A DNA stretch of 47,112 nt from Candidatus Omnitrophota bacterium (GTDB taxonomy: Bacteria > Omnitrophota > Gorgyraeia > Gygaellales > Profunditerraquicolaceae): the NCBI GenBank assembly GCA_025453445.1, contig JALOQJ010000008.1, forward strand, positions 1-47,112, in the 5' to 3' direction. Of this stretch, positions 1 to 47,112 are shown piece by piece (positions within the stretch are counted from its first letter, which is position 1; each line of letters begins with the position of its first letter). Position numbers and translations under genes: made by a program. Under the pieces are notes generated by a model, which saw nothing but the letters and a program-made list of their open reading frames with translations, was not told where the DNA came from and made no database searches.

Positions 1-292
1 TGGGGCAAATTTTTAGCAAGGCAGGCAATGCGCCGCTGTGGTCTGTTTCAATATGATTAACCACAATATAATCAATTTTTTCCACAGGCACGATTTCTCT
101 AATTTTTTCAATTAACTCATCGGCAAACGGCGTATATACTGCATCGACTAAAGTAATTTTATCATCAACGATCAGGTAAGAATTATAGGTCGTACCCCTA
201 TTTGTTGTGTAGGTGTGCCCATGGAAATTACGGATATTCCAGTCCACTGCCCCTACCCAATAAATACCTTTTTTAATCTCGAAACCTGCCAT
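1..292 (-). CDS. FprA-family flavodiiron protein (N-terminal part, cut by window edge)
   Basis: About 97 N-terminal residues of an A-type flavoprotein; the rest lies beyond base 1. The frame contains a metallo-beta-lactamase-like diiron motif HIETDHSG, which is the H-x-E-x-D-H ligand set of flavodiiron proteins. These enzymes reduce O2 to water or NO to N2O in the cytoplasm of anaerobes. The ATG at 292 has a strong GAGGAG SD 7 nt upstream. It is the last visible gene of the Rrf2-controlled oxidative-stress run, consistent with an O2-scavenging role. The flavodoxin domain cannot be seen, so whether a rubredoxin is fused is unknown. Confidence 0.88.
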   Translation of the reverse strand, partial: MAGFEIKKGIYWVGAVDWNIRNFHGHTYTTNRGTTYNSYLIVDDKITLVDAVYTPFADELIEKIREIVPVEKIDYIVVNHIETDHSGALPALLKICP

Positions 293-305
293 AACGCTTC
301 TCCTC

Positions 306-581
306 TTATTTCTTTTCAGGCATGATCATTGGTGCGCCCTGCCGCATCATATCTTTATCCATCATGCAATTTTTCATCGCTTTCATCATCGGACAGCGGC
401 CTGTGATTCCTGCTGTTAAAACAAAAGCTGCGCTAAGCCAAAGCATAACTGCGATAACAATCCCGAAAGTTTTCAGGCCTTTGGCATCTGCTTTGTTAGC
501 AGCAAGCATCACAAAAAAACTGATTGCCAAAAATATCGCAGCAGGCGCAATTGCAAACAAATACCCCATTTTCCCCATCAT
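306..581 (-). CDS. Small two-TM membrane protein with Met-rich tail
   Basis: A 91-residue protein I do not recognise. It has two hydrophobic segments (about residues 7-27 and 38-60), then a C-terminal tail rich in Met with two Cys (CPMM and NCMM motifs), ending EKK. Met/Cys-rich tails can bind soft metals, but that is inference. The ATG at 581 has a perfect AAGGAGG SD. It sits between the peroxidase fusion and the flavodiiron gene with short gaps, so it is probably co-transcribed. Confidence 0.7.
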   Translation of the reverse strand: MMGKMGYLFAIAPAAIFLAISFFVMLAANKADAKGLKTFGIVIAVMLWLSAAFVLTAGITGRCPMMKAMKNCMMDKDMMRQGAPMIMPEKK

Positions 582-607
582 CTTACTCCTCCTTTTTAAA
601 ATGGCTT

Positions 608-1459
608 TTAACCATTCAATTCTTCTATAATCCGGGCGATAATAAAATCATTCTCCGATAAACCGCCGATCGCGTGTGTAGTGCAGGTAATTTTTAATCT
701 ATTGTATACCAAGGTGAAATTCGGATGGTGATTTTGCTCTTCAGCAATCAGAGAAACTAAATCAAGAAAATATTTTGCTTCCTGAAAATCCTTGAAATTA
801 AATTCTTTAGTGATTTTTTTGTCTTCGATTACTTCCCAGCCATTGGCCTTGGCAATTAATTCTTCTATTTTTTCTTTTGCTAACGGTAATGCCCCGCCTT
901 CACAGGGCTTGCAATGCCCGGGCAAATCGCCGCTTACAACTAAAGCAGGCGTTTTTATTACTTCATCGAGCTTACTTAAAACTGCCGCATAGTCCGGCTG
1001 CTTAGTCAATTCCTCGACAACCTGAATATACCTTATAACATTGTTTTTATCAAGAATTAATACGCTGCGCGCCAGCAGGTTCAATTCTTTAATCAAAAGG
1101 CCGTAATTTATCCCGAAAGATGATTGCTTATAGTCGGAAACAACAGTAACATTTTTAATTTCGAAGGTCTCACAGAATCTCTGCTGGGCAAAAGGAAGGT
1201 CCTTGCTTATTCCGACAATCACTACATCCGTAGCAATACCAGCAGCTTTTTTATTGAATTCTTTTACCTGCAGGTCGCAAACCGGAGTATCTAAAGACGG
1301 GAAAGAGGTTAAAATTTTAATTTTATCCTTAAAATCAGAGAGCCTGACTTCTTTTAAATCCTGCGCGCTAACTCTAAAATCAGACGCTATTGCTCCTACC
1401 TTTAAATTCCTGCCTACCAAAGTCAGGGGGCTACCTTTAAACTTTATTGCCCGTGTCAT
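608..1459 (-). CDS. Thiol peroxidase (Tpx) fused to pterin-4a-carbinolamine dehydratase
   Basis: A two-domain protein of 283 residues. Residues 1-168 are an atypical 2-Cys peroxiredoxin of the Tpx type: the peroxidatic Cys is in SLDTPVC (C61) and the resolving Cys in QRFCE (C96), spacing as in E. coli Tpx. After a linker with a CKPC motif, residues about 185-283 match pterin-4a-carbinolamine dehydratase (PhhB/DCoH), with the active-site run NHHPN (H244, H245) and TTHAIGGL (H262). Tpx reduces peroxides using thioredoxin; the PCD domain dehydrates 4a-hydroxypterins. Family Tpx is usually about 165 residues and PCD about 100, so both domains look complete. The SD is GGAG. The single frame is open throughout, so the fusion is not a sequencing join of two ORFs within this window. 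Confidence 0.9.
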   Translation of the reverse strand: MTRAIKFKGSPLTLVGRNLKVGAIASDFRVSAQDLKEVRLSDFKDKIKILTSFPSLDTPVCDLQVKEFNKKAAGIATDVVIVGISKDLPFAQQRFCETFEIKNVTVVSDYKQSSFGINYGLLIKELNLLARSVLILDKNNVIRYIQVVEELTKQPDYAAVLSKLDEVIKTPALVVSGDLPGHCKPCEGGALPLAKEKIEELIAKANGWEVIEDKKITKEFNFKDFQEAKYFLDLVSLIAEEQNHHPNFTLVYNRLKITCTTHAIGGLSENDFIIARIIEELNG

Positions 1460-1469
1460 TTTTTACTCC

Positions 1470-2339
1470 TTAAACTTCAATTTTAAAAACATTCCTGATT
1501 ATCAGGCCAATAGCAAAATTAATTACTGCCACCCCCAGGCTTATTCCGGCCATTTCCATAAATCTCTTTTTGAAATTAAGGCCTTTGGCTACGGAAATAT
1601 AATAGGTAAAGATGAAAATTACCGAAAGCGCAACTGCAATTACCATGGCTAAACAAAGATAGATATTCTTAAGCAATAAATATGGCAAAATTAAAGCTAT
1701 TACTGTTCCCACATAAGCAATGCCGGTATAAATGCTTGCCTTCAACGGGTTCTTCCCGGTATCTTCCTGTTTTGTTGATAAATATTCTGAAGCTGCCATA
1801 GATAAAGAGGCAGCAATACCGGTAATTAAACCAACAATCCCCACCAGTCTTGTATTCTGCAGTGCCAGAGTAAAACCAACCAGGGCTCCGGTTAATTCTA
1901 CCAAAGCATCATTTAACCCCAAAACAACAGAACTGGCATATTTTAAGCGCTCCTCATCAATTAAGCCAAGGAGCTCATACTCATGCGCTTCTTCATCACT
2001 GATTACTTTTTCTACTTCCGGGGATAATTCTCTTAAACCAGCGTAAACATCCTGAGCATTGGCTTCCCCATTCTCCATCAACTTCAAACCAAAGGTCAGG
2101 CCGAATATTTTGGCGATTAGAAAATAAAACCAAATTTTAAAATTATTTTTTGGAACATCGATGGCGCTAAACTGCTTCCAGAAGTCATAATGCGATAATT
2201 CTTCGCAAGAAATCTGCTCAAGAATCTCTGCCTGTTGTTTATTTTTGACGATTTTTGCCAAGCGATGGTAAATCTCAAATTCCGTGATTTCATTCTGCTG
2301 TATCAGGAGAACTTGTTTTTTTAACTGATTATCTATCAT
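1470..2339 (-). CDS. Ferritin-like/VIT1-CCC1 family iron transporter
   Basis: 289 residues. The N-terminal 120 or so residues form a rubrerythrin/ferritin-like four-helix region with iron-ligand patterns (CEELSH and SDEEAHE, ExxH type). The C-terminal part has about five membrane segments with VIT/CCC1 features (LGLNDALVELTGALVG, then SMAASEYLSTKQE). This domain order is found in the MbfA/erythrin-VIT family, which exports Fe2+ or Mn2+ from the cytoplasm and protects against Fenton chemistry. The start lies 1 nt after the superoxide reductase stop, with GGAG inside the preceding codons, implying translational coupling. Confidence 0.88.
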   Translation of the reverse strand: MIDNQLKKQVLLIQQNEITEFEIYHRLAKIVKNKQQAEILEQISCEELSHYDFWKQFSAIDVPKNNFKIWFYFLIAKIFGLTFGLKLMENGEANAQDVYAGLRELSPEVEKVISDEEAHEYELLGLIDEERLKYASSVVLGLNDALVELTGALVGFTLALQNTRLVGIVGLITGIAASLSMAASEYLSTKQEDTGKNPLKASIYTGIAYVGTVIALILPYLLLKNIYLCLAMVIAVALSVIFIFTYYISVAKGLNFKKRFMEMAGISLGVAVINFAIGLIIRNVFKIEV

Positions 2340-2340
2340 A

Positions 2341-2736
2341 TCACTCCACGCTTAATTCTTTGCTGCTTTCCCAAAGCCCGTGTATATTGCAATATGAAGA
2401 AGCTAAAAGCGTGCCTGGTTTTTCGGTTTTAAAACTGCAAACTACTGAAGGCTGAGTATAAATAGTGCTGGTATTAGGCGCCTGGACACTTTCGCCGTGG
2501 GCGCTGAATTCAAACCTGGCAATTTGATAAGGAAACTTTTCGTCCTTAGGATGAAAGAAAAGCGTAATCCAGCGAATATGATGCTCGGTAGTATTAGGAT
2601 GCGGTATTTCTTTGCCTACAGTCAGGGTAACTGAAACCGCACTGCCTTTTTTAACTTTATCCGCTGCTTCGATTACCGGTACATGCTTCTCAGCTTTCCA
2701 ATCTGCTGTCTGAAATAAATCTTTAATTGAGCTCAT
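2341..2736 (-). CDS. Superoxide reductase (neelaredoxin-type, class II)
   Basis: 131 residues. It carries the family iron-site motifs: EKHVP near the N-terminus (Glu and His), HPNTTEHHI (two His) and CNIHG (Cys and His). No N-terminal desulforedoxin Cys4 domain is present, so this is the single-centre class. It reduces superoxide to peroxide without making O2, the typical anaerobe strategy, and the Tpx domain two genes downstream could remove the peroxide. A longer frame opens at 2823, but the ATG at 2736 with AAAGG upstream is preferred because it avoids overlap with the reductase gene and starts just before the conserved domain. Confidence 0.92.
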   Translation of the reverse strand: MSSIKDLFQTADWKAEKHVPVIEAADKVKKGSAVSVTLTVGKEIPHPNTTEHHIRWITLFFHPKDEKFPYQIARFEFSAHGESVQAPNTSTIYTQPSVVCSFKTEKPGTLLASSYCNIHGLWESSKELSVE

Positions 2737-2753
2737 ATCAGTCCAACCTTTCT

Positions 2754-3464
2754 TTAATACCCCAGAAACTTTTCCGTTTTGATATTCTCTCTGCTGCATT
2801 CCAGCCCCAAAGTAATACTGCAAATCGTATCCACCATGCCGGGAGGGCCAAAAATAAATACAGTTCTTTCTTTTAGATCATAAGCCAATTGTTTGATTAA
2901 GTCCTTCTCGATAAAACCGAACATACAGGTTTTATCTTTCGGCTGGCAATCAGTAACAGTATAAAATACCTTAATTTTTTTGTTTATTGCCTGCCAGCGA
3001 TCAAACTCTTTTTTAAAAGCAATCTCATTTTCCGTGCGGTTAGAATAAAGGAGAAAAACATCGGTATCAAGCTTTTTATCAATGATATATTCAACAATGG
3101 AAATCACCGGCGTAATCCCAATGCCACCGATTAAAAAGGCAATCTTTTGGTATTCTTCTTTAAAAACGCAGCTGCCTAAAGGCATTTTCAGCAAAACTTC
3201 ATCGCCAGGTTTTAAATTCAGCAGCCTCTGGGAAAAAATAGACTTGCTGATCCTTTTGGTGAACTCTATATAATCTTTTAGCGGAGAAGAAGATAAGGAT
3301 AAATATTTATTCAGCTCCTTATTTTCCCTGTTGCCTTCGTCAAAAATAACCTGCAGGAACTGGCCCGGGAGAAAATTAACTTTTTCAGGCAGGCTGAAAC
3401 GAAAACTTTCAACCGAAGGAGTCCTACTGATTCTCTCTATTAATTTTGCTCTTAATTCTTCCAT
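2754..3464 (-). CDS. FAD/NAD(P)H-binding oxidoreductase (FNR-like)
   Basis: 236 residues with the ferredoxin-NADP reductase fold. There is an FAD-binding YLSLSSSP element (R-x-Y-S/T type) near residue 55, a nucleotide loop GGIGITP near 110, FGPPGMV near 205 and a terminal EKFLGY. No 2Fe-2S domain is attached. It probably moves electrons between NAD(P)H and a soluble carrier; from context, it may feed the superoxide reductase, flavodiiron protein or thioredoxin-like partners (inference). Its start codon shares a base with the sufB stop, indicating tight coupling. Confidence 0.82.
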   Translation of the reverse strand: MEELRAKLIERISRTPSVESFRFSLPEKVNFLPGQFLQVIFDEGNRENKELNKYLSLSSSPLKDYIEFTKRISKSIFSQRLLNLKPGDEVLLKMPLGSCVFKEEYQKIAFLIGGIGITPVISIVEYIIDKKLDTDVFLLYSNRTENEIAFKKEFDRWQAINKKIKVFYTVTDCQPKDKTCMFGFIEKDLIKQLAYDLKERTVFIFGPPGMVDTICSITLGLECSRENIKTEKFLGY

Positions 3465-4564
3465 TAAAAACTTTTCCCTAGTGTATTTTCTTCCAGATGA
3501 GCAATTTCTTTTTTTAGCATTTCCGGCAATGCCAAAACATTAACATCCATAAAACCCCTGACAATAATAGATTGCGCCTCTGTTGCGCTAAGCCCGCGGC
3601 TCATTAAATACTCTATCTCATCCTTATTAATCTTACCAATGGCTGCTTCATGGGACATATCCACATCGCGATATTCTGATTCCATCTCCGGAATAGCATG
3701 AATTATTCCTTTTTCTGACAAGATTAAACCACGACATTCAAGATGTGCCTTAACGTCCTTACTTTCTGCCTTCAGGTGGCCGCGGGAAATAACTTTGCCT
3801 CCCAGGCTTACAGCGCGGGCAATAATTTCTGCCTGTGTGTTTTTAGCCCGCAAAATAACTCTTGAGCCAATATCCTGTAAAGACCCGGGATGGGATAAAA
3901 TTAACGAATTAAAGCTGGCGCGGCTGGCTTCACCCTGTAATACTGCCGTAGGATACATAGTAATATCTCTTACAGGCCGCAAACAGACATAGTTAGAAAC
4001 AAAAGTCGCCCTTTCTTCTACTAAAGCAATACTGATCGGCTTAACTGAAATATCTTCTTTCCAGGAATGAATCATTGTAAAATTCAAATATCCGCCTTTA
4101 TGGATAAAAAATTCTGAAATCCCCAGATGAAAACCTTCGTCCGCAGATTTCGCTGCAGAGCATCCGGTAATAAGATGTACTTTGGCACCCTCTTCTATGA
4201 TAATTAAATTATGGACTCTCTGCTTAAACCCCTCCGCCTTAAGAAATAGGCAGGCCTGAATAGGCAATTCAATGGTCTTTCCTTTTTTAACACGAATAAA
4301 ATATCCACCTTCAGTATCCTGCGGGTATTCGCGGCCGAGCAACTTAAAAGAACTACCGTAGTATTCCTCAGCTTCAGGATATTCTTTTAAGGCATCTTCT
4401 ATCCTTAATATTTCTACGCCGTCAATCAGGCTGCGGGAAAAACACGTCTGAGCATCCTGCTGCAGGAAACTCGCCGAACGCATTTTCTCTTCTAAATCAA
4501 TACCAGCAGAAGCAATAACTTCCTTATCCGCCGGTTCAAAATTATCCAATTCTTTGCGGCTCAT
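3464..4564 (-). CDS. sufB: SufB/SufD-family Fe-S cluster scaffold
   Basis: 366 residues from the ATG at 4564, which has an AAGGAG SD 5 nt upstream and lies inside the end of sufC. It is a SufBD right-handed beta-helix protein; the conserved C-terminal block SHEAAIGKI followed by LMSRGLSATEAQSIIVRGF is present. Only one SufB/D gene accompanies sufC and no sufS or sufU is adjacent, so the pair resembles the minimal SUF (SMS) arrangement described in anaerobes and archaea. It forms the scaffold with SufC for assembling Fe-S clusters in the cytoplasm. An upstream in-frame extension to 4651 overlaps sufC and is unlikely to be translated. Confidence 0.9.
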   Translation of the reverse strand: MSRKELDNFEPADKEVIASAGIDLEEKMRSASFLQQDAQTCFSRSLIDGVEILRIEDALKEYPEAEEYYGSSFKLLGREYPQDTEGGYFIRVKKGKTIELPIQACLFLKAEGFKQRVHNLIIIEEGAKVHLITGCSAAKSADEGFHLGISEFFIHKGGYLNFTMIHSWKEDISVKPISIALVEERATFVSNYVCLRPVRDITMYPTAVLQGEASRASFNSLILSHPGSLQDIGSRVILRAKNTQAEIIARAVSLGGKVISRGHLKAESKDVKAHLECRGLILSEKGIIHAIPEMESEYRDVDMSHEAAIGKINKDEIEYLMSRGLSATEAQSIIVRGFMDVNVLALPEMLKKEIAHLEENTLGKSF

Positions 4565-5288
4565 GGCACTCCTTACATTTCTCATAACCGAATTTTCTGA
4601 TTTCGCCAAACATCTCTTTGGGATTCCCCACACACCATAATTTACCACCAATCATTACACAGCCTCTTTTTGCTTTTATATAATCCAAAATATATCCGGT
4701 ATGAGTAATGATTAACGCAGACTTGCCTTCTTTTTTTAAATATTCATTTAAAACACTGCCCATGGTTGAGATATTTTCCAGATCAACTCCGGATTCCGGC
4801 TCATCCAGTAACAAAAGCTGAGGATCCTGCAGGATAATTTGGAATAATTCCGAGCGCTTCATCTCACCCCCGGAAAAATCAAGATTAAGATCCCTGCTTA
4901 AATGCTCTGACAAAGATAATTCATTGCTCAGCTCTTTAATCTTTTTTGTATCACGAGACAAAAACCGGGCAACTTGTTCCAGCTTCACACCCCGGATTTT
5001 AGGAGGATGCTGATACATTAAACCAATCCCCAGCTTAACTCTTTGCTCTATGCTCATGCTATTGATTTTCTGCCCAGCAAAAATAATCTCACCACCTGTA
5101 ATATTATACCCGCTAAAACCCATAATCGCCTTAATCAAAGTGGACTTTCCGCTGCCATTAGGCCCGAAAAGAATTGCCACCTCACCTCTGGGAATACTTA
5201 AAATTACATCTTTAAGGATAACCCTTCCCGCAGCTTCAACAGTCAGGTTTTTAATCTCCAGCAAATTTCCTTTTTTCTCCATGGGCAT
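4542..5288 (-). CDS. sufC: SufC-type ABC ATPase for Fe-S assembly
   Basis: About 248 residues. The Walker A is GPNGSGKS, the signature is FSGGEMKR, and the Walker B is LLLLDEPESGVD, which has the SufC-specific ESGxD. It powers conformational change of the SufB scaffold. The C-terminus carries a CKEC pair, not a family hallmark. No good SD is visible: possible starts are TTG at 5300, ATG at 5288 and ATG at 5282. I chose the first ATG. The gene overlaps sufB by 23 nt. Confidence 0.92.
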   Translation of the reverse strand: MPMEKKGNLLEIKNLTVEAAGRVILKDVILSIPRGEVAILFGPNGSGKSTLIKAIMGFSGYNITGGEIIFAGQKINSMSIEQRVKLGIGLMYQHPPKIRGVKLEQVARFLSRDTKKIKELSNELSLSEHLSRDLNLDFSGGEMKRSELFQIILQDPQLLLLDEPESGVDLENISTMGSVLNEYLKKEGKSALIITHTGYILDYIKAKRGCVMIGGKLWCVGNPKEMFGEIRKFGYEKCKECHEPQRIG

Positions 5289-5320
5289 ATTATAACTCAA
5301 TATTGCTTTTTGATTAACAA

Positions 5321-5527
5321 TTATTTCTCACCCATACACGCCTTGGCTGATTTACACCAATCAACACAAGACGGCAGCCGGGCCCGGCAGGCAAATTTCC
5401 CGCATCCCGGGCATTTGACTTTTATTTCATCAGAAAAAATCTCCACTGTATAACCACAAGCAGGACAAGTTAAATTCTCTACCTTAATATTACGCCTATC
5501 CTGTCCGGGGCATTTTTCATTAATCAT
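5321..5527 (-). CDS. Small Cys-rich zinc-ribbon protein
   Basis: 68 residues with seven Cys after the start region: an N-terminal EKCPGQD, a CPACGY/CPGCGK double CxxC ribbon (about residues 21-42), then CRARLPSCVDWC and a final C. It overlaps the Rrf2 gene stop by 4 nt (ATGA-type junction) and precedes sufC. The CxxC pairs suggest zinc or Fe-S binding. A role as a metal or cluster accessory for Rrf2/Suf is inferred from position only. Similar small proteins occur in other anaerobes, but I cannot assign a function. Confidence 0.75.
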   Translation of the reverse strand: MINEKCPGQDRRNIKVENLTCPACGYTVEIFSDEIKVKCPGCGKFACRARLPSCVDWCKSAKACMGEK

Positions 5528-5931
5528 GTTTTATGCGCCGATAACGATGTGATTGTAATCGAAGACAGTTCTTTTATCACGAATTTTTCAATTTTATCCA
5601 ATTTCTTCCTAAGAGGGCAAATTTTGATATTCGGACAAAGCATTTTTTTTAAAAAACATTCACTCAAAACTAGTGGGCCTTGAAATATCCTGATAAGATC
5701 AATAAGAAACACTCTATTTGCCGGCTTAGCTAGAACAAAACCGCCTCCTGAACCCTTATATGATCTAAGTATCCTTTTTCTATTTAATACCTGCAGTATT
5801 TTTCTTAAAAAAGACCTGGGGATACTCAACTTTTCAACTAGCTCCTCCACAGAAACGATTGTTTTCTCACTTTTTGCGATAAAACAGACAGCTCGTAAAG
5901 CATAATCAGTGTCCCGGGTAATAAGTTTCAT
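5524..5931 (-). CDS. Rrf2/IscR-family transcriptional regulator
   Basis: 135 residues. An N-terminal winged helix (DYALRAVCFIAKS through PRSFLRKILQVLNRKRILRSYKGSGGGFVLA) is typical of Rrf2 proteins. A C-terminal Cys triad is arranged C-x6-C-x5-C (about residues 92-105), very like the [2Fe-2S] ligands of IscR, so it probably senses Fe-S status or oxidants. It leads the suf-SOR-FDP genes. A 9-bp-arm inverted repeat over the upstream promoter is a plausible autoregulatory operator. The SD upstream of the ATG is AAGGAGAGGA. Confidence 0.9.
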   Translation of the reverse strand: MKLITRDTDYALRAVCFIAKSEKTIVSVEELVEKLSIPRSFLRKILQVLNRKRILRSYKGSGGGFVLAKPANRVFLIDLIRIFQGPLVLSECFLKKMLCPNIKICPLRKKLDKIEKFVIKELSSITITSLSAHKT

Positions 5932-5969
5932 TCCTCTCCTTAAATTAGTTAAAAAATACAGTGGGCAGT

Positions 5970-6053
5970 TTAACGTCGTACCCGGGACAAGCTACTACAG
6001 CCCTCTTTGCAGTGGGCAACCGGGCGCAGCATGTATTTAACCGTTATATCCAT
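5970..6053 (-). CDS. 27-residue Cys-containing small ORF / leader peptide upstream of rrf2
   Basis: A short frame too small for usual callers. The ATG at 6053 is preceded by AAAGGAGG, one of the best SDs in the window, and lies about 16 nt downstream of the predicted transcription start. The peptide begins MDITVKYML, has an HCKEGC motif in its middle, and ends in a basic SRVRR. It ends 38 nt before the rrf2 start. It could be a translated leader that senses Cys, Fe-S or sulfur state, or a small metal-binding protein. I know no family for it. Confidence 0.6.
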   Translation of the reverse strand: MDITVKYMLRPVAHCKEGCSSLSRVRR

Positions 6054-6073
6054 ATGCCCTCCTTTCACTAGAG

Positions 6074-6103
6074 AAATGATACCATATTAGTATCATTTGT
6101 CAA
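6074..6103 (-). promoter_or_regulatory. Promoter overlapping an inverted-repeat operator for the rrf2-suf run
   Basis: The -35 is TTGACA (6098-6103) and the -10 is TATCAT (6076-6081), 16 nt apart. Nine-base arms AAATGATAC (6074-6082) and GTATCATTT (6090-6098) flank a 7-nt spacer, so the repeat covers the -10 and the whole spacer. This is where an autoregulating Rrf2 protein would block RNA polymerase. Binding by this specific regulator is inferred. Confidence 0.72.
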
Positions 6104-6161
6104 GAAAAAAAATAAATAAATTATTTGTTGCCAACTGCTCCGGATTTGAAAAAAATTTATT

Positions 6162-6521
6162 TTATCTGAGCGTCTGTACGAAATCCCAGCCCCAGCCGAC
6201 AAGTTTCCCGTCCAATAAAACGACCGGTGTCAACTCATTGTCACTGATTGAACCGTCGTTAATTTTGACATCGCTGACATAATAAAGAATTTCGTAAGTT
6301 TTATTAGCACCCTTAAAAATATCCGTACGATAAGGATTATCTACGGACTGGCCTTCAGACATCACTGGCTCTGTGCCCATGATTTTTAAAACTTCCGCTC
6401 TTGGCATCCCGAGAGAAAGACTATTCAAACTTTTGCTGTTTGAAACAAGTGTTCTGTCTGTCATGGTTGCACAGCCTGCGATAAATACAAATACCGTTAA
6501 TAAATAAATTATCCGCTTCAT
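6162..6521 (-). CDS. Predicted lipoprotein, 119 residues
   Basis: Starts at the ATG at 6521, with AAGGAG 6 nt upstream; an upstream in-frame extension to 6563 overlaps the permease gene and is rejected. A signal segment is followed by the lipobox FIAGC (Cys about residue 16), so it should be lipidated and Lnt-processed. The mature part has SLGMPRAEVLKIMGTEP, resembling the small SmpA/OmlA-like repeats found in outer-membrane-associated lipoproteins, and ends with GKLVGWGWDFV. Function unknown. It follows the YHS permease closely. Confidence 0.75.
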   Translation of the reverse strand: MKRIIYLLTVFVFIAGCATMTDRTLVSNSKSLNSLSLGMPRAEVLKIMGTEPVMSEGQSVDNPYRTDIFKGANKTYEILYYVSDVKINDGSISDNELTPVVLLDGKLVGWGWDFVQTLR

Positions 6522-6540
6522 TTTATTCTCCTTTCTCGCA

Positions 6541-7659
6541 TTATTTAAAAATACTATTGGCAATATAACCTAAAATAAGGACCTGCGGCACAGTAACTGC
6601 CGGCATCCAGAGCGCGGTACGCCGGCCAACATTAGACCACAATAATCCGATTTCAGTATAGTCTGTGGCAACGCCTGCCATCAGAAAAGTGAAGCTATTC
6701 CCCAGAGCATGGGTTTGCCGGTAAATTTCAAAAGCCAACGGGCTTGAGCCTTCTGAACAAACTTCGATGATTGTAGCCATTGCCAAAGTAACAAATAAAC
6801 CCAGTAATGTCGGCCCCATGAATTTATGGAAGAAGTGCACCGGTATGTAGGCGCCGGCAAGGCTGGCAATGAGCATACCTAAAATAATCCACCAAAGCAC
6901 CATATCAGTTAACACCCACGTGCCTCTAATTATACCATTAAAATCGGCAATTAATCCTTTAAAACTAAACCTATAATGATTAATTCTGATTTTAATATCT
7001 TCAATAATGGAAAAATTCTCGCCTACCTCAACGGTATTCTTATTTGTCTCAATCAGATCCCTTTTTTCAAGAAACATAAAAATAAAACCTGTATTAATAG
7101 CGATAACTAAAGCAGAAATAATAATAAATAACGCCTTCAGGCCAAAAAATCCGAAAAGCATTATAGTAATGGTCAAATTAGCCCAGGGGCTGGCCAGAAG
7201 AAAACTTACTACAGCAGGGTTTGATGCGCCTTTTTTATGCAACTGAATGGATAAAGCAAGTATCCCATGGCTGCAGGCGCTCATTAAAAACCCCAGGAAT
7301 ACGGCATTAAAAATAGTAAACGGCGACTTTTTAGAGAGGATTTTCGAAATATATTCGCGCGGGATATAATAGTCAATCAGCCCGCCCAAGAATAGGCCTA
7401 AAATAACCGCCCACCAGATAGTTTTCAGGTATAAAAGGAACGCTTTACGAAACGGCTCCAAGGCAGGTAAAAATAAGGAAAGTAAAATCAAAACAACCGG
7501 GATAACACTGACAATAAACAATCTATTTTTGAAGAAAGGCTTGTTTTGGAATCTATCCCTACAATTACTGCTACAGAAAAAATAATTTTCGCCTGCTCTC
7601 ACAAGCTTAATTGCGTTCTTTTCATCAACCTGCATCCCGCAAACCGGATCTTTAATCAT
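6541..7659 (-). CDS. Permease (DUF318/SO_0444-like) with N-terminal YHS domain
   Basis: 372 residues. Residues 1-40 form a YHS domain (DPVCGMQVD, then FFCSSNCRDRF) with Cys pairs that commonly bind copper or other metals. The rest has about ten membrane segments in two halves, each with the permease pattern (SACSHGILALSIQLHKKG and EVCSEGSSPLAFEIYRQ) typical of the ArsP/SO_0444 permease family, proposed to export metal or organoarsenical species. The neighbours DUF1622 and an ArsB/NhaD permease suggest a small membrane-transport cluster. The substrate is unknown. Confidence 0.8.
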   Translation of the reverse strand: MIKDPVCGMQVDEKNAIKLVRAGENYFFCSSNCRDRFQNKPFFKNRLFIVSVIPVVLILLSLFLPALEPFRKAFLLYLKTIWWAVILGLFLGGLIDYYIPREYISKILSKKSPFTIFNAVFLGFLMSACSHGILALSIQLHKKGASNPAVVSFLLASPWANLTITIMLFGFFGLKALFIIISALVIAINTGFIFMFLEKRDLIETNKNTVEVGENFSIIEDIKIRINHYRFSFKGLIADFNGIIRGTWVLTDMVLWWIILGMLIASLAGAYIPVHFFHKFMGPTLLGLFVTLAMATIIEVCSEGSSPLAFEIYRQTHALGNSFTFLMAGVATDYTEIGLLWSNVGRRTALWMPAVTVPQVLILGYIANSIFK

Positions 7660-7663
7660 TTTC

Positions 7664-7990
7664 TTAAATCTTTTTTAAATCCTTGGTTAAGAAATAACTC
7701 AAGATTGTCCGAATAACTACTATCGCGCCTAATATGCCCAAACTTTGCCAAGTAGGAGTAATAATCGTCTTTACGATATCTCCGGCAATAAAAAACTCCA
7801 GGGCCAAAACCAGATAACTGCCTAATTTTAACCGGATCGCTTCATTTAACTGAATAGATTCTTTTTTTCGGAGAATCTCTTTTTTCAAAAAGTCAGATAG
7901 AGAAATAACTATGCCCCAGATCGTAATTAAAGCACCGATAATGTTTAAAACAAAGCTTGTGTTATTTACAATACTATGCAAAGGATCCAT
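7664..7990 (-). CDS. DUF1622-family membrane protein
   Basis: 108 residues with three hydrophobic segments (about 12-32, 53-75 and 80-100) and the charged element LKKEILRKKE between the first two. The pattern matches the DUF1622 family of small inner-membrane proteins of unknown function. A good SD (AAGGAG) precedes the ATG. It sits between two permeases, with gaps of 4 and 18 nt, so it is likely co-transcribed and may be an accessory subunit (inference). Confidence 0.78.
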   Translation of the reverse strand: MDPLHSIVNNTSFVLNIIGALITIWGIVISLSDFLKKEILRKKESIQLNEAIRLKLGSYLVLALEFFIAGDIVKTIITPTWQSLGILGAIVVIRTILSYFLTKDLKKI

Positions 7991-8008
7991 ATACCCTGCT
8001 CCTTTCTT

Positions 8009-9280
8009 TTATTTGCTCCAGACAAACCAAACAAAAAGATAGGCCGCGCTTACTGCAGCCAAAGTAAAAGGTATACCTATTTTCATGAAATCTTTGAAGC
8101 TTACTTCATAGCCTTCTTTTTTCAAAATACCACAGGCAACAATATTTGCAGAAGCTCCGATAGGCGTAATATTCCCTCCTAAGCTTGCGCCAATAAGTAG
8201 GCCAAAAAGGAATAATGACGGGTTGATGCCTAACTTAACAGACATAGAAATTGCCACTGGCAGCATCGCTGCTAAAAATGGAACATTATCTATAAAAGCA
8301 GATAGTATCACTGAAATGAATACTATTAAGGTATACCCTAAAAATATGTTTTCTCCTACCAGTCCGGAGAGAGATAGGGAGATAGCCTCTATCCAGCCGG
8401 TAGCGGTGATACTGCCTACCAAAATAAACACTCCCATCAGAAAAAAAGTTGTTTCCCAATCCAATGATTTTATTCCCTTAACGATAGAACTTTTATTGAC
8501 AAACTTTTCCCAAATAATGGAGATAACTGCGGCAATCATACAAAGCTGGCCTGCCATATAGGAGAAACCTGTATCAAAGAAAGACGATAGTGCTAAGAGT
8601 ACAATTAAGGCTACCAGAATTATCGTCGGCACCCATGATTTTACTTTTTCTACCGGTATGAGCGCTGTTTTTTCCTTATGGCGGCGAAAAATATAATATA
8701 AGACAAAGAAAGATGATACCGCCCCCAACTCAACCGCAAAGAAAATGCTCGGCCTACCTTTATAAAAGAAAAAATCCATAAAATTCATTTTGGCAAAGCC
8801 GCCCAAAAGCATGCTCGGCGGATCACCAATTAATGTTGCCGTGCCCTGCAAATTACTGGAAACAGCAATGGCAATCATCATTTTCATAGGATTTATTTTT
8901 AACTTTTTTGCCAGAGAAAGAGCAATTGGAGCAACAATCAGCACAGTAGCGACATTCTCCACAAAAGCGGAAATAAATCCGGTCAAAAAGCAAATTAATA
9001 ATATCGCCCAAGCAGTATTCCTGGCTTTATCAACAATAATTTCAGCAATATACGCAGGAACACGGCTCTGCATAAAAATATCGGCAACTACCAGTGTGCC
9101 GACAAATATACCCATGACATTCCAGTTAATTGATACAAAAGCGTCTTTAAAAGAAATTATACCTGCCAAAATAAGCATGCCGGCACTAATCACAGCAACC
9201 TGAGTCCTTTTGCGCGGAAGAAAAACAAACAACAGGTAAGCGGTTATAAAAACCAATAAAGCAATAATCTTTTTATCCAT
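8009..9280 (-). CDS. ArsB/NhaD-type anion or Na+/H+ permease
   Basis: 423 residues with about eleven membrane segments. The internal repeat motifs SSNLQGTATLIGDPPSMLLGG and GASLGGNITPIGASANIVACG are the signature of the ion transporter superfamily (ArsB, NhaD, SLC13). The gene follows thiE without an SD (10-nt gap). No arsC or arsR is nearby, so arsenite export is not supported; Na+/H+ antiport or anion transport is equally likely. A second family member lies at 32260-33654. Confidence 0.82.
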   Translation of the reverse strand: MDKKIIALLVFITAYLLFVFLPRKRTQVAVISAGMLILAGIISFKDAFVSINWNVMGIFVGTLVVADIFMQSRVPAYIAEIIVDKARNTAWAILLICFLTGFISAFVENVATVLIVAPIALSLAKKLKINPMKMMIAIAVSSNLQGTATLIGDPPSMLLGGFAKMNFMDFFFYKGRPSIFFAVELGAVSSFFVLYYIFRRHKEKTALIPVEKVKSWVPTIILVALIVLLALSSFFDTGFSYMAGQLCMIAAVISIIWEKFVNKSSIVKGIKSLDWETTFFLMGVFILVGSITATGWIEAISLSLSGLVGENIFLGYTLIVFISVILSAFIDNVPFLAAMLPVAISMSVKLGINPSLFLFGLLIGASLGGNITPIGASANIVACGILKKEGYEVSFKDFMKIGIPFTLAAVSAAYLFVWFVWSK

Positions 9281-9290
9281 TTTAATTGGG

Positions 9291-9890
9291 CTAGAAAAAT
9301 CTTTGAAACTTTCCTATCTCCTTTTTAACATCCTTCTTTGTTACCAATGCCTGTATCGCGCACAAACAATCCGCTCCGGAAGATATAACTTGTTTCGCAT
9401 TAGATAAATTGATACCTCCGACAGCAACAACTGGAATCTTGACATGCTTTTTTATCTTCCTGATTAAATCCGGGCCACAAGCCGAACCCGCATCTTTCTT
9501 TGTGCTAGTAGGGAAAATCGGTGATACACCCAGATAATCTGCGCCTGATTTTTCTGCCTGAATTGCTTCGCGCAAATTGTGTACTGTCAGGCCGATAATG
9601 CGAATTTTGCCGATTAGTTTCCTTGCAACCGCATATGGCATGTCGCCTTGGCCCAAATGCACGCCGTCTGCTCCAACTGCCAAAGCTATATCAATCCTGT
9701 CATTAATTATCAGAATAGTATCTTTGCAAATCTGCCTCAACTTTGAGGCCTCTTTAAACATTTCTTCTGTGCTAGCTTGCTTATTCCTGTATTGTACAAC
9801 ACCGACACCTGCTTTTAAAGCATTTTTGACATCGCTAAAAATGCCTGCGCGGCTTAATTCCTTATCAGTAACAAAATAAATTCCCCTCAC
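9291..9890 (-). CDS. thiE: Thiamin phosphate synthase
   Basis: 199 residues with a TIM-barrel fold. Visible family motifs are VQYRNK (diphosphate region), IINDRIDIALAVGADGVHLGQGD, LGVSPIFPTSTK and VVAVGGI. It joins HMP pyrophosphate and thiazole phosphate to give thiamin phosphate. It starts at a GTG overlapping the thiM stop (GTGA junction), so the two are translationally coupled. It is under the TPP riboswitch upstream of thi4. Confidence 0.95.
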   Translation of the reverse strand: MRGIYFVTDKELSRAGIFSDVKNALKAGVGVVQYRNKQASTEEMFKEASKLRQICKDTILIINDRIDIALAVGADGVHLGQGDMPYAVARKLIGKIRIIGLTVHNLREAIQAEKSGADYLGVSPIFPTSTKKDAGSACGPDLIRKIKKHVKIPVVAVGGINLSNAKQVISSGADCLCAIQALVTKKDVKKEIGKFQRFF

Positions 9891-10690
9891 GCTTCTATTT
9901 TCTGCATTTTATCCAGTATTTTTTTATCCAGATGAAAAATACAATCAAACAATTTTTCTTTAAAAGTCCCCGGCCCGGAAGATTTCTTAACAGCACATTC
10001 TGCAGCTACTTCAAAACACACCAAGGCTGCTGCTGAAGCATATACTAGATCATGTTCTACTGCGGCAAAAGCGCCTATAATTGATGCAGCCATACATCCT
10101 GTTCCGACGATGCTTGGCATCATCGGATGGCCATTTTTTATAACATAGGTTTTGCTCCCATCGGTTACAATATCATCTTTTGCGGTTACTACAACTATGC
10201 ACTCTCTCTTGCGTGCAAGTTCTTTAGCCAGCCCAATCATATCTTTCACAACCTCTGCTGCATCTACCCCTCTTGTCCTGATATCTTCGCCGCATATGCG
10301 CGCGATTTCTGAAACATTTCCTTTAATAATATCTATTCCGGCCTCATCCAATAATTCAAAGCTTTTTTTATCGCGAAATTGAGTAGCTCCTGCGCCGCAA
10401 ACATCCAAAACAACTGGTATGCCTTTTTGATTAGCGCTGACTGCGGCGATCTTCATCGACTCAATAAACTCCCGATCAAGAGTACCGATATTTAATACGA
10501 GCGATGAAGCAAGGCGCGCCATTTCTGCCACTTCTTCTTTTGCATGGGACATTACAGGAGAAGCACCGATAACTTTGATAATATTAGCACAGTCGTAAAT
10601 TGTCACCCAATTAGTCAAATGATGCACAACCGGCTTTGTATCCCGAATTTTCTTTAATAATGTATACACATCTAGCTTTATCTTTTTCAC
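9887..10690 (-). CDS. thiM: Hydroxyethylthiazole kinase
   Basis: 267 residues of the ribokinase-like ThiM family. It has the N-terminal VHHLTNWVTIYDCAN, the substrate-site GASPVMSHAKEEV and the catalytic GTGCMAASIIGAF. It phosphorylates the thiazole alcohol, which allows salvage of the thiazole moiety. The GTG start at 10690 has GAGG 5 nt upstream. Its presence next to thi4 means both de novo and salvage thiazole routes are available. Confidence 0.95.
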   Translation of the reverse strand: MKKIKLDVYTLLKKIRDTKPVVHHLTNWVTIYDCANIIKVIGASPVMSHAKEEVAEMARLASSLVLNIGTLDREFIESMKIAAVSANQKGIPVVLDVCGAGATQFRDKKSFELLDEAGIDIIKGNVSEIARICGEDIRTRGVDAAEVVKDMIGLAKELARKRECIVVVTAKDDIVTDGSKTYVIKNGHPMMPSIVGTGCMAASIIGAFAAVEHDLVYASAAALVCFEVAAECAVKKSSGPGTFKEKLFDCIFHLDKKILDKMQKIEA

Positions 10691-10709
10691 AACATCCTCA
10701 CATTTGCCT

Positions 10710-11486
10710 CTAGCTTAATTCTTTAATTATCTGCTGCGCAACCTTCCTGCCTGATAAAAGCATGCCTCCGAAAATCGGCCCCATGCGCGGCCCGCCAAAA
10801 ACAGCATTTGCGCACATCCCGCAAGTATAAAGCCCATTCGCAACTTCTTTGGAATTCTTCACAATAGTTTCTTCGCCTACCTCTGCCCACATTGATTGTT
10901 CACCCATTAGTTTACCAGTTTTAGTCTTCAGCTTCAAGCCGGATTTTCTCTCAGCGATACGTACAACTTCTGCAGCATGTCCTGTGGCATCAATTACAAA
11001 TTTTGCCCGCATAGTAATTGGATCCACATGCAGGTTTGCGATCTCTACGGCAGTCCAGTTTAGAACCAAGCCGCAAATACGATTTTTCCTGATCATTACG
11101 TCTTCGGCGCTAAGTAGATTAAATATTTTTAAACCTGCCTTTACAGCTTTTGAACAAATAGTTGATACGCATTCAATGGAATCCGCCAGATAATAACCCG
11201 GTTCATAAACCCGAGTTCTTACATTAAATTCCTCAAGGATCTTTTTCGCCTTTTCCTGCACTACGATTTCATTAAACATAATCCCGCCACCCCACATTCC
11301 TCCTCCAACAGAAAGCTTCCTTTCAAAAAGCACTACTTTTTTGCCTGCTTTAGCCAAGTAATACCCACAAGCCATCCCTGCAGGCCCTGCACCGACAATC
11401 GCCACATCCACATCTAAAGCCTTAATCAATTTGTCCTTGTATGACTCAATAATCGCTTTGGAAACTTTAATATCATCAATTTGCAT
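10710..11486 (-). CDS. thi4: Thi4-type thiazole synthase (sulfide-dependent form)
   Basis: 258 residues. It has an FAD-binding [18 protein letters not shown], then [12 protein letters not shown], and a C-terminal [16 protein letters not shown]. The position that is a sacrificial Cys in the plant and yeast suicide enzymes is His here (NLHVDP), as in archaeal sulfide-dependent Thi4, so this enzyme should use free sulfide and turn over repeatedly. It makes ADP-thiazole from NAD and glycine. The ATG at 11486 is preferred over 11498 because GGAGG sits 5 nt ahead of it. Confidence 0.93.
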
Positions 11487-11580
11487 ATCTTCCTCCATAA
11501 TTTATTTATGCTTCTCTCTCCCTCGCCTCAATGTAAATACGTTCAACTCAAAGCATGTACGGCAGGCTCGGGATTATTTC

Positions 11581-11647
11581 GCAGACGTAAAATACTTTGT
11601 AGCTACGACTACGATTTACGTCGCTATCCACTCCGTAAATCGTCTGC
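11581..11647. repeat. Multi-armed inverted-repeat element between riboswitch terminator and thi4
   Basis: Three overlapping perfect inverted repeats lie here: GCAGACG/CGTCTGC (11581-11587 and 11641-11647), GACGTAAA/TTTACGTC (11584-11591 and 11615-11622) and ACGATTTACG/CGTAAATCGT (11611-11620 and 11634-11643). The last two cannot form together. The rest of 11487-11649 has no ORF with support. It looks like an intergenic insertion or dispersed repeat, or alternative leader hairpins; only one copy is seen here. Confidence 0.6.
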
Positions 11648-11649
11648 TC

Positions 11650-11683
11650 AATAAAAAACCCTCATGCCAATTGCATAAGGGTT
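11650..11683 (-). terminator. Intrinsic terminator of the TPP riboswitch
   Basis: The stem AACCCT-x-ATGC pairs with GCAT-x-AGGGTT (11 positions, one mismatch, 5-nt loop) and is followed by a run of six T on the minus strand. It lies directly after the THI element, so it is the likely expression platform: TPP binding favours termination before thi4. Confidence 0.88.
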
Positions 11684-11695
11684 ACATATTCCTGC

Positions 11696-11790
11696 CTCCT
11701 TTCCCTCCGCTGGCATTATCCAGATCAGGTTATTTGGGTAATCCGCTTATTCCACGGAACTCTCAGGCCGCCCATAGCGACCTCCCCCAT
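11696..11790 (-). promoter_or_regulatory. TPP (THI-box) riboswitch
   Basis: On the minus strand the element has GGGGGAG at its 5' end, the conserved CTGAGA, then AACCTGATCTGGATAATGCC and AGCGGAGGGA, the hallmark TPP aptamer blocks in the correct order. It lies upstream of thi4-thiM-thiE and downstream of a promoter at 11801-11834. Confidence 0.95.
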
Positions 11791-11800
11791 ATTTATATTA

Positions 11801-11834
11801 ATTATATCCTAAACTATTCTTTATTCTCTGTCAA
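11801..11834 (-). promoter_or_regulatory. Promoter of the thiamin operon
   Basis: A consensus -35 TTGACA (11829-11834) is followed 17 nt later by TAGGAT (11806-11811), which runs into a perfect TATAAT (11801-11806) at 22-nt spacing. The first is the better-spaced -10. The start site would be a few bases before the riboswitch. Confidence 0.68.
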
Positions 11835-11849
11835 GTAAAAACCAAACTC

Positions 11850-12692
11850 TCATCCGCCGATAGTTTTCCTTTCCCGCACCACAACCATCCGCCATTCAAT
11901 ACCATGCAGCCTAATCGTGGTCCAGGCAGCATCTTTATTCACCGGGTCTTGCAGGCCTTTATTTAAAAAATTATAGCTGCCGAAACCTGATTCCTCTGCA
12001 GCAATCCTTCTACAGAGCGCAACATAAGAAGGGAATGGTTTATACATCGGATCCTCAAAAACATTCCTGCCGATTTCGTCTTTATCCGGATCGTAAAGGG
12101 TCAAGCCGTCTTTCTGAATGATCCAGACATCTAGAGGCCCGCTGGCAACTATCGGCATAATAATCGGGGCAAATATTTTTTCATACGCGATTAATACATT
12201 CGCCGAGCCGGTAAATTTATTGCCGTCACTAAATACAGGGTAACAGAAATCAATAGCCTGCTGGCCTTCTTCGGAAAGAAAAACATTACTTACCGCCGGC
12301 TGCTGAGTCTTATGCGAACGGATAATATGCTCCTGAGCGCTGATATCTTTACCTTCAAATTCTTTATATTTCTCCGGCTCAATACTTACCATAATCCCGT
12401 CGGAATTTACCGCCACGCAATCAACTGCATATGCTTTCCCCTGACAAAGATTATTCAATATTTTTCTTGCCTCGGGACCGGTTAATCCGCTGGTGGCAAG
12501 TTCTTTTGCAGCTGAGGCAAGGCCATCTTCTATATTTTTAAAAACCTTATTTACCTTAACCTTCAATTCCTCCAACACAATGCGCGGATCATTAATACTG
12601 CCGGCACTGATTTCAGTTATTTCTGCTGCCAAAGCAGTAACGCTGCAAAAGAAAAAAATACAGCCTATTGCCAAACCAGCTAATTTTTTCAT
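11850..12692 (-). CDS. Exported Cache-domain protein
   Basis: 280 residues with a cleavable signal peptide (cleavage near VTALAAE). The body has a Cache-like pattern: VAVNSDGIMVSIEPEKYKEF, GKDISAQEH, then PAVSNVF and IDFCYPVF. These periplasmic PAS-like folds bind small ligands and usually sit on chemoreceptors or kinases, but here no transmembrane helix or signalling domain follows. It may be a free ligand-binding protein. An AAGGAG SD precedes the ATG. It is the last gene of the feo-thiI-amrS side run. Confidence 0.75.
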   Translation of the reverse strand: MKKLAGLAIGCIFFFCSVTALAAEITEISAGSINDPRIVLEELKVKVNKVFKNIEDGLASAAKELATSGLTGPEARKILNNLCQGKAYAVDCVAVNSDGIMVSIEPEKYKEFEGKDISAQEHIIRSHKTQQPAVSNVFLSEEGQQAIDFCYPVFSDGNKFTGSANVLIAYEKIFAPIIMPIVASGPLDVWIIQKDGLTLYDPDKDEIGRNVFEDPMYKPFPSYVALCRRIAAEESGFGSYNFLNKGLQDPVNKDAAWTTIRLHGIEWRMVVVRERKTIGG

Positions 12693-12701
12693 TTTATCTC
12701 C

Positions 12702-13187
12702 TTATCGCGTCTCAGGCGAAAACTGTTTCAGGTAAACCACTGCCCGGTTTATATTATTTACTTCGCTTGCTTCCAGGACCTGATTTTCAGGGTCAATAAT
12801 TGCGGAAACAATATAATTGCCCTTTACCCAAGCCATCGGCTTATAGGGCGCACAACGCAGCTCTACTTCGCCGTCTTTCTTTATCGGCGGGACATCGATT
12901 GTACCTTTTAAAGCCTCGCTAATCCTCAAACAGTCTAAATCATCGTCGCAATCAGTTGCTAAGCACTCAAACTTCAGCTTATTTTTCGGGGCATCAGCTG
13001 TGCCATGGTTATGAACAAGGATTTTTACTACACCTATAGGCTCACCGTCTTTTGAGGGAGGATCAAAAACAACTGAATGCACCGATAAATCCGGCAAGTT
13101 AACATTAGTTTTATTTTCTGCCAGGGCAGTGACAAAAAATAAAACTCCGAATACCGGCAGCAAAAAATAAACTTTTAAACTCCTCAT
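12702..13187 (-). CDS. Exported CARDB-like protein
   Basis: 161 residues with a signal peptide (to about TALAE). The remainder has a CARDB-type beta-sandwich pattern: LPDLSVHSVVFDPP at the start, HNHGTADAP in the middle and DPENQVLEASEVNN near the end. Four Cys cluster in the CLATDCDDDLDC and LRCAP segments and could form disulfides. CARDB domains mediate extracellular binding. The 9-nt gap to the Cache gene and the SD GGGGAG suggest co-expression. Confidence 0.72.
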   Translation of the reverse strand: MRSLKVYFLLPVFGVLFFVTALAENKTNVNLPDLSVHSVVFDPPSKDGEPIGVVKILVHNHGTADAPKNKLKFECLATDCDDDLDCLRISEALKGTIDVPPIKKDGEVELRCAPYKPMAWVKGNYIVSAIIDPENQVLEASEVNNINRAVVYLKQFSPETR

Positions 13188-13209
13188 TAATTCTCCCCTT
13201 CTAAATTAA

Positions 13210-13578
13210 TCACTCAACATATAAAGCCAATACCGCACCGGTGGACCTATCGACAAACACCCATGTATTTTTGCCTTTTAAGCCCGGCTTTGGCTTGATC
13301 GCCAAACAGACCGCCTGATAATCTTTGCCAGCCAGCACATCAAATTTAGCCGCCATTTCCCTATCGAGCCCCTCAAACTTAGCTTCCCATTTACCATTGG
13401 CAATATCATAAATAATCATCCGTTCTTTAATTTTGCCTTCTAATTGTTCAAAGGCATTCACCGCTATTTGCACGATTTTTTCTTTCGATAGCTTTTCCTG
13501 CGACTGCGAAAATATTTTCTGCTTTGGTAAAATTAATAACAAAAATAATAGGACAATTATAACTACAGGTTGTTTCAT
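13210..13578 (-). CDS. Small exported protein of unknown function
   Basis: 122 residues. A hydrophobic N-terminal segment (about 5-17) is followed by SQSQEKLSKEKIVQIAVNAF and a C-terminal NTWVFVDRSTGAVLALYVE. The end resembles PepSY-like or related small beta folds, but that is weak. It starts 4 nt after the amrS stop and runs into the CARDB and Cache genes. No function can be assigned. Confidence 0.62.
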   Translation of the reverse strand: MKQPVVIIVLLFLLLILPKQKIFSQSQEKLSKEKIVQIAVNAFEQLEGKIKERMIIYDIANGKWEAKFEGLDREMAAKFDVLAGKDYQAVCLAIKPKPGLKGKNTWVFVDRSTGAVLALYVE

Positions 13579-13582
13579 CTAT

Positions 13583-14593
13583 TTATTCAAATACTCCGGC
13601 TATATCCTCCTGGCAAAAAAGGCATTGGCCTTGTTTTATATTATACTCCAGGATATTAAAACCTTCCCTCTTTATTAAATATTTCTTACAGATAGGGCAG
13701 CTGGTATCGCTGCCAAACCCATAGACATTGCCCGCATAAACAAATTCCAATCCTGCCTTTTTCCCTATTGCTACGGCTTTTTCCAGCGTTGCCTCAGGGG
13801 TAGCATGCTGTTGGGTAAGTTTATAATCCGGGTGGAACCGAGAAACATGCCAAGGCATATTTTTATCAATACCAACGATAAAATCAGCAATTGCTCTTAA
13901 CTCCTCATCAGAATCATTCTGTCCGGGAATAATTAAAGTTGTGACTTCAACCCATATCCCCATTTTTTTCATCAACTTTATGGAATTCAAAACTGGCTGA
14001 AGGCTGCCCGCACAAATATTTCTATAGGACTCCTCTTTAAAAAATTTTAGATCGACATTCGCAGCATCCAGATACGGTTTAATTAACTCCAAACATTCTG
14101 CACTCATATAGCCATTAGTAACAAATATGTTTTTTAAACCGTGCTCCTTGGTAAGTTTTGCTGTTTCATAAGCATACTCAAAAAATATTGTCGGTTCAGT
14201 ATAGGTATATGAAATACTTGTGCATTTATTTTTCAGCGCTTCATTAACGATATCTATAGGTAAAAATTCTGTGCCCTTGCATGGCCCATCTCTAAAAGAA
14301 CACTGGGAAATTTCCCAATTCTGGCAAAATTCACAGCGGAAATTACACCCGACAGTTGCAACTGAAAAACTGTTTGAACCGGGAAGGAAATGATAGAGCG
14401 GTTTTTTCTCGATCGGATCCACATGCGCTGCAATTACCTCACCGTAAGCATAGGTAAAAAGTGCACCGCCTAAATTTTGCCTTACTCCGCAGAAACCAAA
14501 CTTCTGATCACTAATTTTACAATGATGGCTGCAGAGAAAACAATTTACCGACTGATTATCTGACTTTTCATAAAGCAGGGCTTCTTTTTTCAT
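13583..14593 (-). CDS. amrS: AmrS-type radical SAM enzyme
   Basis: 336 residues. The radical SAM cluster motif is NFRCEFCQNW (CxxxCxxC: VGCNFRCEFC). The N-terminus has CFLCSHHCKI and FCGVRQN, typical of the AmmeMemoRadiSam radical SAM enzyme. The C-terminus has two extra CxxC pairs (CPICKKY and CLFCQED), an additional zinc-ribbon-like element. AMMECR1 and Memo partners are not in the window. It overlaps the ThiI-like gene by 4 nt (ATGA). Confidence 0.88.
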   Translation of the reverse strand: MKKEALLYEKSDNQSVNCFLCSHHCKISDQKFGFCGVRQNLGGALFTYAYGEVIAAHVDPIEKKPLYHFLPGSNSFSVATVGCNFRCEFCQNWEISQCSFRDGPCKGTEFLPIDIVNEALKNKCTSISYTYTEPTIFFEYAYETAKLTKEHGLKNIFVTNGYMSAECLELIKPYLDAANVDLKFFKEESYRNICAGSLQPVLNSIKLMKKMGIWVEVTTLIIPGQNDSDEELRAIADFIVGIDKNMPWHVSRFHPDYKLTQQHATPEATLEKAVAIGKKAGLEFVYAGNVYGFGSDTSCPICKKYLIKREGFNILEYNIKQGQCLFCQEDIAGVFE

Positions 14594-15594
14594 ATTCTTA
14601 AGCTTTGTAACTGATCTTCTTCAATAGACGAAACCATAACAGAATTTGATTCCTGAGAGGGAAATTTTTTATAAAATATGGCTGCTTCAGTTTTATTGTT
14701 AAGATCGCAATAGCGGCAGGTAATCTGAGCGGATAATCTAATCAGTTCTGTATCTAAGTTGCCTCTGGCTAATGATGTTGGGCCTGCCAGTTGTTCATTA
14801 GGATAAAATAAGTAATCCTGCGGCTTAACTAACTTCTCCAGTTCTAAATCTTCTTTTTCATCGCGTCCGACGATTAATTTCGCACTTGCTGAAAGCCTGA
14901 AATGCCTGCCTAACTTTAATAATGTTGTGTTATCGGTATTTAATTCTTTGTATGCGATTAAATCCTTAAGCCGCTTGGAAAACTCCGGGTCAGTCAACAA
15001 ACATCCCCCTGCCGGCCAGGCAAAATCTTTAATTCCGAAATTATTTGCCAGGTCTAACTGCGGCCTGCGGCTCCTTCCTGAGAAGTTAAGCAATTCACTA
15101 CGCTTCACCCATCCTGAGCTTTCCGGAATAGTCTCAGGAAGCAATTTGGCAGAAAGCGGCCTTAGTACCAGATTTTCAAGGCCTGATCTTTTGGCAATTA
15201 CCTGCAGCGCATCTTTATGCTGCGACATCGGCCGCTGGCCCAATACTTCCCCGGTAACCACAAATTGCGCGTCAATTTCTTTCATTAATTCTTTCACTTC
15301 TGAAAGCATGAATATTTTACAATCGATGCAAGGGTTCATATTTGAACCGAAGCCGTGCTTGGGTTTATCAAGCAGCTTAAGAAAACCTTCACTAATATCA
15401 ATTATTTTCAGCTCTTGGCCTAAATTATCTCTTACTAACTGTGCTGTATTGTCACTTTTTGAAGATACTTCTTTGTCGCGGTGGCAGAAAGGGATTCTAA
15501 AATTGAGGGGGAAAATTTCTACATTTTGATCTTTGATAACTTTAGCAGCTAAGATACTATCCAAACCTCCGGAAATTAAGGCAATTGCTTTCAC
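14590..15594 (-). CDS. ThiI-like PP-loop thiolation protein with NFACT-R_2-like tail
   Basis: 334 residues. A PP-loop ISGGLDSILAAK opens the protein; it is followed by CIDCK and an extended ATPase domain (TGEVLGQRPMSQ) as in ThiI-type tRNA 4-thiouridine synthases. Residues about 215-260 (LLKLGRHFRLSASAKLIVGRDEKED) match the NFACT-R_2 RNA-binding tail. THUMP and rhodanese domains are absent. It likely acts on tRNA sulfur modification. The start is GTG at 15594 in the 3' arm of an RNA hairpin. Confidence 0.82.
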   Translation of the reverse strand: MKAIALISGGLDSILAAKVIKDQNVEIFPLNFRIPFCHRDKEVSSKSDNTAQLVRDNLGQELKIIDISEGFLKLLDKPKHGFGSNMNPCIDCKIFMLSEVKELMKEIDAQFVVTGEVLGQRPMSQHKDALQVIAKRSGLENLVLRPLSAKLLPETIPESSGWVKRSELLNFSGRSRRPQLDLANNFGIKDFAWPAGGCLLTDPEFSKRLKDLIAYKELNTDNTTLLKLGRHFRLSASAKLIVGRDEKEDLELEKLVKPQDYLFYPNEQLAGPTSLARGNLDTELIRLSAQITCRYCDLNNKTEAAIFYKKFPSQESNSVMVSSIEEDQLQSLRI

Positions 15595-15647
15595 CCCGCC
15601 CTTCCTCCCATAATAGAAACCCGCCCCATTACCTAGGAAGGGCGGGG
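15594..15647 (-). promoter_or_regulatory. 13-bp hairpin that buries the start region of the ThiI-like gene
   Basis: The arms CCCCGCCCTTCCT and AGGAAGGGCGGGG are perfect complements around a 28-nt loop. The downstream arm contains the purine-rich ribosome-binding stretch and the first base of the GTG start. Inside the loop, GGGCGGG can instead pair with the upstream CCCGCCC and is followed by TTTCTATT, a weak terminator-like form. The two folds are exclusive. Confidence 0.62.
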
Positions 15648-15657
15648 TTCATCCCTA

Positions 15658-17388
15658 TTAACGCAATATCCCGAAATTCAGGATCGTGCCGACAACAAGA
15701 GTAACACTAATCATAATTATTACCGCCTTGATCAAATATCTCAGGCCGAGTTCTTTAAGCATAATCACGAAAGTAGCAACGCAGGGGAAAGAAATTGCCA
15801 AGAGTGTCGCTGAAATGAATAATTGTTTTGCAGTAAGCCCTAATGGCATCAGCAAACCCACTGCCACATCTTTACGCAGAAATCCTATTATTAAGGCGAC
15901 AATCGCTTCTTTAGGCAAACCGAATAGATTTTTAATTACCGGAGCGAACAATCCCGTTACTAAATCAAAAATCTTAGCATACATCAGTATATTGATCAGG
16001 AAAACTCCCAATAAAACAATCGGCACTGCTTCAAAAATAAAACCCTTAATCCGGAAATATAATTTTGCCGCCAGAATATGCAACGGCGGAAAACGGTAAG
16101 GCGGAATTTCCAGTAAAAATTCCGGGCTGTATCCTTTCAGGGTGCGATTCATGATGATACCTAAAGTTAAAATCAAAGAAAACAATACCAGATAAACTCC
16201 GCCGACATACCAACCTCCGAATCCGCCTAACAAACCGAAAATCATCGCCTGCAGCGGAACGCAGGGCACACCGATAGAAATCAGCGTCGAAGCAATAAAC
16301 CTTTCACGCTTGGACTCTAAGACGCGCGTAGCAAGAATACCCGGGACATTGCAACCAAAACCCAATAATATCGGGATAATCGCAAAACCATGCAGCCCCA
16401 ACCTGTGCAGTAGGTTATCCAGCAATATCGCTAAACGCGGCAGGTAACCGATATCCTCCAGAAGGCTCAAGATAAAATAAAATGATGCAATATAAGGCAG
16501 CACCATGGCAAATTCAATATAAGGCGCAGTAGTTAATACTCCGAATGATTGCTTAAAATCAATCTTACCGTTAATCAAATCCCCGATCAGCAAATGATGC
16601 CAGAAACCATCGCCTCCCAGCACATTGCTCAGACGCATTACTAAAGGCTGGTACAAGTCAAAAAACACAGGGTCGCAGATATTGCTAATCATAAACTCGC
16701 CTAAGAAACGCACGATTTTAAACGAAGCATACATTACCACCGCGGATATCAAAAGCCCGCTTAACGGCCTGATCGAAGCATCCTCCAGTAATTCTCTAAA
16801 AGTGTGGTGCCGATGGCTCAACTGCTGCACTGATTCAATAATCCTGCCGATTTCCTTCCAGCGTTCTTCATGGCTGAGCCTATTTCTTACAGCCGGATGT
16901 GCTTCTTTAATCCTTTCTATTAAAAATTTTATCCCTACGCCTGTAACCGCACAAGTAGAAATAACCGGGATTTGCAGTATTTCTTCCAGCTTTTTAATAT
17001 CGAGAGTAATACCTCTATGAGTTGTATCATCACACATATTCAGGCAGGCAATTACTGAGTAGCCGTTTTCAATCAGCTGCAGAGTAAGGAATAAATTCCG
17101 CTCTAGATTAGTAGAGTCGATAATGTTGATAATCGCTACCTCTTCTTTAGGTGATTCACCCAGTATGGAGACTGCTACTTCTTCGGCTTTTGAAGAAGGT
17201 TCCAGCGAATATGTCCCTGGGAGATCCACTACTTCGATTGACTCATCGCGAATTTTTAACTGCCCCCTGAGGATTTCTACGGTAGTGCCGGGATAATTCG
17301 AAGAGATTACCTGCACTCCGGTAAGGCGGGAAAATACGACACTTTTACCAACATTGGGATTTCCCAATAAAAAAATCTTTTTAATCAT
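15658..17388 (-). CDS. feoB: Ferrous iron transport protein B
   Basis: 576 residues, shorter than E. coli FeoB (773). The N-terminal G domain has G1 GNPNVGKS, G3 DLPGTY, G4 NMCD and a G5-like SCAVTG. The C-terminal half has the membrane Gate repeats, including a GFGCNVPGI motif. It is the GTP-coupled Fe2+ permease of the inner membrane. The ATG at 17388 overlaps the feoA stop by 8 nt. A longer frame to 17421 would overlap feoA further and is not needed. Confidence 0.95.
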   Translation of the reverse strand: MIKKIFLLGNPNVGKSVVFSRLTGVQVISSNYPGTTVEILRGQLKIRDESIEVVDLPGTYSLEPSSKAEEVAVSILGESPKEEVAIINIIDSTNLERNLFLTLQLIENGYSVIACLNMCDDTTHRGITLDIKKLEEILQIPVISTCAVTGVGIKFLIERIKEAHPAVRNRLSHEERWKEIGRIIESVQQLSHRHHTFRELLEDASIRPLSGLLISAVVMYASFKIVRFLGEFMISNICDPVFFDLYQPLVMRLSNVLGGDGFWHHLLIGDLINGKIDFKQSFGVLTTAPYIEFAMVLPYIASFYFILSLLEDIGYLPRLAILLDNLLHRLGLHGFAIIPILLGFGCNVPGILATRVLESKRERFIASTLISIGVPCVPLQAMIFGLLGGFGGWYVGGVYLVLFSLILTLGIIMNRTLKGYSPEFLLEIPPYRFPPLHILAAKLYFRIKGFIFEAVPIVLLGVFLINILMYAKIFDLVTGLFAPVIKNLFGLPKEAIVALIIGFLRKDVAVGLLMPLGLTAKQLFISATLLAISFPCVATFVIMLKELGLRYLIKAVIIMISVTLVVGTILNFGILR

Positions 17389-17620
17389 TAATTTCGACGA
17401 TAATTTTTCCGGCCATGCCATGGCCTAAGGCAATTATTGAACGGCCGACTTTAATTGTCACAGGGCCCCTCAAAACAAAGTGGCTAAGTTTGGTAATTTC
17501 CCTACCCCCATAAATCCCCATACCCATCAGCCGGTTCTCCATGACAGCGCCCCCGGAAATTTCCGCGACCTTAGCCTTCTGATTCTTTTTTATCTTCAAT
17601 AAAGATATTTTTTTCACCAC
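17381..17620 (-). CDS. feoA: FeoA-domain protein
   Basis: 79 residues with an SH3-like FeoA fold: ISLLKIKKNQKAKVAEI at the start, RLMGMGIYGG in the middle and IALGHGMAGKIIVEI at the end. It is the small cytoplasmic partner of FeoB. It starts at GTG 17620 (or the adjacent GTG 17617), only 4 nt after the ZIP stop, so both Fe and ZIP transport are probably one transcript. Confidence 0.92.
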   Translation of the reverse strand: MVKKISLLKIKKNQKAKVAEISGGAVMENRLMGMGIYGGREITKLSHFVLRGPVTIKVGRSIIALGHGMAGKIIVEIND

Positions 17621-17624
17621 AGTA

Positions 17625-18368
17625 TCAATGCCCGTGCTGCATCTCCATCAACAGAATAAAGATGATGCCGCTTAAGAAAGCGCAGAATGATAAAACGCTC
17701 TTTTTTAAATCCGCCTGTTTATGCAATTCCGGCACAAGATCACAGGCAGCAATATAAACAAACCCTCCGGCAGTAAAAGGAAGCAGAAAAAGCGAAAAAT
17801 CATGCATATACTCAGAGATAAAATACCCGGCAATTGCTCCCAAAGTACAGGTAAGTGCGGTAAGAAAGTTAAAATAAAGCGCCTTAAATTTAGAAAATCC
17901 TCCGTAAATTAAAACTCCAAAATCTCCGATTTCCTGTGGGATCTCATGAAATATAATTACTAAGGAAGTAATTATACCGAAATGCACACTAACCATAAAA
18001 CTTGAGCCGATTACCAAACCGTCGATAAAATTATGCACGCCATCGCCGATTAGATTCAGATAAGTAAAAACATGTATCGGGCAGACGCCCTCATGGCAGT
18101 GCCGCCAGTGCAGGTATTTTTCCAGAATAAAAAAAGCGCAAAAACCGACGATAAAATAGGAGAAAACAATTTTCGCTCCTGTTTGCTCAAGGGCTTCAGG
18201 AAGAAGGTGAAAAAAAGCGCCGCCCATCAGGCCGCCGGCAGAAAAACCGATTAAAAGAAGAAGTATTCTCTTTAATAAGCCTTCCTTGATCAAAAGACTA
18301 AAAATCCCGATTAAAGATACCAGACTGACAATAATACTTGCACCGATTGCCCAAATTAAATTAATCAT
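17625..18368 (-). CDS. ZIP-family divalent metal transporter
   Basis: 247 residues with eight predicted membrane segments. TM4 has GDGVHNFIDGLVIG and TM5 has HEIPQEIGDFGVL, the paired His/Asp/Glu metal sites of ZIP (GufA-like) transporters; a His-containing loop WRHCHEG follows TM3. It takes up Zn2+, Fe2+ or similar ions. The C-terminus ends MQHGH. The SD is a strong AAGGAGG. Confidence 0.9.
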   Translation of the reverse strand: MINLIWAIGASIIVSLVSLIGIFSLLIKEGLLKRILLLLIGFSAGGLMGGAFFHLLPEALEQTGAKIVFSYFIVGFCAFFILEKYLHWRHCHEGVCPIHVFTYLNLIGDGVHNFIDGLVIGSSFMVSVHFGIITSLVIIFHEIPQEIGDFGVLIYGGFSKFKALYFNFLTALTCTLGAIAGYFISEYMHDFSLFLLPFTAGGFVYIAACDLVPELHKQADLKKSVLSFCAFLSGIIFILLMEMQHGH

Positions 18369-18394
18369 ACTTATCCTCCTTAACTAACTCATTA

Positions 18395-18423
18395 ATCTTA
18401 TCATAAGCAAACCCTTGGCACAA
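18395..18423 (-). promoter_or_regulatory. Possible promoter for ZIP-feoAB
   Basis: TTGTGC (18418-18423) and TAAGAT (18395-18400) are 17 nt apart, in the only sizeable gap (73 nt) before the ZIP gene. The -10 matches 5 of 6 bases with a weaker -35. Confidence 0.42.
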
Positions 18424-18441
18424 TTGTTCTTTTGAGATAAG

Positions 18442-18759
18442 TTATTTCAAGACGGAGGTTATGTAAACGTATCTTAAAATACTTCTACCAATATTTTTTA
18501 CATCGTGGAGGGTCTCAGGCGAAACGTAGATAAACGATTTTTCGCAGGCAACAAAAGATTTTCCTCGACCATAAAAAAAACGCGCTTTCCCTTCAAGGAT
18601 TACGACTGCTTCTTCTTTATTCCCTGTAGTATGCTCACCCACAGATTCTCCGGGCCTTAAAACAACTAAACCCGAACGCAGATTTATCCCGGGGAGATCT
18701 TTTCCCAAGAGCCGTAAGAAATTTTTCTTACCAACAAGCTTAATAGCAGAAAGTTTCAT
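18442..18759 (-). CDS. Small cupin-domain protein
   Basis: 105 residues. It has cupin motif 1 (PGESVGEHTTGNKEEAVVIL, with His and Glu ligands) and motif 2 (SPETLHDVKN). It has a single-domain beta-barrel, probably metal-binding. It follows the zinc-ribbon membrane protein by 5 nt. In a nickel/iron uptake neighbourhood it may be a metal chaperone or sensor, but that is inferred. Confidence 0.8.
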   Translation of the reverse strand: MKLSAIKLVGKKNFLRLLGKDLPGINLRSGLVVLRPGESVGEHTTGNKEEAVVILEGKARFFYGRGKSFVACEKSFIYVSPETLHDVKNIGRSILRYVYITSVLK

Positions 18760-18764
18760 CAGAA

Positions 18765-19121
18765 TTAATGGCTTTTCCCTCTGACCGGTATGCCTTGCGC
18801 ACGTAATTCATCAGTCTTTTCCTTGGAACATTTCATGCATAAAAAAACAGGTTTTTCATTGCTTTTATCATAGCCCGCTGTTTTAATCAGCCGCCAGAGA
18901 TGCGATACTGTGCCGCACTGGTCGCATTTCCCTTCTTTGACGTGCCAAACCTCAACTGCCTTGGAAGTAAAAATAAATTTATCCACCCAGAAAAAAATTG
19001 CACCGCCAATTAAATTCGCAATTACCGTTGACCAGATGCTTGCCCCCATCTTGCGTACCACAATCCAAAGAATGGGTGTACTCAACTGCCAACGAATCAA
19101 ATAAAGAATAAATCTTCTCAT
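18765..19121 (-). CDS. Membrane protein with C-terminal zinc ribbon
   Basis: 118 residues. The N-terminal half has two hydrophobic segments (PILWIVV and TVIANLIGGAIFFWVDKFIF) that resemble part of a GtrA-like domain. The C-terminal half has CDQCG and CMKCS pairs, a four-Cys zinc ribbon. It is read with the NikO gene (27-nt gap). I do not recognise a named family; it may be an accessory of the nickel transporter. Confidence 0.65.
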   Translation of the reverse strand: MRRFILYLIRWQLSTPILWIVVRKMGASIWSTVIANLIGGAIFFWVDKFIFTSKAVEVWHVKEGKCDQCGTVSHLWRLIKTAGYDKSNEKPVFLCMKCSKEKTDELRAQGIPVRGKSH

Positions 19122-19148
19122 ATCTTCTTCCCTTTCATTACCAATAGT

Positions 19149-19886
19149 TTATGTTTTTAATTGAATGCTCAGCGGTTTTTCCAGGCTGCTTGCGCGCAGC
19201 AATTCTTCGTCATAAAGAATCTTTTTTGTCTGGCCATCAGCAGTAATCCTGCCCTGATGCAGGACGATGGTCCGTTCACACAAATCCAAGGCCATATCCA
19301 GATCATGTGTAGCAACTATTTTTGTATGCCGGAAGGTTTTAAGCAGTTCGATTAAGCGCCTGCGCGAACGGGGATCCAAGCTGGAAGTAGGCTCATCCAT
19401 TACCAAGATATCCGGGGACATAGCCAACACCGTTGCAATAGAAACAGAGCGTTTTTCGCCTTGAGAAAGTTTATACGGAGGCCGTTTTGCTAAATGCGCT
19501 ACTCCTACAGTCTCAAGTGAACGGACAACAACGCGCTCCACCTCATCTTTTGCTAATCCAAGATTCAACGGGCCAAAGGCTACATCATCAAAAACTGTCG
19601 GCATGAATAACTGATCGTCGGGATTCTGGAATACCATACCCACACTGCGGCGCACGGCATCTAAATTTTTTTTAGTCAACGGGTAATCTCCGATTTTTAC
19701 TGTTCCCTGCCGGGGAGATAGATAGCCGTTTAGATGAAGTAAAAGCGTTGACTTTCCTGCTCCATTTTCACCGACAAGAGCCACAGACTCGCCATGGGAT
19801 ATACGAAAAGTAACACCCCTTAACCCAACCGTTCCATCCGGGTACGTGTAATGCAAATCGGACGCTTCTACGATATGATGGCTCAT
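19149..19886 (-). CDS. ECF-type nickel/cobalt ABC transporter ATPase (NikO/CbiO)
   Basis: 245 residues. Walker A is GENGAGKS, signature is LSQGEKR, Walker B is ILVMDEPTS; the switch His is in VATHDLD. It energises the NikMQ membrane part. Its ATG overlaps the nikQ stop by 4 nt. The upstream NikR site supports nickel over cobalt as substrate. Confidence 0.92.
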   Translation of the reverse strand: MSHHIVEASDLHYTYPDGTVGLRGVTFRISHGESVALVGENGAGKSTLLLHLNGYLSPRQGTVKIGDYPLTKKNLDAVRRSVGMVFQNPDDQLFMPTVFDDVAFGPLNLGLAKDEVERVVVRSLETVGVAHLAKRPPYKLSQGEKRSVSIATVLAMSPDILVMDEPTSSLDPRSRRRLIELLKTFRHTKIVATHDLDMALDLCERTIVLHQGRITADGQTKKILYDEELLRASSLEKPLSIQLKT

Positions 19887-20695
19887 TTTAAAAGTCCGGT
19901 AATGAAAGTGCCTAATTTTAAGGGGACATTAAAATACCTTAAAAATATAAACAGTGCCCCCCACCCAAAAATAAACATAATTTCCTGATAAGTAATTCTC
20001 ATTGATCTGATAATGCGGATATTGCCATCAAAGCCGCGGCAACACATCGCATAATAAATCCGCTCGGCGCGGTCAAGTGTACGCAACAGTAAATTACCCA
20101 GCAATGAAATAAAGGTTTTAAAGCCCATTGCCCCTGAATGAAACGCTCTAAACGAACCGGCACGGACCATCCTCTCAGCCTCGTCGGACAAAACAAATAT
20201 ATACCGGTAGAAAAATAGAAGCTGAACTACAAATGGCTTGGGCACACCGAATTTTATCAACGCTGCGCATACTGCATTAAAACCGGTTAAGGATACTAAA
20301 ATAAGGGCAGCGGTTACTGTTAGCATAAAACGCAAAACGATGGAAATAAAAGAAACCCATCCACCGGAAATACCTATTGAACCGATATGAAACAATATTC
20401 CCCTATCCATCAGAGGGTTAAAAATACCGACTAGTATAGCAAACGGCGAAACGATTAAAACTTTTTTTAGTAGATACCCTGCCGGCAACCCACTTAAAGC
20501 AATCAGGACTATAGGATAAATAAAAAATGGGGTCAGCACAGCAAGCGCATATCTATCGAAAGAGACTACTGTTACGATAAATATGAATGTAGTGATTAGC
20601 TTAGCTCTTGGGTCCAGGCGATGCAACGGGCTATCGCCGGAAGCTAAAGTATCCATATACCCAATATCAAATGAATTTCTGCCGATATTATTCAT
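19883..20695 (-). CDS. ECF transporter transmembrane protein (NikQ/CbiQ)
   Basis: 270 residues, with about six membrane segments. N-terminal DSPLHRLDPRAKLI and C-terminal AMCCRGFDGNIR are typical CbiQ elements (coupling motif). The ATG at 20695 lacks an SD and lies directly behind a T-run; an in-frame ATG at 20656 near YMDTLASG is a possible alternative start. It is separated from nikM by a promoter and hairpin. Confidence 0.88.
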   Translation of the reverse strand: MNNIGRNSFDIGYMDTLASGDSPLHRLDPRAKLITTFIFIVTVVSFDRYALAVLTPFFIYPIVLIALSGLPAGYLLKKVLIVSPFAILVGIFNPLMDRGILFHIGSIGISGGWVSFISIVLRFMLTVTAALILVSLTGFNAVCAALIKFGVPKPFVVQLLFFYRYIFVLSDEAERMVRAGSFRAFHSGAMGFKTFISLLGNLLLRTLDRAERIYYAMCCRGFDGNIRIIRSMRITYQEIMFIFGWGALFIFLRYFNVPLKLGTFITGLLK

Positions 20696-20739
20696 AAAAA
20701 AATTTAGTGAGCAGCGATAGCTGCTACGCTGCTCACTAA
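20696..20739 (-). terminator. Intrinsic terminator/attenuator in front of nikQ
   Basis: The 13-bp perfect stem TTAGTGAGCAGCG/CGCTGCTCACTAA with a 10-nt loop is followed by A plus seven T on the minus strand, then immediately the nikQ ATG. It fits an intrinsic terminator or attenuator. Confidence 0.8.
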
Positions 20740-20749
20740 TTGTAATTTT

Positions 20750-20777
20750 ATTATATCCCTATATTGCGTACTGTCAA
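20750..20777 (-). promoter_or_regulatory. Consensus promoter just downstream of nikM
   Basis: TTGACA (20772-20777) and TATAAT (20750-20755) are 16 nt apart, both perfect. The -35 overlaps the nikM stop codon. The start site would be only a few bases before the hairpin at 20704-20739. Confidence 0.78.
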
Positions 20778-21796
20778 GCCGCGTTCTTACGCTGCCTAAG
20801 CCCTAAGCCAATTAAAACTGCGACCATCAGGGTTAATATACCTCCCACCAACCCTGACACAGACGTACCTGAATCAACAGCCGGCCATACTGGTTTTGCT
20901 TCAGTTTCAGGCTCGCTTTTTTTAAAACCATAGTCCGGTAAAAAGGCTGTTTTTTCCTGGATGCCGGCTAAAGAAACATGCACACTTTCGTGGCTTTCCA
21001 GCTCTTCTTTACCGGAAGTTTTAAACATTGCCCATTCCAATCCATCCGGGTTGCTGGAAGCAAACCAGCTTAACATTCCTCCTGCAATCACAGCTGCTAA
21101 TACCAAAACCAGTAGGACCTTTTTTATATTCAATTTACCAATCGGAATAGAATTCCTTGCAGCATTTAATATTTCCGGACGCGCTTTCCAGACAAAAGTA
21201 ACTACTGCTGCAGTAACTAAGCCCTCCACAACACCGATAGCCAAATGAATCGGCTGCATTAAAATTACAAACGTACGAAACGGTAATTCCGATATCCCTG
21301 AGAATACCGTTTCAAGGACTACGCCAAAAGCCCCTAGCTGCAAACCAATAATTGCTCCAATGAGAGAACCAAGCATTATTTTCCCCTGTGTAGGGTTGTC
21401 TCCTACAATCTTACGGTAAATCAAAGGATAGACAATAAAACACGGGAAAAACCCAAGGTTAAAAATATTACACCCCAAAGCTAAAAGCCCGCCGTCAGCA
21501 AAAAATAGCGCCTGAACAATTAATACCGAAGCCATAACAAGAAAAGCAGCATAAGGCCCAAGGAGAATTGCTAAAATCATCCCTCCGCCCAGATGCCCGC
21601 TGGAGCCGGTAGCCGGAATACTAAAATTGATCATCTGTGAAGCAAAAATAAAAGCGCCTAATACGCCCATGAGTGGGACTTTATGATTATCTCCCTCTTC
21701 TTTTATTTTCTTGGCGCTGTAACCAATAAGCCCTGCTGTAGCAACCCACATTACACCGCCCACAACAGGAGATATTAAGGCATCGGCCATATGCAT
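20774..21796 (-). CDS. ECF transporter S component NikM fused to a PDGLE (NikN/CbiN-like) domain
   Basis: 340 residues. It starts MHMADAL, and the N-terminal His2 is a metal ligand in NikM/CbiM. The membrane core runs to about residue 205; it is followed by a NPDGLEWAM (PDGLE domain) and a final membrane segment. The fused S + N arrangement is known in nickel ECF systems. Substrate binding is at the extracellular face of the inner membrane. It is followed on the transcript by nikQ after a promoter and terminator. Confidence 0.92.
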   Translation of the reverse strand: MHMADALISPVVGGVMWVATAGLIGYSAKKIKEEGDNHKVPLMGVLGAFIFASQMINFSIPATGSSGHLGGGMILAILLGPYAAFLVMASVLIVQALFFADGGLLALGCNIFNLGFFPCFIVYPLIYRKIVGDNPTQGKIMLGSLIGAIIGLQLGAFGVVLETVFSGISELPFRTFVILMQPIHLAIGVVEGLVTAAVVTFVWKARPEILNAARNSIPIGKLNIKKVLLVLVLAAVIAGGMLSWFASSNPDGLEWAMFKTSGKEELESHESVHVSLAGIQEKTAFLPDYGFKKSEPETEAKPVWPAVDSGTSVSGLVGGILTLMVAVLIGLGLRQRKNAA

Positions 21797-21819
21797 TGTA
21801 TTGCTCCCTTCTTTTTAGA

Positions 21820-23214
21820 TTAAAAATCTATTTGCGCCCTCATCCCACCGACAAAAATGCCGTTAGTATCTTCCAGGATATCTGTGCCAAAAGGATTCCA
21901 GATATATTGAAAATCAGGGCTGATTGCTAAATGATTATTGATATGTATCTTATAATAGGCTTCTAAATGGCCTTCGGCTTTCGCACTTCTTGGCGCAGAA
22001 ATAATATTATCGGTGATTTCTGTTTTCTTATAATTATTAGAAGGAAAAACCTGGCCTACGGCAAATGCCAGAATATCTTTTTCCCTGCCCCAAGGCTTAC
22101 CCTCTACCTGAAAACCGCTGCTCCATGAATGTGCCAGCGAATAATTGAGATCTCCTGTTGCCATAAACGCGGAATCAGGATTATATACGCTGGGATCCTG
22201 CCAGCCATAGCGGCAGAAGGCAGTAACTGTATCAGTAACTTTTTGGTCAAAGCTCAAACCAAAACCATAGCTATTCTCTTTGTCTTTAGTGGCGTCCATC
22301 CATTTTCTGTGATAGGCATTATTGTTCCATCCGTAGAAACGGTAATTACCTGCGAGGTTGAGGAAATTAGTTTTAAAAGTTACCTGCCCGATATTAAAGG
22401 TATTATCAAACATTTTGCTCCAATTATCGCTATTGCTGTTAAACATACCATAGCCCAATTCTATCCATTCTTTTGGCAAATAGGCAACACGAATGCCTGC
22501 GGTATTATCCGGAAATTCAAGCGTCGGAGAATTACGGAATATCCTGCCTAAAAATTGGGTGGTTTCATCATTAGCAACTTCATTCTGGTCAAAATAAGCA
22601 GTGGGATCAAGTTTGCCGAATGTAAGCGCGACCTTATCCTTAAATAACCCCTGCTCATACCACAATTCAGTTACTCTGACATTCTCATGGTCATCGGCAT
22701 CGCGATTAACATTACTGTAAAGCGTTAAATCATCTTCCATGCCGCTGCCTTGCCCGCCTTCAAGATGCAAAAATGCCCTGCCGCCCACCTCATTAAATTC
22801 TTTGGCTAAAGTTATATCCGCAGAATAAGACCCGTCAGTGCGGTTTTTCTTCTTATCTACACCGGAAGTAGCATTATTAACATTATTTGCCCCCTGGACA
22901 ATCATCGTCATGCCTGCGCCTAACTCAAGGCCTTCCATAATCTGCATGGTTTCACCCGGAGCACGATGCAGCTTTACTTCAAATTCCGATAATTTTGATT
23001 CGTATTCAGCGATCTTTTTCTCCTGTACCCGATCTTCTGAATTTTTAGCAGCGATAATTTTATCCTGTTGGGAAACTTTCTCTTCCAAAGCCTCGATACG
23101 CTTTTGCAACTGGCGTACTGTTTCCTCCAATGATGCCTGATCAGCAAATACAGAATTACCGCAGAAAAAAGAAAAAACCAACAAAAATAATACTACTTTC
23201 TTTACTACCGCCAT
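21820..23214 (-). CDS. Outer-membrane porin, OprB-like, with N-terminal coiled coil
   Basis: 464 residues from the ATG at 23214. A signal peptide ends near SVFADQ. A short coiled coil follows (LEETVRQLQKRIEALEEKV), then a long beta-strand-rich carbohydrate-porin-like region, ending in Phe (QIDF), typical of outer-membrane beta-barrels. Located between nikR and nikM, so it is a candidate nickel-related porin rather than a sugar porin. A G10 tract lies in the SD region. Confidence 0.82.
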   Translation of the reverse strand: MAVVKKVVLFLLVFSFFCGNSVFADQASLEETVRQLQKRIEALEEKVSQQDKIIAAKNSEDRVQEKKIAEYESKLSEFEVKLHRAPGETMQIMEGLELGAGMTMIVQGANNVNNATSGVDKKKNRTDGSYSADITLAKEFNEVGGRAFLHLEGGQGSGMEDDLTLYSNVNRDADDHENVRVTELWYEQGLFKDKVALTFGKLDPTAYFDQNEVANDETTQFLGRIFRNSPTLEFPDNTAGIRVAYLPKEWIELGYGMFNSNSDNWSKMFDNTFNIGQVTFKTNFLNLAGNYRFYGWNNNAYHRKWMDATKDKENSYGFGLSFDQKVTDTVTAFCRYGWQDPSVYNPDSAFMATGDLNYSLAHSWSSGFQVEGKPWGREKDILAFAVGQVFPSNNYKKTEITDNIISAPRSAKAEGHLEAYYKIHINNHLAISPDFQYIWNPFGTDILEDTNGIFVGGMRAQIDF

Positions 23215-23221
23215 AAATATA

Positions 23222-23231
23222 CCCCCCCCCC
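23222..23231 (-). repeat. G10 homopolymer in the porin ribosome-binding region
   Basis: Ten consecutive G on the minus strand, fused to a GGAGG core and 7 nt before the porin ATG. Length change would alter SD strength and spacing. Homopolymers of this length are uncommon elsewhere in the window. Confidence 0.8.
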
Positions 23232-23313
23232 TCCATTGTTGTTTGCACCAGCTCAAAGTCATGGTATACTTATGGCTGGGCTTGGTTGTTTAGTATTTTC
23301 GCCAAGTACCGCG

Positions 23314-23347
23314 CCCCGCCGGAATCTTTTGCGAGAGGATGGCGGGG
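23314..23347. repeat. GC-rich inverted repeat between nikR and the porin
   Basis: CCCCGCC (23314-23320) pairs with GGCGGGG (23341-23347) around a 20-nt loop that can pair further (ATC...GAT). There is no T-run on either strand, so a terminator is not supported. The rest of 23215-23406 has no supported ORF. Confidence 0.55.
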
Positions 23348-23406
23348 TGTTACTTTATATACGTTTTTCAAATTCGTGCTACGATTAAACAAAAAAATAA
23401 TACTTA

Positions 23407-23820
23407 CTACAATTCTTTACCGGTTGAGGACATGCTTAAGGCCCCATGCTTAACTCCTTTGATCGCCTTTAAGGTATCTGCTAATTCTTGCGCATCCTTA
23501 GAAGATCCTTTTATCGCAATAATTTCTAGGCAATTATCATGGTCGAGATGAACATGCTGCGTAGAAATGATTATTTTCTGAAAATCATGCTGGATATCGG
23601 TTATCTTATTTAAGAGCTCTCTTTTATGATGATCATAAATTAAAGTAATTGCCCCGGAAATCTCTTTATTCCCTTTCCACTCGGCCTTTACCAGATCTTC
23701 GCGGATTAAATCACGGATAGCTTCGGAGCGATTAGCGTAATTTTTGATCTTGCGGTGAGAATCAAATTTACGCAGTAAATCCTTTTCCAAAGAAATCCCG
23801 AATCGTACCAAAAAAGACAT
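23407..23820 (-). CDS. nikR: Nickel-responsive regulator NikR
   Basis: 137 residues: an N-terminal ribbon-helix-helix (LVRFGISLEKDLL, then NRSEAIRDLIRE) and a C-terminal ACT-like nickel domain. The Ni ligands are visible with spacing of E. coli H76, H87, H89, C95: H78 (IQHDF), H89 and H91 (TQHVH), C97. It represses nickel uptake genes when Ni is sufficient. An AAAGGA SD precedes the ATG. It leads the porin-nikMQO run. Confidence 0.96.
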   Translation of the reverse strand: MSFLVRFGISLEKDLLRKFDSHRKIKNYANRSEAIRDLIREDLVKAEWKGNKEISGAITLIYDHHKRELLNKITDIQHDFQKIIISTQHVHLDHDNCLEIIAIKGSSKDAQELADTLKAIKGVKHGALSMSSTGKEL

Positions 23821-23839
23821 ACCGTTCCTTTTTTAGATT

Positions 23840-23866
23840 GTATTACGAATATCAAAATTGTAACAC
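23840..23866 (-). promoter_or_regulatory. nikR: NikR operator
   Basis: GTGTTAC-N13-GTAATAC (read on minus) is a near-perfect match to the GTGTTAC-N13/14-GTAACAC NikR box known from non-enterobacterial NikR regulons. It overlaps the -10 of the nikR promoter and sits 19 nt before the nikR ATG, so nikR is likely autoregulated. Confidence 0.82.
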
Positions 23867-23884
23867 TAAGAAATTACTTGTCAA
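23857..23884 (-). promoter_or_regulatory. nikR promoter
   Basis: TTGACA (23879-23884) and TACAAT (23857-23862), 16 nt apart. The -10 is inside the NikR box, so bound NikR would exclude RNA polymerase. Confidence 0.75.
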
Positions 23885-23892
23885 GCGGAATC

Positions 23893-24213
23893 TTAAAAAC
23901 TAACGACTTTGTCGCTTTCCTTGATTATCTCGTACATATCCTTCATCGTATTAATCGGGCACATCTCCGAGCTTTCCTGCCCCCTGCTTTTAATACATGT
24001 TCCGCAGGCGTAAATTTTACCGCCGGATTTTAAGAATTTATCCGCCTGCTCGATAGTGTTGAATTCATCAGTACTTATCTTCTGATATTCAACACCTTTG
24101 CCCATAAAGAAGACTTTAACTCCATCCTTTTGGCTGATAGCAAAATTAGCATAGCGTAAAGCATTCCAGCTTGTTTCCGGATCATTACCTGAAATTATAA
24201 TCCCTATTTTCAT
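23893..24213 (-). CDS. DsrE-family protein
   Basis: 106 residues, with a Rossmann-like DsrE fold. It begins KIGIIISGNDPETSWNALRYANF. The Cys positions YACGTCIKSRG and SEMCPI are characteristic of DsrE/YchN-like small sulfur-carrier proteins. It has a GGGGG SD. It ends the DUF134/NifX/methyltransferase run and may handle sulfane sulfur or a redox signal. Confidence 0.84.
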   Translation of the reverse strand: MKIGIIISGNDPETSWNALRYANFAISQKDGVKVFFMGKGVEYQKISTDEFNTIEQADKFLKSGGKIYACGTCIKSRGQESSEMCPINTMKDMYEIIKESDKVVSF

Positions 24214-24250
24214 CTTACCCCCTAGAGCATATAATTAATCCTTAATTAAT

Positions 24251-24850
24251 TCAACTGACAATTAATATTTCCTGAAACCTGCTTTTATCATTTTGTATTC
24301 TGAACCCTTTATTTAACAAATACCGCCTGATATCCGGTAATCCAGTTTTACCTACTTCATGGCTCATACCCTCGAGAGCATGAATTTTATCCATTATCCT
24401 AAAACCGTCTTTGGTAAAATCGCTCAAAACAATTTTCCCCGCAGGAGAAAGAACACGCCTAAATTCATCCATAACTTTATAAGGATCCTTAAGATGGTGC
24501 AATGTATTGACTGAAAAGATAACATCAAAACTTTTATCTTTAAAACTCAGTTTCTCGCCATTTCCAATACAAAACTTAACCTGTTTATCCAAGCCATAAT
24601 ACTTAAGATTAAGTTTCGCAAATGCCTGCTCTGTTTTAGATATATCAGAGGTGGTAAAACGATAACCTGCCTTTGCTAAAACAAGCGCAAAATGGCCCTT
24701 GCCTGTCCCGGCTTCTAAAATCTTCCCCGAAAAAGGCCTGGCTTTTTCAATAACAAAAGCTCTTTCTTTATCTATATCATAGCCAAAACTCTTATAAAGA
24801 GATTTTCTTTCCAGGTACTTTTTGTGGTTTTCGATTAATGGCTTTTCCAA
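24251..24850 (-). CDS. Class I SAM-dependent methyltransferase
   Basis: 199 residues. SAM-binding motif I is ILEAGTGKGHFAL; the motif IV-like FDVIFSVNTLHHL and LSPAGKIVLSDF follow. It resembles UbiE-like small methyltransferases. The substrate is unknown. Its position between NifX-like and DsrE genes suggests metal, sulfur or metalloid chemistry, but that is inference. Confidence 0.85.
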   Translation of the reverse strand: MEKPLIENHKKYLERKSLYKSFGYDIDKERAFVIEKARPFSGKILEAGTGKGHFALVLAKAGYRFTTSDISKTEQAFAKLNLKYYGLDKQVKFCIGNGEKLSFKDKSFDVIFSVNTLHHLKDPYKVMDEFRRVLSPAGKIVLSDFTKDGFRIMDKIHALEGMSHEVGKTGLPDIRRYLLNKGFRIQNDKSRFQEILIVS

Positions 24851-24865
24851 AGATACCCCGCTAAT

Positions 24866-25231
24866 TTAATGGCAACCATGCTGCGCACAGGCATTTTGCA
24901 CGGTTAATTCTTCAAGTTCATTACCTTTGTATCCCTTAATAATCTCATCTACAGTACCGGCAACCGCTTTATAAGCCTTGATATTAGCTTCGTTTAATTT
25001 CTGCACTGCCCGCATCCCCATCCCCTGGCATACAACCACATCAATAGATGATGTGCCTAACACGCCGATAGGATGGCACATGCCGTGAGAATGATGAGCA
25101 TTAATGTTATCCACTATTTTAAAGGTTTCATTCTCCGTATCATAAATTGTAAAATATGGCGTGCTTCCGAAATGTTCATACACTCTGGCACTTAATCCTT
25201 CCTTATTTTCTGTTGGTATACATATTCTCAT
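24866..25231 (-). CDS. NifB/NifX-family (dinitrogenase cofactor-like) protein
   Basis: 121 residues of the NifX/NafY-like domain: RICIPTENKEG at the start, HFGSTPYFTIYD, a His-rich loop NAHHSHGMCHPIG and VVCQGMGMRAVQKL. It is followed by a His/Cys tail (CAQHGCH). These proteins bind or carry Fe-S or Mo-Fe cofactors; there is no nitrogenase here. It pairs with DUF134 in many anaerobes. Confidence 0.86.
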   Translation of the reverse strand: MRICIPTENKEGLSARVYEHFGSTPYFTIYDTENETFKIVDNINAHHSHGMCHPIGVLGTSSIDVVVCQGMGMRAVQKLNEANIKAYKAVAGTVDEIIKGYKGNELEELTVQNACAQHGCH

Positions 25232-25252
25232 CTATTTATCCTTTCTTGATTA

Positions 25253-25546
25253 TTAAACCTTTTTTACTATTCCCCCTTCGATTTTAAGCGCCTTGGCGTG
25301 CAACAGGACATCGGCTATCTTTTTATGGGCCGAACTTACAATATTCCCGAAAGTCTGCCGGGAGATATTCATTTTTTTAGCCGCATCTTCCTGATAAAGC
25401 CCGTCAAAATCCGCAAGTCTCATTGCCTCCAATTCATCCAAAGTGAGATTTATCTCTTCAAGATTATCAACAGGGATCCCGCGCGGCTTAAAGTATTTTA
25501 TATCAGGGCTGCATCTTATCCTTCTGCACCTGCATGGCCTAGGCAT
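25253..25546 (-). CDS. DUF134-family helix-turn-helix protein
   Basis: 97 residues. It starts with a Cys/Arg-rich segment (RPCRCRRIRCSP), followed by LTLDELEAMRLADFDGLYQEDAAKKMNIS RQTFG (a sigma-70 region 4-like HTH), the DUF134 pattern. It likely binds DNA and regulates itself or the NifX-like cassette. A 20-bp palindrome lies upstream. An AAGGAG SD is present. Confidence 0.88.
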   Translation of the reverse strand: MPRPCRCRRIRCSPDIKYFKPRGIPVDNLEEINLTLDELEAMRLADFDGLYQEDAAKKMNISRQTFGNIVSSAHKKIADVLLHAKALKIEGGIVKKV

Positions 25547-25561
25547 ATTGCTCTCCTTGAG

Positions 25562-25607
25562 TTATTGGCATATGCTAATAATATATAATAAAAAATTACT
25601 TTGTCAA
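25562..25607 (-). promoter_or_regulatory. Promoter and palindrome upstream of DUF134
   Basis: TTGACA (25602-25607) and TATATT (25580-25585) are 16 nt apart. A near-perfect 20-bp palindrome around GCATATGC (25562-25581) touches the -10. It is a plausible autoregulatory operator. Confidence 0.68.
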
Positions 25608-25630
25608 TAAAATTAATACCTTCTGAAGAT

Positions 25631-26029
25631 TTACTGCAGCTTATTAAAGACGCTGAATTTCCCTGCTCCGATGATTAAGATGGCAAGACAAACACTGGCA
25701 ATAATCAGGCTATATTCGAAACCTCCCGCGGAAAGAAAAAAACCGTTTTTCAGATGCACGGTTATGGTTGCGACAATAATCAGGATAAGCAGTAATAGCG
25801 CAGATACGCGCGTAAATAAACCTAAAATCAGGCACAGCCCGCAGATAAGTTCTGTATAAGCAGCTAAATATGCCCAAAAAACCGGCGGCTGAAATCCCAG
25901 GCCGGAAAGCATCTCTGAAAAACCGCCTATGCCCGGCCCGCCGAACATTTTCAATGCTTTTTGACTGCCGTGCGCCATAAACATAAGCCCCAGAGGAATT
26001 CTTAGAACCAGGCTCGCCCAATCCATCAT
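25631..26029 (-). CDS. DoxX-family membrane protein
   Basis: 132 residues with four membrane segments. The opening LRIPLGLMFMAHGSQKALKMFGGPG and AYLAAYTELICGLCLILGLFTR are DoxX/DoxD-like. It overlaps the NDH-2 stop by 4 nt, so is co-translated with it. Family members are redox-linked membrane subunits of unclear role. The partner NDH-2 suggests quinone or thiol redox. Confidence 0.85.
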   Translation of the reverse strand: MMDWASLVLRIPLGLMFMAHGSQKALKMFGGPGIGGFSEMLSGLGFQPPVFWAYLAAYTELICGLCLILGLFTRVSALLLLILIIVATITVHLKNGFFLSAGGFEYSLIIASVCLAILIIGAGKFSVFNKLQ

Positions 26030-27153
26030 TTTCCACCTCCTCTTATTAAATCTCCAATAATCCCTAATTTATTCTTCATACCATAAGACCGGTATATGCA
26101 CATAATAAAATGGAACACCGTCGGCAATAGCCCTGTTAAATTTACCCCTAGCACTCTTCCGGAGGAGCAATTATTGGCCATCGGAATAATATAACCTAAA
26201 TCAATAGGCTTGTATTTTATTAAAGGCTTCCCCCTGATGCTGCGAAGGATGTTTATTGCAGCACACTCGCCTTCAACGATAGCAAATTGCACTGCCATTC
26301 TTAAAAAACTCTTCTCATGCACAAAATAAGCAGCATCTCCGACAGCAAAACAGGCATCATTTAACCTTAAAAACTCATCAACTTTAATTCTTCCTTGAGG
26401 ATTTTTCTCAACCTCTAAATCCTGAATGAATTTTGCTGCCTTCACTCCTGCTGCCCAAATCACCATAGCATTTTCAAAAACCCTTCCTTCAGAAAGAAAT
26501 ACTTTCTCACCCTCTATTCTCTCAATTGCACTATTCGTAAATACCTCTATATTTAACCTCTTTAAATTATCAGCAACATATGCTTTCATCCATTCCGGCA
26601 AAGACCCTAAGATTGCCGCTGCCCGCTCTACGATAATGATGCGTTTATTTTTGCTCTGTTTATTCAGGAATAATTTAAGATTCGTCGCTACTTCTATACC
26701 GGTATACCCGCCTCCGGAGATAATATAAGTATTAAAATCCTTCTGCTTTAATACCTCGGCAATTACTTTGGCGTCTGCGCAGCTATCTAATTTATAAGCA
26801 TTATTTTTTATGTTTTCATTGCCATAAAAGTTCGTCTCACTGCCTGAGGCGATAATCAGATAATCGTACTCCAATCTTTGGTTCAGAATGAAAACTTCTT
26901 TTTTTTCTAAATTGACTGTATTTACTTCATTGTGAATAAATTGAAATTTAAATTGCTTCGCTGCGGATTCTATTCCGTAAGACAAATAATCCGGATTAAT
27001 GCCTCTGCCCAAACAATCAGGCAGCGTAGGCAAAAAATCATTAGTTAATTTTTTATCAATAAGTCTTACTTCCAGCTTAAAACCGGATCGGAAAAGATGG
27101 CTTGCCGTGCTTAGGCCGGCAAAACCCCCGCCGATGATTATTACCTTTTTCAT
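26026..27153 (-). CDS. Type II NADH dehydrogenase-like FAD protein (NDH-2)
   Basis: 375 residues. FAD-binding IIGGGFAGLS at the N-terminus, a second nucleotide-binding IISGGGYTGIE near 150 and the C-terminal FAVGDAAYF. The C-terminal segment (about 325-345) is hydrophobic, as in membrane-attached NDH-2. It oxidises NADH and reduces quinone without pumping. Overlap with the prenyltransferase stop is 4 nt. Confidence 0.88.
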   Translation of the reverse strand: MKKVIIIGGGFAGLSTASHLFRSGFKLEVRLIDKKLTNDFLPTLPDCLGRGINPDYLSYGIESAAKQFKFQFIHNEVNTVNLEKKEVFILNQRLEYDYLIIASGSETNFYGNENIKNNAYKLDSCADAKVIAEVLKQKDFNTYIISGGGYTGIEVATNLKLFLNKQSKNKRIIIVERAAAILGSLPEWMKAYVADNLKRLNIEVFTNSAIERIEGEKVFLSEGRVFENAMVIWAAGVKAAKFIQDLEVEKNPQGRIKVDEFLRLNDACFAVGDAAYFVHEKSFLRMAVQFAIVEGECAAINILRSIRGKPLIKYKPIDLGYIIPMANNCSSGRVLGVNLTGLLPTVFHFIMCIYRSYGMKNKLGIIGDLIRGGGK

Positions 27154-28061
27154 AATATCAACCCGAGAATTAAAATTATACTTACTAAAGCTTGTATGGC
27201 AATAGTGATTTTTGATGACTCAATCAGCTTATTTTTGTCAGCGGGGTATTGTTTTAAAATTTTTACGGCTTTTATAGCAGGCAAAATAAAAATTAAAGAA
27301 AATACTGCCAACGGCTTCAGATTGCCGAAAGCTACGTTTGCTAAAATGAAAATAAATGCTGCGCATATCAGGAATGCATAAATTATAAAAGCTCTGCCAG
27401 CGCCTATCAGGCTCACCCAGGTAAATTTACCGGCCTTTTTATCATCAGGGCAATCGGGAACCTCATTGGTAAATAAAATTGCGGTTGTCAAAAAGCCGAA
27501 AGGCAAAGATAGCAAAAACCCTATCAGCGTAGGAAAGATTTTTGTCTGAATAAAATACCCTCCCATCACCAATGCCGGGCCGAAAAGCAGAAAAATTATT
27601 ACTTCGCCCAAATGATGGTAAGAAAATGCCAAGGGCCTCAGCGAATAAAACCAGGCAAGCAATATTATCAAAGAAAAAATAACTATAATAAAAAAACTGT
27701 GCAGAATCAGTGCCAATATCAATATGCAGAGGCTAGCTATGGCAAAACAAACAACTGCAGCAGATAAATAAAAACTTTCATCCAAAATTTTATCCTGGAT
27801 TAGTTTCGAGCCGCCAAAAAACCCGTAAAAATGCCTGTCTTGCCAGTCTGCCCCGCTTTTTGAATCAGCATAATCATTAATCAGGTTTGCGCTTAAATGT
27901 GTGCAGCCAACACAGATTAGGCCTAAGAAAAAGGCGAGAGAATGAAAATTATTTTTGGCTAATAATGATCCGAAAATAAACGGCAGGATACTGGCGGTAA
28001 TAAACGGGAGGCGTAATGCCCTAATCAAATACACTGGCTTTATTTTATTTGCATTAGGCAT
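27150..28061 (-). CDS. UbiA-family prenyltransferase (MenA-like)
   Basis: About 303 residues with about eight membrane segments. First Asp-rich motif NLINDYADSKSGAD and second NEVPDCPDDKKAGK bind Mg-prenyl diphosphate. The pattern is closest to the MenA (1,4-dihydroxy-2-naphthoate prenyltransferase) group, but other men genes are not visible. Coupled with NDH-2, it likely provides a respiratory quinone. The start may be ATG 28061 (7 nt after a -10) or 28067. Confidence 0.85.
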   Translation of the reverse strand: MPNANKIKPVYLIRALRLPFITASILPFIFGSLLAKNNFHSLAFFLGLICVGCTHLSANLINDYADSKSGADWQDRHFYGFFGGSKLIQDKILDESFYLSAAVVCFAIASLCILILALILHSFFIIVIFSLIILLAWFYSLRPLAFSYHHLGEVIIFLLFGPALVMGGYFIQTKIFPTLIGFLLSLPFGFLTTAILFTNEVPDCPDDKKAGKFTWVSLIGAGRAFIIYAFLICAAFIFILANVAFGNLKPLAVFSLIFILPAIKAVKILKQYPADKNKLIESSKITIAIQALVSIILILGLIL

Positions 28062-28096
28062 ACCCATATGTTAACATAAACCCATGCGCTTTAAAA
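28049..28096. promoter_or_regulatory. Bidirectional promoter with a symmetric -10
   Basis: The palindrome TATGTTAACATA (28067-28078) contains TAACAT on both strands. On plus, TTGCAT (28049-28054), a 17-nt spacer and TAACAT (28072-28077) place the start at about 28084, the ATG. On minus, TAACAT (28068-28073) places the start at about 28061, also an ATG, with a weaker TTTAAA -35 around 28090-28095. Confidence 0.55.
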
Positions 28097-29124
28097 TAAA
28101 AAAGAAAATTGAACAAGAACTGAAAAAATTCGTCATCGAGCTTGATAAACAGTACTCTTTAAACAAGCTATCCCCTCTGCTCTTTAACTCAATTAAAGAA
28201 TTTATTTTAAGGGATGGCAAGCGCGTCCGGCCTACTCTTCTTGTCATCGGCTACCTCGGATTCTCTAAAAAAATTGCCTCAGGGCTCTATACAAGCGCCC
28301 TTTCCATAGAACTTCTTCATGACTTCATGCTCGTCCATGACGATATTATTGACAAATCAGATACCCGGCGCAACAAACCCTCCATGCATAAAAGGCTGAA
28401 TGACTACCTCAGCCATTACAAAGGCAATAAATTCAGTGGCGAAGATTTAGCGATTGTCGCCGGAGATGTTATGTACGCCATGGGGTTAAATGCTTTTTTA
28501 AGCATAAATGAAAATAAAGAACGCAAAGAACAAGCCTTAAAGCAGCTTATTGAAGCTGCTTTATATACCGGCGGCGGAGAATTCATTGAGCTGATCTATG
28601 GCTTAAAAAATATAGAAAAAATTACCCGCGATGATATTTATAAAATATACGACTATAAAACCGCTACGTACACCTTTGCTGCTCCATTGGCAATCGGAGC
28701 AATTTTAGGCGGCGCGACTAAAGCCCAATCAGAAAAACTTTTTCAATACGGCATACAGCTGGGCAGGGCATTCCAAATTAAAGATGATGTTTTAGGAATG
28801 TTTGCCGATGAGAAAAAAATCGGAAAATCTACGCTTACGGATTTACAGGAAGCAAAAAAGACTATCCTTATTTGGTATGCCTATAATCATAGTGATAAAA
28901 AGAATAAAACGGCGATAAAAAATATCCTCTCAAAAGAAAAAACTCACCTTTCAGACCTAAAAAAGATGCGCACTATTATTATCCAATCGAAAGCATTGGA
29001 TTATGCCAAGAAAGAAGTAGCAGATGCCTTAAAATCATCCCAAATAATTATTGCTTCTTCTAAAATTAAACCGCAATATAAAACCTTTCTGAATATGTAT
29101 TCGCAAGATCTGCTTACTTTATAG
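28084..29124 (+). CDS. Polyprenyl diphosphate synthase (trans-isoprenyl)
   Basis: 346 residues. First Asp-rich motif HDDIIDKSDTRR with the upstream RDGKRVRP; the second is QIKDDVLGMF. It is an (E)-prenyl diphosphate synthase, in the type I GGPP-like group, cytoplasmic. It supplies the UbiA-type enzyme or the squalene/phytoene synthase next to it. No SD is visible; the -10 is 6 nt away, so a leaderless mRNA is likely. Confidence 0.9.
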   Translation: MRFKIKKKIEQELKKFVIELDKQYSLNKLSPLLFNSIKEFILRDGKRVRPTLLVIGYLGFSKKIASGLYTSALSIELLHDFMLVHDDIIDKSDTRRNKPSMHKRLNDYLSHYKGNKFSGEDLAIVAGDVMYAMGLNAFLSINENKERKEQALKQLIEAALYTGGGEFIELIYGLKNIEKITRDDIYKIYDYKTATYTFAAPLAIGAILGGATKAQSEKLFQYGIQLGRAFQIKDDVLGMFADEKKIGKSTLTDLQEAKKTILIWYAYNHSDKKNKTAIKNILSKEKTHLSDLKKMRTIIIQSKALDYAKKEVADALKSSQIIIASSKIKPQYKTFLNMYSQDLLTL

Positions 29125-29180
29125 GTAGCTCATCGCAAATTTCGGTTTCAATTCTTGTAGATTAGCAGTAAAATAGCCTT

Positions 29181-30050
29181 ATGTTCACAAATAAACCGCT
29201 GGATAATATAGCCCTGGGATTAAGGCGGGCAGCCAGAGCTACAAGGCGCTACGCAAAAAGCTTTTATTTTTCTTCGTTATTCCTGCCTCCCGCCAAAAGA
29301 GATGCTTTTTATTCTATATATGCTATCTGCCGCTTAAGCGATGAAGCGACCGATAAAGATGCCAGCCTTTTTGAACTTTCAAATATCAAAAGGAGCATTG
29401 ATGCTGTTTATGAGGGGCAATCTCCGCATAATAATTTATTGCTCGCTTTTAAAAAATCCGTAGAGGATTACGACATCCCAAAAAAGTATTTTGAAGATTT
29501 GGTTGACGGTATGTATATGGACTTTGTAAAGCAGCGCTACGCAAATTTCGCTGAATTAGAAGAATATTGTTATAAAGTAGCCGGGGTAATCGGCTTAATC
29601 GTATTAAAAATACTCGGATCCCAAAGCCCGGAGGCAAAAGAATACGCCGTGCATATCGGCATTGCCATGCAACTGACAAATATCCTGCGTGATATCAAAG
29701 AAGATTATCAACGCGGCAGGATTTATCTGCCGCAGGATGAAATGAGTTCATTTGGAGTAAGCGAAGCTGATATTGCCAACGCTAATCTCAATGATAACTT
29801 CCGCTCATTAATGAAATTTCAGATTAAGCGCGCACGCACTTGGTATCATAATAGCGAACCCGGATTTAAACTGATAGACAAAAAACGCGAGAGATTTGTT
29901 GCTTATAATATGAAGGAAATCTACTCTGGAATTCTGGATAGTATAGAAAAAAACCATTATGACGTCTTTTCAAAAAGGGCATATGTAAGCCTGATAGGAA
30001 AAATTATCCGCTCCTGGAAAGCCTCCCGAAAGTTAAATCATGAAAATTAA
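29181..30050 (+). CDS. Squalene/phytoene synthase family protein
   Basis: 289 residues. First Asp motif SIYAICRLSDEATDKDAS, second NILRDIKEDYQRGRIYLP. It condenses two prenyl diphosphates head to head (squalene or phytoene). No desaturase, cyclase or HpnC/E is in the window, so the product is not certain. TAAAAT (29169-29174) lies 6 nt before the ATG, with no SD. It overlaps ispH by 11 nt. Confidence 0.9.
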   Translation: MFTNKPLDNIALGLRRAARATRRYAKSFYFSSLFLPPAKRDAFYSIYAICRLSDEATDKDASLFELSNIKRSIDAVYEGQSPHNNLLLAFKKSVEDYDIPKKYFEDLVDGMYMDFVKQRYANFAELEEYCYKVAGVIGLIVLKILGSQSPEAKEYAVHIGIAMQLTNILRDIKEDYQRGRIYLPQDEMSSFGVSEADIANANLNDNFRSLMKFQIKRARTWYHNSEPGFKLIDKKRERFVAYNMKEIYSGILDSIEKNHYDVFSKRAYVSLIGKIIRSWKASRKLNHEN

Positions 30051-30879
30051 CCTGGCAAAATCAGCGGGTTTTTGTTTTGGGGTGAAACGCGCCCTGAACA
30101 TAGCGCTTAAACTCGCTCAATCCGGCCAAAACGTTGAGATGCTTGGCGATATAGTGCACAATGAGAATGTAGCAGGAGAAATTTATAAAGCCGGGATAAA
30201 AAAAGTTTCGGCTTTACGCCGGGGGGCAAATAAAGTTTTTTTAATCCGTGCCCACGGTATTAGTAAAGAAAAAATTCAAGAAGCAATCCGTCTAGGCTAC
30301 CGCATCATTGATGCTACCTGCCCGATGGTCAAAGAAATACATAAAATTGTGCTGGAAGCAGAAAAAAAGGGATACCGGATTATTATTATCGGCGATAAGT
30401 TGCATGACGAAGTGCGGGGAATTGCCGGGCAGATTGAGCAGAAAGCGATAATTATTGATCCGCAAAGCCCACTATCAAAAGAAAAATTAAAGAAAATAAA
30501 AAAAGCCGCGATCGTCGTACAATCAACGCAAAAAATCGAAACCGTTTTGAAAATTGTAAAAGAATTAAAACGCTATATTCAGGAACTTAAATTTTTCAAT
30601 ACCATCTGTGCCCCGACAAAAATTAAACAACAAGAAATCAAAACCCTCCCTCTTAAAAATGATGTAGTCATCATTATCGGATCCCGCACGAGCGCAAATA
30701 CTAAGCGTTTGTATGAAATTTCCAAATTACTCAATCAACGGACTTATTGGATCCAGTCGAAACAAGATTTATTGCCTGCGTGGCTTAAGGGCGTCAAAAA
30801 GGTAGGCATTACTTCCGGGGCGTCAACTCCCGCTTCCACAACACAAGAAATTATTAATTATATCCGCGCTTTATCCTAA
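30040..30879 (+). CDS. ispH: 4-hydroxy-3-methylbut-2-enyl diphosphate reductase
   Basis: 279 residues with the three cluster Cys: GFCFGVKRA (C12), DATCPMV and NTICAPTK. It makes IPP/DMAPP from HMBPP using an [4Fe-4S] cluster, the last step of the MEP pathway. Context supports local isoprenoid use (prenyl synthase and squalene/phytoene synthase upstream). The GDKLHDEV element differs slightly from the common HPEV. Confidence 0.94.
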   Translation: MKINLAKSAGFCFGVKRALNIALKLAQSGQNVEMLGDIVHNENVAGEIYKAGIKKVSALRRGANKVFLIRAHGISKEKIQEAIRLGYRIIDATCPMVKEIHKIVLEAEKKGYRIIIIGDKLHDEVRGIAGQIEQKAIIIDPQSPLSKEKLKKIKKAAIVVQSTQKIETVLKIVKELKRYIQELKFFNTICAPTKIKQQEIKTLPLKNDVVIIIGSRTSANTKRLYEISKLLNQRTYWIQSKQDLLPAWLKGVKKVGITSGASTPASTTQEIINYIRALS

Positions 30880-30951
30880 ATTCGGCCTTCTGCCTTTATT
30901 GGCTTTCTTTGAGCGCCAATTCAGCTTTCCTCTGCGTTTACGTTTTCCCAT
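30871..30951 (-). CDS. 26-residue basic peptide, THX-like small ribosomal protein candidate
   Basis: Too short for normal callers. It starts at ATG 30951, with AGGAG 5 nt upstream. The sequence begins MGKRKRRGKLNWRS and ends with RRPNLG; 12 of 26 residues are Lys or Arg. The layout (MGK, RRGK, Trp, then a basic/Pro tail) resembles bTHX of Thermus, which is about 27 residues. It overlaps the 3' end of ispH by 9 nt on the other strand. The THX assignment is an inference. Confidence 0.6.
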   Translation of the reverse strand: MGKRKRRGKLNWRSKKANKGRRPNLG

Positions 30952-30965
30952 TTTTTCTCCTGTTA

Positions 30966-31649
30966 TTAACGGTATTTATAATAAGCCGGCGGTATATTCT
31001 GCGCGATATAACGCACAGCCTCAGCCATGCACAAACGAATCGCTTTTTCCATCGGCGTGTGTTTATAATCTGATATGCCCTGCCCCAACTCTATCGCCCC
31101 CAGCAAATTAGCTGCACTCGTAGCAGAGGCATCCGAAGCCTGCCCCTTAAGACGTGTAGTGGCAATAGGCTGAGAAGTCTGCGCATCAATAATACGGATC
31201 TCTAAAACTAAGTATGCTTTATTAAGAGAAGCACCCAACAGCCCGCCCATCATGCCGCTGTTCACTCCGCCGCCGCCGCCAACACCTGCCCTGCCCCCGG
31301 AAGTCTGCGGTTCAAATTCCAGCAATGCCGTACTGACAATTATATCTGATGCCGGCTGCCCCGGAGAAGCACTTGCTGCCTGTTGGCTGGTAACGTAAAA
31401 ACGGTTGCTATTCGTTAGTGTTGCGGCAAGTAAATCACGCAGCCCTTTGCCAACTCCACTGTTAGCTCTGATTGCTGAAACTTCAAAATCTACCAACGCC
31501 AGGCCTGCTTTCGGGCCGTTATAAGGCGGCAAGGCCTGAAAAACAGCCTTACTGCCGCTAATATGGCTAGCTGTTCTTAAAAAAGGCGCGCACCCGGCGC
31601 AAATAAAAAATAAAAGCCCTGCGCAAAGGGTAAAAAATATTTTCTTCAT
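30966..31649 (-). CDS. CsgG-like lipoprotein
   Basis: 227 residues from ATG 31649. The lipobox is FICAGC. The CsgG-family region includes GLALVDFEVSA, GVGKGLRDLLAATL and VLEIRIIDAQTSQ, with a Gly-rich insert (about 120-145). CsgG forms outer-membrane secretion pores for curli-like fibres; here no CsgA/B gene is near. The upstream in-frame TTG at 31652 is less likely. It runs with the acidic exported protein at 31664. Confidence 0.82.
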   Translation of the reverse strand: MKKIFFTLCAGLLFFICAGCAPFLRTASHISGSKAVFQALPPYNGPKAGLALVDFEVSAIRANSGVGKGLRDLLAATLTNSNRFYVTSQQAASASPGQPASDIIVSTALLEFEPQTSGGRAGVGGGGGVNSGMMGGLLGASLNKAYLVLEIRIIDAQTSQPIATTRLKGQASDASATSAANLLGAIELGQGISDYKHTPMEKAIRLCMAEAVRYIAQNIPPAYYKYR

Positions 31650-31663
31650 CAAAATCTTCTATC

Positions 31664-32194
31664 TTAAGGTTTTTGCTCTGCCGCTGGTTCCTTATTCGGC
31701 ATTTCTTCCGTAGGCGGCGGCATCATTTCTTGCATTGCCGGCCCCTCGGGATTAGGCATAGCAGCCTGAGGCTCTACGGGCGCTGTTGCTGGTTCGGTTA
31801 AGGCAGGTGAAATCTCTTCTGATTTTTCGATGCTGATGTTCTTTGCAAGATTAACCCCTTCAGGAGTAACCACATAATCAACACTGATAGTATCCGTCGG
31901 CTTAAGTTGTGTCAAAGAAGACAAATTATCATAGGTAGTAAGCTCGTTAACGCTAATATTCATATCTTTTTCGTTTTCAGTTTCATAATCCAGGTATTTC
32001 AGGATAATTTTATTGCTTACCGGGTCTGCTACAAGCACTTCCCCCCAAACCCACTGCATCTCCGGATCCGGAATAACCGGCTGCATCGAAGGGCCACGAA
32101 TAATATTAGATTCGTCATTGCTAACAGCAATATTTACGCCGACAAATACTAAAAAAAGCGCGCTAATTAAAATTAAGCCTTTATTAATTTTCAT
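31664..32194 (-). CDS. Exported protein with Pro/Glu-rich tail
   Basis: 176 residues. Signal peptide or anchor near residues 5-24. A beta-rich middle domain (WVWGEVLVADPVSNKIILKYL) resembles DUF5666-like OB folds, then a low-complexity tail rich in Pro, Glu and Met (about 130-176). Function unknown. The SD AAGGAGG is strong. It may partner with the CsgG-like lipoprotein that starts 14 nt later. Confidence 0.65.
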   Translation of the reverse strand: MKINKGLILISALFLVFVGVNIAVSNDESNIIRGPSMQPVIPDPEMQWVWGEVLVADPVSNKIILKYLDYETENEKDMNISVNELTTYDNLSSLTQLKPTDTISVDYVVTPEGVNLAKNISIEKSEEISPALTEPATAPVEPQAAMPNPEGPAMQEMMPPPTEEMPNKEPAAEQKP

Positions 32195-32259
32195 TTGGCA
32201 CCTCCTTAAAGTAAAATAAATATATCACGGACAAAGCTGCCTGTCAATAAGATTAACGC

Positions 32260-33654
32260 TTACCGATAAAAAGGCAAAAAAGTCAGCATGGCCCAGGCCA
32301 GGCAGGTAGTAATCAAACCAGCGCTTAAGCCTATCCAGAACCATTTTAAAAAACTGACATGTATTTTTTTCTCTTTTTCTAAGATACCTAAGGCAACAAT
32401 ATTGGCAGTTGAGCCGACTACAGTAATATTGCCTCCGAAACAGCCTCCAAAAAGCAAAGCCCACCATAGCGGCTCAAGATTAACATGTAATGCCTGAAAA
32501 CCCTGGATAATCGGGATAAAAGCCGCTACCAATACAACATTATCCAAAATGCTGGAGCCGATGGAGCTCATCCATAGTATTGCTCCGCTTAAAAGATGCG
32601 GGTTACTACCGGTTACTCCGATAATTTTTTGCGCCAAGACATCAGTTGCGCCGGTATATTTAAGTGTCCCTGCCTGCGCAAAAAGCAAAAGAAAAAAAAG
32701 CAACGTCCACCACTCCACATCATGTTCCACATATTCCCTTGCTTTATGCCTTTTCCAGATCATGATGCAGCCGCTGGAAACCAACGGCATAACTAAAAGC
32801 ACGGTATTAAGTTCAAGTTTCCAGAGCAATTCCAGCCGGTGATGCAAAGAAATAATCAAAATGGTAACCCCGAATATCAACAGGCTGATTTTTAACCTTT
32901 TTTCTACCGGCACAGAAATAAGCTTAATTAGGATATCGTTACTGCCGAGCTCTTTAATATGTAAATCAAGTTTCTCAAACGATTTTTTATACCAAAACAT
33001 AACCAAAAAAATAACCGCCACAAGGCAGACCATTGCCACAGGAAATGCTTTGAAAAGGAAATCTTCGAAAGTAAGCCCGGCCTTGGAAGCAATTAAAATT
33101 CCGATCGGATTCCCCAATACAGTAGCAGCACTGCCAATATTCGTAGCAAGCACAGAAATTATGATATACGGCAGCGGGTCAACCTCAAAATAATCGCAGA
33201 TTTCCAAAATTGCTGCAACCATAAATATTATCGAAGTTACTTCGTCAACCACGCAGGCAAGCAGCGCTGAGATTATAGTAACAGAAAGGACAAACCTTTT
33301 CGCGGAAAGGTTGCGCATACGTAAAATCAAAGAAACAATCCAGGCAAAAAATCCTTCATCTTTCAGCAGGCCGATGATAATCATCATCCCGACTAAAAAA
33401 AGAATAACTTCCAGCGAAGCAAATCTTACCAAATGTTCCAAGTCGATGGTCTTGGTCATCATCAACACGGCAGTGCCAAGAAAAGCAAAACTCAGGCGGA
33501 AACTCCAGAAAAATAATGTGCCTAGTATAGAAACGGAAAATATCGCGATAGAGAGAGCCTGGTGCTGGTTGAGGCCCAGGCCAAGATGGGAAAGAAATCC
33601 TAATGCAGTAGAAATAAGGACTAATAAAGTAAACTTAAAAGATAAACTGGGCAT
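32260..33654 (-). CDS. SLC13/ArsB/NhaD-family permease
   Basis: 464 residues, about eleven membrane segments. Repeat motifs NIGSAATVLGNPIGILIASKAG and CFGGNITVVGSTANIVALG are the same type as the 8009-9280 protein, but the two differ in length and sequence. Its start overlaps the CBS gene stop by 3 nt, suggesting CBS-domain control or at least co-translation. Substrate unknown (anion, Na+/H+ or dicarboxylate). Confidence 0.85.
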   Translation of the reverse strand: MPSLSFKFTLLVLISTALGFLSHLGLGLNQHQALSIAIFSVSILGTLFFWSFRLSFAFLGTAVLMMTKTIDLEHLVRFASLEVILFLVGMMIIIGLLKDEGFFAWIVSLILRMRNLSAKRFVLSVTIISALLACVVDEVTSIIFMVAAILEICDYFEVDPLPYIIISVLATNIGSAATVLGNPIGILIASKAGLTFEDFLFKAFPVAMVCLVAVIFLVMFWYKKSFEKLDLHIKELGSNDILIKLISVPVEKRLKISLLIFGVTILIISLHHRLELLWKLELNTVLLVMPLVSSGCIMIWKRHKAREYVEHDVEWWTLLFFLLLFAQAGTLKYTGATDVLAQKIIGVTGSNPHLLSGAILWMSSIGSSILDNVVLVAAFIPIIQGFQALHVNLEPLWWALLFGGCFGGNITVVGSTANIVALGILEKEKKIHVSFLKWFWIGLSAGLITTCLAWAMLTFLPFYR

Positions 33655-34103
33655 TATTCTTTATATTCTGCAAATAAAGCCTTCAAAACATCCCCCCGGG
33701 AGACTATCCCGCTGACTTCCTGATTTTGATTTAAAACCGGCGTGCGCCTTGCCTTCTGTGTCAGCATGACATGCGCTGCTTCGCAAAGAACAGTATCTTC
33801 ATTGACAGTAATTACATTTTCCCGCATTACTTCTCGCACGCGCATTTTAGCCAGAAGGGAAACCTTCTGCCTGACTGCCTTGGGATTCTCGTCATAGACG
33901 AATTTTCCCACTGCCTCCATATAACTAGGAAGAATTTTAACCAGGATTTCTTTTTCTGTAAACATCCCCACCAGTTTATTTTTATCATCAATCACCGGCA
34001 GGCCGCTGATTTTCATCTTCTGTAATACATCCCAGGCATCTAAAGCACTCATCTCAGGAGAAAGGCTGGTAATTTCTTTAATCATTATTTCTCTGATTTT
34101 CAT
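33654..34103 (-). CDS. Tandem CBS-domain protein
   Basis: 149 residues with two CBS domains: the first is about 8-50 (DVLQKMKISGLPVIDDKNKLVGMF) and the second 90-145 (ARRTPVLNQNQEVSGIVSRGDVL). It binds adenine nucleotides, usually as an energy sensor. It is coupled to the SLC13-like permease. The SD TAAGGAGG lies just after the displaced bioY stop. Confidence 0.88.
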   Translation of the reverse strand: MKIREIMIKEITSLSPEMSALDAWDVLQKMKISGLPVIDDKNKLVGMFTEKEILVKILPSYMEAVGKFVYDENPKAVRQKVSLLAKMRVREVMRENVITVNEDTVLCEAAHVMLTQKARRTPVLNQNQEVSGIVSRGDVLKALFAEYKE

Positions 34104-34114
34104 ATGCTCCCTCC

Positions 34115-34638
34115 TTAAAATATCTCTTTAATCCTGGGTTTTAACGCAAGATAAATACCCGCAGCAGCAAATGCCTTAATCAGATCTCCCTCGAACCTAA
34201 AAATACCCGCAGCCAGATTGCCCCACAGGTAAGTAATAGCAGGTCGGCTAAACAGAATAAACAAAATACCGCAATCAAATTATCTCTGCCGTATTTTATA
34301 AATTTACCGATAAAAAACGCAGCTAAAATAAAACCCGCTAAGTATCCGGCAGTGGGGCCGTAAAAATAAGCTAAGCCGCTGCCTGCCTGAGTGAAAATTG
34401 ACAGGCCTGATGCCCCTAAAAATACATAGCTCAGCTGGCTTACTGCCCCCAGCCGAGACCCAAGAAAAGCTCCGGAAAGCAGGACAAAAAAAGTCTGCAG
34501 AGTAAGCGGCACCGGAGTAAATAACAAAGGTATACGTACAAAAGCCCCCAGGCTAGTCATAATTACAAAACCGGCAATGCCAATCAAACGGCAGAGCTGC
34601 TTATTGGTAATAATCTCTTTTTTTAAAATTGCTTCCAT
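34115..34638 (-). pseudogene. bioY: Biotin transporter bioY, frame-disrupted near the C-terminus
   Basis: The first 150 or so codons from ATG 34638 encode a good BioY S component (TPVPLTLQTFFVLLSGAFLG, YFYGPTAGYLAGF). The frame stops at 34180 after CGAIWLRVFLGSREI. The expected last BioY block, GDLIKAFAAAGIYLALKP, is present just downstream but in another frame, ending at 34115. A frameshift and probably a small deletion are implied. The ATG overlaps the lpxL stop (TAATG). It is either a pseudogene or a sequence error. Confidence 0.72.
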
Positions 34639-35558
34639 TATTTATCCTCCTTAGGTTTTGTTTTCCACCTGCGGTGGATCCAACTCCATTCCGCAGGATA
34701 CTGGCGAATATAATTTTCGATAATATTGGTCAGCCTTTGAATATTTATTTTTATTGTTTCACTCGGGCTTCTGCCTTCCTCTATTTCCATGGCAGGCTCA
34801 AAAATAATTTTATGCGTATCATCCGGCTGCCTGACAATAAAACAAGGCACTAATTTTGCTTTTGTGCGCTGGGCAAAGATAATCGGCCCGGTAGCAGTAG
34901 CTGCTTTTTGCCCGAAGAAATCCACGAATACCCCGGCTGTGCCGAAATTCTGGTCGATAGGGATAAAAACAACTTCATTCTGCCTAAGCGCTTTGATAGT
35001 CGTATCCACACAGGTATTGCGCGGCTGGCTATAAATGGTGCGCACCTTGAATTTTTCTCGCTTCTCCAAAAAGATTTTTTCCACCCGGCTGTCGCGCATC
35101 GGCCGCATGATCCCGGCAACCTTAAGCCCTTCCTGGCTTAAACGTGAGAGCATTAATGGAAAATTCCCGAAATGCGCGCTGACTAAAATCACTCCCCTGC
35201 CTTCTTTTAGCGCCGCATCCAGATATTCTTTGCCCTTGAAGCCAATGCGTTTTTTTAAGAGCTCAGGCTTATCCGTCATAAAAATCAGCTCAAAGCCTGA
35301 CTTAACCATATAGGTAAAGCTGTCTTTGGCTATTGTTTCAATTTCTGCTTTTGTTTTATCCGTGCCAAAAGCAATATTCAAGCTTTCCTGAGCAAGCTTT
35401 CTCTGTTTTAGCGCTAAAGTATAGCCTAATGCAGAAAGCTGATCAGCGAGGCCATACAGCCAGCGGCTGGGAATAAGCTTAACTATCGAAAAACAAACAA
35501 TTATGGCAATCCAGCCAAAAAAACGGGGAATGCTTTTACGTATTTTCTTTGTATCCAT
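34638..35558 (-). CDS. LpxL/HtrB-type lauroyl acyltransferase
   Basis: 306 residues, with an N-terminal membrane segment (about 12-30). The acyltransferase block VSAHFGNFPLMLSRL supplies the catalytic His; IPIDQNFGTAGVFVDFFG and the C-terminal YPAEWSWIHRRWKTKP are LpxL hallmarks. It adds a secondary acyl chain to lipid A, supporting an LPS outer membrane. The Glu/Asp of the HX4D motif is not clear in HFGNF. It follows the AdoK-like gene by 2 nt. Confidence 0.88.
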   Translation of the reverse strand: MDTKKIRKSIPRFFGWIAIIVCFSIVKLIPSRWLYGLADQLSALGYTLALKQRKLAQESLNIAFGTDKTKAEIETIAKDSFTYMVKSGFELIFMTDKPELLKKRIGFKGKEYLDAALKEGRGVILVSAHFGNFPLMLSRLSQEGLKVAGIMRPMRDSRVEKIFLEKREKFKVRTIYSQPRNTCVDTTIKALRQNEVVFIPIDQNFGTAGVFVDFFGQKAATATGPIIFAQRTKAKLVPCFIVRQPDDTHKIIFEPAMEIEEGRSPSETIKINIQRLTNIIENYIRQYPAEWSWIHRRWKTKPKEDK

Positions 35559-35560
35559 TT

Positions 35561-36046
35561 CTAAAGTTTATAACCGATTTTGCGTAAGAATTCATGGCGC
35601 CAAAGCTTGTCTTCGCTAGATTCAATGCCTTTGGGTTTAGCGCCATCAATTACCCCTAAAATACCATTTCCAAAATCTGTTTCTGCGACGATCACTTCCA
35701 CCGGATTGGCAGTGGCACAATATATTGCGCAGACTTCCGGAACAGCTTTAATCGCATTCAGTACGTTTATAGGATAAGCACCTCTTAAAAATATCAGGAA
35801 ACTATGGCCTGCCCCTATTTCCAAGGCACTATCTTCAGCGAGTTTTTTTAATTCTTCGTCTGTTCCCTCTGACCTGACTTTGCAGGCTCCGGAAGACTCA
35901 ACAAACGCTAAGCCAAATTTTATCCCCGGAACAGTATTTACCAATATTTCATAAAGGTCTTCTACGGTCTTGATAAAATGGCTCTGGCCCAAAATTAAAT
36001 TTATTTCATCGGGTTTTTTGATTTTTATTGATTTCATGTTCACCAT
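35561..36046 (-). CDS. Adenosine-specific kinase family protein
   Basis: 161 residues. The pattern [39 protein letters not shown] and [12 protein letters not shown] with ILGVIDG match the archaeal/bacterial adenosine-specific kinase family. It probably phosphorylates or binds adenosine. The ATG at 36046 has a G-rich SD. Its role next to a PIG-L deacetylase and LpxL is unclear. Confidence 0.87.
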
Positions 36047-36047
36047 T

Positions 36048-37457
36048 TTATTCCCCCCTAAATAGGTTAATTTTACAGAAACCTATCGTATCCTCTGGCA
36101 AGGCTCCGGTGTACGCCCTTGCTGAAGCAAGAATAAAATCAGGGCTGCCTAATACTTTAAGCGGCACTTTTAATGTCAGATCCTGACGTGATAAATCTAA
36201 AGACATTCCTTCCGGAGTAATTTCTTTTTTACCGTCGAAAACCCTGAAATTTTTATGCTTGGTAATAATATGCAGTTTAGGCATCTGGGCAAAGGGTGTA
36301 TCAAAACTATAACCGAAAAGATAAAAACTTGCTGCCACGCGGCGGTCAGAGCTTTCTTTTGTTTTATGTATACGTATTAAAAATGCATTATCATCAACGT
36401 TAAAATTAAATTTACCTAATTCACCCGGGATACCTTCATTTAAACCTGCCCTTTTATCAGATAACTTAAAAATAGCAGCAAACTGCTTTTTTAATGCCGC
36501 TAATTTATCCGCTTCTTTGGGCTTAGCCGGAATAACCAATTTAATTTGAGGGTAACTGCCGAATAATTCGTTCTTACGCGCAAAAGCCAACAGATAAAAA
36601 GCGCTGGAAGCAGTCTGGCTGCGGTAACAAAGCACAGCCTGATGTTTTTTCTCTAGCCCCTCCGGAGTCAATTTATCTTCCGACCAGAGTATCGGTGAAC
36701 CCAAGAAGCTTTGCGGCGGAGAAAGCGTCAACTCAGGCCGATAATGCCGGGGCATGGGCCAGCCTACCCAGTGAATCAGGTAAGGATAAATTTTAGGCCG
36801 CGGCAATTCCCATTCTAAATCAGCCAAAGCTACTTCCAGAAACAGATATAATGTTTTATGATCAACATTTACATCCGCTGGGTGAGAAACAAAAATCTTC
36901 GTCGGATTGTATAAACGAAGTAATTTTTCCAGATCATCGAGGATATTTTCCGCCTTGTAAGGCGCGCCATATGATAAATCTTCTTTATAAGGGACAGAAG
37001 AAATCCGGGTAAGAAAATCCCTAAATGGCCGCTCACTCTGCCAATAATCTTTAAAAATGTGAAATGTCCCGTAATCAGGATAGCCTAAAAATACAAGCCT
37101 GAGCCTATTTAAACCTAACAGTTTCATTGCTGCTATTGCCTCTTTTTTGCGCAATTCGCCCATGGCGATAAATTCACTTGTCATCCAAATAAGCTCTTTT
37201 TTATAGACGATAAAAGCGAATTCATTATGATCGCCGTTAGTTAAGTAGGCCACATGGACATCTGCGCCTGCCTTAAGCGCCTGCTGAATAATCCCGGCGC
37301 AGCCGATAGTCTCGTCGTCAGGATGAGGAGCAAGAATCAAAATGCGGTCGTTCTTCTGTATCGGCTCAATAGGGGATATCTGAAATCCCTGTTGGCACCA
37401 GGCAGAGCTTATGGCTATAAGGCAGCAAACAAAAGTAAAAATAATTTTTCTCAACAT
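36048..37457 (-). CDS. Exported PIG-L family deacetylase
   Basis: 469 residues with a signal peptide (to about SSAWCQQ). The catalytic motif is [13 protein letters not shown] near residue 44, with a downstream [13 protein letters not shown] for metal binding. It removes N-acetyl groups from GlcNAc-like substrates outside the cytoplasm, perhaps on surface glycans. The C-terminal half is a beta-rich region of unknown role. No SD: the -10 TAAGAT is 6 nt before ATG. Confidence 0.85.
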
Positions 37458-37463
37458 GAGGGT

Positions 37464-37492
37464 ATCTTATCATATAAAGCTTTTAAAATCAA
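37464..37492 (-). promoter_or_regulatory. Promoter for the PIG-L operon (leaderless)
   Basis: TTGATT (37487-37492), 17-nt spacer, TAAGAT (37464-37469), then 6 nt to the ATG. With no room for an SD, a leaderless mRNA is expected. Confidence 0.55.
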
Positions 37493-37513
37493 ATGCTAGG
37501 ATGAATAAATAAA

Positions 37514-37541
37514 TTGAAAATATCCGGCTGGAAGGTATAAT
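37514..37541 (+). promoter_or_regulatory. Promoter for the CDF gene (leaderless)
   Basis: TTGAAA (37514-37519), 16-nt spacer, TATAAT (37536-37541), then 7 nt to the ATG at 37549. A start at or near the A of ATG is expected. Confidence 0.65.
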
Positions 37542-37548
37542 TATTAGT

Positions 37549-38421
37549 ATGGAAATGAACCTGCAGCAGCATTACAGCCATATCCGCAAAGTACTCATAC
37601 TAGTGCTCGTCTTAAACTGGGCAGTAGCATTTGCCAAGATTATCTACGGGCTGACCAGCCGCTGTTCCAGTATGGCTGCCGACGGCTTTCATTCCCTTGC
37701 TGACGGCACCTCAAATATCATCGGCTTAATCGGAATTCATTTTGCCTGCCAGCCCAGAGACGAAGATCATCCTTACGGCCACAAAAAATATGAAACCTTT
37801 TTTTCATTAGGCATCGCGGCTTTGCTATTCCTGGTTTGTTTTGAATTAATTCAGGAGGGTATACGCCGTCTGATTAAACCGGTTACCCCTGAAATCAATA
37901 CTGCAAGTTTTATTGTAATGCTCTTAACCTTAGGGGTGAATTTCTGGGTAATGAATTATGAGCGTAAAAAAGGAACGGCCTTGCGCAGCGATATTTTGGT
38001 TTCAGATGCCATGCACACCCGCGCAGACATCTTTACTTCTTTCTCAGTCATCGTTACCTTAGTAGCTATAAAATTAGGTTTCCCGCTTTTGGATGCCATC
38101 GCGACCTTACTTATCGCCTTATTTATTGCTCATGCTGCTTTTGATATTATTAAAGACAGTTCGCGCATACTTTGCGATACGGTTGTTTTGGAAGAGAAAA
38201 GGATTACTGATATTGTCCTGGGGGTTAAAGGAGTAAGAAACTGCCATAAAATCAGGACGCGCGGCAGGCCGGACGATATTTATGTTGATTTACACGTGCA
38301 GGTCAATCCTGATATGCATGTGGATAATGCCCACCGGATTAGTTACGCTATTGAAGACGCGATTAAGACAGGTATACCAGAAGTAACTGATGTTGTCGTA
38401 CACATCGAACCAAAAGATTAA
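37549..38421 (+). CDS. Cation diffusion facilitator (CDF) transporter
   Basis: 290 residues with about six membrane segments. Metal-site motifs are MAADGFHSLADG and SDAMHTRADIF. The C-terminal cytoplasmic domain (about 205-290) has VKGVRNCHKIRTRGRPDDIYVDLHV and ends HIEPKD. It exports Zn2+, Fe2+, Mn2+ or similar using a proton gradient. It is divergent from the PIG-L operon. No SD. It is a counterpart to the uptake systems elsewhere in the window. Confidence 0.92.
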   Translation: MEMNLQQHYSHIRKVLILVLVLNWAVAFAKIIYGLTSRCSSMAADGFHSLADGTSNIIGLIGIHFACQPRDEDHPYGHKKYETFFSLGIAALLFLVCFELIQEGIRRLIKPVTPEINTASFIVMLLTLGVNFWVMNYERKKGTALRSDILVSDAMHTRADIFTSFSVIVTLVAIKLGFPLLDAIATLLIALFIAHAAFDIIKDSSRILCDTVVLEEKRITDIVLGVKGVRNCHKIRTRGRPDDIYVDLHVQVNPDMHVDNAHRISYAIEDAIKTGIPEVTDVVVHIEPKD

Positions 38422-38424
38422 AAA

Positions 38425-38910
38425 CTACAAATATTCCAGCGGATCCTGCGCAATGCCGTTCTTCCTCACTTCAAAATGCAGATGCGGCTGGATACCATTG
38501 GAACGGGCATTACCGGTTTTACCGACACTACCAAGCACAGTTCCCTGCATGATAAAATCCCCTTCCTTGGTATAAATTTGTTGCAGGTGCCCATAAATCG
38601 TAACCACATCACCGCTGTGGCTGATCACCACATATTTGCCCATACCATTATTGCTGCGGGCAGCAATTACTTTACCTGAACGTACAGCAACTACCGGTGT
38701 ACCGACCGCGCCCAAGAGATCAATCCCCTTATGCACCCTCCTGCCGTTGCGCGGGCTGGCAAAAGTCCCATCGCCTCTTGAATCAGAACGAATAATAAAA
38801 TCGCCTTTGTATTGCACCGGGCAAAGAAAAGGCTTTTTATCCAGAAAAGAAATGCTAATAATAAGATAAATGGGCAGGATTAGTAATAAAAATAAAAATA
38901 TTTTTTTCAT
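38425..38910 (-). CDS. M23-family (LytM) peptidoglycan peptidase
   Basis: 161 residues from ATG 38910. One N-terminal membrane/signal segment (about 3-20), then the M23 zinc motifs HKGIDLLG (HxxxD) and HLHFEV (HxH). It cuts peptidoglycan cross-bridges in the periplasm or is a divisome activator. It overlaps the lnt stop by 4 nt (ATGA). Confidence 0.9.
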   Translation of the reverse strand: MKKIFLFLLLILPIYLIISISFLDKKPFLCPVQYKGDFIIRSDSRGDGTFASPRNGRRVHKGIDLLGAVGTPVVAVRSGKVIAARSNNGMGKYVVISHSGDVVTIYGHLQQIYTKEGDFIMQGTVLGSVGKTGNARSNGIQPHLHFEVRKNGIAQDPLEYL

Positions 38911-40436
38911 GATTTTATGGGGCGTATTATACCATAAAGAATAATTAAAAAACAAGCAAGAATAAATTTATCCCCATAGCGCGTATAAAAAGAAATCGGG
39001 ACATTTATAGGCATGGGCAGTACTTCTGTCCGATAACCGGCAATAAATATGTTCCTGCCGCGCCCATCCTGAACTAAAGAAATAATTTTACCTGTCGGAG
39101 CAATAAACCCGGAAACTCCGGTATTGGCAGCGCGCGCCAAATATCTGCGGTTTTCCACTGCCCGGAATACCGATGCCTGTAAATGCTGATACGGCGCAGA
39201 GGTTTGTTTATACCAGGCATCATTAGTGATATTTACTAAAAAGCCTGCACCCTTTTTGGTAAACTCTCTGGCTAAATCGGGAAAAACATCCTCAAAGCAA
39301 TCAAGCACAGCGAATTTAGCCGCTACCTGAAATATTGTATAGTCTCTGCCTTTTGTAATATCACCGATAGGAACCACTTTACTTAAAAAAGGAAAGAATC
39401 TTTTCAACGGTATATATTCACCGAAAGGAACAAGATGTAATTTATCATAACGCTGCTTTATCATACCTGAGCCGTCAATTAACAGGGCACTGCCGAAATA
39501 ATCATCTTTTTGTCTTACCACTGCTCCGGCAAGCAGGGGGATTTTAATTTCCCTGGATAAAGAAAAAACCTGCTCAAATACCCAATTATCCTCGCCTAAA
39601 ATTCCCGGGATAGCTGCCTCCGGCCAAATAATCAAATCAGGTTTATCAAGCGCGGCTTGCCTGGTTAATTCAGCATACCTATCCAGAATAAACCCCGCGT
39701 ATCGCTCATCCCATTTGAAACCTTGAGGGATATTGCCCTGGATAACAGAGACTTTTATTGCATTATTGCCGTTAGAGTATTTTAGCGGAGATAACTTTAA
39801 ATATCCATAAGCCAAGACTAAAAACAAAAATGAGAATAATATAATAAACGCTAGTTTTAGCCGGCCCCAAAATTTATTTTTAAACGCCCAGATTATCTCC
39901 ACAATTGCGACATTTACCAACATTACTAAAAATGAAACTCCCCAGGCCCCGGTAATATCTGCAATTTGAATTACGGGCAAATTAAGATACTGCGAATACC
40001 CTAACAGCGCCCAGGGAAAACCGCTAAAGAGATATCCTCGGATATATTCTAAAAAAACCCAAACAGCAGGAATAAATATTAGCCCGAAAGGGGTAGATTT
40101 TCTAGTTACCGGCCGGATGATCAGGCCGAATATGCCAAAATATAAAGATAAATACACAATCAGCATAATCGTACCGATTAAGGTAACATGCACCAGCCAA
40201 TAGATTATGCCCGACCAGAAAATTATTCCCGTTAAGAACAAAAGTAAGAACGCCTGTTTTAAAGATTTATCTTTTAGGCTGAAAAACACCGGTAAAAACC
40301 CGAACCAGGCGCATGGCCAGAGGTTGAAATTAGGAAAAGACAGGATAAGCAGGATCCCTGAGGCAATAGACAAAAAAACATCTTTTGCTGAAAGCTGAAA
40401 GCTGAAAGCTGAAAGCTGTTTTATTGTCCGCAGCAT
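38907..40436 (-). CDS. lnt: Apolipoprotein N-acyltransferase
   Basis: 509 residues. Six N-terminal membrane segments are followed by a nitrilase domain. The catalytic triad is visible: IWPEAAIPG (Glu), [11 protein letters not shown] (preceded by the Lys of DKLHL), and [11 protein letters not shown] (Cys). It N-acylates lipoproteins, matching the lipoproteins in the window. The ATG at 40436 lies 16 nt inside the secA end, and codons 7-17 are made from a heptamer repeat. Confidence 0.92.
40387..40418. repeat. Heptanucleotide tandem repeat in the lnt 5' end
   Basis: GCTGAAA is repeated four times plus a GCTG remainder (plus-strand reading). It encodes [10 protein letters not shown] in lnt. Because seven is not a multiple of three, each unit gained or lost changes the reading frame. 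Confidence 0.9.
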
Positions 40437-43351
40437 TTTTTATATTTTTTTCCTGAACCGCACGGACAGGGATCGTTCCTGCCGACTTTCTCGTGCGTGG
40501 CTTGTTGAATAGCCGGAGATTTTGTTTTCAGAGGATTGACTGAAGGGGGCGGCGCTGAAGTATCTTCACGGGAAGAAGCAAATTCATTTATCTCCGGATG
40601 CAATAATTGCTGGGACTCGGTACTAAATACGCCCTTAAATTTTTCTTCTTTAGCAGGCTGCAGCCTAAAGATATTTTCCACTGCTTCATCTTCAATGCCG
40701 GTAATCATCGCGGAAAACATAGTGAACGCTTCCCGTTTGTATTCAATCAGCGGATCGCGCTGGCCATAGGCGCGCAAACCGATGCCTTCACGCAGAGAAT
40801 CCATGGCATAGAGATGATCTTTCCAGCGGCTGTCAATTACTTGTAAGAATACTATACGTTCCAGATGCCGCAGCAGGCCTTCGCCGATAGATTGTTCTTT
40901 CCTGTTATAAAAATCTTCGGTTTCCTTAAATAAATATTCAAGCAAGGCATCCCTGCCTAATTCTTTTATCTTCGCCAATTCAACTTCCAGCCCGAATTTC
41001 AATCTTAAATTATTCACAAGGCCGACAAAATCCCAATCTTCAGGGCTTAAATTTTCAGGGGCGTAGCTTGCTGCCAACTGGTCAACGATTTTATCAGCAA
41101 TATCCAGAACGTTATCTTTAAGAGAAATCCCCTCCAGTATAGAATGGCGCTGAGAATAAATTACTTCTCTCTGTTTATTCATTACATTGTCATATTCCAG
41201 GAGCTGTTTTCTGATTTCAAAATTATGCTGCTCCACGCGGCGCTGAGCAACTTCAATGGACTTTGTAATCCAGGGATGCTCAATTACCTGCCCTTCTTCC
41301 AACCCAAGCATATTCATCATTCCGATAAGCTTCTCTGAACCAAAGAGCCGCATCAAATCATCTTCTAAGGCAACATAAAACCGCGACGATCCGGGATCCC
41401 CCTGCCTGCCGCAGCGGCCGCGCAGCTGATTATCAATCCTGCGTGCTTCATGGCGCTCTGTGCCTAAAACATGCAGCCCGCCTAAGCCTACTACTTTATC
41501 GTGTTCGTCTTTGGTTTCTTTTCTGTATTGTTCCAGAAAATTCCTATATTCCTGCTGAAAATCCGGCTGGTCAGGATCGAGTTTTTGTTTTGCCACGCTG
41601 CGCGCGATAAACTCCGGGTTGCCGCCCAATAAAATATCTGTCCCGCGTCCGGCCATATTAGTGGCGATAGTTACCGCCTTAAACCTGCCTGCCTGGGCAA
41701 CAATTTGCGCTTCCATTTCATGGTATTTAGCATTCAAAACCTGATGCGGGATACCGCGCATCTTTAACATCTGAGAAAGCAGTTCTGATCTTTCAATAGA
41801 TATGGTGCCAACCAGCACTGGCTCGCCTTTTTCATAAAGTGCGGATATTTCTTCGACTACGGCATTGAATTTTTCTTTCTCCGAACGATAAATACAATCT
41901 GCGAAATTGCTGCGGATGAGTTTACGATTAGTCGGCACTACTGCCACATCAAGCTGATAAATTGCCTTGAATTCAGAGGCCTCGGTAAAAGCTGTTCCGG
42001 TCATCCCGGCTAATTTTTCATACATACGGAAATAATTCTGAAAGGTAATCGTAGCAAGGGTCTGGTTTTCCCGCTCGATTTTCATCCCTTCCTTGGATTC
42101 TACTGCCTGATGCAGGCCGTCTGACCACCTGCGGCCGGGCATCATCCTGCCGGTAAATTCATCGACGATAACCACCTCCCCGTCTTTTACCACATAATCT
42201 ACGTCGCGCTGAAAAAATTCCTTTGCCCGCAATGCCTGTATAGTGTGGTGCCGGTATTCAATTGCCTCAAGGCTATGCAGGCTCTCAATACCCCACAAAC
42301 GGCAGGCCTTGGCTTCGCCTTCTTCGCTTAAAGAAATAGAATTGCTTTTCTCATCGGCTAAATAATCATAACCCTTAGAAAGATCAATCCCTTTATATTT
42401 AGCGTTAATCTCGTCTTTTTCAGTAACCCGCCTGCCCTTTAACTGGAGAGCAATTTTTTGCGCGGTATAATATTTATCAGTAGCTTCTTCTGCCGGCCCG
42501 GAAATAATCAGCGGAGTGCGCGCCTCATCAATCAATATGGAATCCACTTCGTCAACGATAGCAAAATAAAACGGCCGCTGCACCAATTCTTCTAAGCCAT
42601 ATTTCATATTATCGCGCAAGTAGTCAAAACCGAATTCGTTATTTGTCCCATAAGTAATATCGCAGGCGTAGGCTATTTTTCTTTGTTCGTCCGACATATC
42701 ATGTTGAATTGTTCCGACAGTAAGCCCGAGAAATTCATAAACCGGCCCCATCCATTCGCGATCGCGCCGCGCCAGGTAATCATTAACCGTTACAATATGC
42801 ACGCCTCTGCCAAGCAGGGCATTCAAATATGCCGGCAAAGTTGCCACAAGGGTCTTACCTTCTCCGGTAGCCATCTCAGCGATTTTTCCTTCGTGTAAAA
42901 TTACTCCACCGGCAATCTGCACGTCAAAATGCCTCAGGCCGATGGTGCGCTTAGCTGCCTCACGGACAACCGCGAAACTCTCAGGCAATATTTCAGCGAA
43001 TATTTTATTCCGGGCAAATTTCAGTTTCTCTTTAATTTTTGCTTTTTCTTCCGGGATAGCCACAGAAAGCAATAATTCTTCTAATTCCTTCAACTCCTGC
43101 GCAAACTCTTCAGCTTTTTGCGCGATGTGTTCTTTAAAAAAATTTGTTTTTGCCTGCAACTGGGCATCAGAAAACGTGCTAATCTCAGGTTCAAAGGTAT
43201 TTACCCGGTTTACAATCCCTGCCAGTTCCAGCATTTTATTAATAGAAGGAGCCGGCATATCCGCGTGCAAAACCATATTAACTCCCGGATAACGTTTGTT
43301 AATAGCTGTTTGCTTTTGCCTTAAAATATTTTTCTTAATGAAAGCTAACAT
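40421..43351 (-). CDS. secA: Preprotein translocase ATPase SecA
   Basis: 976 residues from ATG 43351. NBD1 Walker A is MATGEGKTL and DEAD-like [15 protein letters not shown]; the NBD2 arginine region [12 protein letters not shown] is present. The C-terminal zinc tail [13 protein letters not shown] is intact. It drives Sec-dependent export. There is an N-terminal extension relative to E. coli SecA of about 20-25 residues ([16 protein letters not shown]). No clear SD; a longer frame opens at 43405 but has no support. Confidence 0.95.
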
Positions 43352-43357
43352 ATGCGT

Positions 43358-43477
43358 TAATGTCAAATGACAAAATTCAAAGCACAAAATAAATCTAAAG
43401 CACAAATGTCAAAACAAAAGTTTTGTTATTTGGTATTTGAATTTATTTTTAATTTTGTGCTTTGTTATTTGACATTA
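43358..43477. repeat. Long imperfect inverted-repeat element between prfB and secA
   Basis: Outer arms TAATGTCAAATGACAAA...GCACAAAAT (43358-43390) pair with ATTTTGTGC...TTTGACATTA (43452-43477), with a 7-nt bulge; the centre has AACAAAAGTTTTGTT. It forms a roughly 120-nt hairpin. Its right end overlaps the prfB stop. It looks like a MITE- or REP-like dispersed element; only one copy is in the window. Confidence 0.7.
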
Positions 43478-44506
43478 TCCTTTCTTTTTGTTTTCTGCAC
43501 TTAATTTCAAATATGCTTCGATAAATTCATCCAAGCCGCCATTCATCACTTTATTAACATCTCCGGTTTCATAATCCGTGCGTAAATCCTTGACCATGGT
43601 ATAAGGCTGCATAACATATGAGCGAATTTGCGATCCCCATTCGATTTTTTTCTTATCTGTTCCGTAATTCTTCTGCATTTCTTCTTCTTTTTTCTGCCTC
43701 TCTAGTTCAGAAATCCGGGATTTCAGGTTCTTACTGCCGAATCCGTAGTATTAACACTTTGTCCGCCTGCGCCTTTGGAACGATAGACGTCGATCTTCAG
43801 GTCTTTTTCATCAAGCTTAATATTCGCGCTTTCTTCTACTTCAGGAATAACATCCACCGAGGCAAAAGAAGTATGCCGGCGCTTATTAGCATCAAAAGGG
43901 GAAATCCGCACCAGCCTGTGCACTCCCCGCTCTGCTTTCAGGTAACCGTAAGCGTATTCACCTTCAATAAATGCGGTAACATTTTTAATTCCTGCCTCTT
44001 CCCCAAATAAAATCTCTATTACCCTGACGTTATATCCCTTATTTTCCGCCCAGCGGCTATACATGCGGAAAAGCATAGAAACCCAGTCGCAGGATTCTGT
44101 GCCTCCGGCTCCGGCATTAATACTTAAAATCCCGCTATTTTTATCAAGTTCATCGCCGAGGAGCGTTTTAAATTCCAGCTTATCCACTTCTGCCAGAAGC
44201 AGGCTGAAATTGCGTTCCAGGTCAACCTTTAATTCCAAAACAGTACTTTCAAGAATACCAGCCAGTTCAATTAATTCCTGCAACTTATTAAAAGCAGCAG
44301 CCCATGGCTCAACAACGGATTTTAAAGATTTGACTTGTTTTACGATACGGGAAGAATTCTCTGTGTTATCCCAGAAACCGGGGCTGGACATCTGGGAGGT
44401 TAATTCTTCAATCAAAACCTTTTTATGTTCTATGTCAAAGATAACCTCTTAAGTTTTCCAGGCGGGTATTCAAGTTCAAGAGTTCTGATTTTATATTTTC
44501 TAACAT
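43475..44506 (-). pseudogene. prfB: Peptide chain release factor 2 with programmed frameshift and an internal deletion
   Basis: From ATG 44506 (SD GGAGG) codons 1-23 end at an in-frame UGA (44435-44437), then +1 translation continues through SPF (RISPFDANKRRH) and GGQ ([11 protein letters not shown]) motifs to DSAVR. There the frame stops at 43723. The expected next block (about 28 residues, including the HIPTGIVV and QNERSQ elements) is absent and the sequence resumes in another frame with [14 protein letters not shown], going to [27 protein letters not shown] small out-of-frame deletion near 43726-43733 is implied. RF2 is normally essential, so assembly error or a second copy should be considered. 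Confidence 0.85.
44434..44440 (-). promoter_or_regulatory. prfB: Programmed +1 frameshift site (CTTTGAC) in prfB
   Basis: CTT TGA C after TAT, with an AGAGG SD-like stretch just upstream, is the classic RF2 autoregulatory site. UGA is codon 24 and the downstream frame resumes at the Asp. Confidence 0.93.
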
Positions 44507-44525
44507 TCTGCACCTCCAACTTGGG

Positions 44526-45599
44526 CTATTTTTTTCTGATCCCTCTTAAAGTTAAAAGAAATTCGTCTCTATTGTCGGCAAAACTAGCGGCGTCTTCTTC
44601 GCTGACCTTGCCATCTTTTACCAGCTTTATCAATGATTGGTTAAATGACTGCATATCGAATACTCCGCCGTCATCAATAAACTGAGGGATTTCCCAAATT
44701 TTCCCCTCTCTGATCAAACGGCTGATTGTCGGAGTCAGCAGCATTATTTCACAAGCAGGAATCCGGCCGGGCATGTCTTTAAAAGGAACCAACCTCAAAG
44801 AAATTGCGCCTTTTAAAAGTGAAGACAACTGCAGGCGTATTTGTTGATGCTGATGCGGAGGGAAAAAATTAATAATCCTCTCCACGCTCTGGCTGGCGTT
44901 AACGGTATGCAACGTACTCAAAACCAATACGCCGGTTTCCGCGGCAGTCAGAGCAGCGGCCATTGTCTCGCGGTCGCGGATATTACCGATAAAAATTACA
45001 TCCGGGCTCTGTAAAGTAAAGGCGCGCAAAGCCACTGCATACGAAGAAACGTCCAAACCCAGCTCCCTCTGATTAATCAGTGATTTTTTATCCTGAAAGG
45101 TAAATTCAACCGGCTCTTCGATAGTCAAAACATGCCTATTAGTATTCTGATTGATATATTCAATCATGCTGGCAATTGCCGTAGATTTTCCGCTGCCCAT
45201 GCTCCCGGTAAGAAGCACCAGCCCTCTTTTCTCCATGGATAGCCTCTCCAGCACTTTTACCGGAAGATTTAGTTCGGAAAAACTCGCGATCGTATTACGC
45301 ACATTCCTGATGACAATAGAAGGAGAATTCCTCTGGACAAATATGCTTACGCGGAACCTGCGCTTGAATTCGTTCAAAAAAAGGGCAAAATCTATGTCGG
45401 AATTATTCTTAAAAGCCTCCCGCTGAGCCGGAGTAGTAATATCTTCAACTGCTTGATTAGTATCCTGAAGCGATAATAGCGTATCGCCCATATTGACTAA
45501 ATCACCGTCTATCCTCAGGCGAGGAACTGCCCCGCAGCGGTAGAATAAATCCGAGGCATCACGATTAATCATTTCCTTAATTAACTCTTTTATTGTCAC
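44526..45599 (-). CDS. PilT/PilU-like ATPase with altered Walker B
   Basis: 357 residues. Walker A is GSMGSGKST (about 132-140), Asp-box EEPVEF (161-166) and His-box LSTLHTVNAS. The Walker B region DVIFIGNIRDRET has Asn206 where PilT proteins have the catalytic Glu (GEMRD or GEIRD). The N-terminal domain is complete. It should bind the retraction motor site of type IV pili but may be poorly active or act as a PilU-like partner. GTG start 45599 with GGAG. Confidence 0.86.
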   Translation of the reverse strand: MTIKELIKEMINRDASDLFYRCGAVPRLRIDGDLVNMGDTLLSLQDTNQAVEDITTPAQREAFKNNSDIDFALFLNEFKRRFRVSIFVQRNSPSIVIRNVRNTIASFSELNLPVKVLERLSMEKRGLVLLTGSMGSGKSTAIASMIEYINQNTNRHVLTIEEPVEFTFQDKKSLINQRELGLDVSSYAVALRAFTLQSPDVIFIGNIRDRETMAAALTAAETGVLVLSTLHTVNASQSVERIINFFPPHQHQQIRLQLSSLLKGAISLRLVPFKDMPGRIPACEIMLLTPTISRLIREGKIWEIPQFIDDGGVFDMQSFNQSLIKLVKDGKVSEEDAASFADNRDEFLLTLRGIRKK

Positions 45600-45618
45600 C
45601 GTTTATCTCCGGATATTA

Positions 45619-45888
45619 TTATACCATTAACTGCTTAATCTGTCTTTCCAAATCTAGGAGCGCTTTTTTCTTTTTCAGGCCTCCAGAATAACCTCCCAGG
45701 CTTCCACCTGAGCCAATAACCCGGTGACAAGGGATAATTAAAGGATACGGGTTATTTTTTAATGCCTGGCCCACTGCGCGGAAGGCTTTGGGATGGCCGA
45801 TTTTTTTTGCTACCCATTTATAAGTGCGCACCTCACCCAGAGGAATGATTAAAACTACCTTATAGACTTTTCTGCTAAAAGAATTCAT
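45619..45888 (-). CDS. Short O6-alkylguanine-DNA alkyltransferase (C-terminal domain only)
   Basis: 89 residues. The active site PCHRVIGSGGSLGGYSGGL contains the alkyl-acceptor Cys. Only the DNA-binding, catalytic MGMT domain is present (full enzymes are about 160 residues). It is closer to short Ogt/ATL proteins, but unlike ATL it retains Cys. It overlaps the uvrC stop (ATGA), so the two repair genes are coupled. Confidence 0.9.
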   Translation of the reverse strand: MNSFSRKVYKVVLIIPLGEVRTYKWVAKKIGHPKAFRAVGQALKNNPYPLIIPCHRVIGSGGSLGGYSGGLKKKKALLDLERQIKQLMV

Positions 45889-47112
45889 TCGCCTAAAACT
45901 TTCTTTTTTCGTAATAGATGATGGTAGGAAATCGCAAACCTATGTGCTTCATCTCTGATGCGCCGGATTAAATTCAATGCCGGAGTATCCTGTTTTAAAC
46001 GGAGAGGAAATTTTTTATCCGCGAGGTAAATATTTTCTTTATCCTTGGCAATGCTGACCAATGGAATACTGAGCCCTAATTTCTTAATTTCTTTTTCAGC
46101 AACCGACAAATGCGCCTTACCGCCGTCAATCAACACTAAATCCGGCAGGCTGGCGTTTTCTTCCTTTAATCGCCTGTATCTGCGCTGCACAACTTCAGAC
46201 ATCATCTGGAAATCATCAACTCCCTGCACAGTTTTAATCCGAAAACGACGGTAATTATTCTTATCGGGCTTAGCCCGGTAAAAACTTACCATTGATCCCG
46301 TGGCAAGTGTCCCGGAAATATTTGAGATATCAAATGCCTCAATACGCTCCGGTAATTTGTCTAATCTCAATAGATTCTTTAAATCTTCCAGCTCATCAAG
46401 GCCTGCGGCGTAAGTTCGGTTTTGCCTGATGCTGCTCAGAGCATCAATCTGATCGCGGATTCTCGCTGCTTCTTCAAAATGTTTTTCTGCTGCTTGAGAC
46501 TTCATCTTTAGGCTCAGGCTGTTGATTAATTCTTCATATCTTGAGCCTAAAAACATAATAATATTACGAACAATCTCCGCATAGCCCTCAGGAGAGATTT
46601 TATTTATACAAGGCGCAGGGCAAAGCTTCAGCCGATAATAAAGACAGGCTTCTTTGGGTATTTTTTTGCATGACCTAAAACCAAAAACCCTGCGGATTAA
46701 TTTTATCGCTTGGCGCAAAGCCTGCGTATTTGGATACGGCCCGAAATATAAAGCCGCGTCTTCGGCAACTGGCTTTCTTCTCCTGCAAATAGTAACCGTA
46801 GGAAATTCTTCATTGCTAATTTTTATCAGAGGAAAAGATTTATCGTCTTTTAAATCGATATTATATTGCGGCTGTTTTTCTTTTACTAACGCAGCTTCTA
46901 AAATCTGTGCCTGAGCATCAGTAGGAGTAAGTAAATATTCCAAATCAACGATTTTCTCGACCATTACCTGATTTTTCTCATTCTGCGGCCGGCCAAAATA
47001 AGAACTCACGCGCTTCTTCAGCGCCTTCGCTTTACCGATATAAATTATTTTGCCCAGCTTATCCTTAAATATATATACGCCGGGCGTATTAGGTAGACTT
47101 TTTATTTTATTT
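45885..47112 (-). CDS. uvrC: Excinuclease UvrC, short form (5' end beyond window)
   Basis: Open to base 47112; at least 408 residues. N-terminal GIY-YIG nuclease (GVYIFKD, IIYIGKA), a Cys cluster (CKKIPKEACLYYRLKLCPAPC pattern at four Cys), a UVR domain (HFEEAARIRDQIDAL) and the RNase H-like incision domain (FDISNISG, LVLIDGGKAHLS, RDEAHRFA) are all visible. It ends soon after at KKKVLGE without the C-terminal HhH domain that most UvrC have. The internal GTG at 47009 is not the real start. Confidence 0.93.
   Translation of the reverse strand, partial: NKIKSLPNTPGVYIFKDKLGKIIYIGKAKALKKRVSSYFGRPQNEKNQVMVEKIVDLEYLLTPTDAQAQILEAALVKEKQPQYNIDLKDDKSFPLIKISNEEFPTVTICRRRKPVAEDAALYFGPYPNTQALRQAIKLIRRVFGFRSCKKIPKEACLYYRLKLCPAPCINKISPEGYAEIVRNIIMFLGSRYEELINSLSLKMKSQAAEKHFEEAARIRDQIDALSSIRQNRTYAAGLDELEDLKNLLRLDKLPERIEAFDISNISGTLATGSMVSFYRAKPDKNNYRRFRIKTVQGVDDFQMMSEVVQRRYRRLKEENASLPDLVLIDGGKAHLSVAEKEIKKLGLSIPLVSIAKDKENIYLADKKFPLRLKQDTPALNLIRRIRDEAHRFAISYHHLLRKKKVLGE

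Follow-up and report, generated by a model that had tools for sequence, protein, structure and literature searches.

The window analysed here, a stretch of 47,112 nucleotides from the genome of a Candidatus Omnitrophota bacterium (contig JALOQJ010000008.1), carries near its first position a run of minus-strand genes encoding, in order, an Rrf2 regulator, a small protein, SufC, SufB/D, a flavin oxidoreductase, a desulfoferrodoxin, a VIT1-domain protein, a fusion of thiol peroxidase (Tpx) with pterin-4a-carbinolamine dehydratase (PCD), a small membrane protein and a flavodiiron-type protein. The features of this run are as follows.

5524-5931, minus strand: regulator of the Rrf2 family, opening the run (domain match), with a promoter-like 11/12 match at 6103-6076
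4542-5300, minus strand: SufC-type ATPase (ABC_tran domain match)
3464-4651, minus strand: SufB/D-type protein (domain match)
2754-3464, minus strand: FAD/NAD(P) oxidoreductase resembling the reductase part of flavohaemoproteins (Pfam, NCBIfam)
2341-2823, minus strand: desulfoferrodoxin/neelaredoxin-type superoxide reductase (1.9e-33)
1470-2339, minus strand: VIT1-type membrane domain protein (Pfam VIT1), its N-terminal half ferritin/rubrerythrin-like by eye
1466-1471, minus strand: AAGGAG ribosome-binding site, 6 bases 5' of the fusion ATG and overlapping the stop of the upstream gene (from the sequence)
608-1459, minus strand: Tpx-PCD fusion gene, 283 amino acids, ATG to TAA (frame, Pfam matches to both domains, relatives)
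306-581, minus strand: small protein, membrane-type by eye and unmatched in Pfam
2-292, minus strand: start of a flavodiiron-type protein with an ODP/metallo-beta-lactamase domain (domain match), cut by the window end

The oxidoreductase and desulfoferrodoxin frames overlap by 70 bases (window 2754-2823), and the true desulfoferrodoxin start probably lies later, inside the listed frame, at MSSIKDL. Further along the window, inspection by eye revealed thiamine genes at 9291-11498, among them a Thi4-like thiazole synthase next to frames resembling ThiM and ThiE, and a metal uptake set at 19149-23820, comprising a CbiM/Q/O-like transporter, a porin-like protein and a NikR-like regulator.

The initial annotation had described Tpx fused in frame to PCD at 608-1459; these coordinates are correct, and the strand, which it left unstated, is minus. 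The frame reads from an ATG at 1459 to a TAA at 608 and contains both domains in full, Tpx preceding PCD, with a gap of 10 bases between the stop of the upstream gene and the fusion ATG. Since the frame holds no second in-frame ATG, the PCD half is probably not produced separately; near the junction, TTG at codon 179 alone resembles a start. The domains and conserved residues are located as listed below, where conservation refers to 48 fused sequences, namely 47 named loci among the matches listed and the window itself.

959-1459, minus strand: Tpx domain, residues 1-167 (Pfam, NCBIfam, solved structures, VIA-align)
1277-1279, minus strand: Cys61, peroxidatic cysteine in TPVC, in 48/48 fused sequences
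1172-1174, minus strand: Cys96, resolving cysteine, in 48/48
887-958, minus strand: linker, residues 168-191, between the Pfam matches (pLDDT about 65-68 at residues 171-190)
902-913, minus strand: C-x-P-C motif, residues 183-186, with C183 in 47/47 (one gap) and C186 in 47/48
617-886, minus strand: PCD domain, residues 192-281 (PF01329)
722-730, minus strand: HHP, residues 244-246, catalytic motif, in 48/48
674-676, minus strand: His262, catalytic motif, in 47/48
647-649, minus strand: Asp271, catalytic motif, in 48/48

Domain searches identified both halves. In Pfam, the protein matched Redoxin at residues 21-161 (2.7e-24) and Pterin_4a at residues 192-281 (7e-28, 97 bits against a cut-off of 26). 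The Tpx half scored 185.6 bits against the NCBIfam thiol peroxidase equivalog PRK00522.1, above its cut-off of 123, while the PCD half stayed below the respective cut-offs of all five NCBIfam PCD equivalog subgroups, PRK00823.1-1 to -5 (bits/cut-off: -4, 98.9/137; -3, 86.5/108; -1, 75.3/133; -2, 74.2/80; -5, 70.2/146). The nearest solved proteins were the Tpx 2yzh for the front (5.4e-40) and DCoH-like proteins for the back (1ru0, 8.7e-17). An AlphaFold2 model of the fusion protein built from 36 sequences reached a mean pLDDT of 88.1 and a pTM of 0.84 and was weakest at residues 171-190. Its residues 3-167 superimposed on 3p7x in VIA-align (Z 28.8, 163 residues aligned, rmsd 1.0) and thus adopt the Tpx fold.

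Both active sites are preserved, as had been proposed: C61, C96, HHP at 244-246 and THAIGG at 261-266 are all present at these positions. The protein of the window has cysteines at 61, 96, 183, 186 and 259, and we take the first two to be the peroxidatic cysteine in TPVC and the resolving cysteine about 35 residues further on, by the positions in E. coli Tpx. The PCD active site reportedly conforms to a motif described by Naponelli in 2008, E/D-x3-H-H/N-P followed by H and D. The PCD of the window matches it from residue 240 (EEQNHHP...Y...H...D); among the fused sequences, 47 of 48 match from HHP to D and 38 of 48 match the whole motif. T261, G266 and N270 are likewise invariant in all 48. 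The mean frequency of the commonest residue was 0.755 in the Tpx domain and 0.765 in the PCD domain, compared to 0.568 in the linker.

Each half resembles well-known proteins. With the Tpx of E. coli and S. aureus (PDB 3hvv, 3p7x) the fusion shares the family, above a curated cut-off, the fold and both catalytic cysteines; the solved Tpx proteins listed are mostly 163-175 residues long (up to about 200 with tags or a leader), whereas the fusion continues into PCD. With PCDs of the PhhB/DCoH type (PDB 1dch, 1ru0; COG2154) it shares PF01329, the catalytic motif and a C-x-P-C in front as in standalone relatives, but here the PCD sits behind a peroxidase, in genomes without aromatic hydroxylase and mostly without MoaC. 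The peroxiredoxin-nitroreductase fusion enzyme of PDB 4eo3, compared by its entry title, also combines a peroxiredoxin-type domain with a second enzyme, which is a nitroreductase there and a dehydratase here. In keeping with the earlier view that the arrangement is uncharacterised, the literature searched, with most subscription papers outside its scope, contained no report of a Tpx-PCD fusion and none with both 'carbinolamine dehydratase' and 'Omnitrophota'. Both enzyme families are known; their combination as Tpx-PCD is new.

We next turn to the distribution of the fusion. The same full-length fusion recurs, at 64-71% identity, in other genera within the family and order. Across a sample of 384 genomes drawn from the phylum Omnitrophota, 139 matched PF01329, and in 49 of these a frame of at least 281 amino acids was also covered by the fusion profile. 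Four genomes kept apart from the 49 have broken, cut or unresolved frames (G026, G031, G041 and G291), and the other PF01329 genomes carry PCD in shorter frames. Of these shorter-frame loci, 27 were examined together with their flanks, and none has a Tpx relative beside the standalone PCD. The initial annotation had named absence from all relatives, or an assembly join, as the outcome that would undo the fusion; an assembly join or chance is excluded because the full-length fusion recurs, as one frame, in many independent genomes (49/384 sampled) and in other genera. Judged by the titles of the named relatives, the lineage carrying it is Omnitrophota, mostly uncultured bacteria. Among the matches listed, the fusions in records titled otherwise stood under Auribacterota (1), Jettenia (1, L053) and Chlamydiae (1, L061), the latter two of which may be mislabelled records or contaminant contigs. 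The named loci (at least 80) derive from a scan on two Tpx motifs, which misses fusions with a Tpx without both motifs. No viral relatives of the fusion were found in viral_contigs, and none of 252 plasmid records with a match covered 80% of the query; the 30 listed of these 252 match the Tpx half.

Phylogenetic analysis indicated that the fusion arose once, since the 49 fused PCDs (including one with a decayed Tpx) formed a single clade distinct from the 27 standalone PCDs (one change; SH-aLRT 96.9), many forks being weak in both this tree and that of Tpx. The Tpx tree retained 78 of 80 loci, L089 and L093 having been dropped for broken or cut frames, and its five changes are one too many because the frame-broken fusion L072 was counted as unfused. 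Within it, unfused Omnitrophota Tpx are nested among fused ones at two places or more, and many of them occupy the same position in the genome, with desulfoferrodoxin and flavodiiron genes close by. The PCD was thus lost at least twice while the Tpx was kept. The unfused Tpx of L088 and L091 branch outside the fused ones.

The neighbourhood seen in the window recurs in part. Within about 6 kb, 24 of 47 fusions (among the matches listed) had a flavodiiron gene, compared to 3 of 27 standalone PCDs (p 9e-4); the corresponding counts were 15/47 and 0/27 for desulfoferrodoxin (p 6e-4) and 17/47 and 2/27 for the flavin oxidoreductase (p 0.006). Rrf2 genes did not differ (12/47 against 8/27), and SufB/D relatives were commoner beside standalone PCDs (9/27 against 2/47).

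To our knowledge, PCD homologues occur in many organisms that lack an aromatic amino acid hydroxylase, and their role there is unsettled. We examined pterin and cofactor genes in 44 genomes, 30 of the 49 with the fusion (complete ones being favoured) and 14 with an unfused Tpx. The fused PCD was the sole PCD in all 30 fusion genomes; across the larger sample, too, all 49 genomes with a long-frame fusion showed one PCD match and no second, separate PCD. PCD was absent from all 14 genomes with an unfused Tpx, and since 12 of these 14 nevertheless have HPPK, a marker of folate synthesis, making folate does not always require PCD; HPPK was found in 30/30 fusion genomes. Aromatic amino acid hydroxylase was detected in a Caulobacter control genome and in none of the 30 fusion genomes, none of the 44 genomes with fused or unfused Tpx (that of the window included) and none of 48 standalone-PCD genomes. 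MoaC was present in 6/30 fusion, 0/14 unfused-Tpx and 29/48 standalone-PCD genomes (6/30 against 29/48, Fisher p 5e-4, these presence counts, like the others, ignoring the kinship of the genomes). Formate-THF ligase exceeded the cut-off in 19/30 fused and 4/14 unfused genomes and as a marker settles nothing. In the genome of the window, which is 93% complete, MoaC, aromatic hydroxylase and formate-THF ligase were not matched and HPPK was present, so the pterins of the folate pathway are the only ones shown to be made there. In another genome (G120, L201:1274-3840), a standalone PCD ends a run of SDR, FolB, HPPK and GTP cyclohydrolase I (FolE) genes.

Some relatives depart from the common form. 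In four loci (L079:4312-5055, L086:5992-6735, L087:2299-3048 and L090:3949-4689), an intact Tpx is followed by a catalytically dead-looking, PCD-like C-terminal domain of about 75 residues without HHP and the second His. Pfam did not recognise this domain in the two of the four loci that were scanned; hhalign aligned it to the fused-PCD profile with a probability of 84% and a score of 35.1, compared to 18.8 for the best of 200 column shuffles and 11.0 on reversal. In a model of the L079 protein that is weak as a whole (mean pLDDT 57.7), the PCD-like part had a pLDDT of about 81-85 and the strand-helix order of PCD; structure searches with this model and with that of the fusion returned lists filled by Tpx-like chains, in which PCD chains were not listed. 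A desulfoferrodoxin gene lies near all four loci. Conversely, the protein at L187:2925-3773 (G243) has an intact PCD (86 bits) behind a redoxin domain that lacks both Tpx cysteines and falls below the Pfam cut-off. Instead of oxygen-stress genes, its neighbours include a ZIP-family zinc transporter and a transporter that by eye is of the cation-diffusion type. Judged from these sequences, each half can survive without the chemistry of the other, and the two steps need not be coupled, given the repeated loss of PCD, the dead PCD-like domain and the decayed Tpx of G243.

The intact chain with both sites kept, its single origin, the oxygen-stress neighbours, its status as sole PCD, the folate gene and the missing hydroxylase and MoaC lead us to favour, tentatively, a predicted bifunctional oxygen-defence enzyme whose PCD half would repair oxidised tetrahydropterins, most likely of the folate type. 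The Tpx half would reduce H2O2 or organic hydroperoxides via Cys61 and Cys96, presumably using thioredoxin. Reactive oxygen may meanwhile turn the tetrahydropterins of the cell, most likely folates or folate precursors, into 4a-carbinolamine (4a-hydroxy) forms, which the PCD half would dehydrate to quinonoid dihydropterin. Restoring the tetrahydro form would then fall to a reductase, with the flavin reductase of the gene neighbourhood as a candidate; E. coli Hmp has dihydropteridine reductase activity. The fusion would thereby tie pterin repair, in amount and in place, to an enzyme that removes oxidants. A pterin review (PMC9737128) describes oxidation of H4-biopterin by electrophiles at C4a-N5, consistent with the formation of a carbinolamine, and to that extent supports repair of pterin damage. 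The rubrerythrin-like domain that one relative adds ahead of Tpx and the placement of a standalone PCD behind FolB, HPPK and FolE also count in favour of this reading. The earlier suggestion that the fusion links peroxide removal with pterin repair thus gains indirect support from the oxygen-stress neighbours, the invariant PCD residues and HPPK; its molybdopterin variant does not, MoaC being absent here and from 24/30 fusion genomes. These bacteria form a lineage that retains PCD solely as a peroxidase tail, within an oxygen-stress cluster and in genomes that lack the hydroxylase and, for the most part, molybdenum-cofactor synthesis. The fusion suggests that they repair oxygen-damaged pterins (folate-like cofactors); in this setting the role of the PCD narrows towards oxidised pterins, probably of the folate type, and a single protein is available for testing.

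Other explanations differ in what the PCD half would do. PCDs form dimers and tetramers, and a PCD joined to a Tpx dimer could serve purely as an assembly module that builds larger complexes. The four loci that keep an intact Tpx and a PCD-profile domain without HHP and the second His fit this idea, as does the predicted PCD-like strand-helix order of L079. However, the near-complete invariance of HHP, T261, H262, G266, N270 and D271 is more than a scaffold needs, and G243 has kept its PCD residues though its Tpx lost both cysteines, so we consider this account possible but rather unlikely. The dimerisation role raised in the initial annotation is accordingly disfavoured as the sole role in the main lineage and may hold in the four-locus side lineage. 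We give similarly limited credence to two unrelated activities sharing one chain because their genes are co-expressed under oxygen stress, with PCD acting on a housekeeping pterin. The halves have indeed been lost or have decayed independently; yet fused PCDs, unlike standalone ones, keep to an oxygen-stress neighbourhood, and an additional, separate PCD is missing from all 49 long-frame fusion genomes. Consecutive chemistry, in which Tpx would reduce the 4a-hydroperoxide of a tetrahydropterin or folate to its 4a-carbinolamine and PCD would dehydrate the product, making the fusion a dedicated pterin-hydroperoxide repair enzyme, is doubtful: the parts of PMC9737128 that treat free H4-biopterin peroxide describe it as disfavoured at equilibrium, which counts against Tpx reducing such a hydroperoxide for PCD.

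The remaining explanations carry far less weight. The C-x-P-C at the junction could act as an internal dithiol for reducing the Cys61-Cys96 disulfide, rendering the peroxidase self-serving, and both C183 and C186 persist in nearly every fused sequence; a CxxC near the start is, however, also found in 22 of 27 standalone PCDs from Omnitrophota, so that the motif belongs to PCD and came with it rather than with the fusion, and one fusion (L190, G076) lacks it, making this role very improbable. A role in molybdenum-cofactor metabolism, proposed in PMC3223725 for PCDs of organisms without aromatic hydroxylases (a link of COG2154 reportedly drawn by Naponelli in 2008), has in its favour the presence of MoaC in 29/48 standalone-PCD and 6/30 fusion genomes; the absence of MoaC from the 93% complete genome of the window and from most fusion genomes leaves it with hardly any likelihood. 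Recycling a pterin cofactor for an aromatic amino acid hydroxylase, given as the classical role of PhhB in the portion of PMC1173090 concerned with it, is almost certainly not the function here, as the hydroxylase family was found in 0/44 genomes with fused or unfused Tpx and 0/48 with standalone PCD by a search that detected the Caulobacter control.

Finally, the Tpx-PCD pair also occurs as part of a longer protein. At L070:5452-6843 (and, as the same protein, at L188:1947-3335, G238), a rubrerythrin-like domain precedes Tpx and PCD in one chain of 463 residues.
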